Assembly (NCBI GenBank): GCA_001799565.1
Contig: MGTS01000021.1
Location: 33,984-97,983 of the forward strand
Length of the DNA: 64,000 bases
Origin: Elusimicrobia bacterium GWA2_51_34
Lineage (GTDB): Bacteria > Elusimicrobiota > Elusimicrobia > Elusimicrobiales > UBA9959
Reading direction: 5' to 3'
Shown here: piece by piece, positions 1 through 64,000 of the stretch
Numbering within the stretch: the stretch's first letter is position 1
How the letters are laid out: each line of letters starts with the position of its first letter
The notes under the pieces: generated by a model
Database searches by the model: none
What the model saw: the letters and a program-made list of their open reading frames with translations, nothing else
What the model was told of the DNA's origin: nothing
Position numbers and translations under genes: made by a program

Positions 1-1440
1 CGACTGCACCAATTCAAAGAACTTGTTTTCGTCTAAATTCTTTTTTTCATTGTTCCATGAAGCGGACAAACAGTACCAGGCGTTACTTTTGCTTTTTAAA
101 AGCCAGGTCATGTTCAGCACTCCGGGCTCCGAGCCGCCTTTATAGCCCGCGTAAAAAAAATTGCCGGTCTCCATATCAAGCCCCGTATTCACCCCACCAC
201 CTGTCAGCCTTAGGCCGACAGGTGGTGGGCTCATAGCCAGGATATCCAGCGCCTGTTTGTCGTCTTTTTTATAGATATATTCCATCAGACGGCACAAATC
301 GGCGGGTGAGGCCATCCACTCTATTTTGTCTATGCCGAAAGAGCTTTTTTTAACGGCCTCCGCTTTAAGCGGCGCCGCCGCTAGTTCCGACAGGAATCCG
401 TATTTGTCCCCAGGAGGCAGATTCAGGTATTTGAGAACGGACTCGGTGTCGCTTTTCAGGCGGAACATTTCGGAAGTTTTAAGGAACGGACGCATCAGAG
501 CCGGATTTGAATGGCCAAATTTTTGCAGGTATCCCTCCAGAGTCTTTCTGCCTATAGTTTCTATCAGCAGGTCCGCGGCGGTATTGTCGCTTTCAGAGAT
601 CATCATAACGGAAAGCGTGTGCGCGGTAAGGGGAGAGGCATCTGGCCATCCCGCCAAACCGCCGGCGGGGCCGTCCGCCTTAGGCGCCCGCCACACATCA
701 CCGGCGGGCAACTTGTCCGCCAACGCCGTAGTGGCGGACGGACGGCCGCCCGGCAGGGATTTCTGCTCTTCCCTAAGATGCACTATTGTCTTCCACCGAA
801 CTCCTTTCTCAAGCAACGCCCCCAAAACATAAAGTTTAAAGGCCGAACCCACGGCAAAATAGCCGTTTTCATTAACACCCGCCAGTTCCCCCTCAGCTCC
901 GCCGGTCGGGGAAGGAACGCCGAAACGCCGGAGTATAAAGCCGGTTTTGCCTTCAAGGCGCACGAGTTTTTCCTTAAACTCCTGAAGCAAGAGGTTTTTT
1001 TTATATGCTGTCGTAAAAAAAACACCCGAAATCTTGCCGGTATCAGGATCAAGGGAGAGCGCCGCCGGCAGTTCAAAATTATTTTCCGTTTCAAAAATAA
1101 AGTGGGCCGAAAAAGCGGAGTCCGCGCGCTCAAGACGCACCGCCGTAACACGGCCATTGCTTTTATAGATACCGGAAAGGATGTCTGAAAGTTTTTCAAG
1201 CGAGATCCGGTGAAAAAAGTTTTTATCAAACAGCCCGGGGAGATTTTGAGGCTTTTCCGCTATCTGAGCGGAAAGCAGGCGGGCGGCGGACTCAAGAGCC
1301 GCCGCGCTTTCGTTTTTTTGGGCGAAACTGTTCAGGCAGAAAAACAGCAGGCCGGCGGCTGCAAGGACGCTGCGGATAAGGAACCGCGTGATTTTATCCG
1401 CGCGTTTTGCGTCCGCTCCTACTGTTTTAAAGATGGCCAT
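1..1440 (-). CDS. Class A beta-lactamase-fold serine hydrolase, 3' end beyond window
   Basis: Reading leftward from ATG at 1440 the frame stays open for 480 codons to the window edge, so the C-terminus is missing. A hydrophobic segment at about residues 20-40 (LIRSVLAAAGLLFFCLNSFA) looks like a signal peptide or anchor. The three landmarks of the penicillin-binding/beta-lactamase fold are present: SxxK as SAFK (199-202), SDN within ISESDNTAA (281-289) and KGG (434-436) replacing KTG. The SAFK-to-SDN distance is about 30 residues longer than usual. The excess is a Pro/Gly/Ala-rich stretch (about 231-260) encoded by an inverted repeat, and a second palindrome encodes about residues 405-416. I infer a secreted or periplasmic serine hydrolase; true beta-lactamase activity cannot be claimed. 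A GGAG about 11 nt upstream of the ATG is a plausible ribosome site. Strong on fold, weak on substrate. Confidence 0.85.
   Translation of the reverse strand, partial: MAIFKTVGADAKRADKITRFLIRSVLAAAGLLFFCLNSFAQKNESAAALESAARLLSAQIAEKPQNLPGLFDKNFFHRISLEKLSDILSGIYKSNGRVTAVRLERADSAFSAHFIFETENNFELPAALSLDPDTGKISGVFFTTAYKKNLLLQEFKEKLVRLEGKTGFILRRFGVPSPTGGAEGELAGVNENGYFAVGSAFKLYVLGALLEKGVRWKTIVHLREEQKSLPGGRPSATTALADKLPAGDVWRAPKADGPAGGLAGWPDASPLTAHTLSVMMISESDNTAADLLIETIGRKTLEGYLQKFGHSNPALMRPFLKTSEMFRLKSDTESVLKYLNLPPGDKYGFLSELAAAPLKAEAVKKSSFGIDKIEWMASPADLCRLMEYIYKKDDKQALDILAMSPPPVGLRLTGGGVNTGLDMETGNFFYAGYKGGSEPGVLNMTWLLKSKSNAWYCLSASWNNEKKNLDENKFFELVQS
193..229. repeat. 37-bp near-perfect palindrome inside a coding region
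   Basis: Arms of 18 bp (CCCACCACCTGTC... paired with ...GACAGGTGGTGGG) surround one central base, with a single mismatched pair. It lies in frame in the serine hydrolase gene and encodes roughly PPPVGLRLTGGG. The core GCCTTAGGC resembles the palindrome family found elsewhere in the window. Confidence 0.9.
661..754. repeat. In-frame inverted-repeat insertion in the serine hydrolase gene
   Basis: A G+C-rich block whose ends are imperfect inverted repeats (GCCGGCGGGGCCGTCCGCC at 661-679 against 733-754). Internal hairpins include CCGTCCGCCTTAGGCG and, read on the minus strand, GGACAAGTTGCCCGCC followed about ten bases later by GGCGGGCGCCT. The latter module recurs at about 54408-54432 inside another gene. 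The block encodes a low-complexity stretch of about 30 residues between the SAFK and SDN motifs without breaking the frame. Confidence 0.8.
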
Positions 1441-1502
1441 TTATTATTACTCCGGGCATTTCAGAAGATAAAATAACGCTCTGAAGTATAGTAGAATTAT
1501 AA

Positions 1503-1632
1503 GTGACTACTCAGGTTGACAGGTTCACGGTTTAATATTATTTTCCCCACGATCTTCTTGTGTTTCCAGATTCCCAACCGTTGAACCGCTGAACCGTTGA
1601 ACGGTGAACCTTATACTAACCTGAGTAGTAAC
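1503..1632. repeat. Terminal-inverted-repeat element, copy 1 (GTTGAACCG words)
   Basis: Ends read GTGACTACTCAGGTT (1503-1517) and, on the opposite strand, GTTACTACTCAGGTT from 1632. Inside are a CACGGTT word, a stretch around TTTTCCCCACGATCTT, and tandem AACCGTTGAACCGCTGAACC words. The same ends and interior recur at 44522-44748. No coding capacity; it occupies most of the gap between the serine hydrolase and the decarboxylase. Confidence 0.8.
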
Positions 1633-1670
1633 AAAATTATACAAATACTGAACGATAAGGATATTTAACC

Positions 1671-2450
1671 ATGCCTTTAATAATCTCCGAAGTGAAGGAC
1701 AACATCGGTTCGCTCACACTTAACAACCCGGCCAGGCGCAACGCGCTCAGCCTTGAACTGTGCGAAGAAATGACAGCCGCTCTAGCGTCTTTCAAGGAGC
1801 TTAGAATCCCGGTGGTAATAATCCGGGCTGAAAAGAACGCCAGGGTCTGGTCAGCCGGACACGATATCACACAACTACCGCAGGTGCATCACGACCCGCT
1901 TGCCTACGACAGTCCCATGGAGCAAGCCTTCCGCAACATACAGGAATATCCGGGCGCGGTAATAGCCATGGTGCAGGGTAGCGTGTGGGGCGGAGCCACC
2001 GATCTGGCCGTAACCTGCGACCTCGCCATAGGCGACGAAACTGCCGCCTTCGCCATCACTCCGGTTAAGATGGGCCTGCCCTACAACGCCTCCGGCATCA
2101 TGCACTTCATAAACCGCGTGGGCAGCAATATCGCGAAGGAAATGTTTTTCACCGCCGAACCGGTGAAAGCCGAGCGGGCATACCATTTCGGAATCCTGAA
2201 TCATCTCATCAGTTCCCGCGACATTGAGCAGTTCACTTTTGATCTGGCCCGCGTTATTGCCGCAAACTCGCCGCTCGCGGTATCGGTGATAAAAGAGCAA
2301 TTCCGGATACTGGCGGAGGCCCACCCTATAAGCCCCGAAGCATTTGAACGCATACAGGCGCTGCGGCGCAAAGTGTACAACAGCCATGACTATGAAGAGG
2401 GCATAAAAGCGTTCATGGAAAAAAGAAAACCGGATTTTAAAGGGGAATAA
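1671..2450 (+). CDS. scpB: Methylmalonyl-CoA decarboxylase (crotonase family)
   Basis: 259 residues, one enoyl-CoA hydratase/isomerase domain. It converts methylmalonyl-CoA to propionyl-CoA and CO2 in the cytoplasm. It matches my memory of E. coli ScpB/YgfG along its length: SAGHDI followed by LP (oxyanion region), QGSVWGGA, the GLPYN segment carrying the active-site tyrosine, and the C-terminal pattern FERIQALRRKVY then EEGIKAFMEKRKP. Length agrees with the family (about 260). The start ATG follows AAGGATATTTAACC. No mutase, epimerase or biotin carboxylase subunit is adjacent, so it stands alone here and the pathway is inferred. An ordinary enoyl-CoA hydratase is the alternative, but the HD and PYN signatures favour the decarboxylase. 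Confidence 0.85.
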   Translation: MPLIISEVKDNIGSLTLNNPARRNALSLELCEEMTAALASFKELRIPVVIIRAEKNARVWSAGHDITQLPQVHHDPLAYDSPMEQAFRNIQEYPGAVIAMVQGSVWGGATDLAVTCDLAIGDETAAFAITPVKMGLPYNASGIMHFINRVGSNIAKEMFFTAEPVKAERAYHFGILNHLISSRDIEQFTFDLARVIAANSPLAVSVIKEQFRILAEAHPISPEAFERIQALRRKVYNSHDYEEGIKAFMEKRKPDFKGE

Positions 2451-2518
2451 CTACAACGGAAAGCGGCTGGAGCGATCTTCAGTGGACATACACCCTTGAC
2501 CGGCATTGTTCACTGCTC

Positions 2519-2546
2519 TTGACAAGCCGGAATTTTTCGTTATAAT
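2519..2546 (+). promoter_or_regulatory. Sigma-70-type promoter
   Basis: TTGACA at 2519-2524 and TATAAT at 2541-2546, separated by 16 bp, about 85 bp upstream of the gene at 2630. This is the best match to consensus in the window. Confidence 0.75.
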
Positions 2547-2629
2547 ATTTATCGCACTGTGGAATTTATTTTTAATTGTCTTACGCATTTTCCAAATATC
2601 ATCGTTGACATATATTGCCGGAGGAGATC

Positions 2630-3643
2630 ATGAAACACAGTAAAGCTTTCATTATTACCGCGGGCTGTCTCATCATAACGGGGGTTGCTGCTTATCTTAA
2701 AGCAACGCCGGATGGTAACATCCCCCGTGATTTAAGGGATGCCCCCATTTCTTCAGAAGCTTTGGAACAGTTGGGCGATACCGCGCGCATAAAAACGGGA
2801 AACCTCCCCACGCCAATCGCCACGGACACGAATAGCGGACTTTTGATACCTGCGGACATTCTTGCCAGAGCAGCCGCGCTTAATAATGGAAAGGAACCGG
2901 CTTCCCTTGAAAAGACGCTGACGCTTTTATATGAAGCCGGTGATATCGTGCAAGATGACGTTTCCATACGTGAGGGAAAAGGTCAGCTAAACAAATTAAA
3001 TCCCAGACTTTTGGAGTTTTTTACCGCCAATTACAAGCCGGGGGCCATCGTTATCATAGGCGCAAAAGATGCGCTCGGAATGCTTTTCCGGACGGGGCAG
3101 ATGAAACTGACTGCGGACGGACGCCCCTCCCGCTGGTCCCATTGTTTCGTATTCGGAGACCTGAAAACTGTTCCGGAAGAAGAGTGGGGCAAGCCGGATA
3201 AAAGCCCCTATATATATGAAAGCGATCTTCACATGAGTTTTAAAGACCATAGGATACATCTAAATAACGGGATTCAGGAGAATTGGATAGGCAAATGGAG
3301 CACAAACAAAATAGAATACGCCGCGATCATAGATCTGGGACTTACGGAAGAACAAAAAGGCATCGTTTTTAGGACGGCATTAGAGAGCATTGCGGCGCAT
3401 ATACGCTATTCGCTCCGCGACAACCTGGGAGTTTTGCTTGCCATGATAGAAGGACGCCAGGACAAGCCAAATCCCTTCCATGGTTCCCACACCGCCATGT
3501 TTTGCAGCGCCTTTGTAAGATACTGCTACGAAAAGGCTGCCAGGGACTTCTTTGGCCCGGAAATAAGCATGTTCAACACTACGCCGGAAGATATAGCCCG
3601 GATGGGGATTAAAACCGGCAAAATAATATACTATCAGCCATAA
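2630..3643 (+). CDS. Permuted papain-like amidase-type protein (YiiX/DUF830-like), exported
   Basis: 337 residues from ATG 2630, which has a strong GGAGGAG ribosome site; the in-frame TTG at 2615 lies across that site and is rejected. Residues 5-25 form a hydrophobic signal peptide or anchor. The catalytic pair expected of circularly permuted NlpC/P60-like enzymes is visible: His about 171 in RWSHCFVFG and Cys about 292 in TAMFCSAFVRYCY, in the permuted order His before Cys. KPGAIVIIG just before the histidine segment resembles the GD(I/V)I strand of that fold. Probable role: hydrolase of an amide bond in peptidoglycan or a lipid outside the cytoplasm. Substrate is unknown. Preceded by its own promoter at 2519-2546. 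Confidence 0.6.
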   Translation: MKHSKAFIITAGCLIITGVAAYLKATPDGNIPRDLRDAPISSEALEQLGDTARIKTGNLPTPIATDTNSGLLIPADILARAAALNNGKEPASLEKTLTLLYEAGDIVQDDVSIREGKGQLNKLNPRLLEFFTANYKPGAIVIIGAKDALGMLFRTGQMKLTADGRPSRWSHCFVFGDLKTVPEEEWGKPDKSPYIYESDLHMSFKDHRIHLNNGIQENWIGKWSTNKIEYAAIIDLGLTEEQKGIVFRTALESIAAHIRYSLRDNLGVLLAMIEGRQDKPNPFHGSHTAMFCSAFVRYCYEKAARDFFGPEISMFNTTPEDIARMGIKTGKIIYYQP

Positions 3644-3707
3644 TATGGCGCTTTTCGGCTCGTTAAACGTCTCATCTGAGGCATGACCGTTGGTTCTCCC
3701 GCGCTTA

Positions 3708-3770
3708 AAGCTTCCAGCCTCCTGAAAAACCCTGAAAATAGCCACCGGCACGGTAGACCTACTAATACGC
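3708..3770 (+). promoter_or_regulatory. Degenerate copy of the GCTTCC/CCTGAAAAA promoter box
   Basis: AAAGCTTCCAGCCTCCTGAAAAA followed about 40 bases later by CTACTAATACGC. This resembles the box at 16521, 25854 and 31131 but lacks TTGCAA and a full TATAAT. It lies in the gap before gpmI and may be a decayed copy. Confidence 0.35.
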
Positions 3771-3884
3771 TTCCTTATTTTCTAAAATAAAGCCGGGAAG
3801 ATTATCGCGGACAGCTTGAAACGTATACTTTACGACCGCCTGTCCCGAAATGGACCAGTCTGCGTTTTATAATAGGATATTAAC

Positions 3885-5456
3885 ATGGCTAAGAAAAAAG
3901 TTCTGCTTATTGTGCGCGACGGATGGGGCATGGCTGAGCCGGATAAATTTAACGCGGTGGACAACGCCAAAAAGCCGAACATGGACCGCTACCTGAAAGA
4001 ATATCCCAATTCCGTGCTTGAAGCCGCGGGCATTGCGGTAGGTTTACCCAAAGGATATCAGGGCTCGTCCGAAGTCGGACATCTTAACATGGGCGCGGGC
4101 CGTATAGTCATACAGGAACTTAAGAGAATAATGGACATGATAGAGGACGGAACATTCTTTAAAACCGCCGCCCTCAAAAACGCCATAGATAACGCGGTCA
4201 AAAACAACTCGGCTCTTCATTTAATGGGCCTTGTACAGGACGAAGGCGTGCACGCCCACCAGGATCATCTCTACGCCATAATGCGCCACGCCGCGAAGTC
4301 CGGAGTAAAACAAATCCGGGTGCACTTCTTCGCCGACGGCCGCGATACGCCGCCGCGCAGCGCGCTCAGCTTTCTGAAAATGCTTGAAGAAGTGATAAAA
4401 GAAGTCCCCGAAGCTGAAATAGGCACTATAATGGGCCGCTACTACGCCATGGACCGCGGTGAAAAATGGAAACTCACCGACCAGGCCTATAACGCCATAA
4501 CGAAAGCCGAAGGAGCCCGCGCCGCTACCGCCGAAGAAGCCATTAACCGCGCTTACGCGGACCTGAAAAATCCGAACGGCCAGCCTATTGTGGACGAGTA
4601 CCTCCCCCCCACCATAATAAGCGGCTACAAAGGCATGAAAGACGGCGACTCCGTGGTGCACTTTAACTTCCGTCAGGACCGCGCCATACAACTTACGAAG
4701 GCGTTCGTAGAAGACAATTACGCCGGCGCGCGCTGGAAAAAATTAAACATAACCTACTGCGGCCTCACCCGCTATTACGACTCTTTCAAGTTCAGCGCGC
4801 TGCCTCCCATGGATGAAGGCGGCGGCATGGACAATCTGCTCGGGCAGATAATCTCAAACGCAGGTCTTAAACAGCTGCGCCTCGCCGAAACCCAGAAATT
4901 CAAACACGTGACCTCCTTCTTCAACGGCAAACGCACCGAACCGTACAAAAACGAAGACCAGGTGGAAATAATGGGCGCCTGGGACCCGTCCAGCTTCGGC
5001 GAACATCCCGAAATGAACGCACCCGAAGCGGCCGAGCGCGCGCTTACCGAAATTGCCTCTGAAAGATACGACTTCATCCTGGTCAATTTCGCCAACGGCG
5101 ACATGGTGGGACACACCGGTATATATGAAGCCGCCGTAAAGGCCATTGAAGTGGTGGACGGCATGGTCGGCAGGCTTGTGGACGCGGCGCTTGAGCACGG
5201 CTACACCGTAATGGTGACTTCCGATCATGGTAACGCCGAGGAAATGTGGGACTATAAAATAAACATGCCTAAAACCGCCCATACTACCAACCCCGTGGAA
5301 TTTTTTTACATAGCCGGGGATATTTCCGCAGTAAAACTGCGACAGCACGGCATACTTTCTGATATTGCCCCCACCGTGCTTGAAACACTGGGTCTGCCAA
5401 AGCCGGGAGATATGACGTCAGAATCGCTTATTGTCTGCAATAAGCGATTGCCGTAA
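3885..5456 (+). CDS. gpmI: 2,3-bisphosphoglycerate-independent phosphoglycerate mutase
   Basis: 523 residues, the usual size. Interconverts 3- and 2-phosphoglycerate in glycolysis/gluconeogenesis with two divalent metals. Seen: N-terminal RDGWG metal site (11-15), SSEVGHLNMGAGR (61-73) with the phosphorylated serine probably Ser62 (commonly NSEVGH, here SSEVGH), FADGRDTPPRSA in the substrate domain, and C-terminal TSDHGNAEEM with a following AHT metal site. TATAAT at 3868-3873 sits only 11 nt before the ATG, with AGGA between them, so the mRNA leader must be very short. The stop codon lies inside the word repeat at 5449-5551, which ends the protein in RLP. Confidence 0.95.
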   Translation: MAKKKVLLIVRDGWGMAEPDKFNAVDNAKKPNMDRYLKEYPNSVLEAAGIAVGLPKGYQGSSEVGHLNMGAGRIVIQELKRIMDMIEDGTFFKTAALKNAIDNAVKNNSALHLMGLVQDEGVHAHQDHLYAIMRHAAKSGVKQIRVHFFADGRDTPPRSALSFLKMLEEVIKEVPEAEIGTIMGRYYAMDRGEKWKLTDQAYNAITKAEGARAATAEEAINRAYADLKNPNGQPIVDEYLPPTIISGYKGMKDGDSVVHFNFRQDRAIQLTKAFVEDNYAGARWKKLNITYCGLTRYYDSFKFSALPPMDEGGGMDNLLGQIISNAGLKQLRLAETQKFKHVTSFFNGKRTEPYKNEDQVEIMGAWDPSSFGEHPEMNAPEAAERALTEIASERYDFILVNFANGDMVGHTGIYEAAVKAIEVVDGMVGRLVDAALEHGYTVMVTSDHGNAEEMWDYKINMPKTAHTTNPVEFFYIAGDISAVKLRQHGILSDIAPTVLETLGLPKPGDMTSESLIVCNKRLP

Positions 5457-5551
5457 GCCGTAGGCCGTAGGCCATATGCCATAGGCCGTATGCTATAGGC
5501 ATTTTAAAGAACTCTTTGCAGCTTATGGCTTACGGCATACGGCCTATGGCA
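5449..5551. repeat. Word palindrome (GCCGTAGGCC type)
   Basis: Left arm: tandem variants of GCCGTAGGCC/GCCATATGCC. A spacer of about 40 bases follows. Right arm: the reverse-complement words (CTTATGGCTTACGGC, ATACGGCCTATGGC). It overlaps the gpmI stop and ends 13 nt before the yggU start. The same word is used at 10981, 41650 and 45740. Confidence 0.8.
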
Positions 5552-5564
5552 GTCTTTATCTTTT

Positions 5565-5783
5565 ATGTTCATCAAACTTAAAGTCCATCCGGGTTCAAAG
5601 ACGGAAAAAATAATTAAGAAAGCCGGCGACGCTTATGAAATATGGATTAAAGCGCCGGCTGAAAGAGGCCTGGCCAACGCTTCGGCGCGGCGCGCACTGG
5701 CACTGGCTATGGGAATTGACGCTAAAAAGATACTCCTTATAAAGGGGGCCCATTCCCCGGCTAAAATAGTAAAAATCCTGTAG
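5565..5783 (+). CDS. yggU: DUF167 / YggU-family protein
   Basis: 72 residues covering a whole DUF167 domain: a VHPGSK strand near the start, the family hallmark AERGLANASARRALA (34-48), and a final KGAHSPAKIV strand. Function is not established for the family; a role in RNA or protein binding has been suggested from its fold. No ribosome site is visible, and the right arm of the word palindrome ends 13 nt before the ATG, so a hairpin may sit over the initiation region. It follows gpmI in the same direction. Confidence 0.85.
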   Translation: MFIKLKVHPGSKTEKIIKKAGDAYEIWIKAPAERGLANASARRALALAMGIDAKKILLIKGAHSPAKIVKIL

Positions 5784-5816
5784 TCTCCTCCGGGCGCTCA
5801 CACGCCGACAGCCAAT

Positions 5817-6791
5817 ATGCCTTCCAACCACCCAGACCCCTACGGCAGTCCGATGCTTGTTCTGTCGGATGCCTGCAATCTGCGCTGTATTTTTTGCAGT
5901 TCGCAGGGACATGGCAGGAAACAATCCGCACAGCGAATCAGGACGCTCATTGGAAAAGGAAACGAAAATCTCCTTATAGGTGAGTGGGAAGAACCTACCT
6001 TATCCCCCAAACTGCCATATTGGATATCATTTGCGAAAAAAACCGGTGTTAAAAATGTGATCCTCAGGACCAATGGAGTCAAATTATCGGATAAAAAATT
6101 TGCCGGCGATGTGATTAAATCTGGAGTGGATAAAATACACATCAATTTTCCTTCTCATCTGGGGAAACTGGCCGATTTTCTGCTCCAGCGCAAAGGAGCA
6201 TTCAAAAAGCAGGAACAGGGAATAAAAAATTTAATTAAACTTAGTGCCGCCACTAAAATAGCGCTTGTATTTGTGATAACCGCGTTTAATTACAAAACCA
6301 TGGCGCAATACTGCCAATTTGTCAGCGCGCGATTTCCCGGCATAAAAACCATTTCTTTTAACATGATATGCATAGCGGGATATGTCAATAAAAGGAAATT
6401 CCTGATTCCCCGTATGGCGCAAATAGAACCGCATCTCGCTTCCGCTGTCCGATTCTGCGCACTCCATGGATTGCGGAGCATGGTGGACAACGTACCTTTG
6501 TGTCTCATGAACGGTTTTGAGCATCTGTCCGTAGACTTGCAGTGTAATTCCGCTGAAAAAAATGTGCCGGAGAAAAATAAACAGGAAGTATGTAAAAGCT
6601 GTTCGCTCTCGGGCTTATGCCCCGGCATCAGGCTGGATTACGCGGAATTGTTCGGCTGCAAAGAGCTTAAACCCTCTAAAAAATCACCGCAATTGATTTT
6701 AACCGCGCTTAAAAGGAATCTGCAGGAGACCTATAAAGAGCCTTATCGTAAATTCCCCCCCGGCAGCGGCAAAGAAGATTTTTGCATTTAA
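5817..6791 (+). CDS. Radical SAM protein with Cys-rich C-terminus
   Basis: 324 residues. CNLRCIFC (C20, C24, C27) is the radical SAM 4Fe-4S motif, in a short N-terminal context (SPMLVLSDAC) typical of small SPASM-like enzymes. The middle follows the TIM-barrel pattern (LRTNGVKLS, DKIHINFPS). Near the C-terminus cysteines cluster (CNSAEKN, CKSCSLSGLCPG, FGCKEL), suggesting an auxiliary cluster. The glycine-rich GGE motif is replaced by GEWEEPT. Substrate is unknown; sparse context (yggU upstream, a DsbA-like gene downstream) does not help. No ribosome site is visible, so the start could also be Met13. Confidence 0.75.
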   Translation: MPSNHPDPYGSPMLVLSDACNLRCIFCSSQGHGRKQSAQRIRTLIGKGNENLLIGEWEEPTLSPKLPYWISFAKKTGVKNVILRTNGVKLSDKKFAGDVIKSGVDKIHINFPSHLGKLADFLLQRKGAFKKQEQGIKNLIKLSAATKIALVFVITAFNYKTMAQYCQFVSARFPGIKTISFNMICIAGYVNKRKFLIPRMAQIEPHLASAVRFCALHGLRSMVDNVPLCLMNGFEHLSVDLQCNSAEKNVPEKNKQEVCKSCSLSGLCPGIRLDYAELFGCKELKPSKKSPQLILTALKRNLQETYKEPYRKFPPGSGKEDFCI

Positions 6792-6819
6792 GAAAAAGGG
6801 TTAATAACCAAAAATAGTA

Positions 6820-6837
6820 AGAGGGGCTGTCCCCTCT
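6820..6837. other. Short GC hairpin
   Basis: AGAGGGG, loop CTGT, CCCCTCT, about 30 nt after the radical SAM stop and 35 nt before the next start. No T-tract follows on the plus strand, so terminator function is uncertain. Confidence 0.4.
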
Positions 6838-6871
6838 AAAAGCGTAAAAAAATTATAGTATAATCACTTCC

Positions 6872-7504
6872 ATGTGGCGCACAAAAATCGCGAGAAAGAT
6901 AGTTATAGCGGCTTTTCTTATTCTAGCGGCAACTCTCATAACTTTACTGGCAAGGCGGATGAACCTGGGTCCCGTGCGGGCCGTGCCCGCTTTCCGCGCC
7001 TCCGGCCCGAAAACAGCCGAAATACAGATTTACGAATACACCGACTTCGCCTGCCCCGCCTGCAGAGCGGCTTATCTGCAGCTTGAAGATATGCTGAAGC
7101 TTTACAACGGGCACATAGCGGTTAACTTCAAGCACTACCCGCTTGTGTCCATACATAAATGGTCCTTTCACGCCGCCGTTTACGCAGACTGCGCCGGCGA
7201 GCAGGGTAAATTCGGGGAATACGCGGCCCTGCTTTTTGAAAATCAGGCCGCATGGGGGCAGGCAGAAAAAAAACCGGAGGATTTTTTAGACTACGCCGGC
7301 AAACTGAAACTGGACCTGGCGGCTTTTGAGACCTGCTCAAACAAAGACGAAACCATTAAACGGGTACAACTTGAAATGGCCGAGGGGGAAATGAAAGGCG
7401 TTGACGCTACCCCCACTTTCTTTATAAACGGGAAACGCGCCGTGGGCACTGGTCAGCTGCTTGACGCGGCAAAACATTTTGACAACCTGATTAAAAAGTC
7501 TTAG
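6872..7504 (+). CDS. DsbA-family thioredoxin-like exported protein
   Basis: 210 residues. One N-terminal hydrophobic segment (9-26) anchors or exports it. The thioredoxin fold starts with TDFACPACRAAYLQLE, giving a CPAC redox motif (C61, C64), and ends with DATPTFFING, where Pro181 is the cis-proline. Between them FKHYPL and a helical insertion match the DsbA/DSBA-like group. It likely makes or reduces disulfides outside the cytoplasm. The next gene encodes a MauE/DoxX-type membrane protein, a partner commonly seen with redox chaperones. TATAAT at 6859-6864 ends only 7 nt before the ATG and no ribosome site is visible, so the transcript may be leaderless. Confidence 0.8.
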   Translation: MWRTKIARKIVIAAFLILAATLITLLARRMNLGPVRAVPAFRASGPKTAEIQIYEYTDFACPACRAAYLQLEDMLKLYNGHIAVNFKHYPLVSIHKWSFHAAVYADCAGEQGKFGEYAALLFENQAAWGQAEKKPEDFLDYAGKLKLDLAAFETCSNKDETIKRVQLEMAEGEMKGVDATPTFFINGKRAVGTGQLLDAAKHFDNLIKKS

Positions 7505-7506
7505 GG

Positions 7507-7618
7507 TTGGGGAGTCTGGGAGTTATTAACTCTGCGACTCTCAGACTGTCCGATGCTAAGACTTCTTTTTGAAAGTCTTTTGCTGCCGACTCCCGACTCT
7601 AATACGCATAGCTCCCAG
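7507..7618. repeat. Word palindrome (GAGTCTGGGAG type)
   Basis: Left part holds GGGAGTCTGGGAGTTATTAA and CTGCGACTCTCAGACTG; the right part holds AGACTTC, CCGACTCCCGACTC and CTCCCAGACTTC. GGGAGTCTGGGAG-like words are answered by their reverse complements across about 60 bp. It fills the gap between the DsbA-like and MauE-like genes. Confidence 0.6.
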
Positions 7619-7644
7619 ACTTCAGTCAGTCAATTAAAAAATAT

Positions 7645-8103
7645 ATGGAAAACGAAAACAGGGCAAAAATAATAGCCGGGGTTGTTTCAAGGCTTGTTGT
7701 GGGCGGAATTTTTATTTACGCGGGCTATTTAAAGGCCGTCTCCCCCGCCGAGGAGTTCGCCTACGCCATAGAAGGCTACAAAATAGTCCCGGCCTGGCTC
7801 GCGCTCTGGACGGCGCTCGTTCTGCCATGGCTTGAAATTTATCTGGGGCTTATGCTCACCGCCGGCCTGTTTACCCGCTTTTGCGCCGCCGGCGCGGGCC
7901 TGCTGCTCCTTGGGTTTGAAGCCCTGCTCGCCCAGGCCTGGCTGAGACATTTACCCGTATTGTCCTGCGGCTGCTTCGGCGCAAACGGCTCTACCTCGCT
8001 AGGAGTGGAATTTGCGCGCAATATCGCGCTGCTCATCTTTGCCGTTCTAGCTTTCCGTTTCGGCACCGGGTTTTCGCTGGATTCGGCGGTCAAGGGCCCG
8101 TGA
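7645..8103 (+). CDS. MauE/DoxX-type integral membrane redox protein
   Basis: 152 residues with four hydrophobic helices (roughly 8-28, 50-70, 75-96, 118-140). KIIAGVVSRLVVGGIFIYAG near the start and LSCGCFGAN (about 110-118) are typical of the MauE/DoxX group, whose paired cysteines in the SCGCFG loop are thought to act in redox handling of periplasmic thiols. It follows the DsbA-like gene and overlaps the next gene by GTGA, suggesting one unit. Exact partner and reaction are not shown by the sequence. Confidence 0.75.
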   Translation: MENENRAKIIAGVVSRLVVGGIFIYAGYLKAVSPAEEFAYAIEGYKIVPAWLALWTALVLPWLEIYLGLMLTAGLFTRFCAAGAGLLLLGFEALLAQAWLRHLPVLSCGCFGANGSTSLGVEFARNIALLIFAVLAFRFGTGFSLDSAVKGP

Positions 8104-8912
8104 CAGGCATGATTAAAAAAATATCTCTCCCTGCAATGTTCTTTTGCGCGGCCTTTTCAGCCCTCGCTTTCCGGCCGGACGCCCAGAAAGCGGCGGCCAA
8201 AGCCAGTTGGATGAACGTGTCGGCGCTCGATACAGGAAGTAATTATTACATGGAAATAGCCCAGGATGGCAGGGCACTGATACGGACTGAATCAAAAAAC
8301 TCCGCCACCACGCGCCGAGGCCGGATACCGCCGCAGCTTGCGAAAGACTTTTTTCGCGAAATTGAGAATTCGGAAGTAATAAACGCCCAGAGCGCCGCAG
8401 CCAATAAAATGGTTTTCTACCGCGGTGAGGTTTTAAAAATTTCAGCCTATATAACCGGGGAATTGCGCCGCGTGAACGCTCCGCTTAATACTTTCGGAGA
8501 GGCCTTCTCTCACGCTTTCAGCGAGGCAAAAAAGAACATAGAAAAACTGCCGCTTGAGAAGAATCTCTGCGGTTTCCTGAGCGCGGAACCGATTGAGGGG
8601 GACGCGCTTGATCAGTTCCGAGAAAACGCCTCAAAAGAGCGCGAAGTAAAGAATATTGAAACTTACGATATACAAAAAGTTAAACCTCTTTTTGACGCCA
8701 TAAAACATCCCTACCGGCTTATTGCGCTTGAGAGCCAGGGCGATCTGAAAAACATCAGGGATTTTATCTCTCTTTACCAGCTTTACGGTCTGCGCAGACT
8801 TTTTTACGTGCCAAGCACCAGGGGGGTTTTCAAGTGTCAGGTGCTGGAAGCCGGCACAGACAGGGCCGAACGCGCCGCGGCCGCCTCAGGCGGACGGCAA
8901 CCCCGGATATGA
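8100..8912 (+). CDS. Exported protein of unknown function
   Basis: 270 residues, no family recognised. GTG at 8100 overlaps the preceding TGA (GTGA), which argues for translational coupling; ATG at 8109 is the alternative start. An N-terminal signal peptide (about 5-24, ISLPAMFFCAAFSALAF) predicts export. The body is mixed alpha/beta with no cysteine pattern or repeat. FSLYQLYGLRRLFYVP-like segments near 225-245 are hydrophobic but too short for confident membrane calls. The last 15 residues (RAAAASGGRQPRI) are written partly by the palindrome at 8879-8899. Position after the DsbA and MauE genes suggests an envelope role, by inference only. Confidence 0.65.
   Translation: MTGMIKKISLPAMFFCAAFSALAFRPDAQKAAAKASWMNVSALDTGSNYYMEIAQDGRALIRTESKNSATTRRGRIPPQLAKDFFREIENSEVINAQSAAANKMVFYRGEVLKISAYITGELRRVNAPLNTFGEAFSHAFSEAKKNIEKLPLEKNLCGFLSAEPIEGDALDQFRENASKEREVKNIETYDIQKVKPLFDAIKHPYRLIALESQGDLKNIRDFISLYQLYGLRRLFYVPSTRGVFKCQVLEAGTDRAERAAAASGGRQPRI
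8879..8899. repeat. CCGCCTCAGGCGG palindrome at a gene's 3' end
   Basis: Core CCGCCT-C-AGGCGG (8881-8893) in the final codons of the gene at 8100-8912. It belongs to the GTCCGCCT/AGGCGGAC family seen at 672, 13645, 30843, 54297 and 63601. Confidence 0.7.
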
Positions 8913-8985
8913 GTTCAGGAGTTTAGAGTTTAAGAGTTCAGAATCTTCAAACTCACAACTCCAAAAATCCCTAACTCCCCGATTT
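8911..8985. repeat. Word palindrome (GAGTTTAGAGTT type)
   Basis: Left: GAGTTCAGGAGTTTAGAGTT then TAAGAGTTCAGAA. Right: CAAACTCACAACTCC and CCTAACTCCCC. GAGTT words on one arm are answered by AACTC words on the other, just before the receiver gene. Confidence 0.6.
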
Positions 8986-9003
8986 TTTTGTTAGAATAAA
9001 GCT

Positions 9004-9423
9004 ATGGAACAGGAAAAACCTATACGGGTAGTGGCAGTGGACGACGATGAGGCCATACTTGAAATTTATGAAACAGGCCTCGCCTCGGACAACTGCGAGG
9101 TAAAAACTTTTTCAAACCCTAAAAAGGCAAGGGAATTTTTCGCCAATGCCAGGCCTGAAGAAATACCCGATGTTATTTTGATGGACATCATGATGCCGGG
9201 TGTTGACGGCATAAGCCTTATGGGCGATATCAGAACAATGAGCGCTTCGGCCCATGTGCCGATACTTGCCGTAAGCGGATTAAACGACGCCGCCACCTTA
9301 AATGACGCCCTGTTATTCGGCGCCATGGACTATCTCGTTAAACCTTTTGACCTGGAAACGCTGCTGGCTAAAATCAGAAAAGCCGCCGAAATTTCCCGCA
9401 AGAGAGCGCCCAAACCCGCCTGA
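9004..9423 (+). CDS. Single-domain response regulator (CheY-like receiver)
   Basis: 139 residues, one receiver domain and no output domain. Acidic pair DDD (13-15), phosphoacceptor Asp61 in LMDIMMPG, Ser91 in the Thr/Ser switch position (AVSG) and Lys113 in LVKPFD are all present, so phosphorylation is expected. A short basic tail (KRAPKPA) follows. No histidine kinase lies nearby. TAGAAT at 8992-8997 is only 6 nt before the ATG with no ribosome site between, so translation may be leaderless. Confidence 0.9.
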   Translation: MEQEKPIRVVAVDDDEAILEIYETGLASDNCEVKTFSNPKKAREFFANARPEEIPDVILMDIMMPGVDGISLMGDIRTMSASAHVPILAVSGLNDAATLNDALLFGAMDYLVKPFDLETLLAKIRKAAEISRKRAPKPA

Positions 9424-9452
9424 ACTCTGGTAAGGACCCGTAAACAATCCAC

Positions 9453-9635
9453 ATGCCAAATAAAGGAAAAATTGGCCTTTTCCTGACTTTCGCACTTTTT
9501 GCAGTAGCCATCGTAACGGCCTGCAGCCCGGTTTTCAAAGCCGGCCACACAAACTGGGATGACCAGCTCTATACATATAAAAATCATTCCGTCCAAAGCC
9601 TGTCAGCGGCTAATTTTTTTGATAATTGCAGATAA
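9453..9635 (+). pseudogene. Truncated N-terminus of a TMTC-like TPR membrane glycosyltransferase
   Basis: 60 residues only. A hydrophobic first helix is followed by AGHTNWDDQLYTYKNHSVQS and LSAANFF, closely resembling the first luminal loop of large TMTC/PMT-type membrane proteins that carry TPRs (the pattern FVNWDD..Y...N..I..LS). Those proteins have several hundred residues; here the frame stops at FDNCR and nothing related follows. The next 190 bases are repeat DNA. I read it as a remnant; a functional short peptide is possible but unlikely. Confidence 0.6.
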
Positions 9636-9685
9636 AGGCCTAAATTTATAACATATTAAGGCAGGGAAGCTGGAAAAAGGGAGAG

Positions 9686-9790
9686 AGTTTAGTTAGAGGT
9701 CAGAAATCAGAGGACAGAGATCAGATATTAAGAAATAAGATTTGAGGAAATCCAGTGCGGTCTTACTTCTGACATTTGTCCTCTGACTTC
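9686..9790. repeat. Word palindrome (CAGAGGTCAGAAATCAGA type)
   Basis: Left: TTAGAGGTCAGAAATCAGAG, then GACAGAGATCAGA. Right: CTTCTGACATTTGTCCTCTG and ACTTCC. Purine-rich CAGA words on one arm are answered by pyrimidine-rich TCTG words on the other, about 50 bp apart. It lies between the truncated gene and the membrane protein gene. Confidence 0.7.
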
Positions 9791-9820
9791 CACCTTTACC
9801 CTGATTTTAACGGAGATAAA

Positions 9821-10993
9821 ATGATTAGGATGTTGAAAAATGTTTTTACGCAAAAAACGCACGACGGCACCACGGAACGCCTGCTGCAGCTGGCACTGGC
9901 CTACTTCGCCACCTACATATTGACCGGAATTGCTCCTAAATACTTTATGAATACCGCTCCCGGCTATCCCGCCATGAGCGATGTCCAGTATATGGTTTAC
10001 TCCACGCTCTTATCCAGTCTTTTCTGCGTAACGCTCGTCATAATCTGGAAATGGTATAAATTCCAGTCCCAGGGCAAAATCACGGTATTAGGCCTGAGTT
10101 TCCCTAAAGAGTTCCTTTATATCATTCCGTCCGGCGTCTGCACCGCGGTGGTCATTCCGACCACCACGCTGATGTACCTGCTGCCCATCTCGGTGATGGT
10201 TGCCATGATAATCATGCGGGCGAGTATCATCGTAATAAGCCGCCTTATTGATTCAATACAGATACGCCAGGGCATCCTGACTAAAACAGTCTACATGGAA
10301 GAAAATGTGGCCGTAGTCTTCGCGTTGGCCGCCGTGGGAATGAAGCTATGTTATGTCAAGCCGGGCGACTTTGACTTCGTCCATAATGCCGCAGCAGTGA
10401 CCATTCTAACCTCTTACATCATTGCCTATGGCATCCGCATCTACATTATGAACTATTTCAAAAACACGCGGACCAAGGGGGTGCCATACGATAACAAAGG
10501 CTTTTTCGCCGTGGAACAGTTATCCGCCAGTACCACGATGATACTCGCTGCACTTGCCGTGGTATATTTCATGACCCCGGACCTGGCCAATCCCAAAGAC
10601 TTCGTGGCCAACTTTCAGGACGCGTTCTCAAACGCCCATAAGGATTGGCTCAAAGCCGCCCTGGCAGGCATCCCTTACGGCATAGGCGCTTTTTTTTCGG
10701 TGTTCCTGTTCATGTTTAAGGGCCGCACCGCCACTTTCGCGGGGCTAGTTAACCGCCTAACCTCGCTTATCGCAGGCACCATAGCAACGCTCATTGTATT
10801 TCTGCTTATGGCGGCAAAACCGCCGGCCAGAGAAGACTGGCTCGGCCTGATACTGATCTTTATCGCCATATACTTCCTGGGCGTTTCCGAAAAGAAGCGC
10901 GCCTGCGAACTGGCAAGGGCTCATGAAATTGAGCTGGAAAAAGACACGGAAGCGGTCTGCGCCCCAGACGGAGAAGACCGCCATAAGCCATAG
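9821..10993 (+). CDS. Polytopic membrane protein of unknown function
   Basis: 390 residues from ATG 9821, chosen because GGAG lies 8 nt upstream; an earlier in-frame start at 9776 is inside repeat DNA. About ten hydrophobic segments span nearly the whole length, with charged loops KWYKFQSQGK and NYFKNTRTKG. It ends in an acidic/basic cytoplasmic tail after residue 360. The layout is reminiscent of ten-helix drug/metabolite transporters (two similar halves), but I see no diagnostic motif. It sits just upstream of ugd and uxs, so a role in nucleotide-sugar or glycan handling is possible, by position only. Confidence 0.6.
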   Translation: MIRMLKNVFTQKTHDGTTERLLQLALAYFATYILTGIAPKYFMNTAPGYPAMSDVQYMVYSTLLSSLFCVTLVIIWKWYKFQSQGKITVLGLSFPKEFLYIIPSGVCTAVVIPTTTLMYLLPISVMVAMIIMRASIIVISRLIDSIQIRQGILTKTVYMEENVAVVFALAAVGMKLCYVKPGDFDFVHNAAAVTILTSYIIAYGIRIYIMNYFKNTRTKGVPYDNKGFFAVEQLSASTTMILAALAVVYFMTPDLANPKDFVANFQDAFSNAHKDWLKAALAGIPYGIGAFFSVFLFMFKGRTATFAGLVNRLTSLIAGTIATLIVFLLMAAKPPAREDWLGLILIFIAIYFLGVSEKKRACELARAHEIELEKDTEAVCAPDGEDRHKP

Positions 10994-11027
10994 GCCGTAT
11001 CTCAACTTTACGACTTACGGCAATAAT
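10981..11027. repeat. Word palindrome (GCCATAGGCC type), short copy
   Basis: CCATAAGCCATAGGCCGTAT, then CTTTACGACTTACGGC as the short opposite arm. It overlaps the stop of the membrane protein gene and precedes ugd. Confidence 0.6.
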
Positions 11028-11049
11028 TAAACTATTGCGGAGCTATACT

Positions 11050-12381
11050 ATGAAAAACGCCAAGAACGAAAAAGTGAACATCTGCGTGATAGGCGCGGGT
11101 TATGTGGGCCTGGTCAGCGGCACGTGCTTTGCTGAGATCGGCCACCGGGTGGTATGTGTTGACAACGACCCTAAAAAAATTAAAATGCTGGAAAAGGGCG
11201 TGATGCCCATTTATGAGGACGGCCTGGAAAGCATGGTAAAGAAAAATGTGAAAGCCGGCCGCCTGCACTTTTCAAGTTCAATAAAAGAGGGCATGTTTCA
11301 CGAAGGCCGCCGCGCTGAAGCCGTCTTTATAGCGGTAGGCACCCCCCCCCGCGACGACGGCTCGGCCGAGCTTTCGGCCATTGAAAAAGTTTCGGAAGAG
11401 ATCGCCAATAATATAACTGGATACACCGTTATAGTGGAAAAATCCACCGTACCTGTAGAAACCTGCGACTGGATAAGTAAAACCATAAACCGATACAATA
11501 AAAACAGCGTTCCATTTGACGTAGCATCAAACCCCGAGTTCCTGCGCGAAGGGACGGCTGTCGGAGATTTCTTAAACCCCGACCGCGTGGTGGCCGGTGT
11601 CCCCACAAAAGAAGCCGAGGCGGTTTTAAAACGAATTTACAAGCCTATGAAAGGCGCAAAGGTGCTGTTTACAAGCGTTAAAAGCGCGGAACTTATAAAG
11701 CACGCCTCCAATTCCTTCCTTTCCACAAAAATATCTTTCATAAACGCCGTGGCGAATGTCTGCGAAAAAACCGGCGCCAACATTGAGGATGTGGCCAAAG
11801 GCATGGGCCTGGACAGGCGGATAGGACCCGCTTTCCTCAAGGCGGGCATAGGCTTTGGCGGATTCTGTTTCCCCAAGGACCTTGAAGCCTTCTACTGGCT
11901 TAGCAAGCGCAAAGGCTACGACTTTGAACTTTTAAAAACCGTCAAAGATATAAATGAAGGGCAGAAACTATGGCTGGTAAAAAAAGCCGAAGAAGAGCTT
12001 TGGAACCTGGCGGGCAAAACCGTGGCGATGCTGGGCCTCGCATTCAAGCCTGAAACCGATGATATGCGTTTTGCCCCAAGCATTGACGTAGTGCGTGAGT
12101 TTTTAAAGCGGGGCGCTAAAGTCCGAGGCTACGATCCGGTTTCGCAGGAAAACGCCAAGCGCGTGATAAAAGATATTTACTTCGCCAAAGACGCATACGA
12201 CTGCGTTAAAGGCACCGACTGCGTGTGCCTGGTCACGGAGTGGAAGGAATTTTCCGCCCTGGACATGAAAAAAGTCCTGAAGACGGTAAAACACCCCATA
12301 TTCATAGACGGCCGCAATCTTTATAATCCCGCCAAAATGCGGGGGCTGGGTTTTACGTATACATCAGTCGGCCGCCAGTAG
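11050..12381 (+). CDS. ugd: UDP-glucose 6-dehydrogenase
   Basis: 443 residues from ATG 11050 (GCGGAG 8 nt upstream; an in-frame TTG at 11035 is rejected). Oxidises UDP-glucose to UDP-glucuronate with two NAD+. Seen: Rossmann GAGYVGL (about 15-21), [29 protein letters not shown], the active-site segment [10 protein letters not shown] with Cys about 273, and the C-terminal UDP-binding domain with [14 protein letters not shown]. The next gene uses its product. A run of nine C (11342-11350) encodes part of VGTPPRD. Feeds the glycan genes of the window. Confidence 0.95.
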
Positions 12382-12401
12382 AGCGCCTGTAAGGCGCCCT
12401 A

Positions 12402-12525
12402 CTGGCCGGCAACAGAAGGCCAAAGAAAGCAAAAGAAGGCAACAGAAAGCAATAAAACTCCTTCTTCCAAAACCTTCAGTTGCGTTCCGTTACTTTCAAT
12501 TGCGTTCCTTTGCTATAGATCAGGA
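12402..12525. repeat. Word palindrome (AAAGAAAGCAAAAGAAGGC type)
   Basis: Left: tandem variants of GGCAACAGAAAGCAA (four copies in about 50 bp). Right: TTGCGTTCCGTTACTTTC then AATTGCGTTCCTTTGC, the complement words. It lies between ugd and uxs; the right arm ends about 15 nt before the uxs start. Confidence 0.7.
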
Positions 12526-12532
12526 TTCACCT

Positions 12533-13465
12533 ATGAGAATATTAGTTACCGGCGCGGCCGGTTTCCTGGGCAGCCACCTCGCCCGTTACCTTATAAGCAA
12601 GGGGCATTCCGTGGTGGGCATCGATAATTTTATTACCGGCAATATTGAAAACATAGAAGATCTTTTCGGCACGGCTAAATTTTCATTCCTTAAATATGAC
12701 GTAACTAACCATCTTTACGTGCCGGGCAAACTAGACGCGGTGCTGCATTTCGCAAGCCCCGCCTCTCCGATAGATTATTTAAAATACCCCATTCCCACTC
12801 TGAAAGTGGGCGCTCTGGGCACGCACAAGGCGCTTGGGCTCGCCAAGGAAAAAAATGCGGTTTTCATGATAGCCTCCACCTCCGAGGTTTACGGCGACCC
12901 GCTTATAAACCCGCAGCACGAAGGTTACTGGGGCAACGTAAACCCCATAGGGCCGCGCGGAGTTTACGACGAGGCCAAGCGTTACGCCGAAGCCCTGACC
13001 ATGGCCTACCACCGCTACCATAAAATGCCTGTGCGGATACTCCGCATTTTCAACACTTACGGCCCCAACATGCGCCTTAAAGACGGCCGTGCGGTCCCCA
13101 ACTTTATGATGCAGGCGCTTAAAGGCAAACCGATAACGGTCTACGGGGACGGCTCCCAGACGCGCAGCCTGTGCTACGTCTCGGACCTGGTAAACGGCAT
13201 CTACCGCCTGCTGATGAGCGGCGAGAATGATCCGGTAAACATAGGCAACCCGCATGAGATCTCGCTGCTGGAACTGGCCGAAACCATAAAACGGCTTGCC
13301 GGCGGCAGGTCTAAAATAATTTTCAAACCGCTGCCGCAGGATGATCCGAAAGTGCGCCGCCCGGACATTACCCGCGCTATAAAACTGCTTAAATGGCAGC
13401 CCAGGGTAGCGCTGGAAGAAGGCCTTAAGAAAACCATCGTCTACTTCAAAGCAAAAATGAAATAG
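12533..13465 (+). CDS. uxs: UDP-glucuronate decarboxylase (UDP-xylose synthase)
   Basis: 310 residues from ATG 12533 (AGGA upstream). Extended SDR fold: GAAGFLG (7-13), [20 protein letters not shown], catalytic Tyr145/Lys149 in [11 protein letters not shown], and [10 protein letters not shown]. The set [16 protein letters not shown] and [10 protein letters not shown] is diagnostic of the UXS group rather than UDP-glucose epimerases. It decarboxylates UDP-glucuronate to UDP-xylose with bound NAD+. It follows ugd, which makes its substrate, and a good terminator lies downstream. Confidence 0.9.
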
Positions 13466-13490
13466 CGCGCCGAAACCCGGTCGAAACAAT

Positions 13491-13524
13491 AAACCGGCCG
13501 GGAGAAACCCGGCTGGTTTCCTTT
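13491..13524 (+). terminator. Rho-independent terminator of ugd-uxs
   Basis: AAACCGGCCGGG, loop AGAAA, CCCGGCTGGTTT (11 of 12 pairs), then CCTTTTAT, 25 nt after the uxs stop. Confidence 0.85.
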
Positions 13525-13638
13525 TATAGCCGGCGCCTTTATCCCGAGTAATCCCTTATCCAACCGTATATCAATCCTTGTAAACCCCTACCGCTTTGAA
13601 CAGATATCCCACAGCGCCAGTAGTAAAAGGCCAAAAAA

Positions 13639-13672
13639 AAGAACCGTCCGCCTAAGGCGAACGGCTCTTTTA
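13639..13672 (-). terminator. Terminator built on the GTCCGCCTAAGGCG palindrome
   Basis: AAGAACCGTCCGCCTAAGGC pairs with GAACGGCTCTTTT. Read leftward from the protease gene, the stem is followed by a T-rich run (the A8 tract at about 13632-13639). The stem core is the same palindrome family found inside genes elsewhere. Confidence 0.8.
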
Positions 13673-13693
13673 AACTTATTGCCGAATGTCTTG

Positions 13694-14968
13694 TTACTTC
13701 TGGTACCAGTTAATAAACTCATCCCACTGGGACGCGGCGGCCCAGGCAAGTTCATTATAATCGCGGTTGAAGCCATAACGCGGCATGTAGCCGGCTATGC
13801 CGTGGGAGTCAGAGTAGCCGGAAGAGGCGCGGTTATGCGCCACCAGCGCGGTCTTTATGTAGTTCGCTACGGCGTCGGCCTTGGCCTTCACGGTGGCGTT
13901 CCCGGTGCTGGCGGCCATCAGGCTGGCAAAGTGCGCGATATCGTGGTTGTCGCTTACAGCATAGCTCTGTGAGCCGGAGATGGCGGTTTTCACCAGGGTC
14001 TTTTCATTAGCGGCCATCATGGCGGAAGCGAAGTCGTTCATCAGGGTCAGAAACTGCCCCAGTGCGGCGGTCTTCACCAGGCTTTGCGTATAGTCCCCGC
14101 TCTGCGCTTCGTAATGGTTGGAGTAGGCATCCACGGCCACTTTCCCCATTTCTTCCGCGCCCATACCAGGCTTGGCGACCAGGGGGGCCAGCATGTCGTT
14201 GTAGGTGTAGCCGTCGCCGGGTTCGGTTTCTTCGGAACCTACCACATAGGTGGCATAATCCTTTATCTCATATACAACTTCTGGCATTTGCATAAGGCAG
14301 GCATCGGAACCATACACATCCACACCGCCCATCTCTTTAAGCAACATTCCTAACTGGGGAGTGGTTATGTTATTGCCGGTTTCATCATCGTAGGAGATAC
14401 CCTTGTTCACACCGGCGCGCACACTCTTGTCCCAGCCGGAACCATGATTCCATACCACCAGCATGTATTTTTTGGCAGGGTAGGCAGCCTTTGCCCATTT
14501 GCCGAAATCTATAACGCTCTTATAATCCCCCATGTCCACTTTGCCAAGGTCTTGCAGCACCGGGGAGGTTACTTTGCTGAAGTCATTATCTTTCGTCACC
14601 AGATAGCGGCGGGTGCCCACCCAGTTACCGTCGGAGGAGTCGTAACCGGACATGCGGCCCATTTCCACCACAACATTGACTTTATCGGTGGAGCCGATCT
14701 TTTCCATCTCGTTCATGTCCAGCAACCCGTACTGTTCCAGATTGTTTTTGGAATTCACATAAACCATTATGGTCCATTCGGCCTCCGATTTACCTAACAT
14801 CCAGCTAAACAGCCCCTTGCCCTGCGGCGCAGCCGGCGCGGGAATCTCCATATTGGCTATTTCCTGTTGAAGGCTGGTTTTACCGGGGGTGTCAAAATTT
14901 ATTTCAGCTGACACCGATGTTGAAACTGCGGCTATTATGGCAAGTGCTACGGCTGATTTCCTGAACAT
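13694..14968 (-). CDS. Clostripain-family (C11) cysteine peptidase, secreted
   Basis: 424 residues from ATG 14968, preceded by GGGAGGTAGT; the frame opens 35 codons earlier but without a ribosome site. Signal peptide MFRKSAVALAIIAAVSTSVS with AEI after a probable cleavage. Family C11 landmarks: WTIMVYVNSKNNLE opening strand, catalytic His about 175 in VVWNHGSGW and Cys about 224 in GSDACLMQMPEVVYE, followed by YVVGSEETEPGDG. C11 enzymes cut after basic residues. Likely outside the cytoplasmic membrane; substrate unknown. Ends about 20 nt before a strong terminator. Confidence 0.9.
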   Translation of the reverse strand: MFRKSAVALAIIAAVSTSVSAEINFDTPGKTSLQQEIANMEIPAPAAPQGKGLFSWMLGKSEAEWTIMVYVNSKNNLEQYGLLDMNEMEKIGSTDKVNVVVEMGRMSGYDSSDGNWVGTRRYLVTKDNDFSKVTSPVLQDLGKVDMGDYKSVIDFGKWAKAAYPAKKYMLVVWNHGSGWDKSVRAGVNKGISYDDETGNNITTPQLGMLLKEMGGVDVYGSDACLMQMPEVVYEIKDYATYVVGSEETEPGDGYTYNDMLAPLVAKPGMGAEEMGKVAVDAYSNHYEAQSGDYTQSLVKTAALGQFLTLMNDFASAMMAANEKTLVKTAISGSQSYAVSDNHDIAHFASLMAASTGNATVKAKADAVANYIKTALVAHNRASSGYSDSHGIAGYMPRYGFNRDYNELAWAAASQWDEFINWYQK

Positions 14969-15118
14969 TACTACCTCCCGTGCGGCGTTTTTAGCTGGCA
15001 GACCTTGAGCTGGAGAAACGACTAAAGTCTGCATTGATATTCTAAAGATATTGACAGTTACAATCAAGGACAAAGGGCCCAGATGGGCATAGGTTAAAAG
15101 ACCTATTCCGTTTTAGGC

Positions 15119-16054
15119 CTAAAGTCCTACGGACATTGCCCCGCGCCCCCTATTCGCTATTCGCCACTCGCTATCCGCCGTCCTTATCGTATTTGCGTGA
15201 ATGCGCGAGGTGTCTTTGATTTTTTTCGCATAGCCGCCGCTTAAAACCACGGCCACCGGCAGCTTGCGCCTGAAGCATTCGGCTAAAACTAAAGCGTCTC
15301 TTTTTTTAATACCCGACATGGTAAGATTAAGCCCGCCAAGCAGATCCCCTCTATATACATCGGCCCCTGCCACATAAACAGCCAAATCCGCCCTTGCCGC
15401 GTTGAGCGCGGCCGAAAGATTGCGCCGCAGCAGAGCCAGATACCCGCCGTCGCCCGTGCCGGGCCGAAGCTTGATATCCAGCGAGCTTTTTTCTTTTTCT
15501 TCCGGGTAAATCTCCCCATTGTGCATTGAAAAAGTGAAAACATTTCTGTCTTTTTTAAAAATTGAAGCCGTGCCGTTTCCCTGATGCGCGTCCAGGTCAA
15601 TAATTACAGCGCGGCGTATTTTTTTCGCCTTAAGCAGTTTTTTAACCGCCACCGCGATATCGTTAAGCAGGCAGAATCCTTCTCCGTGATCCGAGAACGC
15701 GTGATGCGCGCCGCCTCCGCAATTAACACCGAGGCCGCTTTCAAGCGCCAGTTCCGCCGCTTTTATGGTGCCGCCCACATTCATCAAATGCGCCAACGCC
15801 ACGGCGGGCGTTATCTCAAGTTCGGCCTTTGTGGAATCTATGCGCGTAAATTTAAAGCGAAGATTTTTTTCCACCCAGGGCCTGGTATGCGCCAGTTCCA
15901 GGTCTTTTTTGGAAGGCCGGGCCGGTTCAACCACATCCCGCCGGGAAACCACACTCCCCCTGATCAAAATCTTAAGCGCTTCTTCAAATTTTTCCGAACG
16001 GAACACATGGCCGCTGTTTTTTACCGTATAAAGTTTTGAAAAAGCTATTTTCAT
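15119..16054 (-). CDS. Histone-deacetylase-fold (AcuC/HDAC family) deacetylase
   Basis: 311 residues. All HDAC landmarks are visible: GGGAHHAF (His117/His118), DLDAHQGNGT (zinc ligands Asp155 and His157), MHNGEIYP, GADVYRGD (third ligand Asp232) and LSGGYA (Tyr275). The second H of the usual DxHHG is Q here. Bacterial members deacetylate small acetyl-amines, polyamines or acetylated proteins; the substrate cannot be told here. The final roughly 17 residues (SEWRIANRGRG and on) are encoded by the GCGAATAG word repeat at 15146-15182 and look added to an otherwise complete domain. Neighbours, a clostripain protease and a cupin, give no pathway. Confidence 0.9.
   Translation of the reverse strand: MKIAFSKLYTVKNSGHVFRSEKFEEALKILIRGSVVSRRDVVEPARPSKKDLELAHTRPWVEKNLRFKFTRIDSTKAELEITPAVALAHLMNVGGTIKAAELALESGLGVNCGGGAHHAFSDHGEGFCLLNDIAVAVKKLLKAKKIRRAVIIDLDAHQGNGTASIFKKDRNVFTFSMHNGEIYPEEKEKSSLDIKLRPGTGDGGYLALLRRNLSAALNAARADLAVYVAGADVYRGDLLGGLNLTMSGIKKRDALVLAECFRRKLPVAVVLSGGYAKKIKDTSRIHANTIRTADSEWRIANRGRGAMSVGL
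15146..15182. repeat. GCGAATAG word repeat forming a protein C-terminus
   Basis: CCTATTCGCTATTCGCCACT then CGCTATCCGCCG: three to four tandem GCGAATAG-type words (minus-strand reading), one arm only. It lies within the last codons of the deacetylase gene. The same word occurs at 20503-20603 and 52186-52268. Confidence 0.75.
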
Positions 16055-16089
16055 CAGGCTGGTTCCGATCCCTGCAAACTCAAAAAATG

Positions 16090-16455
16090 CTATCGCTTTT
16101 TTTCACAGTCCGAAACATCGCCTTTCGGGTTAACCGTGTTTTTCTCCACCATGAGAACCACGGTCTTTTCGCTGGCCCTTGTCCGATGGAGAACCGCCCT
16201 TGGAACCGTGTAACCCTGATTCGGGAGAAGCTCCAGGGTTTTCCCTTCCAAGTCCAGAAAAAGCCGCCCCTCAACCACCAGGAAAAACTCATCCTCTTCG
16301 TTATGTTTATGCCAGTGGAACTCGCCTTCAAAAATCCCCAGCCGGACAAGGCAGTCATTAACTTCGGTCAGGTTGAAATTTATCCATTTTTCCGTGTTTT
16401 CCATTACCCTCCGGTTAATATCAATAATGGTCGATTGGCCGATTTTTCCGCTCAT
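16090..16455 (-). CDS. Small cupin-domain protein
   Basis: 121 residues, one beta-barrel cupin domain. The metal-binding motif 1 is seen as GEFHWHKHNEEDEFFLVVEG (His at the three expected positions with a following Glu). Motif 2 follows as PRAVLHRTRA, and LLPNQGYTVP lies between. Cupins of this size bind a metal and act as small isomerases, dioxygenases or sensors; no specific role can be assigned. It precedes the deacetylase gene on the same strand with a 35-nt gap, so co-transcription is likely. The C-terminal tail after residue 108 is polar. Confidence 0.8.
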   Translation of the reverse strand: MSGKIGQSTIIDINRRVMENTEKWINFNLTEVNDCLVRLGIFEGEFHWHKHNEEDEFFLVVEGRLFLDLEGKTLELLPNQGYTVPRAVLHRTRASEKTVVLMVEKNTVNPKGDVSDCEKKR

Positions 16456-16520
16456 TATGCAGCTCCTTCAAAACCTCTAATGGACATAAGGGTCCTTACC
16501 ATATTACTATCCCCCCACAT

Positions 16521-16700
16521 CTGAAACTTCCGACCTCCTGAAAAATTTGCAAAAAGTCTTCCCCTCTCGCTATAATACCAAAAGCGGGACGTTTGTATTA
16601 AATTTTTACGTGGTTTTCCCAGCCGTCCTCCAAAACGGACAGCTGGGTGTGAGGGAGTCGGTGTGTTTCAGTCCGCCGGGGCGGGACCAGCCCTTCTGGA
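16521..16700 (+). promoter_or_regulatory. Repeated promoter box and structured leader, copy A
   Basis: ACTTCCGACCTCCTGAAAAA is followed by TTGCAA (16547-16552), an 18-nt spacer and TATAAT (16571-16576). A transcript would begin near 16584 and run about 300 nt to the ubiA-like start. The leader has AAAAGCGGGACGTTTGTATT with an AT-rich run, then a hairpin CCCAGCCGTCC/GGACAGCTGGG (about 16618-16647). Further on, CAGTCCGCCGGGG is shared with copy B. The rest of this 430-base gap holds no convincing gene. Confidence 0.65.
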
Positions 16701-16886
16701 TGCAAGGCAAAGCCATATACGCCATACTCAAACCTGTCAGATGAAGTTCTGCGCCGAAAGAGCAGTGCTGGGCCTGGTTATACTGCAGCACAGGTGCCCG
16801 CAGCCGCCGCAGGATAAATTGTGTTTTACGGTCGGAAGGTTTAACAGCTTTTGCAGGCCTAATAACGCTTTTACCGAGAGGGATAC

Positions 16887-17768
16887 ATGGAAAAACGCTC
16901 TAAAGTAATGGATTTTTTAATTTTGATGCGGGTAAATCAATGGGTAAAAAATATTTTTGTATTTTTAACGATATTTTTTGATTTGCAGATCAGCAATCCT
17001 TTGTTGTTATATAAGACCTGTCTGGCATTTTTTGCAGTTTCATTCTGCGCCAGTGCGACTTACATATTTAATGATTACTGCGATATTGCGGAAGACCGCA
17101 AACATCCGATTAAATCCAAAAGGCCTTTAGCCGCCGGCAACGTGTCCGTTGCCGGATCTTTTTTATTAGCGGGACTGTTACTGTTTTCCGGTTTAATTAT
17201 CGGCTGGTTTTTAGGGTCTCAAGTATTGTTTTGGCTGATAATCTATGTGCTTAGCAATCTTTTATACACCCTTTTTCTTAAACATATCGCTTTGGTCGAC
17301 ATCTTCGTTATAGCTTTGAATTTTGTCATAAGATTAACTATTGGCGAAGCTGTTGCCAATCTGAAAAATTCTTCCTGGATAATACTTGCAACCATGCTTT
17401 TTGCGCTTTTTATCGCTTTAGCGAAGCGGAGAGACGACGTATTAGTTTGTCTTGATAAAAATGAAAAATACCGCAAAACAATAGGCAGCTACAATCTTGA
17501 TTTTTTAAACGCCGCAATAACAATAATGGCGGCAGTTCTTATAGTTTGTTATGTAATGTATACGATGAGTTCTTTCAGCATAAATAAATTCCACACCGAC
17601 AAACTTTATTTAACCGTGGTTTTTGTTGTTTTAGGGATTATGCGATATCTGCAGATAATTTTCGTGTCAAATAAAAGCGGCGCTCCTGCTGAAGTTTTAT
17701 TGACAGACAGGTTTATTCAACTTGTCATTATGGGTTGGATATTAGCTTTTTATGCGATTGTTTTGTGA
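16887..17768 (+). CDS. UbiA-family polyprenyl-phosphate transferase (DPPR synthase-like)
   Basis: 293 residues, about nine membrane helices. The first Asp-rich motif is NDYCDIAEDRKHPIKSKRPL (72-91), which with NQWVKNIFVF at the N-terminus is typical of the decaprenyl-phosphate phosphoribose synthase branch rather than quinone prenyltransferases. The second motif region (AKRRDDVLV, 172-180) is also present. Known members attach phosphoribosyl pyrophosphate to polyprenyl phosphate in the membrane, starting a lipid-linked pentose donor. GAGAGGG precedes the ATG. It lies 34 nt upstream of a radical SAM gene and behind repeated promoter A. Base composition is more A+T-rich than the neighbouring housekeeping genes. 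Confidence 0.8.
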   Translation: MEKRSKVMDFLILMRVNQWVKNIFVFLTIFFDLQISNPLLLYKTCLAFFAVSFCASATYIFNDYCDIAEDRKHPIKSKRPLAAGNVSVAGSFLLAGLLLFSGLIIGWFLGSQVLFWLIIYVLSNLLYTLFLKHIALVDIFVIALNFVIRLTIGEAVANLKNSSWIILATMLFALFIALAKRRDDVLVCLDKNEKYRKTIGSYNLDFLNAAITIMAAVLIVCYVMYTMSSFSINKFHTDKLYLTVVFVVLGIMRYLQIIFVSNKSGAPAEVLLTDRFIQLVIMGWILAFYAIVL

Positions 17769-17802
17769 TCCGTATTTAAAATGATTCTATAAAACAGCTT
17801 TT

Positions 17803-18807
17803 ATGAGATATCTTAGGGTGTTTAGAAATTTAATTGAGAAGCGTCCCATATTGGTCGTATTTAATGTCACTAAATTGTGCAATCAGCGCTGCCCAATGTG
17901 CGACATATGTAAAACGTCCAGTAATGATATGGACATCGGCATGATAGGGGAATATTGTCGCGCTCTCGCAAAGTTTGGCGTGGGTTACGTGTTTTTGCAG
18001 GGCGGGGAACCGTTGATGCGCAGGGACTTGTTAAATATTGTGGATGAATTTATCTCCAATGGGATTAAGCCTACTATTATAACCAACGGTTTGCTTTTAA
18101 CCCGGGACATGGGATGCGCAATAGCAAAAAGACAATGCAACCTGGCCATAAGCCTGGATTCTCTCAATAGGAATGTTTACAAGAGAATGAGGGGCGTTGA
18201 TGAACTTGATACCGTTATCCGCAATATCCGGGTTATTTCCGAAATTAAAAAACATAAAGGTTTATGGGCTGTAACCACTACGATCACAAAACTTACAGGT
18301 TTGCGGGATGTTAAATGCATGGAAAAATTTGCCCGCGATAACGGCTTTATGTTTGCAATAAGACCATATGTTTTTGTAAACGGCGCCGCCGGGAAACGCG
18401 ATGATGACCTTGTTTACAAGTATGAAGATGTGCGGGAGATATTTGATTATATGCTGCGCATTTCACGTCGGAATAATTATTTGGCCAGTCTTGTTTATAA
18501 CGAGCATATTCGCTACATAAAAGGGGAGAAGCTGTTTTCCTGCGATGCGGCAAAGCATAGTTTTGTTTTGGGCGAATCGGGAATCTTTTCACTCTGCATG
18601 GAGTTCCCCGGTTTGAATTTTAGTCTGGAAGAATATGCTCAGGCTGCGGAAAATTGCACGGCCACATTGGAAGACTGCAATGACAATACTCCGTGTTTTT
18701 ACAACAATGCTCGTGAAATAGGGATCCTTTGGCGCAACAAATTCCGCATTCTGGTTAATTTTCCCAGAATTCTTTGGCAGATGATCCGGTACGGGAATTT
18801 CTTTTAG
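17803..18807 (+). CDS. Radical SAM/SPASM-like protein
   Basis: 334 residues. CNQRCPMC (C26, C30, C33) binds the SAM cluster; FLQGGEPLMRRD carries the GGE motif; IITNGLLL and AISLDSLN follow the barrel. The C-terminal region has cysteines at FSCDAAKH, FSLCMEF and ENCTATLEDCNDNTPCF, consistent with one or more auxiliary clusters. The pairing with the UbiA gene suggests action on a lipid-linked sugar or on a peptide made nearby, by inference. No precursor peptide gene is visible. Shares the A+T-rich composition of the ubiA-like gene, suggesting the two were acquired together. Confidence 0.8.
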   Translation: MRYLRVFRNLIEKRPILVVFNVTKLCNQRCPMCDICKTSSNDMDIGMIGEYCRALAKFGVGYVFLQGGEPLMRRDLLNIVDEFISNGIKPTIITNGLLLTRDMGCAIAKRQCNLAISLDSLNRNVYKRMRGVDELDTVIRNIRVISEIKKHKGLWAVTTTITKLTGLRDVKCMEKFARDNGFMFAIRPYVFVNGAAGKRDDDLVYKYEDVREIFDYMLRISRRNNYLASLVYNEHIRYIKGEKLFSCDAAKHSFVLGESGIFSLCMEFPGLNFSLEEYAQAAENCTATLEDCNDNTPCFYNNAREIGILWRNKFRILVNFPRILWQMIRYGNFF

Positions 18808-18980
18808 AAAAGATCTGTAAGCATCTGTAAGCAATGCAAGGCCGGTTCTAGTCTGCCTTGTCCTGCCCGAAGCTTCCGGCCTGTTATATCCCTTCCCGTT
18901 AGAGGAGATAGGGAACGTTGAAAGAGATAGGGGCCGTTGTTAAAAGATTGAATAATCGGATATCAGAGATTGTGATATCT

Positions 18981-20576
18981 CTACGCAACCAGCACGGCAA
19001 GAAGGAAGGCCGCGCAGATAATTATGCAGGCATTTACGAATAAATCGCCGTAGCGGACATAAAAACTTTCAACCGGCTCGGCCGCAAGTTTCACCTCAAC
19101 ATCCAAAACCCCGGCTCTGTTAAGCCCCAGGCTGCGCTGAACTCCGCCCCAGGGGTCGATATACGCCGAGATGCCGTTATTTGCGGCCCTTAGCACCGGG
19201 CGGCGCGTTTCCACCGCTCTGAAAATATTTACGAGCAAATGCTGATATGGCGCGGCGGTGTTTAAATACCACCCGTCATTTGTGATATTCACGAATATTT
19301 CCGCTCCCTTCGCGGCGTCCTGCCTGAAAAGGAACGGGAAAATGGATTCGTAACAGATAACGCCGCTGATCTTTATACTTTTGCTCTCCCGCTCGCTTGC
19401 CGTCCCGCTTTCACGCTGCCTGACTTCCATAAGCGGCTGCGAGAATTTTCCCGGCAAAAATTCCCCAAGAGCAGCCACCGGTTTTATGTAGCGTCCCAGA
19501 AAATCCCTGAGCGGCACATATTCGCCGAAGGGCACCAGCACCCGTTTGTAATACTCCGCCGTTATCGTCCCGGAGAGGTCCACAAGGAAGGCCGCCACCC
19601 GTTTGCCGTCTCCGCGCGAAACCGAGCCCACAAAGTTGGCGGTCTGTTTTTCTTTCGCGACGCGCGATACCCAGCCGCCGTAGTGTTTATCTTCTATCCA
19701 GCCGGGCAGGGCGTTTTCCGGCCATACAATGAGGTCGGTTTTTCCTATCCCTTTTATCAGGCCGTTAATTTTCTCTTCTATGGCGGCGGCCTGCCCCGCG
19801 TCCCATTTGGCGTAAAGGTCTATGGAGGGCTGAAGCAGGCTTGCTTTGAGCGGCGCTTGAAAAACAACCGAATCAGCTTTTTTGAGCTCCCAGTCGCCGT
19901 AAAGCCATAGACCTGAAAACAGCGCCAGGGCGGGCAAAGATCCAAGCAGGACTTTAAGCGGTTTTCTTTTTTGATACATCAGCGCGCCCGCAAGCGCCCC
20001 GCTAAAACACACGGCGAAACTTAAGCCATAAAGCCCGGTAACGGAAACTATCTGTATAATTTCCCCGTACTGCCACTGCGTATAAGCAAGCGTGAACCAC
20101 GGAAACCACGCCGCCTTGTAATTTACGCTGATCTTCGCCCATTCCATTACAACCCATGCGGCGGCGAACACATAAGGGAAAACCCCGGCTCCGGCCTTTT
20201 TAAGGTAAAAGCCGAAACCGGAAACCAGCAGGAATTCAAGCGCGAGCAGCGCGGCCAGCAGTATCAATCCGAGCGCCGAAAATGCGGGTTCAACTCCGCC
20301 GGCGCGCATGGTGGGATATATCCAGTAAAGAAGCCCCAGGTAAAAGAAGAAGCCGGAACCGAACCCGCAAAGCACCGCCGCTTTCAGGGTTTTGCAGGAC
20401 AATATTGAAATCACCAGCGGCGCCAGAGCGAACCACGCCAGCCAGCCCTGATTAAACTTCGGACAGCTCGCGATAAGCAGCAGGGAAGTGAGTAAAACAA
20501 GCGAATAGCGAATAGCGAATGGCGAATAGCGGCTGATAAAAGAAAAATCGCTTTTAGTAGTGTTTTGTTTTCCCAC
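18981..20576 (-). CDS. lnt: Apolipoprotein N-acyltransferase
   Basis: 531 residues. Adds the third acyl chain to the N-terminal cysteine of lipoproteins at the periplasmic face of the inner membrane. Seven to eight N-terminal helices (about 25-230) are followed by a nitrilase domain with the catalytic triad Glu287 (VWPENALPGW), Lys344 (YYKRVLVPFGEYVP) and Cys408 (GVICYESIF), plus a final C-terminal helix. The start is GTG at 20576 with GGGG upstream. Residues about 12-25 (SFISRYSPFAIRYS) are written by the GCGAATAG word repeat and lie ahead of the first helix. Its presence supports an outer membrane. Follows secA with an 80-nt gap. Confidence 0.95.
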   Translation of the reverse strand: MGKQNTTKSDFSFISRYSPFAIRYSLVLLTSLLLIASCPKFNQGWLAWFALAPLVISILSCKTLKAAVLCGFGSGFFFYLGLLYWIYPTMRAGGVEPAFSALGLILLAALLALEFLLVSGFGFYLKKAGAGVFPYVFAAAWVVMEWAKISVNYKAAWFPWFTLAYTQWQYGEIIQIVSVTGLYGLSFAVCFSGALAGALMYQKRKPLKVLLGSLPALALFSGLWLYGDWELKKADSVVFQAPLKASLLQPSIDLYAKWDAGQAAAIEEKINGLIKGIGKTDLIVWPENALPGWIEDKHYGGWVSRVAKEKQTANFVGSVSRGDGKRVAAFLVDLSGTITAEYYKRVLVPFGEYVPLRDFLGRYIKPVAALGEFLPGKFSQPLMEVRQRESGTASERESKSIKISGVICYESIFPFLFRQDAAKGAEIFVNITNDGWYLNTAAPYQHLLVNIFRAVETRRPVLRAANNGISAYIDPWGGVQRSLGLNRAGVLDVEVKLAAEPVESFYVRYGDLFVNACIIICAAFLLAVLVA

Positions 20577-20603
20577 CGCTAACCCCTATTCGCCACCCTT
20601 GTT
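20503..20603. repeat. GCGAATAG word repeat forming the Lnt N-terminus
   Basis: GCGAATAGCGAATAGCGAAT then GGCGAATAGCGGC (four tandem words), with a short opposite arm CCTATTCGCCACC about 55 bp further on. The left arm is translated (minus strand) as part of the Lnt N-terminal leader. Confidence 0.8.
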
Positions 20604-20630
20604 TGCAACCTGTGACTTAAAACTTGTGAC

Positions 20631-20657
20631 AGCAAAAGGAGCTTCGCTCCTTTTGCT
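20631..20657. other. Perfect hairpin overlapping the secA stop codon
   Basis: AGCAAAAGGAGC, loop TTC, GCTCCTTTTGCT: 12 perfect pairs. It contains two bases of the secA TAG. No T-run follows on the minus strand, so it may be a processing or attenuation stem between secA and lnt rather than a full terminator. Confidence 0.7.
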
Positions 20658-23271
20658 ACGTTCCATGGCATTTCTTATATTTTTTCCCGGAACCGCAGGG
20701 GCAGGGGTCGTTGCGTCCCATTTTTGAGTTGACAAACTTGTTCTGCGGTTTTTTCTCCGCCGCGGCCTGGGTCTGGGCGCCGGATTGAACCTGCTGCCGG
20801 TCAGCCGGCGGCTTTGGCGCGGCACGGGGCGGCAGCTGTATGCGGAAAATATATTCCACCATCTGGTCGCGCACGCGGGCAAGCATGGTTTCAAAAAGCG
20901 AGTAGGACTCTTTCTGATACTCTATAAGCGGGTCTTTCTGCCCGTAAGCGCGCAGACCAACGCCTTTTTTGAGGTGATCCAGATCGTAGAGATGATTTTT
21001 CCAGATATGATCTATGATCTGCAATAACAGCACTCTCTGCATCTCTCCGAAATCAACGCCGCGCTGGGCGAATTCCCCTGTTCTTCGCTTATACGCCTCA
21101 AGCGCGCGCTTTTCTATATCCTCCTGCGCGGCGGGGCGGGTGAGACCGCGCAGTTCGTCCTCGGTATACTCCAGCGAGAAACCGAAGGTCTTTTTTAAAT
21201 ACACGTTAAGCGCTTCCATATTCCAAAGCGCCGCGGCCTGCCCCTCGGCGGCGTTCAGATAAAGCTGTTCTTCGGCGGATTCTTTTATCATGCTTGTCAC
21301 GCGCTCGGTAACATCCAGGCCGTCAAGCACCAGATTGCGCAGCTGATAAACGGCAAGGCGCTGCTTGTTCATGACATTGTCATAATCAAGCAGCTGCTTC
21401 CTTGAGTCAAAATTCATGCTTTCAACTCGCCTCTGGGCGCCTTCTATCTGGTGGCTGACCAGCATGGATTCTATAACCTCGCCTTCCTGCATGCCCAGTT
21501 TCTCCATTATGGAGGAGATGCGCTCCGAGCCGAAAAGGCGCATAAGCTCGTCTTCAAGCGACACATAAAACACCGAACTGCCGGGGTCGCCCTGGCGGGC
21601 GCAGCGCCCGCGCAGCTGATTGTCTATCCGGCGCGATTCATGGCGTTCGGTGCCCATCACATGCAGGCCGCCCAGCGACGCCACAAATTTCTGTTTTTCC
21701 TCCTCGGCGGGTGTTCCGCCGAGCACTATGTCGGTGCCGCGGCCCGCCATGTTGGTCGCTATGGTCACCTGGCCCTTGCGGCCCGCCTCCGAAATTATCT
21801 GGGCCTCCATTTCGTGGTACTTGGCGTTTAAAACCTGGTGCGGTATGCCTTTGGCGCGCAGCATGCCCGCCAGCTTTTCCGATTTCTCAATGGAGCGGGT
21901 GCCTACAAGCATGGGCTGGCCCTTGCGCCAGCGCTCGTCTATTTCCATAACTACCGCGTTATTTTTCTCGCGCTCGGTGCGGTAAATGCGGTCGGCGCAG
22001 TCGCCGCGCACGCAGGGGCGGTTGGGCGGTATTTCCACCACATCCAGCTTGTAAATTTCCCAGAACTCATCGGCTTCCGTCATAGCCGTGCCCGTCATGC
22101 CGGAAAGTTTTGAGTAAAGCTTGAAATAATTCTGGAAAGTGATGGTGGCAAGCGTCTGGTTTTCTTCTTTTATGCGGAGGTTCTCTTTGGCCTCTATGGC
22201 CTGGTGGAGGCCGTCCGACCAGCGGCGCCCCGGCATAAGGCGGCCGGTGAATTCATCCACTATGATTATTTCGCCGTCTTTTACCACATATTCAACGTCT
22301 TTCTTGAAGAGGTGGTGCGCCCGGAGGCCCTGCGTAAGATGGTGCGCCCACTCCGAGCCCACATCGTCGTAAATATTGCCTACGCTTAAAATTTTCTCGG
22401 CTTTGGCCACGCCTTCCTCGGTAAGCGTCACATTGTGGCTTTTCTCGTCCACCAGGGCGTCGTAACCCTTGCCGAGGTCGGTGCCGTCGCGCTTGGCGTT
22501 TATTTCCTCTTTTTCGGTGATAAAACGGGGCGTTAAAAGCGGTATGACGCGGTTAACTATATAGTACTTGTCGGTGGATTCCTCGGCGGGACCCGAGATG
22601 ATCAGCGGTGTGCGGGCTTCGTCCACTAAAATAGAGTCCACTTCGTCCACAACGGCGTAATTGCGCGCGCGCATAACGCGCTCCGACTTGTCCAGAACCA
22701 TGTTGTCGCGCAGATAGTCAAAGCCTATTTCGTTATTGGTAACATAGGTTATGTCGCAGTTGTACATTTTCCTGCGCTCTTCGTTCGTCATGTCATGCAG
22801 TATGAAACCGACCGTAAGCCCCAGAAATTCGTGCACGGGGCCCATCCACTGAGAGTCCCTTCTGGCCAGGTAATCGTTTACGGTAATCACATGCACGCCC
22901 TTGCCGGATAAAGCGTTCAAGTACGCCGGAAGCGTTGCCACCAGGGTTTTCCCCTCGCCGGTGAGCATTTCGGAGATCTTTCCGCGGTGCAGAACTATGG
23001 CGCCTATAAGCTGAACGTCATACGGGCGCAATTTAAGCGCGCGTTTTGAAGCTTCCCGCACGCAGGCGAAAGCTTCGCACAGGATATCATCCTCAGTTTC
23101 CCCCCTGGCCAGCCGTTCTTTGAATTCCGCTGTTTTAAGACGCAGCGCGTCGTCTGAAAGTTTGGAAAGGCCGTCTTCTAAAGCGTTTATCTGCTCCACC
23201 AGCGGCTGGATCTTTTTCAGCGCCCGTTCACTTCTGGAGCCTATAACAGCCTCAATAAGTTTTTTAAGCAT
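20656..23271 (-). CDS. secA: Protein translocase ATPase SecA
   Basis: 871 residues, a typical length. Drives preprotein export through SecYEG. Walker A MLTGEGKTLVA (102-112), DEAD-type VVDEVDSILVDEARTPLIISG region, GTDIVLGG in the second motor domain, and the C-terminal zinc site CPCGSGKKYKKCH that binds SecB and lipids. A Pro/Ala/Gln-rich linker (PPRAAPKPPADRQQ) precedes the tail. Lies upstream of lnt in the same direction, likely co-transcribed across the hairpin at 20631-20657. Confidence 0.98.
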   Translation of the reverse strand: MLKKLIEAVIGSRSERALKKIQPLVEQINALEDGLSKLSDDALRLKTAEFKERLARGETEDDILCEAFACVREASKRALKLRPYDVQLIGAIVLHRGKISEMLTGEGKTLVATLPAYLNALSGKGVHVITVNDYLARRDSQWMGPVHEFLGLTVGFILHDMTNEERRKMYNCDITYVTNNEIGFDYLRDNMVLDKSERVMRARNYAVVDEVDSILVDEARTPLIISGPAEESTDKYYIVNRVIPLLTPRFITEKEEINAKRDGTDLGKGYDALVDEKSHNVTLTEEGVAKAEKILSVGNIYDDVGSEWAHHLTQGLRAHHLFKKDVEYVVKDGEIIIVDEFTGRLMPGRRWSDGLHQAIEAKENLRIKEENQTLATITFQNYFKLYSKLSGMTGTAMTEADEFWEIYKLDVVEIPPNRPCVRGDCADRIYRTEREKNNAVVMEIDERWRKGQPMLVGTRSIEKSEKLAGMLRAKGIPHQVLNAKYHEMEAQIISEAGRKGQVTIATNMAGRGTDIVLGGTPAEEEKQKFVASLGGLHVMGTERHESRRIDNQLRGRCARQGDPGSSVFYVSLEDELMRLFGSERISSIMEKLGMQEGEVIESMLVSHQIEGAQRRVESMNFDSRKQLLDYDNVMNKQRLAVYQLRNLVLDGLDVTERVTSMIKESAEEQLYLNAAEGQAAALWNMEALNVYLKKTFGFSLEYTEDELRGLTRPAAQEDIEKRALEAYKRRTGEFAQRGVDFGEMQRVLLLQIIDHIWKNHLYDLDHLKKGVGLRAYGQKDPLIEYQKESYSLFETMLARVRDQMVEYIFRIQLPPRAAPKPPADRQQVQSGAQTQAAAEKKPQNKFVNSKMGRNDPCPCGSGKKYKKCHGT

Positions 23272-23351
23272 ATAGTGGTATTTAACAATTTTTGGAACAG
23301 CTTATAAAGGGCGATCTGGTGTGAGACGCGTAGAACCGGTAAAAACAATCG

Positions 23352-24749
23352 TTAAAACTGGAAGTAGATAAAAGGGGACACATTAACCGGACTGAAAAAA
23401 TAGACGATCAAAAATTCAAAGAGCATGAACGCGAGCGTGTAACTTTTGCGGATGGAAAATTGCGGATAAGAAAAACCCAGGGATCGTGAAACAAAACCTC
23501 CCCCCAAAATAATCGCGATCCCCGCGCATGCCGGAACAAATGGCCACACAATGCCGGCCTGGTCCAGGAACAGAAGTTTTCTAAAAATTAAAATGGTAAA
23601 AGAAAGTGAAGGAGAACGGAAGAAAACCCAGGTAACCGACACAATTAATAATATGAAGGCCGCTTTAAACCAGGTCATGGCATTTTTCCATGAACCTGTT
23701 ATCTGATTAAGGCCGGTAACCCTCTCAAATGCCAGGTATATTCCGTGCAGTCCGCCCCAAAACACAAAATTCCAATTGGCGCCATGCCATAAACCGCCAA
23801 GCAGCATTGTCAGCAAAAGATTGAAATAGGCACGGAACTTCCCTTTGCGATTCCCGCCAAGAGGGATGTACAGGTAATCACGCAGCCATGCGGATAAAGA
23901 AATGTGCCAGCGCCGCCAGAATTCGGTAAACGACTGGGCCGAGTAGGGCAAATTAAAGTTATCAGGCAGCACAAACCCGAATACACGCGCGATCCCGATT
24001 GCCATATCAGTGTAGCCGGAAAAATCACAAAAAATCTGGACTGAGTAAGCAAAAATTGCGATCCAGACAGTGCCTGGGGAAAACATGGATGGAGAATTGT
24101 AAATTTGATCCACCATAATGGCGGCATTATCGGCCAGAACCAGTTTTTTTAACAGGCCGCGCAGGATAAACTGGGCGCCTGCGGTTAAATTATCCGTACT
24201 AAATTCAATCCCGCGCTCCAGTTGCGGCAAAAATTGCTTCGCCCGCATGATGGGTCCGGCAACCAGGCGGGGAAAGAAAGTGATAAAGATTGCATAATCA
24301 AGCAAAGACCTGGCCGGTTTCACTACCCCCCGATAGACATCAATCACATAGCTGAGCGTTTCAAAAGTATAAAAAGAAATGCCGATCGGAAGGATTATAT
24401 TCAATGAAGCAAGGTTCCAACCGAGCGGTGTCAGGAACGCGCTTACGCTGTTGATGAAGAAATTCAGATATTTAAAGGAAGCCAGTAATCCCAAATTTAC
24501 AACTATGCTTACAATAAGGATTATTTTCCGCTTCGAAACGTTCTGAGTACTGACCAATAGCCTTGAAATGCTGTAATCCAGAACCGTAACAAATCCGAGA
24601 AGGCCCAAAAATCTCCAGTCCCAATAAGCGTAAAAAACACAACTGGCTAAAAGCAAGATCCATTTACGCCATTGCGGAACGCGGATGAGCGTCAGCAGGG
24701 CCAGCACTGCTATAAACAGAATAACGAACTCAATGGAGATGAAACTCAT
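23352..24749 (-). CDS. MBOAT-family O-acyltransferase (AlgI/DltB-like)
   Basis: 465 residues with about eleven membrane helices. The family core is plain: FNLPYSAQSFTEFWRRWH, then LRDYLYIPLGGNRKG and LLGGLWHGANWNFVFWG, whose histidine in LWHGA is the conserved MBOAT active-site residue. AlgI/PatA-like members pass acetyl groups across the membrane for polysaccharide O-acetylation. The start overlaps the end of the upstream SGNH gene by 4 nt, the usual pairing of the two halves of such a system. The acetylated polymer is not known; nearby glycan genes are candidates. Confidence 0.9.
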   Translation of the reverse strand: MSFISIEFVILFIAVLALLTLIRVPQWRKWILLLASCVFYAYWDWRFLGLLGFVTVLDYSISRLLVSTQNVSKRKIILIVSIVVNLGLLASFKYLNFFINSVSAFLTPLGWNLASLNIILPIGISFYTFETLSYVIDVYRGVVKPARSLLDYAIFITFFPRLVAGPIMRAKQFLPQLERGIEFSTDNLTAGAQFILRGLLKKLVLADNAAIMVDQIYNSPSMFSPGTVWIAIFAYSVQIFCDFSGYTDMAIGIARVFGFVLPDNFNLPYSAQSFTEFWRRWHISLSAWLRDYLYIPLGGNRKGKFRAYFNLLLTMLLGGLWHGANWNFVFWGGLHGIYLAFERVTGLNQITGSWKNAMTWFKAAFILLIVSVTWVFFRSPSLSFTILIFRKLLFLDQAGIVWPFVPACAGIAIILGGGFVSRSLGFSYPQFSIRKSYTLAFMLFEFLIVYFFSPVNVSPFIYFQF

Positions 24750-25795
24750 TTGATCAGTCTCTCAAGTATTTTCGCCAGGTTTTCCCCGATGATTTGATGA
24801 CCGACGGCGTTGACATGCCCGGTTCCGGGAATTGTATTCAAAAAACCGCTAGGCGGCCGGTGATTCCTGAAAGAAATAAGAAACTCCGCGGAAGGATCAA
24901 CGACATGAACATTTGGAATAGATTCGAGATCCTGTTTGATCATCTGATATTGCGTAAAATCGGGTTCAGTGAGCCTATTGTTATGGACCTCCGGTATAGG
25001 GGGGATCAGGACGATCACTAAATCGAGGCTCCCAAACGCCTCGCGGAGTTTGTTGAGAACTTTATGCATGACAATGTCTTTTGAGACCGGATAAACGGAG
25101 GCAACGGCATAATCCGGATTTTGACCGGGTGATTTTAAGGCCTGACTTCTTATCTGCTTAAAACGGGTCCGCCCATAATCCAGTATTGAAAAAAATTCCC
25201 CGATAGCCCTGACGGCATTATCCCGGTCCGGTTCGGGCTGATGTCTTACCAGGATCCGGCCGTCGTTTGAAATAACCAGCTGGTTAGAATCGCCTTTCAC
25301 AAATTCCGCTGTTCTCTCAAATGCGCGCACAGTCGCCTGGATAACCACGATCAAAGGATGATATTGTTCGATAACGTAAGGCGCAAGATAAATTTGATCT
25401 ACGATCGTCTGGCCCGATCTTCCGATGTTACGCAGATCAACGTCAAAGCCGTCCCGCCTCAGGATCGTTTCAGCGACAGAAACAAATTTATCGGTATCAT
25501 TTACATTCAGGCCTTCCGCATAAGAATTCCCCATTACAACGATATTATTCGATCCCCCCGCATAAGGGGTCGCGATCTCCCCAAAACCCGAGTAATGGGT
25601 AATTCCGAATCCTTCCTGTCCATAGAGAACCCGGGAGCCTTGCGCCGGACGGCTTCCCATCTCTATGGTATAAGCATATTTTCCATTGAACCAGAACGTT
25701 GTGCCTCTTAAAAGGATTTCAATCAAAACCAAAACTGCCAGGCACCAGCAAGCGGCCCGGAACCGGTAAGTGCTGCCGGAAAAGGCCATTTTCAT
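24746..25795 (-). CDS. SGNH/AlgJ-like acetyltransferase partner, membrane-anchored
   Basis: 349 residues from ATG 25795; the frame is open for 35 more codons through promoter DNA, so I chose the Met before the hydrophobic helix (a second ATG at 25789 has better AGG spacing). Single N-terminal helix (about 13-30), then an extracytoplasmic SGNH domain: VVMGNSYAEGLN carries the serine, and GTGHVNAVGHQIIGENL near the C-terminus carries the catalytic His. Partner of the MBOAT protein in O-acetylation of exported polysaccharide, like AlgJ/AlgX or DltD. Divergent from the formyltransferase gene across a 408-bp regulatory gap. Confidence 0.8.
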   Translation of the reverse strand: MKMAFSGSTYRFRAACWCLAVLVLIEILLRGTTFWFNGKYAYTIEMGSRPAQGSRVLYGQEGFGITHYSGFGEIATPYAGGSNNIVVMGNSYAEGLNVNDTDKFVSVAETILRRDGFDVDLRNIGRSGQTIVDQIYLAPYVIEQYHPLIVVIQATVRAFERTAEFVKGDSNQLVISNDGRILVRHQPEPDRDNAVRAIGEFFSILDYGRTRFKQIRSQALKSPGQNPDYAVASVYPVSKDIVMHKVLNKLREAFGSLDLVIVLIPPIPEVHNNRLTEPDFTQYQMIKQDLESIPNVHVVDPSAEFLISFRNHRPPSGFLNTIPGTGHVNAVGHQIIGENLAKILERLIK

Positions 25796-25853
25796 CCTGT
25801 TTATTAACGTAAGTTTATCAGCATCATCCGATCTTATCGTAAGTTTTCCCCGG

Positions 25854-26070
25854 ACCTGAAGTTTCCAACCGCCTGAAAAATTTTGCAAAACATTTTGCAA
25901 AAAGCGTCCCCCTACCGTACATTTTATCTATAATACAAAAAGCGAGGTGTTTTTATTAAATTTTCAAAAGTTTCCCCCGCGCCGGTCGGTTTGTCAAGCG
26001 GGTGGTGAGATGGGAAGCGGGCTGTGTCAGTCGTCCGCCGGGATGGGTTCTATTTGCAGGCTTTTCGGGA
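25854..26070 (+). promoter_or_regulatory. Repeated promoter box and structured leader, copy B
   Basis: CCTGAAGTTTCCAACCGCCT then GAAAAA, two TTTTGCAAAA words (25881-25900) and TATAAT (25929-25934). The distance from the second TTGCAA to TATAAT is 28 nt, ten longer than in copies A and C. Downstream AAAAGCGAGGTGTTTTTATT, a hairpin region CCCCCGCG...AAGCGGG and CAGTCGTCCGCCGGG align with copy A. The remainder of the 408-base gap to 26203 shows no gene; a transcript leader of about 260 nt is implied. Confidence 0.6.
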
Positions 26071-26203
26071 GGAAGGTCAACGACGCTCATTGCTTTTAAG
26101 GCGTGCGTCACCCGGCCTGAATTCAAAGAGAGCCGCTCATCCGGACAATTAGTCTTATGAGGTAAATCGGAAACTTATGAAATGAATTAAGGTGATTTGA
26201 TCT

Positions 26204-27769
26204 ATGCGCATTGTTTTGATGATAAACGACAATTTCCACGATAATAACTTAGTAAGACAGCTTTGCCTGAAATATCCGTCCCATATCAAAGGAGTGGTAG
26301 TATCCGCCAAATTGTTCCCTGGCGGAAAAAGATCATATTTTTTCGCCGCTCTATATGTTTTACAAAAATATGGTTTGGGGCTATTTTTCCTGAGGGGAAC
26401 TGAAGCTGCTGTTTATATTGCGAAGCATTACTTAAAGTTTATCGGGCTGTATCCGGATCATTTTGACATAAAGCATTTTTGTTCCGCAAATAAAATCCCG
26501 ATATTCATATGCGCTGACATCAATGTTCCGGAATTTGTGGATAAGTTCAAGAGTCTTCAACCTGACATCGTGTTCTCACAGATCAACCAGACAACAGGAA
26601 AAGAGCTGCTTGCCGCCACCGCCATAGGGATGGTCAACAGCCATCTGAGTTTGTTGCCGGAATATCCGGGCGCTGATCCGGTATTCTGGGGCATGGTTAA
26701 TGGAGATGAGGAGTTTGGGGTTACATACCGCTTTATAAATGAAATTCCGGACAGCGGCAATATTATCAGGCAAATTTGTTGTTCCGGTTTTGGGAAGCGA
26801 AGCCTTCATTTCCGGGAATCAGTGTTAAATGAAATATCCGCGTCTTATCTGCCTGAGCTGCTTGCGTCTCTTGAAACGGGAAAAATATCCGCATATCCCA
26901 TGCCCATGCATGATGCGAACCGCTATTCCCTGACCACCAATGCCGCGCACAGGAAGTTCAAGAAAAATGGATGCGGGATGATAACCATGTTTGAGCTTGG
27001 GAAATTAGTGTTTAATGACGGCGTGAAGTGCGGGCCGATACACGCTGACAACCAGGCTAAAATGTTGTTGAAAAATGAATTCAGCAAATTCATATTACGG
27101 CATGAGCCGGGATATTTTCTTCCTTTGGTGAAATGTTTTGAAAAACACCTCGATATAACAGGCAAAAACATCCTTGAGTTCGGTTGCGGCACCGGTGATT
27201 TATCGTTTCTTTTATTGGAATGCGGAGCTCAAAGTGTGCTTGGCGTGGATATCGCTTATCCTGCCATTCAAAGCGCGCAAGTGCGGGCCGAACGGCAAAA
27301 TCTTAAAAATGCCAGGTTCATTTGCGGCGATGTTTTGGAAATAAGCCTGGCTCCCGGATCTATTGATGCGGTAGTATCCCATTCGGCACTTCAGTATCTG
27401 ACCGACGACTGGCAGCCATACCTGCGGCAATTGTATGCGACATTGTCACAGGGAGGCGTAATGATCGCTACGATAGAGGCAACCGCAAGCATTTTGAAAC
27501 CAATACAGACTTTTAATCTTTATTTATTGCCGGAGTCAATAAAAAGGCATCTCCATCTCCTGTTTGGAGTGTTGCTGCGAAAAAAACCAAAGGATGAGAT
27601 CATCAGGGGAAAATCCCGGTATTTAGGCATCCCGCCTTTATCTATAAGATCGAACGGGGAATTAATGGCCGAATTCGCAAAGGCGGGGTTTTCCAAAGTG
27701 CACATTGTGGATTCTGTGAAGTTGCATGTATTATCCAGGCCGCATCTGATTGTGATCGCGCAAAAATAG
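26204..27769 (+). CDS. Formyltransferase-methyltransferase fusion protein
   Basis: 521 residues, two enzymes in one chain. Residues 1-240: formyl-transferase fold with the catalytic triad Asn145 and His147 (VNSHLSLLPEYPG) and Asp183 (IPDSGNIIRQ); the His-to-Asp spacing of 36 equals that of methionyl-tRNA formyltransferase. The tRNA-binding C-domain is absent, as in sugar N-formyltransferases. Residues 290-521: class I SAM methyltransferase with ILEFGCGTGDLSF (324-336), GVDIAYPAI and a GGVMIATIE strand. Followed 32 nt later by a sugar aminotransferase, so I infer N-formylation, then methylation, of an amino sugar. The order of steps and the methyl target are unknown. Confidence 0.8.
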   Translation: MRIVLMINDNFHDNNLVRQLCLKYPSHIKGVVVSAKLFPGGKRSYFFAALYVLQKYGLGLFFLRGTEAAVYIAKHYLKFIGLYPDHFDIKHFCSANKIPIFICADINVPEFVDKFKSLQPDIVFSQINQTTGKELLAATAIGMVNSHLSLLPEYPGADPVFWGMVNGDEEFGVTYRFINEIPDSGNIIRQICCSGFGKRSLHFRESVLNEISASYLPELLASLETGKISAYPMPMHDANRYSLTTNAAHRKFKKNGCGMITMFELGKLVFNDGVKCGPIHADNQAKMLLKNEFSKFILRHEPGYFLPLVKCFEKHLDITGKNILEFGCGTGDLSFLLLECGAQSVLGVDIAYPAIQSAQVRAERQNLKNARFICGDVLEISLAPGSIDAVVSHSALQYLTDDWQPYLRQLYATLSQGGVMIATIEATASILKPIQTFNLYLLPESIKRHLHLLFGVLLRKKPKDEIIRGKSRYLGIPPLSIRSNGELMAEFAKAGFSKVHIVDSVKLHVLSRPHLIVIAQK

Positions 27770-27801
27770 CACTCAAAAATAGTATTGATGAATACCCCCA
27801 T

Positions 27802-29043
27802 ATGACCGTCGCACGAATTCGTCCGACTCTTCCTGTTAAAGATATTCTTTCTTTTGTCTTCCGTATTTTTGCAAGAAAAGGCGCCGCCGGGCAGGAAAAG
27901 ATCGTTTCACAGTTTGAAACATTGTTCGCCGCCAGATATGGCTTGCCGCCGGGAGTATGCTTCTCAAAAGCGCGAGTGGCTTTTTATTTCCTGTTGAAAA
28001 ACATAGGGCTCAAGTCCGGGGGCGAGGTTCTCATATCTGCTGTTCATGTGGCGGATTTTGTCAACATGATCCGTTTGGCGGGATTTAAGCCGGTCGTGGT
28101 GGACTTGGCGCCCGGCGCGTATACCATAGATTACGACGATCTTGAAAGGAAAACCACTGACAAGTCGGCGTTAATGCTGATCACACACCTCTCCGGCTAT
28201 GCCACTGATATGGACAGGATTTTAAAAATATCCGCACACTATAATATCCCCGTCATAGAGGACTGTTCCCAGGCGGTGAGTTCTCAATATGGCGGGCGGC
28301 CGCTGGGCACTTTCGGCAAGGCGGCTATATTCAGCCTGAGTCTGCTGAAGCCAGTTTGCACCTTGTCAGGGGGAATGGTTTTATCGCACGATAACGAATT
28401 GTTGGACAGGTTGAGGAGGGAGACAGTAAAATTGGCTCCGCCCCTGAAAATACCGCTTATCGCGGAAGCGGTAAAAAATATCATTATAAGAATGGCCGTT
28501 AGCCCTGTTCTGTTTCATTGGATGACTTTCCCGCTTATGCGTTTGGTCATGCCGCTTGGGGACTATTTTTCCAAATATCAAAAAACAAATAAGACCGTTA
28601 TATTGCGCAAATCCATACCGCCTGATTTTCTTGTGAAATTTATATGGCAACAGGCGGTTATCGGGCTAAGCCAGCTGGCGACAGTTGAAAACCGTGAGAA
28701 GGAACGCACTGAGTATGGGATTTACCTATATGACAGATTACGGGCTCACCCTTGCATTTCACTGCCTCCCACAATAAAGGGCAGCCTGAATTCATTCTGG
28801 CTTTTTCCCATATTGTGTAAGGATGCGGACAAACTGAAACGTTTCCTTGCCGGATACGGTATAGATAGTTCTAAATTTCTTTTGAGCCTGCTATGCGCCG
28901 AGGAAGCGTTTAAGGAGTATAGTTATGAGTGCGAATCAGCTAAATATGTTAAAGAGCACACGCTCTTTATTCCCATGTATAGCGGACTTACGCGCGATCA
29001 GCTGGATTATACTGTTCAAATGGTCGGGGAGTACCGGGGTTAA
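27802..29043 (+). CDS. DegT/DnrJ/EryC1/StrS-type sugar aminotransferase
   Basis: 413 residues, a PLP-dependent type I fold. Seen: sugar-binding N-terminal arm, FSKARVAFYFLL near residue 54 replacing the usual SGT-AL start, VDLAPGAYTID, IEDCSQAVS (Asp154 to the PLP ring) and FSLSLLKPVCTLSGGM with Lys183 as the Schiff-base lysine. Family members transaminate keto-sugars on nucleotide carriers. Paired with the formyltransferase fusion it would supply the free amino group. The sequence departs from consensus at several motif positions (LLKPVCT instead of ...TKN...T), so the substrate may be unusual; a dehydratase for the keto-sugar is not in this window. Confidence 0.85.
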   Translation: MTVARIRPTLPVKDILSFVFRIFARKGAAGQEKIVSQFETLFAARYGLPPGVCFSKARVAFYFLLKNIGLKSGGEVLISAVHVADFVNMIRLAGFKPVVVDLAPGAYTIDYDDLERKTTDKSALMLITHLSGYATDMDRILKISAHYNIPVIEDCSQAVSSQYGGRPLGTFGKAAIFSLSLLKPVCTLSGGMVLSHDNELLDRLRRETVKLAPPLKIPLIAEAVKNIIIRMAVSPVLFHWMTFPLMRLVMPLGDYFSKYQKTNKTVILRKSIPPDFLVKFIWQQAVIGLSQLATVENREKERTEYGIYLYDRLRAHPCISLPPTIKGSLNSFWLFPILCKDADKLKRFLAGYGIDSSKFLLSLLCAEEAFKEYSYECESAKYVKEHTLFIPMYSGLTRDQLDYTVQMVGEYRG

Positions 29044-29057
29044 TCCCGGACTGTATT

Positions 29058-30191
29058 TTGAAAATGAGATTAAATAAGAATTTTAAAAAAATATTTCCCG
29101 CGCGGCCGGGTTTAAACATTATGGACGCGTTTTTAACGTTCATCTATGCAATTGTCTTCACAAAGATATTAAATCGTCCTTCACCGAGGGGCCCGCTCTT
29201 TGTAACCTGGCTGGTTACGTATGAATGCAATGTGTTTTGCGGATTCTGCTCCACGCACAGATTGAAACAACAATTTCCTGAAGAAATCAGCCTGCAGCGC
29301 GCCCGCGAGATAGCCCACGAAATAGCAAAAGCCAAAACATATGCTGTGGGATTTACCGGGGGGGAAGTGCTTTTATGGCCGCACTTGTTTGAGGTTATTC
29401 AAATTCTAAAAAAGCATAATGTGGCGGTTTATATCGTTACCAATGGTCTTTTGCTTAAGGAAAAAACTGATGAAATAATTAAAAGCGGTGTGGACTACAT
29501 CACTGTAAGCATAGACAGCGACGTACCCGGTGAGCACGACCGGGTGCGTAATTTCCCGATGTTATATAAAAAAATACTGGAAGGAATTGAATATCTGAAA
29601 TGCAGGCGCAAGAGTAAATGGCCGCTTATAAAATCCACCACTATTATACACCGTGATAACCTCCAGAACCTGTGCCGGATTGTTAAGAATCTGGACTCCA
29701 TTGTTGATGTGACAAGCGTTCAACCGATTGTCGGAGGGTACGCCCATGGACCGCATGGAAAAAGTGATGAAACACTGCAGGCGCTTATATTCCGGCAGGA
29801 TGAGCAGGAAAGTGTGGACCGCGTCTTTCACAATTTAATCCATGAGAATGATGATTTTGACAATGAGTACTTCAGGCTGATTCCCCGGTATTGGTTCTCC
29901 AAGGAAACCCTGGCAGAGAAAATACATTGCTGGTCGCCTTTTTTACGACTGCAGATATTGCCGAATGGGGAAGTTTTCCATTGCACGGCTAATGAGCGGT
30001 ATCCAGCTGCCGGAAATCTCAAAAAGTCTTCGATCCTGGAAATCTGGAACAGCCCCGAAATGATCCGCCAGCGGGAAGAAATACGTCTGCATAATAACCA
30101 CTGTATCTGTTGGGCGCAGGACACCTCATTTAATGCGATTATAAACAATGTTCCATGTTCCAAAAAGTTGCCTATTTTTAATTTGAAATAA
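29058..30191 (+). CDS. Radical SAM/SPASM-like protein
   Basis: 377 residues. An N-terminal extension with a weak hydrophobic stretch (20-37) precedes CNVFCGFC (C57, C61, C64). FTGGEVLLWP carries the GGE motif, and YIVTNGLLL and TVSIDSD follow. The C-terminal region HCWSPFLRLQILPNGEVFHC, then GNLKKSSILEIWNS, matches SPASM-type auxiliary cluster domains (PNGEV..C...G.....I..IW). Third gene of the formyltransferase unit (14-nt gap). Role could be epimerisation or dehydrogenation of a sugar or maturation of a peptide; neither is shown. The unit ends here. Confidence 0.8.
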   Translation: MKMRLNKNFKKIFPARPGLNIMDAFLTFIYAIVFTKILNRPSPRGPLFVTWLVTYECNVFCGFCSTHRLKQQFPEEISLQRAREIAHEIAKAKTYAVGFTGGEVLLWPHLFEVIQILKKHNVAVYIVTNGLLLKEKTDEIIKSGVDYITVSIDSDVPGEHDRVRNFPMLYKKILEGIEYLKCRRKSKWPLIKSTTIIHRDNLQNLCRIVKNLDSIVDVTSVQPIVGGYAHGPHGKSDETLQALIFRQDEQESVDRVFHNLIHENDDFDNEYFRLIPRYWFSKETLAEKIHCWSPFLRLQILPNGEVFHCTANERYPAAGNLKKSSILEIWNSPEMIRQREEIRLHNNHCICWAQDTSFNAIINNVPCSKKLPIFNLK

Positions 30192-30416
30192 TCATGGGGA
30201 TTCGTCCGGGGTTGCAGTGTCCCCTACATCTTCCATGGTTTTTACCGGCATGACCGCCGCCGACCATACTCAACGGGACGTTTACCGGCGATGCCCCGGA
30301 TGAAACTAACGGCAGATATAACCAGCTGTTTTACGGAGTAAACCCGGGGTCCGGAGGATTTTGGCCGAATGTCGCTGCCGGCGGCTGCAGGATAAATTTT
30401 TTCTCGCTTTATCATA

Positions 30417-30758
30417 ATGCTAGGCGGCACCATTTTCCAGCTGCTTATCCCCGCAGTCTGCCTGGTCCACCTCAGACTTCGCGGCGCAAATCTGGACTGA
30501 CAGTTATGCCTGCTCTGGATAGGTGAGAACCTGCTCAACATCAGCATTTACGCGGGAGACGCCATAAACCAGGCCCTGCCGCTGGTAGTGGCGGCGAGTA
30601 TGACTGGACCTGCCTGCCTTACAGAAACAGGGCTTATTGCGCATACCGCGGGAGTGGGGAAAACAATTTTCCGCGCCGGTTCAACCGTAATCTTCTGGAA
30701 TTTTTATCTTATGGGCAAAGACACCCTAAACCGTGAAAAAATAGAACTGGGGCGTTGA
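30417..30758 (+). pseudogene. Decayed membrane-protein fragment with an in-frame TGA
   Basis: From ATG 30417 the frame reads MLGGTIFQLLIPAVCLVHLR and on to a TGA at 30498-30500. It then continues unbroken in the same frame as LLWIGENLLNISIYAGDAIN and on to a second TGA at 30756-30758. The two parts together resemble the C-terminal half of a conserved bacterial membrane protein family (pattern GGT..QLL.P......W.GQ.L.N.S.Y..DA). The expected N-terminal half is missing and the upstream frame is closed. I read it as a pseudogene. The 225 bases before it hold no recognisable gene. Confidence 0.55.
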
Positions 30759-30772
30759 TCCTGAAACCAACT

Positions 30773-31038
30773 AGTGTAGTGTCTCGCAAATAACTTTATT
30801 TTTGACTGGGCGATTTTGAGTTCTGGCTAGGCGCGAGGAGTGCGTCCGCCTTAGGCGGATAAGTGACGAGCAACGACGCCAGAACTCAAAAGCGCCCATC
30901 CCCCTGGGGGAAGCTCATCTTTGGCCGGCTGCTTCGTTGCTCCTCATTCACAGACCCCCGGTATGCTCGTTCGTCACGCCTCGCATCCGGCTCAAATCTG
31001 AGCTTTCAAAAATAAAGCTATTTGCGAGACACTACACT
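30773..31038. mobile_element. 266-bp MITE-like element with 33-bp terminal inverted repeats
   Basis: Ends begin AGTGTAGTGTCTCGCAAATA on both strands and match over 33 bp with one difference (30773-30805 against 31006-31038). Nested inside: a 20-bp inverted repeat (GGGCGATTTTGAGTTCTGGC at 30808-30827 against 30878-30897, one difference) enclosing CGTCCGCCTTAGGCGGA. There is also a second imperfect pair, GAAGCTCATCTTTGGCCGG against CCGGCTCAAATCTGAGCTTTC. No transposase is encoded. No clear target duplication is visible. Confidence 0.75.
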
Positions 31039-31130
31039 GGGAAATCTCCTATGACGGAAAAGATCGGGACATAATGAGTGAGGCGGCCTGACAGGAAATA
31101 TAAGAGCCGCAATCTTGTGTTTTCCCCGCG

Positions 31131-31187
31131 CCTGAAGCTTCCGGACGCCTCTTAAAGTTGCAAAAAGCAAATCATTACCGCTATAAT
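31131..31187 (+). promoter_or_regulatory. Repeated promoter box, copy C
   Basis: CCTGAAGCTTCCGGACGCCT, TTGCAA (31158-31163), an 18-nt spacer and TATAAT (31182-31187). A hairpin CCGCACTCTGG...AAAAAAGTGCGG follows. It drives the parvulin gene at 31304 through a leader of about 110 nt that does not share the long homology of copies A and B. Confidence 0.7.
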
Positions 31188-31303
31188 ACGATATCTGCGC
31201 CGCACTCTGGACCTTTCGAAAAAAGTGCGGGGCAGGCCGCGGGGTCCCCAGCTCACTTGCACCAGCGCTTTTAGCAGATGACTAAACTAACGGAGGACGA
31301 ACA

Positions 31304-32200
31304 ATGAAAAAGACAATATTATCAGCCGCATTGCTACTAAGCTTCTCAGCTGCCCCGTGGCAGGCCATCGGCACAGGCGCCGCCTGGGCGGCTGGACCAG
31401 CTAAACCCAGGGCTATACTCGTGGTAAACGGCAAAGCCATAACCTCTGACGAGCTCACAAAACGCCTTTGGTGGCAACACGCCTCCCAGGGGCTCTCCGA
31501 CCTGGTGGACGAGCGGCTTTTGCTTGAAGAAGCCGCGCGCCGTAAGGTGCAGGCCGATGAGGGAGAAGTGGGGAACAGGTTTGCGGAACTGCGCGCCAAT
31601 TACAAAAACAAGGAGGAATTTGAAAAAAACCTCAAAACAATGAACTGGACCGCGGAGGACCTTATGAATATGACACGCAACCAGGTGCGGATAAAAAACA
31701 TGCTGCTTGCGGCCCAAAATATAGAAGCTGTGACGGAAGAAGACACAAAAAATTTCTATAACAGCAACAAGGAACGCTTTACCACGCCGGAATCCGCCAA
31801 ACTCCTCCAGATATTCGTTAACACCGAAGCCGAAGCCGATGATGTTTACATGGCTCTTCTGGCCGGGGCGGATTTCGCCAAACTCTCAAGCCTCAAATCC
31901 ACTGACGCGAACCTTAAGAAAAACGGCGGAAGCCTGGGCTTTGTCGCCAGGGGCGCGCTGCAGCCGGCGGTGGAAAAAACAGTCTTCGCCTTAAAGCCGG
32001 GCCAGTACACAAAACCCATAAACACCGGCAGCGGATACAGCATATTGAAGCTGGAAGAATTAAAATCACCGGAAAAAATAAAATATGAAACGGCAAAAGA
32101 AGGTATAAAAGCAAACCTTAGGGACCAGACCATCGTACAGGAATTAAAGAAGCTAACAGCTGAACTGCGCGCAAAGGCGAAATTCGAAGCGGCCAAGTAA
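31304..32200 (+). CDS. SurA/PpiC-type peptidyl-prolyl isomerase, periplasmic
   Basis: 298 residues. Signal peptide with AAWA cleavage region (about 1-31). SurA-like N-terminal helices start at AILVVNGKAITSDEL (38-52); the ELRANYKNKEEFEKNLKTMN helix matches chaperone regions. A parvulin domain (about 160-255) carries TPESAKLLQIFV, GADFAKLS, NGGSLGFVARG and FALKPGQYTKPI, the expected rotamase strands. It helps outer-membrane or secreted proteins fold. GGAGG precedes the ATG, and promoter C lies upstream. Monocistronic with its own terminator. Confidence 0.9.
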   Translation: MKKTILSAALLLSFSAAPWQAIGTGAAWAAGPAKPRAILVVNGKAITSDELTKRLWWQHASQGLSDLVDERLLLEEAARRKVQADEGEVGNRFAELRANYKNKEEFEKNLKTMNWTAEDLMNMTRNQVRIKNMLLAAQNIEAVTEEDTKNFYNSNKERFTTPESAKLLQIFVNTEAEADDVYMALLAGADFAKLSSLKSTDANLKKNGGSLGFVARGALQPAVEKTVFALKPGQYTKPINTGSGYSILKLEELKSPEKIKYETAKEGIKANLRDQTIVQELKKLTAELRAKAKFEAAK

Positions 32201-32254
32201 GGACCGGCAGCATAATAACACAAATGATCGGGCGGCCCGGCAGGGCTTAACTCA

Positions 32255-32295
32255 CCCAAAAAATCCGGTAACTTTTTAAACCCGGATTTTTTGGG
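32255..32295. terminator. Stem-loop terminator after the parvulin gene
   Basis: CCCAAAAAATCCGG and CCGGATTTTTTGGG form a 14-bp perfect stem with a 13-nt loop, 55 nt after the stop. The A6/T6 tracts are inside the stem, so it could work in either direction. Confidence 0.7.
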
Positions 32296-32415
32296 CCCGT
32301 TGCCGCCACAGGAAAAGGGCATGCACCTGTGGCACAATGCGGTTGATTGGACCGGAGGAATTTTTTAGAGTGGTTTTTTAATTTAATAAAAATAGCCGCA
32401 ATTTTCGGGCAGATG

Positions 32416-33807
32416 CTACTTGCGCGGCCGGTTAACCAGCAGGTTAAAAAATTTTTTTCCGCGCTTGATGATATTTCCGGGGTTTTTGAAAGAATCGGCC
32501 AGAACCCATTTAAGGTAGGACAGCCGCAGTTTGCCGGGAATATCCAGCCTGTAATATTCCAGATCCGTTTTTGACAAATCGTCCGTGCGGACAATAAACT
32601 TATCAAGGCAATACTCATCGTGGTTGTAAATAAGCAAATGGCCTTTTTCAATTACGATCTTTTCAAACTCGGTGTCGGGGAACGGTATGGCGGGAGAAGA
32701 GCCCGTAAAGTAGGGCTTAAGCTCCCTTTGCAGGTTAAAAGTATCCTCTATGGTCTTTTTGGTCTCGCCCGGCAGCCCTACGATGAAAGACGCGATGGTT
32801 TTTAATCCGACGCTGTGCGTCAGCTCAAAGGCCCTTTTCACTTCTCTGATGGTTATGCCTTTTTTCATCTTGTCCAGCATCTCCTGATTCCCGCTTTCCA
32901 CGCCGTAAAAGATCAGCCAGAAGCCTGCCTTCTTCGCCAATTCAAGCAATTTTTTGTCCACCAGTTTCTCGTTCACCCTGAACGGGGTTTTGTAAATAAT
33001 GTTCCTGTTCAGGCCGTTGGCGATTATGAGATTAAACACCTGCTCCGCCCACTCCCTGTTCAAATTGAACGTGTCGTCCTGAAAAAAGATCTCCTTCACC
33101 CCATATTTTTCATGCAGCCACTTTATTTCTTCCAGTATCAGTTCCGGCCTTCTGAATCTTACGGTATTCCCCCACACCGATTTATTGCAATAGATACAAT
33201 GGAAAGGGCAGCCACGGGACGCCATGATATACATGGTAGGATACGCGCCCACAGGCTCCGCCCCGGTGAATTTATTCCTGCTGAAATTCACAAGGTTCAG
33301 GTTAGGCAGAGGGATGTAGTCAAGGTTCATGGCCGCCGGGCGCTGCGGATTCATTTTATTGTTAAAACATATCCCCGGTATCACAGACAAATCCCCACCT
33401 TCAACTATTTCCATGAAAGCGGCTTCCCCCTCTCCTATAACGGCCACATCCACGCATGGAAAATCTTCAAAGATCTTCAATTTCAGGGCCGACGGGTGCG
33501 GACCGCCGGTCACCACTAAAATATTTTTATCCGTTTTTTTAACCAGTTCGCTTATCTTCCTCGCGTGGAATGTCTGGAAAGTGTTCATGGTTATGCCCAC
33601 AATGTCGGGCTTGAACACGGAAAGAATGTTCCCCAGTTCGGTCAAATCCACGCCATCGGTCAGCTGATGCACGATCTTAACGCTGTGCCCCTTGTTATGC
33701 GCCATCGTGCCCATCAGAACCAGGGCACCTGACGGGTACATGTCATATTTCCTGGGCGAATAATTCTCCAGCGGGTTTACCAGCAGTATTTTTTTAGATT
33801 TAGCCAT
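32416..33807 (-). CDS. B12-binding-domain radical SAM protein
   Basis: 463 residues from ATG 33807 (MAKSKKILLVNPL); the frame opens 61 codons earlier but that part reads as intergenic DNA. N-terminal cobalamin-binding-type domain (1-140): ILLVNPLENYSP, PDIVGITMNTFQT, VTGGPHPSAL and EGEAAF. Then the radical SAM barrel: SRGCPFHCIYC (C200, C204, C207), EIFFQDDTF, PFRVNEKLV and YGVESGNQEMLDKMKKG. The group includes BchE- and hopanoid-type enzymes doing cyclisation, methylation or C-C chemistry. No DxHxxG B12 motif stands out, so the cofactor may not be base-off bound. Convergent with the parvulin gene, divergent from a methyltransferase; glycan context. Confidence 0.85.
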   Translation of the reverse strand: MAKSKKILLVNPLENYSPRKYDMYPSGALVLMGTMAHNKGHSVKIVHQLTDGVDLTELGNILSVFKPDIVGITMNTFQTFHARKISELVKKTDKNILVVTGGPHPSALKLKIFEDFPCVDVAVIGEGEAAFMEIVEGGDLSVIPGICFNNKMNPQRPAAMNLDYIPLPNLNLVNFSRNKFTGAEPVGAYPTMYIMASRGCPFHCIYCNKSVWGNTVRFRRPELILEEIKWLHEKYGVKEIFFQDDTFNLNREWAEQVFNLIIANGLNRNIIYKTPFRVNEKLVDKKLLELAKKAGFWLIFYGVESGNQEMLDKMKKGITIREVKRAFELTHSVGLKTIASFIVGLPGETKKTIEDTFNLQRELKPYFTGSSPAIPFPDTEFEKIVIEKGHLLIYNHDEYCLDKFIVRTDDLSKTDLEYYRLDIPGKLRLSYLKWVLADSFKNPGNIIKRGKKFFNLLVNRPRK

Positions 33808-33893
33808 AAAATTCCCACATCCGGCAAGGCCGGATTCGGGGCCCCGTGAATTTATTTTCGCTGAATACTGAACCCCTCCAGCGGTCCTAAGTT

Positions 33894-33974
33894 TATAATA
33901 TAACCACAGGATTTTCAAATTTCCAATCCTCCGAACAGCAATTCCGCGTCGATTTGCGGAATTGCTGATTTTTT
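33894..33974 (+). ncRNA. Candidate short transcript or attenuator: -10 box, hairpin, T-run
   Basis: TATAAT at 33894-33899, then a perfect 12-bp stem (CAGCAATTCCGC 33936-33947, GCGGAATTGCTG 33956-33967, 8-nt loop) followed by ATTTTTT. A transcript from about 33906 would stop after roughly 70 nt, ahead of the methyltransferase gene at 34024. It could be a small RNA or a leader attenuator. No good -35 is visible. Confidence 0.45.
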
Positions 33975-34023
33975 GGGAATTACGTTGCATGCACGGCGAA
34001 TTTTGTTATAGACTTGCCTTGCC

Positions 34024-35046
34024 ATGGAGCATGTCCCCTGCAATTTATGCGGCAATACGGAGTCCGGCACGCTTTTCACCATCAAAGAGCGGCTTTCAGG
34101 CAAAGACGAATTCAACATTGTCCGATGCGGCAAATGCGGCCTGATTTATACGAACCCAAGACCGTCCAAAGAGGAAATTATCCGCTATTACCCTGAAAAC
34201 TATGAACCTTATAAATTTAGTATGCCAAAAGCATTGTTCAGGGGCGGACCTGGAGTGTTCGGAAAAACAAAAGACCTTATCAAGAAGAAACTTTTGAACG
34301 TTCATTACGGCTATTTTGGAAAAACGCCGGATTCAGGAATCTTCGGCAAACTCCTTAAAATGTTAACAACTCCCCTTATGTATCATTTCTCGCTGATCTT
34401 TCCCGAATGGAAGGAGCGCGGCAAGGCGCTGGATATCGGCTGCTCCACCGGAGAATATCTTCATTGGCTAAAGGAGCTTGGCTGGGAAACATATGGTGTA
34501 GAGTTAAATGAAAAAGCCGCGGACTGGGCCAGAAAAAAAGCGGGTTTGGACGTGTTTACCGGCGCACTGGGAGAAGCCGATTTTCCCTCCGGTTATTTTG
34601 ACGCGGCAACCTTATTCAGCACGCTTGAACACCTTGCAGATCCGCTGGCGGCTTTGAAAGAAATTGTCCGGATCTTAAAAAAAGACGGTACACTTATCAT
34701 TGAAGTGCCGCATCTGCTGCTTTTGGAGGGCCGTCTTTTTAAAAACAACTGGTCGCAATTTGAAGTTCCCAGGCACCTGTATCATTTTGTTCCTCAGACT
34801 ATTGAACAAATGCTTTTGAAGGCGGGGTTTAAAACCGTTATAATTCGCCATTCGCCTCACATTAATTTTTTCACCTCCACCATCCAGAATATTCTATTGA
34901 AGGCGTCTCACGGCAAACCGTCCAGGCTCCATTCCCTGCTGAACCCTGACAAAAACAGATTTCTGCCTTACGCGTTAAGCCCGCTGAATTTTATTTTTTG
35001 GGCGATAAACCGCACCGGCAGAATGGTGGTATACGCTAAACCGTAA
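34024..35046 (+). CDS. SAM-dependent methyltransferase with N-terminal zinc ribbon
   Basis: 340 residues. Four cysteines (CNLC at 6-9 and CGKC at 35-38) form a zinc ribbon, followed by GLIYTNPRPSKEEIIRYYP, the standard opening of sugar and lipid-intermediate methyltransferases of this type. Class I SAM domain: ALDIGCSTGEYLHWLKELGW, GVELNEKAADWA, and FSTLEHLADPLAALKEIVRI then LKKDGTLIIEVP. The C-terminal third (HLYHFVPQTIEQML...) completes the family. Likely acts on a nucleotide sugar or glycan. Followed 15 nt later by a glycosyltransferase, so probably one operon. Confidence 0.85.
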   Translation: MEHVPCNLCGNTESGTLFTIKERLSGKDEFNIVRCGKCGLIYTNPRPSKEEIIRYYPENYEPYKFSMPKALFRGGPGVFGKTKDLIKKKLLNVHYGYFGKTPDSGIFGKLLKMLTTPLMYHFSLIFPEWKERGKALDIGCSTGEYLHWLKELGWETYGVELNEKAADWARKKAGLDVFTGALGEADFPSGYFDAATLFSTLEHLADPLAALKEIVRILKKDGTLIIEVPHLLLLEGRLFKNNWSQFEVPRHLYHFVPQTIEQMLLKAGFKTVIIRHSPHINFFTSTIQNILLKASHGKPSRLHSLLNPDKNRFLPYALSPLNFIFWAINRTGRMVVYAKP

Positions 35047-35061
35047 GTTTGTAAAACTTCC

Positions 35062-36198
35062 ATGAGAATAGCGATAGACATAAACGGCATAGACCAGATA
35101 AGCGGCCTTGGAAATTACATGAGGCTGCTGGTCGGCAATTACGCCGCTCTGGACAAAGGGAATGAATATTTTTTATACAGCCACAGCTGGAGCGACCCTC
35201 CGTCTCTGGCCGGGCTGGATCTGCCGGCGAACGGCAATTTCCGGGTTATCTCGCGCAAGGTTCCTGAAACGCTCACTTTACTGGCGGAATACAAATGCGC
35301 GGTCAATCTGACCGAACGCCTGCTGGCGGATTACAGGATAGACGTGTTTCACGGCCTGGGGAATATCGTTCCGCGGTTTAAAACAATCAGGTCGGTGATG
35401 ACAATACACCATTTTTTCACTGAATCCAACCCGCTGTCCCCACAAAACATGAACTGGCGTGAACGCTTATATTATAAATGCATGGTCTATTCCATAAAAA
35501 GCGCGGACCACGTAATCTGCGACTCTGAAAGTACCTGGCGGGCCGTGGCGGAGCTTCTCGGCCCCGATAAAAGCAGAGCGTCCGTAGTTTATCCCGGCGG
35601 GCCCGACAGCTCCTACCGCGTACTGGCAAAAGACAACCCTGAAATAAGGAAGAAATACGGCCTGCCGCGGGAATTCATGATGTTTCTCGGCCCAATACAT
35701 GAAAGAAAAAATCTCCCGAAGCTTCTTGACGCGTTAGCGCTTATTAAAGACAAACTGGACGGACACAAACTGTTCGTAGCGGGGATTTCCCACCATAATT
35801 ATCCAGCGGCTATACGGGAGCAGATCCGGAAACTGGGGCTTACGGACCAGGTGATTATGCGCGGGCCGGTGGAGATAGGCGATATGCCCTGGGTCTACAA
35901 TATGGCCGCCGCCCTTATTTACCCGTCGCTTTTTGAGGGCTTCGGCTATCCGCCGCTTGAGGCTTTTTTATGCGGCTGCCCGGTGGCGGCTTCCAACGCC
36001 ACCTCCATCCCTGAGATAACCGGCGACGCCGCGCTGCTGTTCACCCCTGAAGACCCGCAAAAGATAGCTGAGAGCGTGCTGAAAGTTTTATACGACGCGG
36101 AACTCCGTAAAACCCTGACAACCAAAGGCTTTGAGCAGGCAAAAAAGTTTTCCTGGAAAGAAAACCTGAAAAAGACCCTTGATATTTATAAAGGGTAA
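35062..36198 (+). CDS. GT4-type glycosyltransferase (GT-B fold)
   Basis: 378 residues. N-terminal Rossmann-like domain (MRIAIDINGIDQISGLGNYM) with the glycine loop for acceptor binding; hinge near 195-205; C-terminal donor domain with FLGPIHERKNLPKLLDAL, VAGISHHNYP and the EX7E motif YPSLFEGFGYPPLEAF, then GCPVAASNATSIPEITGDAA. Retaining transfer from a nucleotide sugar to a glycan intermediate in the cytoplasm. Sits downstream of the zinc-ribbon methyltransferase; the specific sugar is unknown. Confidence 0.92.
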   Translation: MRIAIDINGIDQISGLGNYMRLLVGNYAALDKGNEYFLYSHSWSDPPSLAGLDLPANGNFRVISRKVPETLTLLAEYKCAVNLTERLLADYRIDVFHGLGNIVPRFKTIRSVMTIHHFFTESNPLSPQNMNWRERLYYKCMVYSIKSADHVICDSESTWRAVAELLGPDKSRASVVYPGGPDSSYRVLAKDNPEIRKKYGLPREFMMFLGPIHERKNLPKLLDALALIKDKLDGHKLFVAGISHHNYPAAIREQIRKLGLTDQVIMRGPVEIGDMPWVYNMAAALIYPSLFEGFGYPPLEAFLCGCPVAASNATSIPEITGDAALLFTPEDPQKIAESVLKVLYDAELRKTLTTKGFEQAKKFSWKENLKKTLDIYKG

Positions 36199-36334
36199 CC
36201 CCCCGTCTTCCTCAATGGGACACCCACAATCTTAGACAACAGCCTATCCCATGCTGGCGCGGGTGACGCCGGAACCGGAGAAGCGGGGCCTTCGCTAATC
36301 CGAGGGTTAACACGCTGCGGATGAGCGATGGAAA

Positions 36335-36353
36335 CCGGCCACTATGTGGCCGG
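36335..36353. other. Short perfect hairpin downstream of the glycosyltransferase
   Basis: CCGGCCAC-TAT-GTGGCCGG (8 bp), flanked by a looser outer pairing between CGCCGGAACCGGAG (about 36268) and CTCCGCGTTCCGGTCCGGCGG (about 36358). No T-run. It lies between convergent genes and may terminate either. Confidence 0.4.
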
Positions 36354-36408
36354 CTGTCTCCGCGTTCCGGTCCGGCGGCAGGACCCTAATTAAGTATTAT
36401 GTCCCAGA

Positions 36409-37902
36409 TCAGGAAAGCACGGGGAGCTTTAATATTTTTCTTAGCCGGTCGTAAAGTCGGTATTCCAGCGGATACGACCAGAAGTTAAACAGCAGACGGA
36501 GCCGGGCGATGGCTTTGAGCACCAGGTATCCCGGAAGCCTGCGTAAGGGAACCTGTCTAAGGTCTTTCAGCAGCACAATGGCCCAGAATGGCACCGCGGC
36601 GGCAAACCCGGGATCGGCGATCCAGGGCATATGTTTTGGATTGACGTAACTCACCTGCAGTTCTTCAAGATACCGGCCCCACGCCTCAAGGCTGTCCGGA
36701 CAGACCAGCCCGAGCTTGCAACATTCCTCAAAAAGTTCGGAGCCGGGATACGGCCGGTATATCTGGGGGCCGGCGAAACGGGTGGAGCGGCTGATACGAG
36801 AAAGCTTATACATGAACCTGAGGGTCTCCACGGTTTCCTCTTTTGTCTCCACCGGCAAAGCCTGCATAAACGCAAAAAACATGTCTATCCCCGCGGCGGC
36901 GGCAAGCCTGGCCGCGTTCTCTATCGCGGCCACCGTAATGTCTTTCTTCAGGTATTTCAGCAGGCGGTCGTTGCCCGACTCAGCCCCGACCCAGAGCGAA
37001 ACGCAGCCGGCGGAGCGGAGCCTGCGCAGAAACTCCCCATTCAGGTAATTAAGGCGGAAATAATCCGCCCGGACATTCGCCTGCCAGGTGAAAGACGCGC
37101 CCCGGCTCTCGTACTCATCAAGAAATTCCCTCACCAGCCTCTGGTTGGCAAAAAAGTTTTCATCCTGTATCCAGATATGCGAAATATCCTTTTCGCGGAC
37201 AAGCGTGTCTATTTCGCGATGTATCCGCGCTGCGGACTTGTTGCGGAAGCGCCCGCGGTAAAGAACCCAGTCTATGCAGAAAGCGCACCGGTGCGGACAG
37301 CCGAACCCCGTGTGCACATAAAACATGCGCCCCGGCAGCAGCATGCAATGCACATACGCTTCAAACTCCAGCAGATCAAGCCGCGGTTCCGGCAGCGAAT
37401 CAAGCGCCGTGGGAGACTCGCGGGGAGCCGTCCTGATAACTTTTCCGCCGCGCTTGAAAACTATCCCCTTTATGCCGTCCAGGTTCGGCCGCGGATTCGC
37501 CGCGGCCGCGGCTGCCAGTTCCAGTATTGTCCGGTCGCTCTCTCCCACGGCCACAACATCCACCAGCGGCGAAGCGACCGTCTGTTCCGGGAACAGCGTG
37601 GGATGAATGCCTCCCCATACAACCAACGCCCCCGGCGCTTCACTGCGGACCAGCTCTGCGATCTTAAGCGCTCCTGGGATCTGCGTCGTCATGACCGTGA
37701 ACCCCACAAGGTCTGCGCCGCGCACCGCCTGGCGGACCTCCTCCAGATGGCCGGGGCGCAGGTTGGCATCCAGGATAGTCACCTGCCTGCCTGCGGCCGC
37801 AAGATTGGAAGCGAGCAGAAGAAGCCCCATAGGCGGGGGGTGTTCCGCGTATTTGTGGCCCCAGTCGCGGTTCAGCAGAGGAGGATTGATTAGCAATATC
37901 AT
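36409..37902 (-). CDS. B12-binding-domain radical SAM protein
   Basis: 497 residues from ATG 37902 (MILLINPPLLNRDWGHKYAE). N-terminal cobalamin-binding-type domain (to about 150): PPPMGLLLLASNLAAAGRQV, LVGFTVMTTQI and WGGIHPTLFPEQT. Radical SAM domain with FGCPHRCAFC (C202, C206, C209), HIWIQDENFF and VGAESGNDRLLKYLKK. A C-terminal stretch (YRPYPGSELFEECCKLGL) matches the MiaB/BchE-like superfamily. Distinct from the gene at 32416 but the same architecture. Substrate unknown; the glycan neighbourhood suggests lipid or sugar modification. Confidence 0.85.
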   Translation of the reverse strand: MILLINPPLLNRDWGHKYAEHPPPMGLLLLASNLAAAGRQVTILDANLRPGHLEEVRQAVRGADLVGFTVMTTQIPGALKIAELVRSEAPGALVVWGGIHPTLFPEQTVASPLVDVVAVGESDRTILELAAAAAANPRPNLDGIKGIVFKRGGKVIRTAPRESPTALDSLPEPRLDLLEFEAYVHCMLLPGRMFYVHTGFGCPHRCAFCIDWVLYRGRFRNKSAARIHREIDTLVREKDISHIWIQDENFFANQRLVREFLDEYESRGASFTWQANVRADYFRLNYLNGEFLRRLRSAGCVSLWVGAESGNDRLLKYLKKDITVAAIENAARLAAAAGIDMFFAFMQALPVETKEETVETLRFMYKLSRISRSTRFAGPQIYRPYPGSELFEECCKLGLVCPDSLEAWGRYLEELQVSYVNPKHMPWIADPGFAAAVPFWAIVLLKDLRQVPLRRLPGYLVLKAIARLRLLFNFWSYPLEYRLYDRLRKILKLPVLS

Positions 37903-38115
37903 TAAAAAAATTTGCGGCAAGAGGAATTAGGATAAAATGTTGTTCCACAACATTTTTATTAAACATCCCCTGCACGGCAATTACGCTGCTGCGAAATTGC
38001 CGGGGGAAAAGTCTATCTTTTTTCCCGGTTTCCGTCAAACGGGGTTATAATCCCCGTGCCGGAGATGAGAGGAAAATATCTTTCCCCCTCAAACTCCCCC
38101 TTTCCGCTAAGGTTT

Positions 38116-38135
38116 CCCCGCCCTTAAGGGCGGGG
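38116..38135. repeat. 20-bp perfect palindrome
   Basis: CCCCGCCCTTAAGGGCGGGG, followed on the plus strand by GATGGTAAAAATTTTT. It lies between two leftward genes (methyltransferase and B12 radical SAM). It could be a transcriptional stem or a protein-binding site. The rest of the 277-bp gap also carries CGGCAATTACG...AATTGCCG and GGGGTTATAATCCCC inverted repeats. Confidence 0.7.
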
Positions 38136-38179
38136 GATGGTAAAAATTTTTGCCCAACGTCCCAAAAAATTAGTTTTAT

Positions 38180-38968
38180 CTAATTTTTTTTGGAAGTGCG
38201 CTTGCGCAGAATATATATCCTGGCCGCGCTTCCAAAAACCGCGCTTAACGCCAAACGCGTTTTCCAGCCCAGGCGCGCGCAAAGGAACATATGCCCCGTA
38301 TAGAACATCCGGTTTGCGAAATCTCTCTCAACTATCCAGCCTGTTTTTTTAAAAAGCTCCACCCACCAGCGGCGGCTGAAATAGAACATCTCCGTAATAT
38401 AATTTCCGCGTTCGCCGTGCCGCCTGATACAAAAAACATTGCGCAATCTGGCTCCTCCCCCCTTTTCTCCGCGGCCGGTTCCGGCCAAAGAGGAATTAAC
38501 AGCGGGTTCCGCTGGCCCGCGGCCGGGCCGCAATAATCCGGCAGCCATAGATACCAGCCGGGCCGCTACCCAGACCGGATGCAGAGCCGTAACCCATAAC
38601 CTCCAGGCCGGAGTTGGCAACGCGTGTATCGCCAGAGCGCCCGGCTTTAACACACGCAGGATCTCCGTCTGAAACTCCTCCAGCGCGCTTATATGCTCAA
38701 GGGTATTGGAAGAGAAAACCGCGTCAAACGTTCCGTCCGGGAAAGGGATATTCTTTCCGTCATACTCCGTCACGGGATAGACCCGCTCGAATATGGCGCC
38801 GGAGGAGGCTATATCAATAGCCGAAACGTCAAAGCCCGCGCGCTTAAGCGCCAGCGCCTGACAGCCCGTGCCCGCGCCTATCTCAAGCACCTTTCCCCCC
38901 GCGGGGAAATGCGGAAGCATCAGACTTATTTCCTTTTCACGTATTTCCCGCAGGAACACCGGGTCCAT
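38180..38968 (-). CDS. Class I SAM-dependent methyltransferase
   Basis: 262 residues. GKVLEIGAGTGCQALALKRA (24-43) is motif I; AIDIASSGAI is motif II; FSSNTLEHISALEEFQTEIL then RVLKPGALAIHALP cover motifs III and IV. A second half with FYFSRRWWVELFKKTGW is typical of methyltransferases in glycan clusters. Residues about 147-180 (GRGPAEPAVNSSLAGTGRG, KGGGARL) are low-complexity and coded by a G+C-rich imperfect inverted repeat (38471-38531), possibly an inserted element. The Lys-rich C-terminus ends in RTSKKN. Target unknown. Confidence 0.8.
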   Translation of the reverse strand: MDPVFLREIREKEISLMLPHFPAGGKVLEIGAGTGCQALALKRAGFDVSAIDIASSGAIFERVYPVTEYDGKNIPFPDGTFDAVFSSNTLEHISALEEFQTEILRVLKPGALAIHALPTPAWRLWVTALHPVWVAARLVSMAAGLLRPGRGPAEPAVNSSLAGTGRGEKGGGARLRNVFCIRRHGERGNYITEMFYFSRRWWVELFKKTGWIVERDFANRMFYTGHMFLCARLGWKTRLALSAVFGSAARIYILRKRTSKKN

Positions 38969-38998
38969 TTCAACTCCGTTCGCTACTATTCAGACTGT

Positions 38999-39112
38999 GC
39001 AGGCTGAAGGCTGTAGGCTATTAGGCTTGTTAATCTATTCTGTTTCTACTGCTTATATACGGACTACTCTTCCTTCAGTCTAATAGCCTTTCTTTCTACA
39101 GCCTATCCACCT
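38999..39112. repeat. Word palindrome (GGCTGTAGGCTATTAGGC type)
   Basis: Left: GCAGGCTGAAGGCTGTAGGC then TATTAGGC. Right: CAGTCTAATAGCC and CTACAGCCTATCC. About 55 bp separate the arms. It lies between trmL and the methyltransferase. Confidence 0.7.
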
Positions 39113-39126
39113 AAGCGGTTACGGTT

Positions 39127-39597
39127 CTACGGGCACACACATTGACCAGCCCGGACCCGCCTCAAACCTTCATAAAGAGCCACTCCGGCGGAAGTGGAAA
39201 GATTAAGGGAACGGGCATACTTTGAAACCATGGGTATCCTGTAGAGACTGTCTTTGTACTTCCGGTAAAACTCAAGCGGCAGACCGGCCCCTTCGCTGCC
39301 GAAAACCAGGCAGGAGTCGTTGCGGTAGGGCGCGTCCCAGTAAGTTTTTTCCCCTTTCGTGGAAAAGAAGATTAACTGCGGATTTTCACCAAGAGTATTC
39401 AGAAACTCCTCAAAGGAGGGATGAACGGAGTACTTCAGGTACTGCCAGTAATCAAGCCCGGAGCGTCTTATTTCCTTTGAGTTTATTTTAAAACCCATTT
39501 TACCGACAAATGCCAGCTCCGTACCGGTGGCCGCGCAGGTGCGGCCGATGTTGCCGGCGTTCCACGGGATATCGGGGTTAATCAGGACAATTTTCAT
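39127..39597 (-). CDS. trmL: tRNA (cytidine/uridine-34-2'-O)-methyltransferase
   Basis: 156 residues, a SPOUT-class minimal enzyme with the deep trefoil knot. INPDIPWNAGNIGRTCAATG near the start, LVFGSEGAGLPLEF in the middle and YRIPMVSKYARSLNLSTSAG at the end are the three SpoU motifs. It 2'-O-methylates the wobble base of certain leucine tRNAs. Short length without an N-terminal RNA-binding domain fits TrmL rather than TrmH. Flanked on both sides by word palindromes. Confidence 0.9.
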   Translation of the reverse strand: MKIVLINPDIPWNAGNIGRTCAATGTELAFVGKMGFKINSKEIRRSGLDYWQYLKYSVHPSFEEFLNTLGENPQLIFFSTKGEKTYWDAPYRNDSCLVFGSEGAGLPLEFYRKYKDSLYRIPMVSKYARSLNLSTSAGVALYEGLRRVRAGQCVCP

Positions 39598-39599
39598 AT

Positions 39600-39718
39600 A
39601 GCTGTAAAGAGTAAAGCGTGAAGCGCAAAGGATTAAGTGGCAAACGCAAAAGGGAAGGAGTGATACCCTGAAAAGTTTGCCACTCTTTACATTTTACTCT
39701 TTACGCTTCACTATCCCA
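39600..39718. repeat. Word palindrome (GTAAAGAGTAAAGCGTGAAG type)
   Basis: Left: GCTGTAAAGAGTAAAGCGTG then AAGCGCAAAGG and AAGTGGCAAAC. Right: GTTTGCCACTCTTTACATTT then TACTCTTTACGCTTCAC. The arms pair over most of their length with a loop of about 35 nt. The right arm overlaps the last codons region of asnB (stop at 39711). Confidence 0.8.
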
Positions 39719-41618
39719 ACTTAAAATCATCCGCGAATTCCTTATGCCACAATTCAAGCATCAGCAGCGCCCAGAGTTTATAGCCGTGGTCGCGCGCCCC
39801 GCTCTGATGCTCATCCCACAGCCTGACAAGATGGCCTTTGTTGAAATACCCGCGCCCCAACGCCTTGTCGGACAGGCAGGCTCCTGCCCAATAATCCTTC
39901 AACTCCCCCCTGAACCATGGCCCCAGCGGGATGCCGAAACCCATTTTGCCCCTTTTGTATATCCGCCCGGGCAGCATATCTTTGAAGGTTTCCTTGAGTA
40001 TCCACTTTGTTCCGGTCAAACCTTTTAGTTTCAGGTTGCCGGGCAGCCTGAAAGCGAACTCTATCACCTTCTGGTCCAGAAAAGGAGACCTGGTTTCAAG
40101 GGAATTGGCCATGGAGGCGATATCCATTTTAGTCATCAGACATTCCGGCAGGTAGGACCTGAAATCCACGTAGGACAATTTCCCCATAAGGTCCTGTCCG
40201 GCGGCGGCCCTGAACAGGTCCGTTATGTATCTCTCGCCGTACCGGATGTCTCCGCCCAGCGCGTTCTCAAAAGCAGGGCTGAACAGACCGTCTTTTTCAT
40301 CCGGCCCGAAAAAACAAACCGTAGACAGATACCGGCGCGCAGGATCGTGCAGCATTGAGGCTTTCATGAATTTCGCGGCGCGCCAGAAAAGCCCGTAAGG
40401 CGCTTTTTGCGGAAGCAGCCGGGTAAAACCCAGCATCAGCTTTTTAGCGGCCGGCGGAAGGGCCCGCATAGAATTATCCAGTTTCATCGCCATATAACGC
40501 AGATAGCCGCCGAAAGCCTCGTCGCCGCCGTCTCCATTCAGCGCCACGGTAACCGATTTTCTTGTCTCCCGCGAAACAAAGTAGGACGGGAGCGCGCTGG
40601 GGTCGGCGTACGGCTCACCGTAATGGCGCACAAGCTTCTCCAGCACCTCCGCCATATTGGCCTCAACCGTGAACTCCGTGTGCTTCGTACCATACATCAC
40701 GGCCACCTGCCGGGCGAAGTCCAGCTCGGAGAACCTGGCTTCTTTAAAGCCTATGGAAAAAGTTTTCACCGGCTGGGCGGAGCTTTTGGCCATCAGCGCC
40801 ACCACCACGGAGGAGTCTATCCCGCCGGACAGGAAGGCTCCCAGCGGGACTTCCGAGATCATTCTTATTCTGGTGGCTTCCAGCAGTTCGCTGTAAAGCC
40901 TTTCTTTTACTTCGGCCAGCGGCAGGTCAAGCTTTTGCGCGCCCAACGGCAGGTCCCAGTATTTTTCAATGAAAATTTTTCCGTTCTCCAGCGTAAGCAC
41001 CGAGGCCGGCTCCAGTTTTTTCACGCTTTTAAAAATACTCAGCGGGCTTGGTATGTACTGAAGCGTGAGAAAGGCGTCCACGGCGCGCAGGTCTATCTCG
41101 CGGGAGACGCCGCCCGCCGCCAGCAGCGCGTTCAGTTCGGAAGCGAAGGCGAACGAGGTGCCGTTCATGGAATAAAAAACGGGTTTCTTGCCCACCCTGT
41201 CACGGGCCAGCACCAGCCTTTTTTTCCGGCTGTCCCAGATAGCCACGGCGAACATCCCCCGGAGCTCTTTGGCGAAAGCGGCGCCGTATTCTTCATAGAG
41301 GTGTACGATAGTTTCGGTGTCGGACCTGGTTTTAAAGACATGCCCCTTTCCCACAAGTTTCTGATGCAGTTCCTGAAAATTATAGATTTCTCCGTTGAAA
41401 ACTATCCAGATGGAACCGTCCTCGTTGGAAATGGGCTGATGACCCGTGGCCAGGTCTATAATGGAAAGCCGGCGCATGGCCAGCCCTATGCCGCCGTCAG
41501 TGTAAAAGCCCTCATCATCCGGCCCCCTGTGGACCAGAAGGTCGGACATTTTCTTTAATTCTTCCGTTGTCACCGGCCCCGAACCGGCATAATTATACTT
41601 TCCGCATATTCCGCACAT
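39711..41618 (-). CDS. asnB: Glutamine-hydrolysing asparagine synthetase
   Basis: 635 residues. N-terminal class II glutaminase domain with catalytic Cys2 (MCGICGKYNY), RLSIIDLATGHQPI and GEIYNFQELH. C-terminal ATP-pyrophosphatase domain with the PP-loop FLSGGIDSSVVVALM, and LNGDGGDEAFGGYLRY. Length and domain order match AsnB. Homologues are frequent in exopolysaccharide clusters, where they may amidate sugars or uronic acids rather than aspartate. Here it sits between trmL and a flippase within the glycan region, so a glycan role is possible, by context only. Confidence 0.92.
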   Translation of the reverse strand: MCGICGKYNYAGSGPVTTEELKKMSDLLVHRGPDDEGFYTDGGIGLAMRRLSIIDLATGHQPISNEDGSIWIVFNGEIYNFQELHQKLVGKGHVFKTRSDTETIVHLYEEYGAAFAKELRGMFAVAIWDSRKKRLVLARDRVGKKPVFYSMNGTSFAFASELNALLAAGGVSREIDLRAVDAFLTLQYIPSPLSIFKSVKKLEPASVLTLENGKIFIEKYWDLPLGAQKLDLPLAEVKERLYSELLEATRIRMISEVPLGAFLSGGIDSSVVVALMAKSSAQPVKTFSIGFKEARFSELDFARQVAVMYGTKHTEFTVEANMAEVLEKLVRHYGEPYADPSALPSYFVSRETRKSVTVALNGDGGDEAFGGYLRYMAMKLDNSMRALPPAAKKLMLGFTRLLPQKAPYGLFWRAAKFMKASMLHDPARRYLSTVCFFGPDEKDGLFSPAFENALGGDIRYGERYITDLFRAAAGQDLMGKLSYVDFRSYLPECLMTKMDIASMANSLETRSPFLDQKVIEFAFRLPGNLKLKGLTGTKWILKETFKDMLPGRIYKRGKMGFGIPLGPWFRGELKDYWAGACLSDKALGRGYFNKGHLVRLWDEHQSGARDHGYKLWALLMLELWHKEFADDFKLG

Positions 41619-41649
41619 ACAGTATCCTTTTAAAAACCTTAATTATCGC

Positions 41650-41693
41650 CTATAGCAACAGCCGTATCTTAATTTATGGCTTACAGCAATCAA
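41650..41693. repeat. Short word repeat (GCCGTA type)
   Basis: TATAGCAACAGCCGTATC, then TTTATGGCTTACAGCAATC. A weak member of the GCCATAGGCC word family in the gap between asnB and the flippase gene. Confidence 0.45.
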
Positions 41694-41696
41694 TTC

Positions 41697-43226
41697 TTAA
41701 AATATCCGGCTTTTCCATGCCAGCATAAATTCGTGAACGTCGCGATTCGTCTTAAACCTGGCGGCCGACCATAAAACCAGGGCGAGATACAGACCGGAAA
41801 CGGCCGCCAGCTTTAAAAACAGGTTCGGGAACGGAACAGCCCCCGCCAGCAGGACTACCGGATAGAGCAGCAGCGAATCCACCGCCGCCAGCTTCAGAAA
41901 ATAGCGCAAAACTTCTCCGTAGCGGACTTCCGGGAAATAAATCCTCATCAGATAGCGGCAGAAATAAAAGTTGGACGCGTTTAGAATTAAAAGGCTCGCC
42001 GGATAGCCCAGCGCGCCGAAATAATGTACACATAAGAACATCGCCGCCACCAGCGCGGCATTCACCGCTATCTGATACAGAAACGACTCCCTGATCTTCT
42101 GGGAAGCGAGGAACAACCGGCCGACCAGGGCGGTGCCGGCGTATAATGGAAGCGACAGCGCGAAAATCCGGAAAAACCCGGCTGATAAGCCGACCGATTG
42201 CGCGTCAAAGGCCCCGCGCATGAAGAGGACCGTTATTATCTCCTTTGAAAAAACGAAGCTCAGGCAGCTGACCGGAACCAGCGCGAACAGAAGAATCTTC
42301 GCCGACGATACAAACACCCGGTTGACCTCATCCCGCCTTTTTTGCGCGAAAAGCTCGTTGAACTTTATGCCGGCCACGGAAGAAAACTGCAGAGTCATAA
42401 GATTGTGGGGGAATTCGGATAACTGGCGGCCATAATTCATGGCGCTGACCGTCCCGTTGGCCAGCCCGCTGAGCAGGAACAGCGGCGCGTAAGAGGCAAG
42501 CGAAGTGGCGAGGTTGCCAAGCTGCGCGAAAAGTATATTACGCCATACAGAACGGCCCGGCTTTACAAACCTGAAACCGAAATTCCATTTAAGCGAATAT
42601 TTCATCAGGCCGGCGAGCAGGACTGTCTGGGCGGAGTAAGCGAACACCAATCCGGCCAGCGCGCTTGAAACGCCTATCCTGTCGTGCAGGCAGACTACGA
42701 ATAACAGGGCGCAGATATTCGTTCCCATGGACACTATCATGGGAATGGTAAAAAATTTCCTTGAGGTCAGGATCTCCACGAAATAGTTTGAAATCAGCAT
42801 CAGTGAAAACAAAGGCAGCGACAGGTAGAGGAGGCCGGAGTTGGCGGCAAGCTGCGCACCGTCAAACCTGGAAATAAAAAGATATATTTTTACGGGATCG
42901 AAAAGGACCGCCAGTGTGAGCAACGCTCCCAGGGCGGCATACCCATACATGAACAGGTTCAGGAACAGGACGCTCTTTTCTTCGCCCTCCTGCTCGCGAA
43001 GGCGCATGGACTCGGGTATTATGACATGAGAGTTCAGACCCGAGATAAAGCCGGCTACGATAGTGACAGTGAGCAAAGAATACAAATAGACGTCCATCCC
43101 GACGCTGGTCCCGAAGTAGGCGGCAAGCGCCAGGCTGGTTACAAAGGAAAGCGCCTTCGCCAGCAGATTAAAGCCGACGGAAACAAAGATGCCCTTTTTA
43201 TAAGATTCGGTTATGAGAAACTGCAT
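41697..43226 (-). CDS. MurJ/MviN-like lipid-linked glycan flippase
   Basis: 509 residues from ATG 43226 (MQFLITESYKKG); an in-frame TTG eight codons earlier lacks support. Fourteen or so helices of the MOP superfamily. MurJ-type features: GTSVGMDVYLYSLLTVTIVA early, SLASYAPLFLLSGLANGTVS, NYGRQLSEFPHNLMTLQFSS and FMRGAFDAQSVGLS. Likely moves an undecaprenyl-linked intermediate to the outer face. With AsnB and glycosyltransferases around it, a cluster-specific flippase (Wzx role) is as likely as the cell's lipid II flippase. Confidence 0.85.
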   Translation of the reverse strand: MQFLITESYKKGIFVSVGFNLLAKALSFVTSLALAAYFGTSVGMDVYLYSLLTVTIVAGFISGLNSHVIIPESMRLREQEGEEKSVLFLNLFMYGYAALGALLTLAVLFDPVKIYLFISRFDGAQLAANSGLLYLSLPLFSLMLISNYFVEILTSRKFFTIPMIVSMGTNICALLFVVCLHDRIGVSSALAGLVFAYSAQTVLLAGLMKYSLKWNFGFRFVKPGRSVWRNILFAQLGNLATSLASYAPLFLLSGLANGTVSAMNYGRQLSEFPHNLMTLQFSSVAGIKFNELFAQKRRDEVNRVFVSSAKILLFALVPVSCLSFVFSKEIITVLFMRGAFDAQSVGLSAGFFRIFALSLPLYAGTALVGRLFLASQKIRESFLYQIAVNAALVAAMFLCVHYFGALGYPASLLILNASNFYFCRYLMRIYFPEVRYGEVLRYFLKLAAVDSLLLYPVVLLAGAVPFPNLFLKLAAVSGLYLALVLWSAARFKTNRDVHEFMLAWKSRIF

Positions 43227-43344
43227 AATGGTGTAGAAGCAAAGAGACAAAGCAATCCGGCAATTCAGCGGCTTGCCGATAAAATATTTTGTGGACCTAT
43301 ATTACCTTATATCTAAATTGCCGTGCCTCTAAATTGCTACGCCT

Positions 43345-44508
43345 CTAATTTTCCTTATATATCTCCAGCATCTCTTCCGCCACCCTGTTCATGGAATAAC
43401 GGCTGACGGCCGCGGCCCTGGCCTGTTCGCCCATTTTTACCGACAGGCCCCTGTCGGAGAGATAGCGGCGCAGGCACTGCTTTATCTCCTGGCGGCTGAA
43501 TGTGTCAAAGAAGAAGCCGCTTTGCCCCTCAACCACCGCGTCTTTCGCCCCGCCGACCCGGCTTGCCATTATGGCCACTCCGCAGGCCATAGCCTCAAGC
43601 ATGGAATTAGACAAACCCTCGGACGCGATGGACGGCAGAACAAAAACATCCGCCGCCCTGTAATACGGCAGCGGCTCATTAATGGGACCGGCCAGCGTAA
43701 CGCTTTGGGCCACTCCAAGATTTGCGACAGCCGCTTTTACATTTTCCTCTTCCGGCCCTTTGCCGATTATAACAAGATGTATTTTGGGCTTTACCAGTTC
43801 TTCCGCGAATAATTCCGCCCAGACTTCAACAAATTCCCTCACCCGTTTTTCCGGCGAAAGCCGCCCCACGGACAAAAACATAATGTCGTTCTCAAGGCCG
43901 ATGGCGGCCTTGGCCCTTATTTTTTCATGATACAAGAGCGGCGTATAGCGCCCCGTGTCAACGCCGTTGCGGAATTGGCGCAGTTTTAAACCGGAGAACT
44001 CCCCGCTGTGTTTTAAATGTTCGTAAACCTCGCCGTTAAGCACAAGCAATTCCGGTTTGGTTAAGGAAAAAAACTTAAGTTTAAGCCGGCCGAAAAAAGT
44101 TTTCTGAGAAAGGTCTATCTCGTTCAACCCCTTTCCGCCGCCGATTTTAATTATTATCTTTTTGCCGGCAATACGGCCCGCGAGCACGGCGGCCACGGCG
44201 GCCGACGAAGCCAGGTGGACATGCGCGGCGTCGTAATCCGCGCGATTTGAGAGCAAATAAAGGAACACCCTCAGCATGAAAAAAAGCGAGTCCAAAACAC
44301 CATAGCCGAACGTTTTAAACCGCTCTACTTTTACCCCGTCAAGCGTCTCCCGCGCGGCCAAAACTCCGGTACGGCGGGTGATAACGGCAACCCTGACTCC
44401 TTTTTTAACCAGCGCTTTTGAAAGTTCAAAAGCCTGTTTTTCAGCGCCGCCGATCATCGGATAAAAGGTCTGGCTTACCATCAGCACCGATTTAATTTTA
44501 TTCTCCAT
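43345..44508 (-). CDS. GT4-type glycosyltransferase (GT-B fold)
   Basis: 387 residues from ATG 44508 (MENKIKSVLMVSQTFYPMIG). The frame is open for 13 more codons into the repeat at 44522-44748, so the annotated start could easily be set too far out. N-terminal glycine loop PMIGGAEKQAFEL; donor domain with FLSVGRLSPEKRVREFVEVW, VIIGKGPEEENVK, LAGPINEPLPYYRAADVFVL and the EX7E motif EGLSNSMLEAMACG. Retaining transferase acting on a lipid-linked glycan. The start codon lacks a clear ribosome site. Confidence 0.9.
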   Translation of the reverse strand: MENKIKSVLMVSQTFYPMIGGAEKQAFELSKALVKKGVRVAVITRRTGVLAARETLDGVKVERFKTFGYGVLDSLFFMLRVFLYLLSNRADYDAAHVHLASSAAVAAVLAGRIAGKKIIIKIGGGKGLNEIDLSQKTFFGRLKLKFFSLTKPELLVLNGEVYEHLKHSGEFSGLKLRQFRNGVDTGRYTPLLYHEKIRAKAAIGLENDIMFLSVGRLSPEKRVREFVEVWAELFAEELVKPKIHLVIIGKGPEEENVKAAVANLGVAQSVTLAGPINEPLPYYRAADVFVLPSIASEGLSNSMLEAMACGVAIMASRVGGAKDAVVEGQSGFFFDTFSRQEIKQCLRRYLSDRGLSVKMGEQARAAAVSRYSMNRVAEEMLEIYKEN

Positions 44509-44521
44509 AGGGATAATATTT

Positions 44522-44748
44522 GTAACTGCGCAGGTTGTCAGCTTCACGGTTCAGGGTTCACGGTTTCAGAATTATTTTTTCCACGATCTTTATGCTTTTT
44601 CAAGGCTAGGCCCCGCTCTTTTGGCCCAAGAACTACCAGCTTTCGGCCAAGCATAGCGCACACTTTAACCACTAGGACCAAAAAAGCGGGGCTAGGCCTA
44701 CCAGACGGCCAACCGTTGAACCGCTGAACCGTGAACCTGAGTAGTTAC
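44522..44748. repeat. Terminal-inverted-repeat element, copy 2, with a nested insertion
   Basis: Left end GTAACTGCGCAGGTT and right end (opposite strand) GTAACTACTCAGGTTCACGG. Interior shares ATTATTTTTTCCACGATCTT and CAACCGTTGAACCGCTGAAC with copy 1 at 1503-1632. Between these common parts sits about 100 extra bases (44603-44702) with their own inverted repeat. The right end supplies the TAA stop (44745-44747) of the membrane protein gene. Confidence 0.85.
44603..44702. repeat. Nested CCCCGCTCTTTTGG hairpin element
   Basis: Ends GGCTAGGCCCCGCTCTTTTG and CAAAAAAGCGGGGCTAGGCC are inverted repeats with one or two differences. It interrupts copy 2 of the element at 44522-44748. A related structure (CCCGCCCTTTTGG...CCAAAAGAGCGGG) lies in frame in the gene at 54269. 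Confidence 0.75.
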
Positions 44749-45728
44749 GTTTCTTTACCTGAAAATTCACCCCAAACCTTGCCGAGCGAGTGGCCCATCT
44801 GATAAACGAAAAACACTCCAAGCAGGGTGACAAGGATGTATCCCAGCATATGCGTATACAACGCGTAGGCTAAAGCTGTTTCTCCGCCTATGCCGTATCC
44901 TTCAAGCACCTTGGCGAGGGCAAACTCGAAGTTGCCGAAATAACCCGGCAGCCCCGGCATGGACGCGGCCGCGGCGCCTGTAAACACCAGCGTCACGGCC
45001 TTGAAGATATCAATAACGCCATCAAGGCCGAAAGCCAGAGCCATCAGATAATAATTAAAAGCGTCCAGGAACCACTGCAGGAAGGCAAAAACAAAAATAA
45101 GCGCGCCGCTTTTCAAAGAATGAAACCCTTTTACGCCCATGGCCACGCGTTCTAAAAAACGCCTTGCTACGGGAAAACGCGCGAAAAAACCCGAAAACCA
45201 CTTGTGCGCGATAAGCTCGTCGGCGAACACCAGCGCCGCCATGGCGAACACCAGCCCCGCGAACAGGGCCCACAGCCATTGGCCGTAATTCAGGAAACCG
45301 CCGGTAATGCCGCCGAAGTAGGCCGCGGCCGCGAATATAAAAAACAGCACGATAATGTCCAACGTTCGTTCCACCAGAATAGTGGCGAACACCGTGAGCG
45401 CTGGAATGCCGAAAATTTTAGCGCCTAAGGTGCCCCTGGCTATTTCTCCCAGGCGCAAAGGCAGGATATTGCTCAGCGCCAGCCCCGCCGCTTCAAGCCG
45501 GAAAGCGTCCCAGAGGCGCACAGGCTTTGAGGGGTTGAGCAACAGCCGCCAGCGCGCCGCACGAAAAAACAATTCAAGAAAAATGGTGAAAACAAACGGA
45601 ATTATGAACAAGGCATTGGCCTTTGAATAAACGGCCAGCAAACCCGTGAAATTCACGCTTCTGAATGCGAAAAAAAGCAGCGCGGCCCCGATAAAAAAGC
45701 CGGCGATGATGGAGAGTCTGGTTTTCAT
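44745..45728 (-). CDS. Lysylphosphatidylglycerol synthase TM-region (AglD/UPF0104-like) membrane protein
   Basis: 327 residues, about eight helices. RAARWRLLLNP (57-67), LSNILPLRLGEIARG (89-103) and ERTLDIIVLFF (about 124-134) are hallmark motifs of the family. MPGLPGYFGNFEFALAKVL is the equivalent of the PGGIG(T)xE region. Members include AglD (dolichol-glycan assembly) and MprF flippase domains; a lipid-linked glycan or lipid transport role is likely. The TAA stop lies within the terminal inverted repeat of copy 2, so the element fixes its C-terminus (FSGKET). Confidence 0.85.
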   Translation of the reverse strand: MKTRLSIIAGFFIGAALLFFAFRSVNFTGLLAVYSKANALFIIPFVFTIFLELFFRAARWRLLLNPSKPVRLWDAFRLEAAGLALSNILPLRLGEIARGTLGAKIFGIPALTVFATILVERTLDIIVLFFIFAAAAYFGGITGGFLNYGQWLWALFAGLVFAMAALVFADELIAHKWFSGFFARFPVARRFLERVAMGVKGFHSLKSGALIFVFAFLQWFLDAFNYYLMALAFGLDGVIDIFKAVTLVFTGAAAASMPGLPGYFGNFEFALAKVLEGYGIGGETALAYALYTHMLGYILVTLLGVFFVYQMGHSLGKVWGEFSGKET

Positions 45729-45739
45729 GAGTAATATCC

Positions 45740-45830
45740 ATATGCTTTAGGCCATATGCCAGAGGCTAAAAGGAGTTCCTTACAGCCTACGGCCTATGGC
45801 TTATGGCTTATGGCTTATGGCAATTTTACG
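45740..45830. repeat. Word palindrome (GCCATATGCC / GCCTATGGC type)
   Basis: Left: CCATATGCTTTAGGCCATAT then GCCAGAGGC. Right: CAGCCTACGGCCTATGGC then CTTATGGC three times. The arms are about 20 bp apart. The right arm ends at the stop of the M3 peptidase gene. Confidence 0.8.
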
Positions 45831-47853
45831 CCGCACCTATGCTTTTTAAAAACGCTTCCTCGCCTGACGGCCTGCCGAGGAATTTTTCCACCTGGCCCGC
45901 CTCATCATAACTGCGCCCTGGAGCGAGTATCAATTCGCGGTACCTGGACCCGAGCTCGGCGTTCATAATGCCTTTTTCCTCAAAGGCGGAGAACAGATCC
46001 GCCGCTATTACTTCGGCCCACAAATAACCGTAATAACCCGCCTCATAGCCGCCCATCAGGTGGCCGAAACTCGCCTGGGGGTGTGTATCAGGACTCATCG
46101 GGATAAGTGAAATTTTCCTCATAAGTTTATCGTAGAGCCTGGTGGTGTCAACTTTTCCTTTGGCCGTATGATACCGCATATCCAGAATGCTGAAAAAAAG
46201 CTGGCGCAGGTAAACAAGCCCTGAATCCATGTTTTTGGCTGCGATAAGCTTTTTAATCAGCTCCGCGGGCAGTTTCTCCTCCGGTTTTTTGTAATGCCCT
46301 GAAATCCTGCCGAGAACTTCCGGCGCGTAAGCCCAGTTTTCCAGCATCTTGGACGGCACTTCCACAAAATCGCGCGAGACGCTGGTGCCGGAAAACTTTC
46401 CGTATTTAGCCCTGGTCAGAAGGTTATGCGTAACATGACCGAATTCGTGAAACAGGGTCACCACATCGTCGAACTTGAGCAGCGCGGGGGAACCGCCGGA
46501 CGGGGACGGGAAATTGGAAACTATGGCCGCAGCCGGCAGCTCATAGGAACCATCGGCAAGCTCGAACCCGCGGCGTATGCCAAAACAGGCCGCGTGCTTA
46601 TATTTGCCTTCGCGCGGGAACAAGTCAAAATAAAAATAAGCGGCCGTGGAACCGTCCTTCTTCGCTCCGGCGCTTTTACCCGAAGCTTCGAAGGGACGCG
46701 GTACTGCGAAGCTATTGTTAAGCGAAGCAGACCCGTCCTTGTTTTTCACCTCGTAGGAGCGCACGTCTTTGTGCCAGGTAGGCAGGGCGGCCGGAGAAAA
46801 CCTTACGCCCAGAACCTCCCCGAATACTTCAAACATCCCGTTTATCACGGTTTCCAGGGGAAAATATTCTTTTATTTTTTCGTGGTCAATGGAATACTTT
46901 TCCTTCTTCAGAAGATTGTTATAGTAACGCCATTCCCAGGAATGCAGTATCTTTTCCCCGCCGCCCTTAAGCTTCAGCCGGGCACGCACTTCCTGGCGGC
47001 CTTTCTTTTTAAGTTTTACCCATGTCCGGTCCAAAAAGCCCATTACGGCCGCGCTATTTTTTGCCATGCGGTCATCCAGCATATAGTCGGCAAAAGAGGC
47101 GTAGCCCAGCGTTTTCCCTATCTTGCGCCGCAGAGCTATGGCGTCTTCCATCAATTTCATGTTCTTGCCGGAGCAGCGGTTATTGAACAAAAACTCCAGT
47201 TTTCTGCGGGCTTCGCCATTTTCCGCGCAGTCCATAAAAGGCACATAGTCCGGATAATCCATGGTTATCAAGAATTTTCCGGTTTCCGTCTTTTTCAGGC
47301 GCGCGGTATAATCTTCCGGAAGCCCATTGAGTTCCTGCGCGCTTACTTCCAGTACGTCGTTTACTTCGCGCAAATTAGCAGAGAACTGTAATTCCAGGCC
47401 GATAAGCTCCTTCATCATCTTCTTTATTTTGTTCTTCCTGCGGGGCTCAAGGCCCAGGCCGTTGCGCTTGAAGTCCAGAAGCGTTTTCTCAAGCAGACGG
47501 GCCTCCACCGACCCCAGTTTTTCCCCAATGGCAGCGTACTCATTAAGCGCGTTAAAAACATCCTCGCGCGTAAACAGGTCCACGCAATACCGGCTTATCT
47601 TAAGCTCAAGCTCCTGCGCTTCTTTTCGCAGCGCGGGATTATCTGAAACATAGGCCAGGAATATAGGGATATTAACGGCTTCACCGAATTCGCTCACCGC
47701 TAGCTCAAAGGCCATGACAGTATTTTTAAAGTTACGCTGCGGCGCGGGAATGTTTACCAGATCCTTTAGTTTCTCCTCAAGATTCTTTACTACGGTTTCA
47801 GAAATGGTTTTGATCTGTTCGGGCGGATATAAAAATTCCGGCGCTTTTAACAT
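45826..47853 (-). CDS. M3-family oligoendopeptidase (thimet type)
   Basis: 675 residues from ATG 47853, with GGAGG immediately upstream; an earlier in-frame ATG nine codons out lies in that ribosome site. Zinc site HEFGH in TLFHEFGHVTHNLL, with the downstream glutamate in DFVEVPSKMLENWAY and a tyrosine/histidine-rich closing loop (HPQASFGHLMGGYEAGYYGY). The length and these motifs match PrlC/Dcp-like oligopeptidases. No signal peptide, so cytoplasmic degradation of peptides is expected. Confidence 0.93.
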   Translation of the reverse strand: MLKAPEFLYPPEQIKTISETVVKNLEEKLKDLVNIPAPQRNFKNTVMAFELAVSEFGEAVNIPIFLAYVSDNPALRKEAQELELKISRYCVDLFTREDVFNALNEYAAIGEKLGSVEARLLEKTLLDFKRNGLGLEPRRKNKIKKMMKELIGLELQFSANLREVNDVLEVSAQELNGLPEDYTARLKKTETGKFLITMDYPDYVPFMDCAENGEARRKLEFLFNNRCSGKNMKLMEDAIALRRKIGKTLGYASFADYMLDDRMAKNSAAVMGFLDRTWVKLKKKGRQEVRARLKLKGGGEKILHSWEWRYYNNLLKKEKYSIDHEKIKEYFPLETVINGMFEVFGEVLGVRFSPAALPTWHKDVRSYEVKNKDGSASLNNSFAVPRPFEASGKSAGAKKDGSTAAYFYFDLFPREGKYKHAACFGIRRGFELADGSYELPAAAIVSNFPSPSGGSPALLKFDDVVTLFHEFGHVTHNLLTRAKYGKFSGTSVSRDFVEVPSKMLENWAYAPEVLGRISGHYKKPEEKLPAELIKKLIAAKNMDSGLVYLRQLFFSILDMRYHTAKGKVDTTRLYDKLMRKISLIPMSPDTHPQASFGHLMGGYEAGYYGYLWAEVIAADLFSAFEEKGIMNAELGSRYRELILAPGRSYDEAGQVEKFLGRPSGEEAFLKSIGAA

Positions 47854-47983
47854 AGGACCTCCATGCAATTGTTTGTTCATATTATATCAAAAGCCAGTGA
47901 AAGCGAAGGTAAGCCGGGAAAACATGCTGAAAGCTGCGAAAACTCCGCTGTTCCATACGCCTTCTTTCAGGCACACCGAACAT

Positions 47984-48016
47984 AAAACGGCCCGGACACA
48001 TGGCCCGGGCCGTTTT
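47984..48016. terminator. Bidirectional rho-independent terminator
   Basis: AAAACGGCCCGG, loop of nine nt, CCGGGCCGTTTT, then ATTTACC. Read leftward from the CpaB-like gene it ends that transcript (stem followed by TTTTATG). Confidence 0.8.
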
Positions 48017-48086
48017 ATTTACCACAAATTAAATTTTCTCCGGCTTTTCCGGATATTACTTCCGCCTTATTGCGATATTTCAGGAA

Positions 48087-49169
48087 CTACTTTACTATTT
48101 TCTTAAAACTGGCTACTTCCATGGGCTTGACTTCGACATCGCCTTCAGCGCGCACGGACAGGCGCAAATCCCTGGCCTGCACGGCGCTCAAAGCCGCGTA
48201 CTGCGCCTGCACCGTGTTAAGCAGCAGCCGCGCGGAACCTTTCTCTGCGCCTTCTTTAGGCTTCGCCACGGACAAAACCTGCGCGCCTTGTATAATGGTG
48301 GCGGTAATAGTATCCTTGCCGCCGCCGGCAACGGTGTTATCGTAGGTAACCAGCAGGTCAACAAAGTCGCCCCGCTTTAATCCTTCAAGCTGATACACCG
48401 GCAATTCCAACGCCAGAGCGCGTCCGCCAGGCAGCAGCCTTGGAGAAATGGAATACTCCGCGGAAAAACCGCCGGACATGGCGAATGAAGGCGCCTCCGC
48501 GAAAAGCGCGTTAAAAGCCTCTTCTCCATTTTTCATCACGGACAGTGATTTTTCATAAAAAGTCACCTGGCTTCCCAAATCCAAAGAACGCTCCAGAGCG
48601 TCCAGTTCAGACATTGCTTTAACCAGGTTTGAGAACACCACATCGCCGCGACCGCCGAAAGAACCGGCAAGCTTCGCGCGGCGGAGGTTCGCCAGCGCTT
48701 TGTCCAGGCGGACCGCCAGGTCCGCGCAGTTCCCCGCCAGAAAGCGCTGGGGCAGGCCCAGCCCGCCCTCTTTTACCGGACGGGTTTTGCGGACTAGTTC
48801 CGAAAAATCATAAAGCGCGGCCAGCGGCGCCTGCCAAAGCTGCGCCTCCGTTAACTTTTCCTTGCCGGCCGCCGCGCGAGCCGTCATTGATGAAATTTCC
48901 CCCGCGAGCCAGGCCGGGGCCGTTATGGTTTCCTTGCCGCTGGCGCAGCGGAACTTGTAGGCGCCGCGCAGCCGGGGGTCGTAAGAAAGATAATCGTAAA
49001 AAAGGCGGTCTTTTTTAGCCGCGCAGTCTATGTCCGCCAGAAGGCTTTCTGTGCGGTCGCGTGAGGCCTTGTCTTCGGCCGCGGCATCGTCGGCGGCAAT
49101 AAGAAGCGTGGCGGCATGCAACAAAGAGAATGTTAATATCGCGCTGAAAACAAGGTTTATTTTTTTCAT
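48087..49169 (-). CDS. Exported protein with CpaB/RcpC-like C-terminal domain
   Basis: 360 residues. Signal peptide (MKKINLVFSAILTFSLLHAA). The N-terminal two thirds are helical with no family I recognise. From about residue 255 the pattern LEGLKRGDFVDLLVTYD, TIIQGAQVLSVA and GSARLLLNTVQAQYAALSAV, RDLRLSVR matches the end of CpaB/RcpC pilus-assembly proteins (SAF-RcpC type), which sit in the periplasm. No Flp pilus genes are nearby. The gene starts one base after coaD ends, with GGGGAGAT as its ribosome site, so the two are co-transcribed. Function uncertain. Confidence 0.65.
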   Translation of the reverse strand: MKKINLVFSAILTFSLLHAATLLIAADDAAAEDKASRDRTESLLADIDCAAKKDRLFYDYLSYDPRLRGAYKFRCASGKETITAPAWLAGEISSMTARAAAGKEKLTEAQLWQAPLAALYDFSELVRKTRPVKEGGLGLPQRFLAGNCADLAVRLDKALANLRRAKLAGSFGGRGDVVFSNLVKAMSELDALERSLDLGSQVTFYEKSLSVMKNGEEAFNALFAEAPSFAMSGGFSAEYSISPRLLPGGRALALELPVYQLEGLKRGDFVDLLVTYDNTVAGGGKDTITATIIQGAQVLSVAKPKEGAEKGSARLLLNTVQAQYAALSAVQARDLRLSVRAEGDVEVKPMEVASFKKIVK

Positions 49170-49661
49170 CTATCTCCCCTTTAAGGCGTGCGCGGCTATG
49201 GCCTTAACAACGGCCGGCGGCGCCAGTTTTGACACATCTCCGCCGAAATGGGCAATGTCGCGCACCACGCTGGAAGACAGATAGGCGTAGCGCTGACTGG
49301 GCATGAAGAAAACCGTTTCCACTTTGCCGTACAGGGTACGGTTTATGGCGGCTATCTGGAATTCATATTCCAGGTCTGAGATCGCGCGCAAACCTCTTAT
49401 AACAACTTGCAGCTTCTTTTTTTTCAGATAATCCACCAGCAACCCTTCAAAACATTCAATACTCACTTTTTTATTGTTTTTAAGCGCTTTCTTAAGCAGA
49501 ACAACGCGCTCTTCAACCGTAAAAAGAGGTTTTTTGGCGCTGTGCGCGAAAACGCTTACCACAAGGTGGTCAAAAATTTTTGAGGCACGCTCTATGATGT
49601 CCAGATGCCCGAAGGTAACAGGGTCAAAACTTCCGGGATACACGGCTATTTTTTTTGCCAT
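49170..49661 (-). CDS. coaD: Pantetheine-phosphate adenylyltransferase
   Basis: 163 residues from ATG 49661 (AAGGAGATT upstream; a longer frame begins 15 codons earlier without support). Nucleotidyltransferase fold with PGSFDPVTFGHLDII carrying the T/HxGH motif, RGLRAISDLEYEFQ and SQRYAYLSSSVVRDI, all diagnostic of CoaD. Penultimate step of coenzyme A synthesis: ATP plus 4'-phosphopantetheine to dephospho-CoA. Abuts the CpaB-like gene. Confidence 0.97.
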   Translation of the reverse strand: MAKKIAVYPGSFDPVTFGHLDIIERASKIFDHLVVSVFAHSAKKPLFTVEERVVLLKKALKNNKKVSIECFEGLLVDYLKKKKLQVVIRGLRAISDLEYEFQIAAINRTLYGKVETVFFMPSQRYAYLSSSVVRDIAHFGGDVSKLAPPAVVKAIAAHALKGR

Positions 49662-49728
49662 AATCTCCTTTCGCCGCGCGGCGTTGTTTCGAAACCAATT
49701 ATACAAATAAATCCGCCGGTAACTTTTG

Positions 49729-49812
49729 TAGAATTAGTCTTAATGCGAATTGAAAACTTAGTCCAGTCATTTCGCACTTTTCACTTTGCATTTTACATTT
49801 CGCTGCGGAGGC
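49729..49812. repeat. Word repeat (TTTCGCACTTTTCACTTTGC type)
   Basis: Left: GTAGAATTAGTCTTAATGCG then AATTGAAAACTTAG. Right: CATTTCGCACTTTTCACTTT then GCATTTTACATTTCGC. Tandem pyrimidine words on one arm and a weak complement on the other, just before the WG-repeat gene. Confidence 0.5.
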
Positions 49813-49816
49813 TTTT

Positions 49817-50788
49817 ATGAATAGAATATTTACGATTTTCACAGTTATTTCCCTGGCTTTTTCGGTTTCAAGCGCGGCACAGGACCTTATACCCTTCAAC
49901 ACGGGCAAAAAATGGGGATACTCGGGTCCCGGCGGAGCCGCCGCTATCCCCCCCCGATACGACCTGGCCTATCCTTTCAGCGAAGACCTGGCTCTCATCT
50001 GGACAAAAGGCCGTTATGGCTTTATAGATAAAGCGGGCAAGCCGGTGACAGCTGAAAAATACCAGTCGGCCGGCCCCTTCAGCCAGGGGGTCGCCCCGGT
50101 GAAAACCAAAGGCCGATGGGGTTTTATAGATAAAACCGGAAAAGAAGCCGTGCCTTTTATTTACGAAGAAGCCCTGCCCTCAAGCGAGGGGATAGCGATC
50201 GCCAAAAAAGACGGTCGGTGGGGTTTGCTTAAAATAGAAAACAAGGAATTTAACCCTACCCATTACGATGAAATATATGCATTCAGCGGAGGATTGGCGC
50301 GCTTTAAAGCCGCCGGTCTCTACGGTTTTATAGACAAAACCGGGACGGAATTCATACCCCCTGTTTACGACGAACTTTTTCCGTTTGACGGGGATTTATG
50401 CTCCGCCCGGTTGCGGGACAAATACGGTTTCCTGGACAAAACCACAAAGATCTTCAAGGAAAAAGATTTTATCGGCATCGGCCCCCTGAGCGAAGGTCTC
50501 GCTCACGCGCAAACGGCAGGCGCGGAGGGACGCTGCGGCTATATAAACGCCCAGGGTATTACAGCCATAGCTTTTGACTACGCCATGTGCGCGGCTTTTG
50601 ACGAAGGACTGGCTCCGGTTCTTAAAGATTTTAAAAAAGGATGGGGCTTTATCGATAAAGCCGGCGCGCTTGTTATCCCGTTTAAATATGACCAGGTTTC
50701 GTCCTTCAAGAACGGCCTGGCCAAAGTTGCCGTTAAGAACAAAGTCTTCTACATAAACCGTTCAGGAAAAGAATATACAACCCGATAA
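49817..50788 (+). CDS. WG-repeat exported protein
   Basis: 323 residues. Signal peptide of about 20 residues (SLAFSVSSAAQ). Seven or so tandem WG/KWG units follow, each with a GRYGFIDKAGK-type turn and a Y..A.PFS.GLA.V strand: KKWGYSG, GRYGFIDK, GRWGFIDK, GRWGLLK, GLYGFIDK, DKYGFLDK, GWGFIDK. These modules build beta structures, function mostly unknown, probably binding or structural at the envelope. GGAGG precedes the ATG. A run of eight C (49948-49955) lies in the coding region. Confidence 0.9.
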   Translation: MNRIFTIFTVISLAFSVSSAAQDLIPFNTGKKWGYSGPGGAAAIPPRYDLAYPFSEDLALIWTKGRYGFIDKAGKPVTAEKYQSAGPFSQGVAPVKTKGRWGFIDKTGKEAVPFIYEEALPSSEGIAIAKKDGRWGLLKIENKEFNPTHYDEIYAFSGGLARFKAAGLYGFIDKTGTEFIPPVYDELFPFDGDLCSARLRDKYGFLDKTTKIFKEKDFIGIGPLSEGLAHAQTAGAEGRCGYINAQGITAIAFDYAMCAAFDEGLAPVLKDFKKGWGFIDKAGALVIPFKYDQVSSFKNGLAKVAVKNKVFYINRSGKEYTTR

Positions 50789-50827
50789 AACGGCTATTTT
50801 TTTATAAACGGTACCGGCCTAAACAAA

Positions 50828-50867
50828 AACCCCCCCACTTTTCCCGTAGGAACAACGTGGGGGGGTT
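50828..50867. terminator. Strong bidirectional terminator
   Basis: AACCCCCCCAC and GTGGGGGGGTT (11 bp perfect) with an 18-nt loop. On the minus strand the stem is followed by TTTTTGTTT. It separates the convergent WG-repeat and small-protein genes. Confidence 0.9.
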
Positions 50868-50888
50868 CGTCAATAAAAGAGAAATTGT

Positions 50889-51134
50889 TTATTTTCTCTT
50901 CTTGGCTTTTTTGCCGGAATTTACCATCCTGGCACGGGCCACATCGCCGCCCTTGTCAAGATAATAAAGGAAACCGTCTTCCTTCGTAATTCCGACCTTG
51001 GTCACTTTCTGGGGCTTTCCGCCCTTTTTACCGCCGCGGGCCATTTTGGCACGGGACACATCGCCGGCTTTGTCTATGAAATAGAGGAAACCATCCTCTC
51101 TTTTCACACCAACTTTCTTTACTTTTTCACCCAT
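50889..51134 (-). CDS. Small basic protein with two internal repeats
   Basis: 81 residues. Two copies of a roughly 30-residue unit: KVGVKREDGFLYFIDKAGDV then SRAKMARGGKK (7-37), and KVGITKEDGFLYYLDKGGDV then ARARMVNSGKK (45-75). It ends KAKKRK, very basic overall. GGAGGAACACT lies upstream of the ATG, and a strong terminator follows. The repeated strand-turn pattern suggests a small beta-rich nucleic-acid or ribosome-binding protein, but I do not recognise a named family. Monocistronic with strong signals, so probably well expressed. Confidence 0.8.
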   Translation of the reverse strand: MGEKVKKVGVKREDGFLYFIDKAGDVSRAKMARGGKKGGKPQKVTKVGITKEDGFLYYLDKGGDVARARMVNSGKKAKKRK

Positions 51135-51203
51135 AGTGTTCCTCCTAAAATATCTACCGCAAGAAAAGTTTACATTATCCCGTCGGTAAATGCAACACAG
51201 AAA

Positions 51204-52154
51204 TCAGGCCGCCGCCCGGCCGCCTGCCTGTCCGGCGGCTATCCCCTCGTCCCCAACCATATTTTCTTCAAAGAAGGAACTTACTTTGCCCTTATAAAGT
51301 TCCCCCCCCACCTCAGCGCACTTGCCGTGCGAAGCGCAGGCTATAACCCACATCCGCTTTTTTTCGGACGGACACATGGCATAAAGTTTTTCCGCGTCCG
51401 CCAGCGGCACAAGGTCATCATGATCGCCGTTTATAAACAACACGGGTATTTTAACGCGGCTTATATTGTGCGCCGGGCTGTAAGGTTCCGGATCAACCCC
51501 CAGCTTCAGGCGCACAAAAAAAAGCGTCATGGGCAGAATAGGCCAATACGGTACTTTCATGCGCATCCAGCTCCAGTTGGACACCACCCCTGTGTAAGAG
51601 AAAAAAGTATTTTCCGCCAGCAGGCATTTAGTTTCGGGATATTTCGCGGCGGAGTAAATGGCGACCGAACCGCCCATAGACGTTCCGAAAAAACCCAGCT
51701 GTTCCGAGGCCATGGGCCTGTGAGTTTTAATAAACGCATAGGCCGCGTCAAAATCCCTGGTTTCAAGATACCCCACGCTTGATATAACCCCCTTGCTCTC
51801 TCCGGAAGCCCTGAAATCGAAATAAAAAAGGTTGAAACCTTTTTCGGCCAGAAAATGCGTGTCACGCATCAGTTCTCCCCGGTTAGATCCCCAGCCATGG
51901 CAGAGAATAATGGTTTTTTCCGTCTCGCCTCCGACCGCCGGGATAAACCAGCCCTTCAACAACAGGCCGTCAACGGTGGGGAGATCTATGGTTTCAAAAG
52001 CCAGCCCGAACTGGTCGGGAGAGAAAACTACCGGCGTTCTCCGCCTGGCCGGTCGTATTATTGAATAACTCTTCAAATAAGCCGCCAGGACAGCGGCGGC
52101 GGAAAAGAGCGCGAGGGTAAATATAAACCAGTTGAAAATTTCCATTTTAGTCAT
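51204..52154 (-). CDS. Alpha/beta hydrolase with N-terminal membrane anchor
   Basis: 316 residues. One N-terminal helix (about 6-27). Alpha/beta hydrolase fold: ILCHGWGSNRGELM (HG motif, oxyanion), nucleophile elbow GFFGTSMGGSVA with the serine, the acid region FINGDHDDLVPLADA, and the final histidine in ASHGKCAE. This is the dienelactone-hydrolase-like family that sits at the membrane and acts on small or peptide esters. The C-terminal tail is Ala/Gly-rich (IAAGQAGGRAAA). No ribosome site is obvious; the second ATG three codons in is an alternative. Confidence 0.85.
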   Translation of the reverse strand: MTKMEIFNWFIFTLALFSAAAVLAAYLKSYSIIRPARRRTPVVFSPDQFGLAFETIDLPTVDGLLLKGWFIPAVGGETEKTIILCHGWGSNRGELMRDTHFLAEKGFNLFYFDFRASGESKGVISSVGYLETRDFDAAYAFIKTHRPMASEQLGFFGTSMGGSVAIYSAAKYPETKCLLAENTFFSYTGVVSNWSWMRMKVPYWPILPMTLFFVRLKLGVDPEPYSPAHNISRVKIPVLFINGDHDDLVPLADAEKLYAMCPSEKKRMWVIACASHGKCAEVGGELYKGKVSSFFEENMVGDEGIAAGQAGGRAAA

Positions 52155-52185
52155 AGTTTTTAAGGAGGATACCGCAACATTATTA

Positions 52186-52268
52186 GCGAAGAGCGAATAG
52201 GGGGTGAGATCCTTAATCTGTTTCAGGATTTTACTATTTCGCTATTCGCTGCTCCCTATTCGCTATCC
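52186..52268. repeat. Word palindrome (GCGAATAG type), third locus
   Basis: Left: GCGAAGAGCGAATAGGGGG. Right: CTATTTCGCTATTCGCTGC then TCCCTATTCGCTATCC. The arms are about 35 bp apart. It shares the word of 15146-15182 and 20503-20603 and runs into the last codons of the aminotransferase. Confidence 0.8.
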
Positions 52269-53438
52269 TTTCTGCCATTTCATTCCCGCAATACGCCGCG
52301 CCGCCTCCTTGATACGGGCGTCTGGCGCGCAAAGCGAGAACCTCACAAAACCCTCGCCGGAAGCGCCGAATCCGCTTCCGGGAGAAGCTAGAACCGAAGT
52401 CTTTTCCAGAATTTCATAAACGGCGGCAAGCGAACCCCGGCGGACCGGAGGCCGGGCCCATACAAAAAAAGCGGCTTCCGGCAGGGTAAGGTTCCAACCC
52501 GCTTTCTTAAGTTCGCCGGCAAAAAATTCAGTGCGCCTTTTAAAAGTTTTCCTGATGGGTTCAGCCAGAACAGCGTGATTTTCAAGGCAGAAAACGGCGG
52601 TTTCCTGTATAGCGTTAAACTGCCCGGAATCCATATTTTCTTTCAATTTGCCAAGCGCCTGCACGGCCCGGCGATTGCCTATAAGCCAGCCCAGCCGCCA
52701 ACCGGTCATGCAGTAGGTTTTAGACATGGAATAAAATTCAACCGCCGCGGCCCTGGCTCCGGGAACAGAGAGGATACTGGGCGGCGGTTTCTTAAAATAA
52801 ATTTCGCTGTAAGCCGCGTCCTGCGCCACCCAAAGATTGTTTTTTACGGCAAATTCCACGGCTTCCTTATAAAAACCAGCGGAGGCGCAGGCCCCCGTTG
52901 GATTATTCGGATAATTAAGAAAAAGCATTTTGGCGCCGCGCCGTACGAAGCGGCTTATAGCGCCTAAATCCGGAAGAAAACCGTTTTCCTCCTTCAAGGG
53001 AAGACGCTCCACGCGCGCGCCTGAAAGCAAAACGCCGGTTTTACAGGCGGGATAAGCCGGGTCGGGTATCAGGGCGGTATCGCCCCTGTTAAGAAGCGCG
53101 AAAGGCAAATGCGCCAGGCCCTCTTTTGAGCCTATCAGTACCGTAACCTCCGTTTCGGGGTCTAGCTTCAGACCATGCCTTTTGTAATGCCAGGCCGCGA
53201 TCGCTTTGCGCAGGCGCTCCGAACCGCGTCCGCAGGGATACCTGTGATTGGCGGGTTTTTTAACTTCGCGGGCCGCAAAATCGGATACCGGACGGGGCGT
53301 AGGCAGATCGGGGTCACCCACCGCCAGTGAAATCACATCCCTGCCTTTTTTAAGCTCCTCCCGCTTTCTTTTGTCCAGTTCCGCGAACAAATAGGGCGGG
53401 AATGCTTTCATGTTCGCGCTTAAAGACGGGCCTCTCAT
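52263..53438 (-). CDS. dapL: LL-diaminopimelate-type class I/II aminotransferase
   Basis: 391 residues, a PLP fold-type I enzyme. FPPYLFAELDKRKRE at the N-terminus, VGDPDLPTP, YPNNPTGA, and the Schiff-base lysine in SMSKTYCMTGWRLG. The gene overlaps dapB by four bases (ATGA), and this start with MKAFPPYLF soon after is the usual DapL beginning. DapL converts tetrahydrodipicolinate to LL-diaminopimelate in one step, bypassing acyl intermediates. The dapB context makes this the best call over an aspartate aminotransferase. The C-terminus is set by the word repeat. Confidence 0.85.
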   Translation of the reverse strand: MRGPSLSANMKAFPPYLFAELDKRKREELKKGRDVISLAVGDPDLPTPRPVSDFAAREVKKPANHRYPCGRGSERLRKAIAAWHYKRHGLKLDPETEVTVLIGSKEGLAHLPFALLNRGDTALIPDPAYPACKTGVLLSGARVERLPLKEENGFLPDLGAISRFVRRGAKMLFLNYPNNPTGACASAGFYKEAVEFAVKNNLWVAQDAAYSEIYFKKPPPSILSVPGARAAAVEFYSMSKTYCMTGWRLGWLIGNRRAVQALGKLKENMDSGQFNAIQETAVFCLENHAVLAEPIRKTFKRRTEFFAGELKKAGWNLTLPEAAFFVWARPPVRRGSLAAVYEILEKTSVLASPGSGFGASGEGFVRFSLCAPDARIKEAARRIAGMKWQKG

Positions 53439-54157
53439 AATCGTTCCAGCTCCCTCAACCCAAGCAGGTCAAAATAATCATAGAAACCCGGCTTCTGCGC
53501 GTAAAGCCAAAGAGCCGCGCGCAGCGCCCCCTCGGCAAACACCTCGCGGGAATGCGCCCTGTGGATAAGCTCAACGCGCTCATACGGACCGGCGTAAAGC
53601 ACGGTATGCTCCCCCACTATGTCGCCCGCGCGCACGCTTGAAACAGGTGTTTTAGAGCCGCAGGCTTTTTCCATGCGCTCGGAATATTTAAGCGCGGTAC
53701 CGCTTGGAGCGTCTTTTTTGGCCGCATGGTGGGTTTCAATAATACGACGGTCAAACCCGGGCAGTTTTTTAGCGATAAGCGCTGCCACGGCGAAAGTAAG
53801 ATTGACGGCGGGGCTCATATTGGGAGAGAAAAAAACGGCCGTACTTTTGGAGACGGCTTTCAGACCGGTTATTTGCGCGGCGCTAAAACCGGTAACTCCT
53901 ATCACCACGGGTTTACGCGCTTGCGCGCAGGCCCCGGCGAACTCAAGCGAAGCCGCCGGGGTGGAAAAATCCACGGCCAAGTCCGCCGTCCGCATTAAAG
54001 CCGGAAATTCCGAAGGCGGTTTAAAGTCCGTACCGGCTTCAGCGTCCACTCCGGCGAAAAAAGAGAGGTCTTTTGAAAGCGCGAGCCGGGCGCGCACCGA
54101 AGCGCCCATGCGGCCGGCGGCGCCTAGCACCACAACTTTTAAGGGCCCTGTGTTCAT
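53435..54157 (-). CDS. dapB: 4-hydroxy-tetrahydrodipicolinate reductase
   Basis: 240 residues. Rossmann GAAGRMG (12-18), VDFSTPAASLEFAGACAQ, and the catalytic/substrate loop ETHHAAKKDAPSGTA with the paired histidines and lysine. Slightly short (usual 250-270). Reduces the DapA product toward diaminopimelate and lysine. Overlaps dapL by 4 nt. A promoter with TATAAT ends 6 nt before the ATG and no ribosome site fits between, so the mRNA may be leaderless. Confidence 0.95.
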   Translation of the reverse strand: MNTGPLKVVVLGAAGRMGASVRARLALSKDLSFFAGVDAEAGTDFKPPSEFPALMRTADLAVDFSTPAASLEFAGACAQARKPVVIGVTGFSAAQITGLKAVSKSTAVFFSPNMSPAVNLTFAVAALIAKKLPGFDRRIIETHHAAKKDAPSGTALKYSERMEKACGSKTPVSSVRAGDIVGEHTVLYAGPYERVELIHRAHSREVFAEGALRAALWLYAQKPGFYDYFDLLGLRELERL

Positions 54158-54163
54158 CGTTTA

Positions 54164-54192
54164 ATTATATTCATTTGAAACCCCCCTGACAA
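54164..54192 (-). promoter_or_regulatory. Promoter of dapB-dapL, probably leaderless
   Basis: On the minus strand TTGTCA (54187-54192), a 17-nt spacer, and TATAAT (54164-54169). The dapB ATG begins 6 nt further on, about where transcription should start. Confidence 0.65.
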
Positions 54193-54268
54193 ACAGTATA
54201 CGGGTATCGGTCAGCCGGCCAACCGCGCAAAAATACTATAATAGGCGCTGCTGAAAAATATTAAAATC

Positions 54269-55375
54269 ATGCGGCTTAAAACTACCAGGTCAGTCCGTCC
54301 GCCTAAGGCGGACAAGTCCCGCCCTTTTGGTCCTGGACCAGAGTCTTCTTCCAGAGCTTTGGATGTATTGTATTCAGCCGGGCCGCCAAAAGAGCGGGAC
54401 AAGTTGCCCGCCAGCCGCAGCGGCGGGCGCCTGCTTTTACTGCTTCCCGCGCTGATGTTCGGATGCGCGGCCGCGCTTTCAGCCCGAAGCTTCTCACGCG
54501 GCGTCAATGAACCCGAACTTTTGAATTACATGCGCGGCCAAAACGCCGACTCATCCTGCGACATCTGCTTGAACTCGGCAAAAAAATATTACGACGAAAA
54601 ACGCAAAGACGAACTGAATAAGAAAACCGCCGGCATGTCGCTTATCCCGGGCGGCAGTTATTACATCGGTTCTCCCGAAGGCGTCGGGGACCCCGATGAA
54701 CACCCTGGCGGGGGAATATATATTAGCGCTTTCTATATAGACAAAACCGAAGTGACCCTTGAGAACTATGCGCAGTTCACGCGCGTAACCACCGGCAACT
54801 TCCCGGAATGGCAAAAATCCGGCGGGAAGTATAACATAGACACCGGTTCCGATAAATATTATAAAAGGCTGGACGTCCTTATAAAAACCTGCGCCAACTG
54901 CCCCGTGTTCGGCGTTACCTGGGAAGACGCCAACGCTTATTGCCGCTGGAAAGATAAACACCTGCCCACCGAAGCGCAATGGGAAGCGGCGGCGCGGGCG
55001 GGTTCAAGAGAAAAATATTTTTTTGGCGACACGCAGGATCAGGCCGGAGAATATTCCTGGAATGAAAACAATTCCGGAGAGGTCCCGCACCCTGTCGGCC
55101 AGAAGAAACCGAATAAATACGGCCTTTACGACACCGGCGGCAATGTGTGGGAATGGGTATCCGACTTGTATGACAAACGCTATTATTCCGTCCGCCCGTC
55201 TAAAAACCCGTCCGGTCCGCAAGCCGGCAGTGAGCACGTTATACGCGGCGGCTCGTGGGCGTTTGATGCGGATTCAACGCGCCCGGCCAACCGCGCGAGC
55301 TACAAAAAAGCCAACGACGATATAGGATTTCGCTGCGCCGTTTTGGAAAGAGAATTGTCCCGCGAGCCTGAATAA
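54269..55375 (+). CDS. FGE/SUMF1-like lipoprotein-type protein with a repeat in its leader
   Basis: 368 residues. The N-terminus MRLKTT is followed by about 48 low-complexity residues encoded by an inverted-repeat element, then RLLLLLPALMFGCAA, which looks like the rest of a signal peptide with an atypical lipobox cysteine. From about residue 120 runs a formylglycine-generating-enzyme-type domain: MSLIPGGSYYIGSPEG, FYIDKTEVTLENYAQF, VTWEDANAYCRWKDKHLPTE, GLYDTGGNVWEWVSD, VIRGGSWAFD and FRCAV. The paired copper-binding cysteines of true FGE are not seen at GNVWEWVSD, so catalytic FGE activity is unlikely. Probably an envelope protein. Confidence 0.8.
   Translation: MRLKTTRSVRPPKADKSRPFGPGPESSSRALDVLYSAGPPKERDKLPASRSGGRLLLLLPALMFGCAAALSARSFSRGVNEPELLNYMRGQNADSSCDICLNSAKKYYDEKRKDELNKKTAGMSLIPGGSYYIGSPEGVGDPDEHPGGGIYISAFYIDKTEVTLENYAQFTRVTTGNFPEWQKSGGKYNIDTGSDKYYKRLDVLIKTCANCPVFGVTWEDANAYCRWKDKHLPTEAQWEAAARAGSREKYFFGDTQDQAGEYSWNENNSGEVPHPVGQKKPNKYGLYDTGGNVWEWVSDLYDKRYYSVRPSKNPSGPQAGSEHVIRGGSWAFDADSTRPANRASYKKANDDIGFRCAVLERELSREPE
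54297..54432. repeat. Inverted-repeat element inserted in a signal-peptide coding region
   Basis: Begins with GTCCGCCTAAGGCGGAC (54297-54313), then CCCGCCCTTTTGG...CCAAAAGAGCGGG arms, then GGACAAGTTGCCCGCC with GGCGGGCGCCT. The last module also occurs in the serine hydrolase gene (661-754), and the CTTTTGG arms resemble the nested element at 44603-44702. Length keeps the reading frame. Confidence 0.8.
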
Positions 55376-55383
55376 ATCTATTG

Positions 55384-57189
55384 TCATTTCTCAAACGTCA
55401 ACGCCATCATGCAGCCCTCGCAGTCAAAATCCAGCCGGAACTTATGCCCCTCTTCATCTTCAAGATACAGCGGTTCTACGCTCTGGCCTTTCCTGCACAG
55501 GCCGAGGCGGCGCCTGACGCAGAATTTCATGGTCATAACGCGCTTACCCCTCATGTCTAGCCCCTCTTCGGCCGCTCCGGCTATTTCGGTTACGCCGTGG
55601 CGCCTGTAAAAAGCCGCGGCTTTTGAATTTAAAACATTGCCCGTAAAGTCCAGTTCTTTTACGGGATAGGGATAGTCATTGGGTTTTATTTTTGCTTCTT
55701 CGCGCGGAACCTTTAAGGTATGTTTTGCGAGTACGCCAAGGGTATCGCGTCTTAAATCGTTCAGCGCCGATACGGGGATAAAAAAGGATTTTGAGAGCCT
55801 GACTTCAAGCGCCTGAAGGTAATAATCGCTCTCTCCCAGTTTTGAAAGCTGTTTGTTTATGGTTTCCAGGGCCTGCTCCGGCTTTTTAGCCGAAGCTTTT
55901 TTATTTTTAATTTCCGTAACGGCCGAAAACCCCGTTTCGTCAACGGCTTTAAGCCTGAACCCGTCGTCGGTATCGGAAAATTCCAGCGTGACGCCCAGCT
56001 TTCTTTGCGGCCCCTCGCGCCCCACAAGGCGTATGAATTCCCTGTCAAAATTGCGGTAAATCGCGGTGCCGTTTTCTATGCCTTTTAAATTTTCCGCTTT
56101 CACCCGCGCGTCTATCACCCCGTTTATAAGCGAACCGGCCAGCACGCCGTTTTTGTCAAAAAAAGAAATGCCGTCGCCGGGGTTCAGTTTTTGAGCGCCC
56201 TGTAATTTAAAAGAGCCGTTTTTCACCTCGTAAACACGGCCAAGCGGCTCCCCCATGAACTTCGGGGTGTCGGGAGCGGCGATATCTGCCGGATTGCCGT
56301 TGACAAAATATTCGCTGTACCCGCGGTTGAAGGTTTTATCGGGGTTCGGGGCGAACGCGATAAAACTTTTTCCATACGAACTTTTTCCGATCTTTTTCTG
56401 CTCCAGCACTTTATCCAAAGCGGCGCGGTAATGCGAAACTATGTTGCGGACATAGGCGCCGTCTTTCAGGCGGCCCTCTATTTTAAGCGAGGTAACACCG
56501 GCGTCAATAAGGCCGCCCAGGCGGCGCGTCAGGTTAAGGTCCTTAAGCGAGAGAAGGTGCTTGTTTTTCTCTATTATATTGCCGGTCCCGTCCCGTAAAT
56601 TATAAAGCTTGCGGCATGGCTGGGCGCAGGCGCCCCTGTTTCCGCTGCGGCCGCCGAGGGCGTAGCTCGCGTAGCACTGCCCGCTGTAAGACACGCATAA
56701 AGCTCCATGAATAAAAAACTCAAGCTCCACCGAGGTTTTGGCCCGTATTTTTTTAATTTCCTCAATAGAAAGCTCGCGCCCCAGTGTCACCCGCTTAAAT
56801 CCGGCTTTCTCAAGGAATAAAACTTTTTCGGGAGTAGTGTTATGGGTCTGCGTGCTGGCGATCAGCGGCACCGGCGGCAGGGGAACTTCAAGCAGGCCCA
56901 TGTCCTGCACTATAACGGCGTCAACTCCTGCCTCCCAAAGGCGCGCTATAAGCCTTTGCGCCCGTATAAGCTCATGATCGGACAAAATGGTATTTACAGC
57001 GGCGTAAACCCTGGCGCCGTAACGGCGGGCGTGAACACAAAGCTTTCCGATATCGGCGGCCGTATTGGCGGCGCCCGCGCGCGCGCCGAATTCTTCTGCG
57101 CCGATATAAACGGCGTCGGCGCCGCAGTTTATGGCGTCCAGTCCCACAGCCAAATCCCGCGCGGGGGCAAGCAGTTCAATAGTTTTCAC
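55384..57189 (-). CDS. Peptidase U32-family protein (RlhA/TrhP-like)
   Basis: 601 residues. Starts ELLAPARDLAVGLDAINCGA and DAVYIGAEEFGARAGAAN, the U32 signature; TQTHNTTPEKVLFL, LGRELSIEEIKKI and then GALCVSYSGQCYASYALGGR and RGACAQPCRKLY, carrying the four conserved cysteines that bind an iron-sulfur cluster in related enzymes. A C-terminal DUF3656-like region (about 350-600) ends near CEGCMMALTF. Known relatives (RlhA, TrhP) hydroxylate 23S rRNA or tRNA; the fused C-terminal domain suggests RlhA-like. The peptidase label is historical. No neighbour adds information. Confidence 0.85.
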   Translation of the reverse strand: MKTIELLAPARDLAVGLDAINCGADAVYIGAEEFGARAGAANTAADIGKLCVHARRYGARVYAAVNTILSDHELIRAQRLIARLWEAGVDAVIVQDMGLLEVPLPPVPLIASTQTHNTTPEKVLFLEKAGFKRVTLGRELSIEEIKKIRAKTSVELEFFIHGALCVSYSGQCYASYALGGRSGNRGACAQPCRKLYNLRDGTGNIIEKNKHLLSLKDLNLTRRLGGLIDAGVTSLKIEGRLKDGAYVRNIVSHYRAALDKVLEQKKIGKSSYGKSFIAFAPNPDKTFNRGYSEYFVNGNPADIAAPDTPKFMGEPLGRVYEVKNGSFKLQGAQKLNPGDGISFFDKNGVLAGSLINGVIDARVKAENLKGIENGTAIYRNFDREFIRLVGREGPQRKLGVTLEFSDTDDGFRLKAVDETGFSAVTEIKNKKASAKKPEQALETINKQLSKLGESDYYLQALEVRLSKSFFIPVSALNDLRRDTLGVLAKHTLKVPREEAKIKPNDYPYPVKELDFTGNVLNSKAAAFYRRHGVTEIAGAAEEGLDMRGKRVMTMKFCVRRRLGLCRKGQSVEPLYLEDEEGHKFRLDFDCEGCMMALTFEK

Positions 57190-57432
57190 AGCTATATTCT
57201 AGCCTTTAGCCGCAGAGATATGCCAGAGGCGAGGCGGCATTCGGGGACAGTGTGTTGAATTCCGATTATAAGTTCCAGGCCACACAACGCCGGAGGGCAA
57301 GTGCGGCTGCGAAGGCGGATGGGGATTCGCCCGTTACCACAAGCGCTAAATCACTTTCTTGCTTAATCACACTACAGGCGCTAATATTGCTTGTTGACCA
57401 GCGAAATCAGCCGGTGCAGGGTCAATTCCAAG

Positions 57433-58005
57433 CTAAGTGGTGGACTCTATTTTTTTAAACAGATCAGTGAGGCCAAGCTGTTTAAGCCAGAGTTTAAGAT
57501 ATTTAATGTCTAAAGCGCCGGCTTGAGTTTTTAGCACGCCCACAATGTCCGCTGGTTGTTTTATTGAGGCTTCGCCGCCGAGTTTGTGCCACAAAAGTTT
57601 GCTTATTACTACATCCTCAGGAGCTTGAAGCCAGAGCCCCGCGCCGCTTCCAGGGAAAAGCGTCTGTTTTATGCGGCGGGTGAAAGCTTGTTTTGAATAG
57701 TCGTCTGTTTTTAAAGGAAATATATCTACCTTGAAGGCTGTTTCAAGGTGGATAAGATTAAAAGAGGCATGTTTTTTCGCGGCTTGGGAAATATCTTCCG
57801 GGTCGGCGTAAAAAGCGTCTTTCAAAGAAGCATAAAGCCGAACGGCTGCGGTAGGCGATATTTCCACCACTAAATCCGCGTCAAAAGTAGCCCTTGGGAT
57901 ACCATAGAAGGAACTGGCGAAAGAACCGCCCAACATATACTGTATTGCGTTGGCTTCCAACGCGTTCACCACAGTCTTCAAGGCGGCTAAGCCTTCGGTA
58001 TTCAT
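57433..58005 (-). CDS. Nucleotidyltransferase-fold protein (AbiEii-like)
   Basis: 190 residues. MLGGSFASSFYGIPRATFDA then DLVVEIS matches the minimal nucleotidyltransferase core: the GG/S turn and two acidic residues (DADLVV); a third acidic residue falls at KVDIFPL. Such proteins occur as toxins or resistance-type enzymes in two-gene systems. It overlaps the 76-residue gene upstream by 4 nt. A toxin-antitoxin or abortive-infection function is plausible but not shown; a stand-alone housekeeping transferase is the alternative. Confidence 0.7.
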   Translation of the reverse strand: MNTEGLAALKTVVNALEANAIQYMLGGSFASSFYGIPRATFDADLVVEISPTAAVRLYASLKDAFYADPEDISQAAKKHASFNLIHLETAFKVDIFPLKTDDYSKQAFTRRIKQTLFPGSGAGLWLQAPEDVVISKLLWHKLGGEASIKQPADIVGVLKTQAGALDIKYLKLWLKQLGLTDLFKKIESTT

Positions 58006-58232
58006 ATATTTTTATACGCTTTGTCTGACAGTTCCCGGCCAAGCCATAAGGCCGCTGCTGCTTTTAAAATTTCAGGTTCAGAGAACTCCGGATGCCGCGT
58101 TCTCAACCCGGCCAGGCTTATTTCACGTATTGACGAATTTAGGCCGTCTATCAACCGGAATTTCTTCCAAGCCGGCATTTCTCTTAGCGTTTTAAAATAA
58201 ACCTGCTGGACCTTAGAGCTTGTGTCGCGCAT
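58002..58232 (-). CDS. Small helical protein paired with the nucleotidyltransferase
   Basis: 76 residues from ATG 58232 (MRDTSSKVQQVYFKTLREMP); an earlier in-frame Met is in non-coding-looking sequence. Mostly helical and amphipathic, with KKFRLIDGLNSSIREISLAG and a C-terminal AAALWLGRELSDKAYK. No named domain recognised. TATAAT lies at about 58236-58241 (minus strand), close before the start. Its ATGA-type overlap with the next gene implies co-translation; likely the partner of a two-component module. Confidence 0.65.
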   Translation of the reverse strand: MRDTSSKVQQVYFKTLREMPAWKKFRLIDGLNSSIREISLAGLRTRHPEFSEPEILKAAAALWLGRELSDKAYKNI

Positions 58233-58339
58233 GGTATAATTATACGAAATTGCTGTTCCTTGGATTTGCAGTAAAAGACGCTGTACCGAAACAGGGATTC
58301 CTGCCAAAAACACGCAGGAATGACAATCAGGGTTATAAA

Positions 58340-59401
58340 CTAGATCTCACACACCGTTGAGGCGGTATTGGCGCGGGACTGGGCGTAATCGGCGTCTATC
58401 CTGTAGTATTTGTAGGTAAGCTTTGCGACCATGGAAATGAAGTTTTTAGCGCTTGAGTAATTCGGGACATTGGAGGTGAGCACGGCTATTATATAGTCGC
58501 CGCGGGGAGAGAATATTATACCCACATCATGGCAGGAACGCCTTAACAGGCCGGTTTTGTGGCCTATCTCCCAGCCGATGGGCAGACCGCGCCTTAACCG
58601 GTTGCGGCTTTTATTGTGTTTTAAAACCTCCAGCATCTGCTCGCTTGAATCCCTGCTTATCAGCTCGCCATCGTAAATCCGCTCAAGAATGCCTGCCATT
58701 TCGCGCGCCGTGGTATAATTCTCGCGCCTCACGCGGCCCGAGGAAAGGCTTAAACCCTCGGGATAAATTTTGGTGTAGAGGAGACCGAGCCTTGAGAATT
58801 CCTGCTGAAGAAAATCAAGCCCCATATGATCTATGAACATGCGCGTAGCGGTGTTGTCGCTTTCGGTTATCATTTTGTAGAGTATTTCCATAACGCTCAA
58901 GGCTGTACCGTCGCGCACCCATTTAAGCGAGCCCGATCCGCCCCAGCGGTTCTGGCGGGAAAGTGTTATCTGCGTGTCAAGCGTCAGCTCGCCGGCTTTT
59001 ATTTTTTCAAAGACCGCCGCCATTATAGGCAGCTTGATCAGGCTTGCCGATGGGAACAGCCGGTCGGGGTTATACTGCCAGGTCTTGCCGGTGTGCAGAT
59101 CTTTCAGGTAAATTCCCACGTGACCGCGGTAAGCCGATGAGGCGCTTTCAAGGCTGGCCGTCATGTTCCGCCATTCCGCGTCCTTTATAGGGGCTTCCAC
59201 CGTCTTTTGTGATTCTTTCGGGGGAGGGTTAAGCGTAGCGGCGAAATAAACGCCGGCCTGGTAAAGAGGGAAAGCCAGGGCCGCGGATACTAACACGGCA
59301 GAAAACGCGATACCCGGGCTCAGCCGCCTTTTTTTGGGCTCCTGGACCGGGAGCGGGATATGCGGTCCTTTGTGGGCGTTTTCAAGTCCTGGGTCTTTCA
59401 T
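58340..59401 (-). CDS. Class A beta-lactamase-fold serine hydrolase, membrane-anchored
   Basis: 353 residues. One helix near 31-55, then the hydrolase domain: SxxK as SLIK (120-123) in LFPSASLIKLPIMAAVFE, SDN in MITESDNTATRMFIDHMG and HKTG in GHKTGLLRRSC. All three motifs are canonical, unlike the paralogue at 1-1440 (KGG). It may be a true beta-lactamase or a PBP-like/D-Ala-type hydrolase facing the periplasm. Leader Pro/Arg-rich. A word palindrome precedes its start, and clpC lies further upstream in the same direction. Confidence 0.88.
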   Translation of the reverse strand: MKDPGLENAHKGPHIPLPVQEPKKRRLSPGIAFSAVLVSAALAFPLYQAGVYFAATLNPPPKESQKTVEAPIKDAEWRNMTASLESASSAYRGHVGIYLKDLHTGKTWQYNPDRLFPSASLIKLPIMAAVFEKIKAGELTLDTQITLSRQNRWGGSGSLKWVRDGTALSVMEILYKMITESDNTATRMFIDHMGLDFLQQEFSRLGLLYTKIYPEGLSLSSGRVRRENYTTAREMAGILERIYDGELISRDSSEQMLEVLKHNKSRNRLRRGLPIGWEIGHKTGLLRRSCHDVGIIFSPRGDYIIAVLTSNVPNYSSAKNFISMVAKLTYKYYRIDADYAQSRANTASTVCEI

Positions 59402-59411
59402 GAATTATTTA

Positions 59412-59565
59412 CTTTATGCTTGTAGGCGAGTAGGCTGGTATGCTCTTCAGAGAAACACCGAAGGCTGCTAACCTATGGCTGTACCGTATCAAGGGCTATG
59501 CCCCATCAGACGGCCTGGCATACCCGCTTACCAGCCTACCAGCAAACTATGTGTATCCAACGCCA
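59412..59565. repeat. Word palindrome (TAGGCGAGTAGGCTGG type)
   Basis: Left: TTGTAGGCGAGTAGGCTGGT then ATGC. Right: GGCATACCCGCTTACCAGCC then TACCAGC. A loop of about 80 nt holds GGCTGCTAACC and GCCCCATCAGACGGCC. It lies between the clpC stop and the serine hydrolase start. Confidence 0.7.
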
Positions 59566-59566
59566 T

Positions 59567-62038
59567 TCAGGTTACTCCCAGATCGAGGGCTTCACCATCC
59601 CCCTTATAGCTGACCTTCACCATGTCGCCTTTTTTCATCTTGCTGTTCAGCAGAAACTCGGAAAGCGGGTCTTCAAGCAGGCGCTGAACGGTCCTTAACA
59701 GAGGACGGGCGCCGTATTGCGGGTCAAAGCCTTTCTTGGTAAGGAATGTTTTGGCCTCAGCGGTTATTTTAAAGCCCACGCCCTTGCCTTCAAGCTTTTT
59801 TTCCACCTTGGTAAGGTTCAGCTCCAGTATTTTCCCCATATCAATTTCGTTCAACGGCCGGAAAACTATCACCTCGTCTATGCGGTTGATGAATTCGGGG
59901 TTGAAAACGCGCTTGATCTCCTCTTTAACCGTGTCTTTCATTTCGTGGTAATCTTTTTCGCGGTCTTCACGCGGGATAAATCCCAGAGTTTTGCCTTTGG
60001 TGATAAGGCGCGCGCCCACATTGGAGGTCATGATGAGTATGGTGTTTTTGAAGCTTACCTTGTGGCCCAGGCTGTCCGTCAGCAGGCCCTCGTCCATGAT
60101 TTGAAGCAGGATATTGAACACGTCGGGATGGGCCTTTTCAATTTCGTCTAGCACCACCACGGAATAAGGTTTGCGGCGCACAAGCTCGGTAAGCTTGCCG
60201 CCTTCCTCGTAACCCACATAGCCGGGAGGCGCGCCGATAAGGCGCGAGACGGAAAATTTTTCCATATATTCGGACATGTCAATGCGCACCATAGCCTCTT
60301 CGTTGCCGAACAGGAAGTCGGCAAGCACGCGCGCCAGCTCCGTTTTACCCACGCCCGTGGGACCCAGGAAAATAAAGTTGCCTATCGGACGCTTGGGGTC
60401 TTTCATTCCGGTGCGGCTGCGCTTTATGGCCTGGGAGACTATTTTCACGGCCTCTTCCTGGCCTATAAGATGCTTGTGTATTTCTTCTTCCATGTGCATC
60501 AGCTTATCCGCCTCGCTCTGCGTCATGCGGGTAACCGGGATACCGGTCCACTTTGAAGCGATGGAGGCGATATCTTCTTCGGTTACCCCGGGCGCCATCT
60601 TATCGCGCGACTCGCGCCACTTTTTTTTGGCGTCCTCAAGATTTTTTTTAAGCTCTTTCTCGCGCTCGCGGAGTTTGGCCGCCTTTTCAAATTCCTGGCC
60701 GTAGATGGCGGCGTTTTTTTCCTTCCCCACTTCCTCAAGCTCGGCCTCTTTTTCCTTGAATTCAGGCGGAGATACTGAAAGTTTCAGGCGGGCTCTGGAG
60801 CCCGCCTCGTCAAGAAGGTCTATGGCCTTGTCGGGCAGCGCCCGGTCGGTTATATACTTATCCGAAAGCTGGACGGCCGCGAAAATGGCGGGGTCGGAAT
60901 ATTTGCACTTGTGGTGCGACTCGTATTTATCCTGCAGGCCTTTCAGAATTTCTATAGTTTCCTCAACCGAGGGCGGGTCAACCACCACCGGCTGGAAACG
61001 GCGCTCAAGGGCAGGGTCGTGCTCTATGTGCTTGCGGTATTCATCAAAGGTAGTGGCGCCTATGCACTGCAGTTCGCCGCGCGCGAGGGCGGGTTTGAGC
61101 ATATTGGAAGCGTCTATTGCGCCCTCGGCCGCGCCAGCGCCTATCACGGTGTGCAGCTCGTCAATAAACATTATGATGGAATTTTTGGCCTTGCGTATTT
61201 CTTCTATAATGCCTTTGAGACGCTGTTCAAATTCGCCGCGGTACTTGGTGCCGGCCACTATTGAGGCAAGATCAAGGCTTAAAAGCCGCTTGCCCGCCAG
61301 TGTGTCGGAAATATCGCCCGCTGATATTTTCTGGGCCAGTCCCTCCACTATTGCCGTTTTGCCCACCCCGGGTTCGCCTATAAGCACGGGGTTGTTTTTG
61401 GTACGGCGCCCAAGTACCTGTATGATACGCTCTATCTCGTTTACACGGCCTATTACGGGGTCCAGTTTCCCCTCTTTGGCCATCTGCGTCATGTCGCGGG
61501 CGAATTCGTCAAGGATAGGCGTTTTTGTTTTGCTTTTAGCGGCGCTGTGCGGAGCGTGGCTTTTGGGCGAGGGGGCCTCTTTCTGGCTGTCTTTCTGGTC
61601 AAGGTCGCCAAGGATAGTAAGCACTTCCTCGCGCACTGTATCAAGCTTAAGCCCCAGGTTCGCAAGCACCCGGGCCGCCACGCCTTCCTCTTCGCGGATG
61701 AGGCCCATTAAAATATGCTCGGTGCCGATATAGGAATGGCCCATCTGCTGGGCCTCTTCCACGGCGTATTCAAGCACTTTCTTGGCGCGCGGGGTGAAAG
61801 GTATTTCGCCCAGGAGCATCATGTTGTCGCCCTGTCCCACTATTTTTTCTATCTCGGCGCGCACCTTACGCAGATCAACGCCGAGGCCCTGCAGAACCTG
61901 CGAGGCCACTCCCTCGCCAAGGGCGATAAGGCCCAGCAGAATATGCTCGGTGCCTACATAGTCGTGGTTAAGGCGCTTTGCCTCTTCCTGGGCTATTAAA
62001 ATCACGCGCTGAGCTCTTTCGGTAAATCTTGTTCCCAT
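59567..62038 (-). CDS. clpC: ATP-dependent Clp protease ATPase subunit ClpC
   Basis: 823 residues. N-terminal double Clp-N repeat (FTERAQRVILIAQEEAKRLN, FTPRAKKVLEYAVEEAQQMG), first AAA module with GEPGVGKTA (about 221-229), a UVR/M-domain coil (AAIYGQEFEKAAKLREREKE) that distinguishes ClpC from ClpA, and second AAA module with GPTGVGKTE and a C-terminal sensor. It unfolds substrates for ClpP; ClpP is not in the window. Lies downstream of the NfeD protease gene on the same strand. Confidence 0.97.
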   Translation of the reverse strand: MGTRFTERAQRVILIAQEEAKRLNHDYVGTEHILLGLIALGEGVASQVLQGLGVDLRKVRAEIEKIVGQGDNMMLLGEIPFTPRAKKVLEYAVEEAQQMGHSYIGTEHILMGLIREEEGVAARVLANLGLKLDTVREEVLTILGDLDQKDSQKEAPSPKSHAPHSAAKSKTKTPILDEFARDMTQMAKEGKLDPVIGRVNEIERIIQVLGRRTKNNPVLIGEPGVGKTAIVEGLAQKISAGDISDTLAGKRLLSLDLASIVAGTKYRGEFEQRLKGIIEEIRKAKNSIIMFIDELHTVIGAGAAEGAIDASNMLKPALARGELQCIGATTFDEYRKHIEHDPALERRFQPVVVDPPSVEETIEILKGLQDKYESHHKCKYSDPAIFAAVQLSDKYITDRALPDKAIDLLDEAGSRARLKLSVSPPEFKEKEAELEEVGKEKNAAIYGQEFEKAAKLREREKELKKNLEDAKKKWRESRDKMAPGVTEEDIASIASKWTGIPVTRMTQSEADKLMHMEEEIHKHLIGQEEAVKIVSQAIKRSRTGMKDPKRPIGNFIFLGPTGVGKTELARVLADFLFGNEEAMVRIDMSEYMEKFSVSRLIGAPPGYVGYEEGGKLTELVRRKPYSVVVLDEIEKAHPDVFNILLQIMDEGLLTDSLGHKVSFKNTILIMTSNVGARLITKGKTLGFIPREDREKDYHEMKDTVKEEIKRVFNPEFINRIDEVIVFRPLNEIDMGKILELNLTKVEKKLEGKGVGFKITAEAKTFLTKKGFDPQYGARPLLRTVQRLLEDPLSEFLLNSKMKKGDMVKVSYKGDGEALDLGVT

Positions 62039-62122
62039 AGTTTAAAGCCTCCGGATAAATCAATCCCGCCGCCTGCCTGCCTGATGCGATCTGGCCGTCG
62101 CCAGAAAGCAGGTGGGATAATC

Positions 62123-63496
62123 TTAACCTTTTTTCACACGCATTTTAAAGCCCTCAACGGCAGTTACGGTTATTTCCGAACCCTCGGCGATATCGCCGGA
62201 AACGCTTTCCGCCTTCCAAAGCTCGCCTTCAACCAGCACCGTGCCGGAAGGGTTGAGATCTGTTTTAGCCCTGCCCTTTTTGCCGGCAAGGCTTTCAATG
62301 CCGGTAACTACGCGGCGCAACTGCGCCTTCATTACTATCCAGCTGAGCGCCGCCACCACGGCGATAAGAGAGATAAGGGTGGAAGTTAATATGCTCATAG
62401 AGACTGATAATCCTCCAAGAGAGTGCCCGTTGAACAGCATCAGAGCGCCCAATATCACCGACAGCGCCCCGCCAAGTGTGAGCAGGCCGTAACTGACCAC
62501 CTTTATCTCGGCGATAAAAAACACAAAACCGAGCAGGATAAGGGCGAGGCCCGCGAAATTGGCGGATAACGTCTGGAAGGAATAAAAAGCCATTACCAGC
62601 GAAACCGCCCCCACCACGCCCGGCAGGATAAGGCCGGGGTTGTAAAGTTCTATAAAAACCCCGGCCGCGCCAAGGCTCATAAGTATCATGGCGATGTTCG
62701 GATCGGTGATCACGGCTAAAAATTTCTGGCGGCGCGTCTGGACCATAAAATCCACTTTGACATTTTTAACCGCAAGCCCGCCGAAACCCGCAACTTCATG
62801 GCCGTTTATCTTAAACAGCAGATCGTTTATGTCGGCGGCGATAAAATCAACCACGCCGGTTTTAAGCGCTTCCTCGGCCGGAATGGAATCGCTTTTGGCG
62901 ACGGCCTTTATGGCCCACTCGACATTGCGTTTTTTCTGCTGGGTGATGGATTTTATGTAAGCGGAAGCGTCGTTTAAAATTTTGTCTTCCATAGGGTCTT
63001 TTTTTCCGCCGTCTTTTGTACCCGCACCCGCCGGCATTGCGCCGATCATTACCGGATGAGCTGCGCCGATATTGGTGCCGGGGGCCATTACGGCCAGATG
63101 CGCCGCCATTGTGATGAACACACCGGCGGAGGCCGCGCGCGCGCCCTGCGGATAAACAAAAACAGCCACCGGCACTTTAGAAGCGAGCATTTGCTTTATA
63201 ATGTCGCGCATGGATCCGTCAAGGCCGCCGGGGGTGTCAAGCGCAAGAACCAGCAGATCATATTTTTCCGCGTTGGCCCGGTCTATGGCGCCGCCCATAA
63301 ATTCAGCTGCCGCCGGAGTGATAACGCCCGAGTAGGGCGCGGCAAGCACTTTGGACACTGCGTGGACCTTTTTTCCGCCTGTGACTCTGGCGTAGTCAGC
63401 TGCTGAGGCGGGAGGTTTTGGAACATTAGGCGCTGCGGAGATTGTTCCGGCTTGCGCCGCGGCAAACAGTAGAACGGGCAGGATTATCTTTTTCAT
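62123..63496 (-). CDS. NfeD-type membrane serine protease (ClpP-like domain)
   Basis: 457 residues from ATG 63496 (GGAGGGCG upstream; a frame opening 30 codons earlier is rejected). Signal peptide, then a ClpP-class protease domain: LLVLALDTPGGLDGSMRDI (oxyanion), nucleophile Ser about 123 in ARAASAGVFITMAA, and a lysine helix DASAYIKSITQ. Then four to five helices and an NfeD OB-fold tail (GTVLVEGELWKAES). Such proteins (NfeD1b) pair with stomatin-like slipins to control membrane proteins; no slipin gene is present here. Likely co-transcribed with clpC. Confidence 0.9.
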   Translation of the reverse strand: MKKIILPVLLFAAAQAGTISAAPNVPKPPASAADYARVTGGKKVHAVSKVLAAPYSGVITPAAAEFMGGAIDRANAEKYDLLVLALDTPGGLDGSMRDIIKQMLASKVPVAVFVYPQGARAASAGVFITMAAHLAVMAPGTNIGAAHPVMIGAMPAGAGTKDGGKKDPMEDKILNDASAYIKSITQQKKRNVEWAIKAVAKSDSIPAEEALKTGVVDFIAADINDLLFKINGHEVAGFGGLAVKNVKVDFMVQTRRQKFLAVITDPNIAMILMSLGAAGVFIELYNPGLILPGVVGAVSLVMAFYSFQTLSANFAGLALILLGFVFFIAEIKVVSYGLLTLGGALSVILGALMLFNGHSLGGLSVSMSILTSTLISLIAVVAALSWIVMKAQLRRVVTGIESLAGKKGRAKTDLNPSGTVLVEGELWKAESVSGDIAEGSEITVTAVEGFKMRVKKG

Positions 63497-63571
63497 ATCA
63501 TTAACGCCCTCCGCAAAAGCTGAAACAACAATAAGTTCAGTAATGTTAATTATACAATGTTTAACCGCTGG

Positions 63572-63813
63572 GAGCCTGTCCGACATAAGGCTTTCATAGC
63601 GTCCGCCTCAGGCGGATGATGCCGGGTGGATCGAAGCGACACAATTCAGGCAATCAGGCCGAAGCGACGCGAAACGAGCATTCTGGACAGGACTGTGCGT
63701 TGGCCGTCTGATGAGCATAGCTCTTGATACGGCACTGGCATAGCCTTGAGCGGCGCAAAGGCGCAGGCCAAAAGCGGCAATTGCAGCCGAAATTACTTAT
63801 GTCGGCCAGGCTC
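63572..63813. mobile_element. MITE-like element with GAGCCTGTCCGACATAAG ends
   Basis: Left end GAGCCTGTCCGACATAAG (63572-63589); right end on the opposite strand GAGCCTGGCCGACATAAG (63796-63813), one difference. About 240 bp long; inside, the palindrome GTCCGCCTCAGGCGGA (63601-63616) lies near the left end. No coding capacity recognised. It occupies most of the gap between the NfeD gene and the final partial gene. Confidence 0.65.
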
Positions 63814-63867
63814 GCAGAGCCCGCCTGGCCGGGCGGATTTGTTACAATACCCGGGAAAGGAATAAGA

Positions 63868-64000
63868 ATGACGGAAGAAATAAGCGGTCTTTTTTCGGTG
63901 CTGGCGGCGGAAGAAAGGCTGCCGGATTTTGCCCTTACGGCCAGAATACTTTCAGAATTCAACTCCCTGAACTCTGATGACGCCGGACGGCTGGCCAGGC
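63868..64000 (+). CDS. Start of an unidentified gene, 3' end beyond window
   Basis: 44 codons to the edge from ATG 63868: MTEEISGLFSVLAAEERLPD then FALTARILSEFNSLNSDDAG and RLAR. AAAGG lies 6 nt before the ATG, and TACAAT (63844-63849) could be its -10. Acidic, helical. Too short to assign a family. Confidence 0.55.
   Translation, partial: MTEEISGLFSVLAAEERLPDFALTARILSEFNSLNSDDAGRLAR

What the first reader, a model, noticed from the sequence alone, without database searches (positions are those of the whole stretch)
661..754. Palindromic element inserted in frame between the SxxK and SDN motifs of a serine hydrolase
The block has inverted-repeat ends and internal hairpins and encodes about 30 low-complexity residues (231-260). 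The flanking parts, REEQKSLP and LAGWPDASPLTAHTL, read as a continuous normal linker without it. The SxxK-to-SDN distance is enlarged by about the same amount. Rickettsia palindromic elements are the known precedent for selfish repeats persisting inside coding regions. That this is a comparable system in another lineage is inference.
Basis: partly seen in the sequence, partly recalled or inferred. Interest (0 to 1): 0.78.

Follow-up and report, generated by a model that had tools for sequence, protein, structure and literature searches.

The report
Palindromic repeats spliced into protein genes
A gene in this bacterium (from the order of Elusimicrobium) carries two extra in-frame pieces that its relatives lack, both made of mirror-image DNA repeats that are scattered through the genome and sit inside at least ten other protein genes, so a Rickettsia-like habit of slipping selfish hairpins into working proteins also exists far outside Rickettsia.

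Summary
Confirmed and extended. The window gene (1-1440, minus; ORF12/class-A beta-lactamase-like serine hydrolase) contains an 84-nt palindromic block (about 658-741, 28 aa) between SxxK and SDN. All 26 family relatives aligned lack exactly these residues. Copies of both occur elsewhere in the genome. The shared palindrome CCGCCTNAGGCGG has 96 sites against 1 for a reversed control. Of 50 sites on contigs C1-C20, 18 lie inside genes. Relatives show clean empty sites for 10 further host genes, including TsaE, TsaD, a dihydropyrimidinase-like and a glycerol-kinase-like gene. The repeats are modular and nested: the same outer hairpin occurs with a bare 3-nt loop, with the 15-nt core in its loop, or with longer hairpins there. 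In a tRNA-Ala remnant the anticodon arm is replaced by exactly the 15-nt core. Best reading: an RPE/REP-like family of mobile palindromes that often settles at hairpin centres and persists in genes when it adds an open, flexible peptide. It works like Rickettsia palindromic elements but is not shown to be one. The mobilising enzyme is unknown: none of the six tyrosine-transposase genes is flanked by the palindrome.

The parts
1..1440 (-). Host gene: class-A beta-lactamase-like / ORF12-like serine hydrolase; frame open to the window edge, next to a run of N in the contig
   Evidence: PF13354, E 2.6e-14; 2xep ORF12, E 3.5e-16; N run; fold match to 2xft, E 8e-24
658..741 (-). Insert 1: 84 nt, 28 aa (residues 234-261), composite palindromic element
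   Evidence: absent from 26 aligned relatives; repeat copies; coordinates; predicted disordered
715..739 (-). Hairpin A of insert 1, GTCCGCCACTACGGCGTTGGCGGAC
   Evidence: sequence, fold, shared with copies at C6, C14, C41, C42, C7, C17
686..709 (-). Hairpin B of insert 1, GCCCGCCGGTGATGTGTGGCGGGC
   Evidence: sequence, fold, shared copies
673..686 (.). Partial CCGCCTTAGGCG core palindrome at the end of insert 1
190..231 (-). Insert 2 (P2 palindrome): 42 nt, 14 aa (residues 404-417, SPPPVGLRLTGGGV), outer stem CCCACCACCTG/CAGGTGGTGGG with a CCTAAGG-centred core
   Evidence: absent from all relatives that cover the site; fold z -8.0; copies at C42:152034, C21:223559, C43:8205, C33:61266
835..846 (-). 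SxxK motif (SAFK, residues 199-202)
   Evidence: alignment
583..591 (-). SDN motif (residues 284-286)
   Evidence: alignment
133..141 (-). KGG (KTG-equivalent) motif (residues 434-436)
   Evidence: alignment
8881..8893 (.). Core palindrome CCGCCTCAGGCGG at the 3' end of a 270-aa ORF
30846..30858 (.). Core palindrome, intergenic, between the arms of a larger inverted repeat (30773-31038)
54299..54311 (.). Core palindrome at the 5' end of a 368-aa ORF
63603..63615 (.). Core palindrome, intergenic

Best explanation
The two blocks are members of a genome-wide family of short non-autonomous palindromic repeats that multiply in this genome and sometimes land inside genes. SHOWN: they are insertions relative to all sampled relatives; they have dispersed copies; many copies sit in frame in unrelated, conserved, partly essential-type genes; the repeats are modular, and the same hairpin occurs with and without another palindrome at its centre. 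INFERRED: copies often enter DNA at hairpin loops or dyad centres, probably on single-stranded DNA; out-of-frame or damaging events are purged; copies that keep the frame and add a Pro/Ala/Gly/Ser-rich flexible loop are tolerated as neutral passengers. For this enzyme the two loops probably leave the SxxK, SDN and KGG active site intact.
For: Empty sites for both inserts in relatives. Copies in the genome. 96 CCGCCTNAGGCGG sites against 1 control. On contigs C1-C20, 18 of 50 sites inside genes, 4 at 3' ends, 28 intergenic, and no clearly broken gene around the intergenic ones. Clean empty sites in relatives for TsaE (+17 aa), dihydropyrimidinase-like (+14, the same palindrome as insert 2), glycerol-kinase-like (+20), TsaD (+36), PTS IID (+54), alpha-amylase-like (+5, exactly the 15-nt core), C18:40501 (+28), C6:118395 (+7), C5:11245 (+11), C5:12316 (+14) (names). 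P2 copies inside ORFs use the PPP...GGG frame. Nesting: CCACCACCTG-TAG-CAGGTGGTGG empty against core-filled. Flank complementarity beyond the core at 13 of 43 sites, null 2.4, maximum 10 in 2000 shuffles. tRNA-Ala anticodon arm replaced by the 15-nt core. The long low-confidence model segments 232-258 and 407-425 fall on the two inserts while most of the rest is well ordered.
Against: No transposase was linked: none of the six Y1/RAYT genes in the genome is flanked by the core. No consistent target-site duplication; junctions are ambiguous by a few nt because even the same-genus relatives differ at roughly a fifth to a quarter of the compared residues. The genome is a draft assembly. No expression or protein data. 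The dyad-centre pattern could partly arise because one nested composite spread as a unit.
Confidence: 0.85

Rival explanations
1. Ordinary REP/MITE mobilised by a RAYT-type tyrosine transposase encoded in the genome; the nesting is incidental.
For: Six Y1_Tnp matches in the genome and many in relatives. REPs inside genes are published for other phyla (PMC3733652).
Against: None of the six genes is bounded by this palindrome; several have clear unrelated inverted repeats instead. No unpaired GTAG or CGTC tag.
Confidence: 0.35
2. Replication-based hairpin exchange: palindromes copy themselves into other hairpins by template switching or hairpin repair, with no dedicated enzyme.
For: The exact 15-nt core replaces a tRNA anticodon arm. 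A bare 15-nt insertion in the amylase-like gene. Core at dyad centres of unrelated stems, several terminator-like. Same outer stem with different centres.
Against: Insertion of a specific 15-nt sequence at many unrelated sites needs a donor-copying step that is not observed. Patchy abundance, 206 copies in one relative and 0 in many, looks like mobile-element amplification.
Confidence: 0.35
3. Assembly artefact or ordinary loop-length variation in this protein.
For: Draft genome; an N run adjoins the gene; palindromes are hard to assemble.
Against: More than ten independent inserts keep the frame; copies share sequence; relatives have independent inserts, for example TsaE in G015 and Lgt in G002.
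Confidence: 0.03
4. The inserts are removed or skipped during expression (splicing or ribosome bypassing, as in some fungal mitochondria).
For: They form strong hairpins.
Against: The inserts are open reading frames, multiples of three in length, and P2 copies in ORFs share one frame; bypassing or splicing would not need an open frame.
Confidence: 0.04
5. The core is a functional DNA or RNA signal (uptake sequence, protein-binding site or terminator) selected at many sites.
For: Several intergenic copies form terminator-like hairpins with T runs.
Against: Abundance is extremely patchy among close relatives, and 36% of the C1-C20 sites are inside genes.
Confidence: 0.1

Closest known systems
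Rickettsia palindromic elements (RPEs)
   Same: Dispersed palindromes, in frame inside many unrelated genes, absent from relatives, apparently tolerated.
   Different: Different phylum; inserts here are 15-162 nt composites rather than about 150-bp elements; nested modules; sequence relationship not tested.
Intragenic GTAG/CGTC REPs (Opitutus terrae, R. conorii and others; PMC3733652)
   Same: Short stem-loops, mostly intergenic but also inside ORFs, sometimes twice in one gene; inserts often encode 20-30 aa.
   Different: No unpaired GTAG or CGTC tag; core is a 15-nt palindrome with a very short loop; no flanking RAYT gene found.
Insertion sequences that target REP loops (e.g. IS1397; from memory)
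   Same: Insertion at the centre of an existing palindrome.
   Different: Here the inserted unit is itself a 15-nt palindrome with no gene.
Coding palindromes of Nematomorpha mitochondria (PMC6649704) and nested GC-rich hairpins of fungal mitochondria (from memory)
   Same: Palindromes within coding sequence, or within other palindromes.
   Different: Bacterial chromosome; dispersed copies with empty sites in relatives.

Membership tests
Rickettsia palindromic elements (RPE) | Palindromic sequence with stable stem-loop | tested here: met
Rickettsia palindromic elements (RPE) | Multiple dispersed copies, inside and outside genes | tested here: met
Rickettsia palindromic elements (RPE) | In-frame insertion into unrelated genes, absent from homologues | tested here: met
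Rickettsia palindromic elements (RPE) | Unit of about 150 bp as described for RPEs (PMC10969869) | tested here: not met
   Inserts of 15, 21, 33, 42, 51, 60, 84, 108 and 162 nt
Rickettsia palindromic elements (RPE) | Sequence homology to an RPE family | not tested
   No RPE sequences were compared; no Rfam match in the window
GTAG/CGTC REP | Unpaired GTAG or CGTC tag at one end | tested here: not met
   CGTC occurs at one end in 27 and at both ends in 12 of 58 cores, but it overlaps the stem; GTAG almost absent
GTAG/CGTC REP | Short palindromic repeat, mainly intergenic | tested here: met
   28 of 50 sites intergenic, 4 more at 3' ends of ORFs
GTAG/CGTC REP | GTAG class: flanks a RAYT gene | tested here: not met
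   Six Y1_Tnp matches in the genome, flanks shown lack the core
MITE | Terminal inverted repeats shared with a transposon, and target-site duplication | tested here: inconclusive
   No parent transposon seen; the 15-nt amylase-like insert shows no duplication; others ambiguous
Class-A beta-lactamase-like / ORF12-like hydrolase (host gene) | SxxK, SDN and KTG-like motifs and fold | tested here: met

The most novel reading that the evidence does not exclude
A 15-nt palindrome (TCCGCCTNAGGCGGA) spreads by inserting into, or replacing, existing hairpins at their dyad centre, building nested Russian-doll palindromes that then invade protein genes in tolerated frames: a hairpin-to-hairpin propagation mechanism distinct from known RPEs and RAYT-mobilised REPs.
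Probability: 0.3. Interest if true: 0.85.

Novelty: new variant of a known kind. Interest (0 to 1): 0.64.

Why it matters
It shows that frequent in-frame palindromic insertion in conserved proteins is not peculiar to Rickettsia and the few other lineages reported. It gives a comparative system (own genome 96 core sites, one relative 206, many relatives none) in which empty and filled sites exist for essential-type genes such as TsaE and TsaD. The question of how such repeats move, left open for CGTC-type REPs, becomes testable: the empty and filled versions of one hairpin, and the tRNA anticodon-arm swap, point to hairpin centres as a favoured target.

Tried and rejected
Exact search of the 19-nt linker region (GGCGGACAAGTTGCCCGCC) across 85,000 species found only single scattered hits in unrelated taxa, so no related family there; records of the window's own genome or of one very near it may be left out of that search. 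Rfam: no match in the window. RAYT genes as the source: not supported by the flanks seen. Target-site duplications: possible CCGG in TsaE and TGA around P2; not consistent, not claimed. Relative G015, with 206 cores, was tested as a second case: of 17 core positions examined one lay in a convincing ORF (TsaE), so heavy intragenic load is not a simple function of copy number. The phase bias (18 of 18 intragenic cores in two of the four open phases) is partly due to stop codons in the longer composites, so it is reported only as suggestive.

Full report
OBSERVATION. The window lies in G000:C21:33984-97983, a 2.63-Mb draft genome (97.8% complete, 43 contigs). The gene on the minus strand at 1-1440 encodes a class-A beta-lactamase-like serine hydrolase (PF13354), closest in sequence and fold to ORF12, the cephalosporin esterase of the clavulanic acid pathway.

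EMPTY SITES. A search of 60 relatives found homologues in 28. In nearly all, two matches abut at query 233|258. Alignment shows a 28-residue block, at about 658-741 of the window, missing from 26 aligned relatives, and a second block of 14 residues (SPPPVGLRLTGGGV, window 190-231) missing from every relative that covers the site (coordinates). Same-genus G002 reads KSLPSGR-LQNWPD and ILAINT-GLDI at the two places. Both blocks are strong hairpins (z -3.9 and -8.0). In an AlphaFold2 model (mean pLDDT 82.9) the segments with pLDDT below 50 are residues 1-7, 180-182, 232-258 and 407-425; the two long ones fall on the inserts at 234-261 and 404-417. SxxK, SDN and KGG are intact.

COPIES. Insert 1 has copies of 50-74 bp at 92-96% on C6, C14, C41 and C42, and of 58-60 bp at 83-88% on C7 and C17. 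They share hairpin A, the linker AAGTT and hairpin B. Insert 2 has copies on C42, C21, C43 and C33. Both relate to a core palindrome CCGCCTNAGGCGG, found at 96 sites against 1 for the reversed pattern. Among relatives the count is patchy: 206 in G015, 33, 32, 21 and 20 in four others, none in many, almost none in the other family of the order.

COPIES IN GENES. In fetched stretches covering the listed sites on contigs C1-C20, 18 of 50 core sites lie inside convincing ORFs with at least 15 codons on both sides, 4 at 3' ends and 28 between genes (ORFs scored with codon statistics trained on the window). The intergenic sites lie in ordinary gaps, not in visibly broken genes. Further host genes were compared with G001 and G002 (same genus) and G005 and G034 (same family) by two concatenated queries. 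Ten show clean insertions: TsaE +17 aa, dihydropyrimidinase-like +14 aa (the same P2 palindrome as insert 2), glycerol-kinase-like +20, TsaD +36 (carrying the two-hairpin module of insert 1), PTS IID +54, alpha-amylase-like +5 (exactly TCCGCCTCAGGCGGA), C18:40501 +28, C6:118395 +7, C5:11245 +11, C5:12316 +14. RdgB/Ham1 probably has about +25 but the alignment held one homologue only. GrpE and several others lie in variable linkers and were not counted. Gene names rest. Independent inserts occur in relatives: Lgt in G002, TsaD in G001, and TsaE of G015 at the same site as here, a possible hot spot.

FRAME. All 18 intragenic cores use two of the four stop-free phases (9 and 9), giving SALGG or PPKA, never RLRR. 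Stops in longer composites explain part of this: the RLRR phase would be open at 14 of 18 sites with 12-nt flanks and 10 of 18 with 24-nt flanks. P2 copies found in plausible ORFs mostly read PPP...GGG: the window, C42:152039, C21:223560, C39:11461, C37:48744, C32:52897 and C17:37864. Some of these ORFs are less certain (C21:223560 scores low), and C32 is at the N-terminus. The exception is C1:10793 at the very start of an ORF, which reads PTTC...AGGG and may lie before the true start codon. This is the pattern expected if copies are translated and filtered for tolerable peptides (inference).

NESTING. The P2 outer stem CCACCACCTG/CAGGTGGTGG occurs with a 3-nt centre (TAG at C37:85450 and, one base off, C5:58849; CCG at C20:80211), with the 15-nt core or its variant (C21:223560, C42:152039, window), and with longer, mostly hairpin-bearing centres (C39:11461, C42:5888, C1:10793, C37:48744, C32:52897, C17:37864, C20:38701). 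Across 43 non-redundant core sites, 13 have at least three further complementary base pairs beyond the first two outside the core, against 2.4 expected when left and right flanks are dealt out anew (maximum 10 in 2000). The stems differ from site to site and several resemble intrinsic terminators. On C18 an intact tRNA-Ala(cgc) lies about 250 bp from a remnant in which the 17-nt anticodon arm CCTCGTTGCGAACGAGG is replaced by exactly the 15-nt core TCCGCCTAAGGCGGA. The amylase-like insert is also exactly this unit. The minimal unit is therefore probably 15 nt, and hairpin centres are a favoured place for it. Whether this happens by transposition on single-stranded DNA or by hairpin template switching cannot be decided here.

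MECHANISM. Most likely (inference): a non-autonomous palindromic element family enters DNA, often at hairpin loops; within genes only in-frame, stop-free copies in loops or linkers survive; the host protein keeps working. A tyrosine transposase is a natural suspect, but none of the six Y1_Tnp matches in the genome is flanked by the core, and several have other inverted-repeat ends. No target duplication could be established.

COMPARISON. Rickettsia palindromic elements and intragenic GTAG/CGTC REPs are the known kind (PMC3733652; PMC10969869). The present family shares behaviour with both and fails defining details of both (RPE size; unpaired REP tag and RAYT flanks). A text search for Elusimicrobiota together with palindromic repeats listed no paper whose title or shown abstract reports such elements; the library is incomplete and the papers were not read, so novelty for the phylum is probable, not proven.

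LIMITS. Draft genome; no reads; no expression data; relatives too diverged at DNA level to fix junctions better than a few nt; about 40 of the 96 core sites were not inspected.

Noticed in passing
L193:1560-1620 (G000:C18 about 10760-10820): tRNA-Ala remnant whose anticodon arm is replaced by the 15-nt core palindrome, about 250 bp from an intact tRNA-Ala(cgc); next to it a simple tandem repeat (GTGGACA).
   Followed up: partly
L268 (G015:C10 around 4129): TsaE of another genus has a long independent insert containing the same palindrome at the same protein site (SASFNLMRTY|IYHFDLFR), suggesting a hot spot.
   Followed up: partly
G000:C17:36200-39500 (L192): A 676-aa ORF holds at least three palindromic modules of two types in tandem (two core composites and one P2 hairpin).
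   Followed up: partly
window 5444-5551, 10980-11000, 45738-45821: Heptamer-like tandem/inverted repeats (GCCGTAGGCCATATGCC) dispersed through the window.
   Followed up: no
window 30773-31038: MITE-like element with 48-nt terminal arms (83% complementary) that contains a core palindrome in its interior.
   Followed up: no
window 15147-15178, 20505-20545, 52186-52266: GCGAATAGCGAATGGCGAATAGCG repeats in both orientations.
   Followed up: no
window 16513-16606, 25848-25964, 31124-31166: A 43-nt direct repeat family (CCCC..CTGAAACTTCC..CCTGAAAAATTTTGCAAAA) in at least three copies, two with a shared downstream 37-nt block.
   Followed up: no
L101-L106 (G000:C33, C37, C39, C1, C29): Y1_Tnp/RAYT genes, several flanked by their own long inverted repeats (e.g. 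GGGGACAGTATATTTAA, GGGGACGTTGCTTAAACGC), with different ends from gene to gene.
   Followed up: partly
G000:C5:58849-59463, C18:85997: A second dispersed repeat (TCATTGCGAG...GCGATCCCGCTGTTT) interrupted by the core palindrome, another case of nesting.
   Followed up: no

Follow-up and report, generated by a model that had tools for sequence, protein, structure and literature searches.

Why does the FGE-sulfatase-domain protein encoded at 54269-55375 (+ strand, 368 aa) of the 64,000-nt stretch of DNA analyzed here (the window) reach the hydrophobic core of its leader only after 48 residues that are read from palindromic DNA? The ORF contains a Pfam PF03781 match over residues 121-357 (E 4.7e-58), and its translation runs MRLKTT-R...GGR-LLLLLPALMFGC, with the repeat in between. 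The whole in-frame insert comprises 144 nt, or exactly 48 codons, at 54289-54432 (+ strand; edges accurate to within a few bases), and its in silico removal joins MRLKTTR in frame to LLLLPALMFGC, giving MRLKTTRLLLLPALMFGC. Folded as RNA, the insert reaches -75.7 kcal/mol (z -5.4), which none of 200 dinucleotide shuffles equaled, and an Rfam scan of window positions 53500-55500 returned no match. The initial annotation had read this segment as a composite inverted repeat of about 48 residues following MRLKTT and inserted in the region coding for the signal peptide. The insertion is borne out by insert-free leaders of orthologs, by a target-site duplication (TSD) and by copies throughout the genome, and the repeat itself turned out to be richer in structure than described, with TSD, hairpin and module. 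Farther along the protein, at 55240-55320, RGGSWAFDADSTRPANRASY occupies the position of the cysteine pair of catalytic FGEs, so the protein is probably not a formylglycine-generating enzyme.

The insert is built in two layers: a 57-nt module of twin palindromes encloses an 81-nt hairpin. The left palindrome of this older module, GTCCGCCTAAGGCGGAC (54297-54313), occurs dozens of times in the genome. It is followed by ACAAGT (54312-54317, +), the hairpin with termini CCCGCCCTTTTGG and CCAAAAGAGCGGG (54318-54398, translated as SRPFGPGPESSSRALDVLYSAGPPKERD), a second ACAAGT (54399-54404, +) and the right palindrome of the module, TGCCCGCC...GGCGGGCGCC (54405-54432). The two ACAAGT copies thus form a 6-bp direct repeat that lies outside the hairpin palindrome. 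When the hairpin and one ACAAGT are taken out, the flanks join to GGCGGACAAGTTGCCCGCC, a motif of the older module with about ten further occurrences, one of them at 671-747. There, on the - strand, an uninterrupted cousin of the module lies in frame in a serine hydrolase gene and reads GRPSATTALADKLPAGDVWRAP. The sharing of a right-hand module with this gene had already been pointed out, and GGACAAGTTGCCCGCC indeed occurs exactly twice in the window, in the FGE leader insert and at 703-718 (-). The parts add up as 57 + 87 = 144 nt, each divisible by three. The window holds a second hairpin copy of 79 nt at 44612-44690, outside any long ORF and flanked on both sides by the 7-bp duplicate GCTAGGC (44605-44697 with flanks). 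This copy is adjoined by an intergenic repeat, CAACCGTTGAACCGCTGAACCGT with CTACTCAGGTT flanks, which is common to 1503-1630 and 44529-44753. The serine hydrolase gene also holds a different palindrome at 198-232, CCACCACCTGTCAGCC...GGCCGACAGGTGGTGG, and reciprocal nesting was observed at L156:2011-2133, where a TCCGCCTTAGGCGGA palindrome lies within the loop of a 123-nt hairpin.

The hairpin belongs to a family. In the stretches of interest of this genome (G000, a draft of 43 contigs), to which our counts refer, we found 50 distinct hairpins, of which 24 are 48 nt and 19 are 79-82 nt long; a few have 38-42 or 66 nt, and there is also a related 33-nt hairpin. Their terminal inverted repeats have arms of 14-15 bp and end in YCCCGCCC...GGGCGGGR. 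Some are identical at separate loci, which points to recent movement. An exact TSD of the form RCNNGY, at times one base longer (7 bp), flanks approximately 21 of the 50. When the rule was varied slightly, a TSD was scored for 18 of 47 versus 3.3 expected with shuffled flanks, and an independent set from the congener G002 gave 23 of 42 versus 4.0 expected. More than half of the G000 hairpins have no exact TSD, which counts against the transposition reading. Covariance models detected the hairpins in large and similar numbers only in G000 and G002; G001 and other genera of the same taxonomic family gave few copies, and f2, the second family of the order, gave none. G001 encodes a 1179-aa protein identical to one of Elusimicrobia bacterium UBA9634, which places the window in the same genus, within the phylum Elusimicrobiota. 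In the hairpin loci examined, we found no long parent element, sought as two arms that enclose a gene at a distance of 110-3500 bp, and neither these loci nor the surroundings of the Y1 genes examined revealed a mobilizing transposase. Hairpins with the same CCCGCCCTTTTG arms were seen in Omnitrophota, Patescibacteria and others (L163-L241), nearly all outside long ORFs; those of Omnitrophota often lie within a longer palindrome, TAAGTT...GCGAATTWAC. A search of the open-licence literature found no description of palindromic repeats in Elusimicrobia, and the family appears to be undescribed so far.

Numerous copies lie inside genes: about 30 in G000 and 25 of 42 in G002, where gene status means a stop-free frame without recourse to a gene finder. 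They are read in all three frames, as (S/P)RPFG...PK(G/E)R, PALL...QKGG and APLFW...AKRAG. The host genes encode, among others, HypF, GlgE, Mfd, MacB, a GH94 enzyme, a periplasmic binding protein, glycyl-tRNA synthetase beta (glyS), a pyridine nucleotide oxidoreductase and a DEAD helicase; in RdgB, the insert is the other module. Alignments to solved homologs show gaps at the hairpin in HypF, GlgE and GH94 and at the module in RdgB. GlgE and RdgB of congeners have no insert, nor do Mfd proteins of other genera carry the hairpin, and HypF is free of it in G001, whereas G002 HypF carries a copy of 81 nt at that very site. These element-free orthologs prove clean insertions in GlgE, HypF and Mfd and, for the module, in RdgB. 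In a protein of unknown kind (L128), for which a PDB comparison gave no match, the element is retained by each of the three species that make up the genus here and is absent in G010.

The orthologs of the FGE-like gene likewise have short, insert-free leaders. The comparison of orthologous leaders that the initial annotation had called for shows that the insert is absent in L037 and L039 from other genera, in L038 from G002 of the same genus (MKKQNILPMRIFFFFSALLPVCAVP) and in L040, whose leader MKTTFTLLSLWLLLTGAADCFAQ (start MKTTFTLLSLWLLL, MKTTFTLL...) aligns from the ATG. A second interrupted signal peptide is encoded at L122:222-2240 (-), where an 81-nt copy (G000:C21:145562-145646) separates the n-region from the hydrophobic core: MNWKTLKTTYL is followed by the element and then by LAALAAGL (LAALAAGLSVYGLCAQ). 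Its G002 counterpart, MRRKTLKITRFLALAALAAG, has the same start and near-identical upstream DNA and carries no element. At least two leaders have therefore tolerated an insert between their basic n-region and hydrophobic core. An 81-nt copy was also seen right behind a signal peptide at L123:2060-2140 (MKLKFLFPVILFCGAALFAQGAR|PALL...QKGG).

Taken together, we consider it likely that a selfish palindrome, MITE-like and RPE-like, was inserted stepwise into the leader and is translated through. A 57-nt palindromic module would have entered the leader of the FGE-like gene, after which a MITE-like 81-nt hairpin would have transposed into ACAAGT at the module center and duplicated 6 bp; the order of the two steps follows from the nesting. 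The ORF stayed open because both steps, of 57 and 87 bases, are multiples of three. The outcome would be a polar stretch of 48 residues between the basic start of the signal peptide and its hydrophobic core. Movement may have been driven by a transposase acting on CCCGCCCTTTTG termini, translation would run from ATG 54269 through the insert, and the DNA would persist near-neutrally as a selfish element whose encoded peptide is only tolerated. The last point is consistent with copies common to G000 and its congeners, in which pN is 0.19 and pS 0.25, versus 0.10 and 0.46 in neighboring codons. With a pN/pS of about 0.76 in the shared elements against 0.22 in the flanks, the encoded peptide is therefore nearly free of constraint, whereas conservation persists in the DNA arms. 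Selection for the hairpin-encoded peptide was thus not supported. Selection against stop codons across frames was rejected as well, since 48-nt copies have 4.1-4.2 of 6 frames open and loop-shuffled versions 4.0-4.1; only the 81-nt gene copies were somewhat more open than their shuffled versions (4.1 versus 3.3 of 6), which is explained by survivorship. A more tentative proposal is that the unit lengths (33, 39, 42, 48, 66 and 81 nt) together with a 6-bp TSD make the hairpins frame-preserving by construction and coding sequence their normal niche. If so, frame-preserving hairpins would use signal peptides and single-copy enzymes, and the peptide inserts would last and be inherited across species.

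Whether the insert ends up in the protein at all depends on how its RNA is read. The hairpin is very stable and bounded exactly by direct repeats, as might be expected if it were bypassed like mitochondrial byps or excised from the RNA before the protein is made. Such skipping would create no need to keep frame, yet the length is divisible by three in 51 of the 56 copies within ORFs and in 20 of the 31 others (Fisher p 0.0036; copy lists of G000 and G002 compiled from the TSD analyses, gene status again meaning stop-free frames), and the frame stays open across the gene copies. This speaks for translation of the gene copies and against their being skipped, and it sets the family apart from byps, which insert regardless of reading frame; we regard skipping as very unlikely. 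At an N-terminus, frame conservation is weaker evidence for translation than within a gene, and the initial annotation had raised a start after the repeat. In that case, translation would begin inside the element, at the in-frame TTG 54404-54406 (+; or at 54359/54368), whose first base belongs to the right ACAAGT, and most of the insert would be 5′ untranslated. The resulting leader, MPASRSGGRLLLLLPALMFGC, would be normal, with arginines preceding the core, and it satisfies a PS00013-type lipoprotein rule. The empty-site leader passes this rule too, whereas the full-length leader, with its cysteine at residue 66, fails. A REP survey has also reported that many REPs located at annotated N-termini could go untranslated owing to downstream starts (PMC3733652). 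The TTG, however, is preceded by a G+C-rich stem, unlike starts in this genome, while ATG 54269 has an A/T-rich lead-in as do the genome's other starts; moreover, L040 aligns from the ATG, the frame was kept through both sub-insertions, and in the sister case L122 a conserved ATG precedes the element. For these reasons, we rate a start within the repeat as less likely and consider ATG 54269, with translation through the insert, the more probable start on this comparative evidence. The proposal that removal of the repeat leaves an ordinary lipoprotein leader held only in part, because the leaders of orthologs mostly resemble plain Sec leaders; the closest, L037 and L039, have no lipoprotein cysteine and look signal-peptidase-I-like.

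The stepwise insertion of a MITE-like element also has to be weighed against other origins of the repeat. The genome contains six Y1 transposase genes, so that the copies might be REPs moved by a RAYT (Y1, HUH) transposase and landed within genes. HUH transposases, however, are not expected to make direct target-site duplications, and direct TSDs are present here. In addition, the hairpin arms lack both the GTAG and the CGTC tag, and no arms were found within about 1.5 kb of any of the six Y1 genes. RAYT as the mobilizer is weakened by this lack of flanking repeats, and we think it unlikely, even though intragenic REPs of known families exist in Opitutus, Thauera and Rickettsia (PMC3733652). 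Repeats misassemble easily, and G000 is a metagenome-assembled draft in 43 contigs; an assembly or binning artefact is nevertheless highly improbable, given that about 50 loci have unique flanks, that G002 and G001 hold independent copies and that insertions are shared vertically.

Close parallels to a translated MITE-like insertion are found in Rickettsia, whose RPEs of 105-146 bp lie in frame in 19 ORFs, including a guanylate kinase that is still active with its insert (PMC2229807). The present family resembles RPEs, with which we compared it by description, in being palindromic, in having many copies between and inside genes and in being tolerated in frame in housekeeping proteins (PMC2229807, PMC10969869), and in-frame insertion into many unrelated ORFs, an RPE criterion, was found here too. 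It differs in its 6-bp TSDs, its use of all three frames and both orientations, its phylum and its length: the hairpin core has 33-82 nt, and only the nested composite in the FGE leader reaches 144 nt. Intragenic REPs of the GTAG/CGTC families are known from repair genes, helicases and tRNA synthetases of Opitutus terrae and Thauera, and they too are short hairpins inside ORFs, including N-terminal insertions (PMC3733652); our hairpins are unlike them in having a TSD, no GTAG/CGTC tag and no RAYT gene beside a copy. Terminal inverted repeats, a TSD and the lack of transposase coding capacity are shared with MITEs such as NEMIS, RUP, ERIC and Coxiella QMITE1, but the hairpins are much shorter (mostly 48 or 81 nt) and unusually often in frame within genes. 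A 2024 review considered it conceivable that MITEs insert in frame in other prokaryotes as well (PMC10969869), and the Elusimicrobiota hairpin family is an example of it outside Rickettsia. Palindromes that code for protein are known chiefly from Rickettsia and a small number of REP-rich species; in the present family, TSDs, empty sites in congeners and enzyme insertions shared between species make the survival of selfish DNA inside proteins testable. The family is also a caution for gene callers, since an extended N-terminus in genomes of this kind may consist of repeat DNA.

Other repeats were noticed in the window. At 30773-31038 lies an element of about 266 bp with 48-nt terminal inverted repeats (83%), which is probably another MITE, and a 7-bp theme, GCCATAGGCCGTAT, is repeated at 5444-5551, 10980-11000 and 45737-45821.
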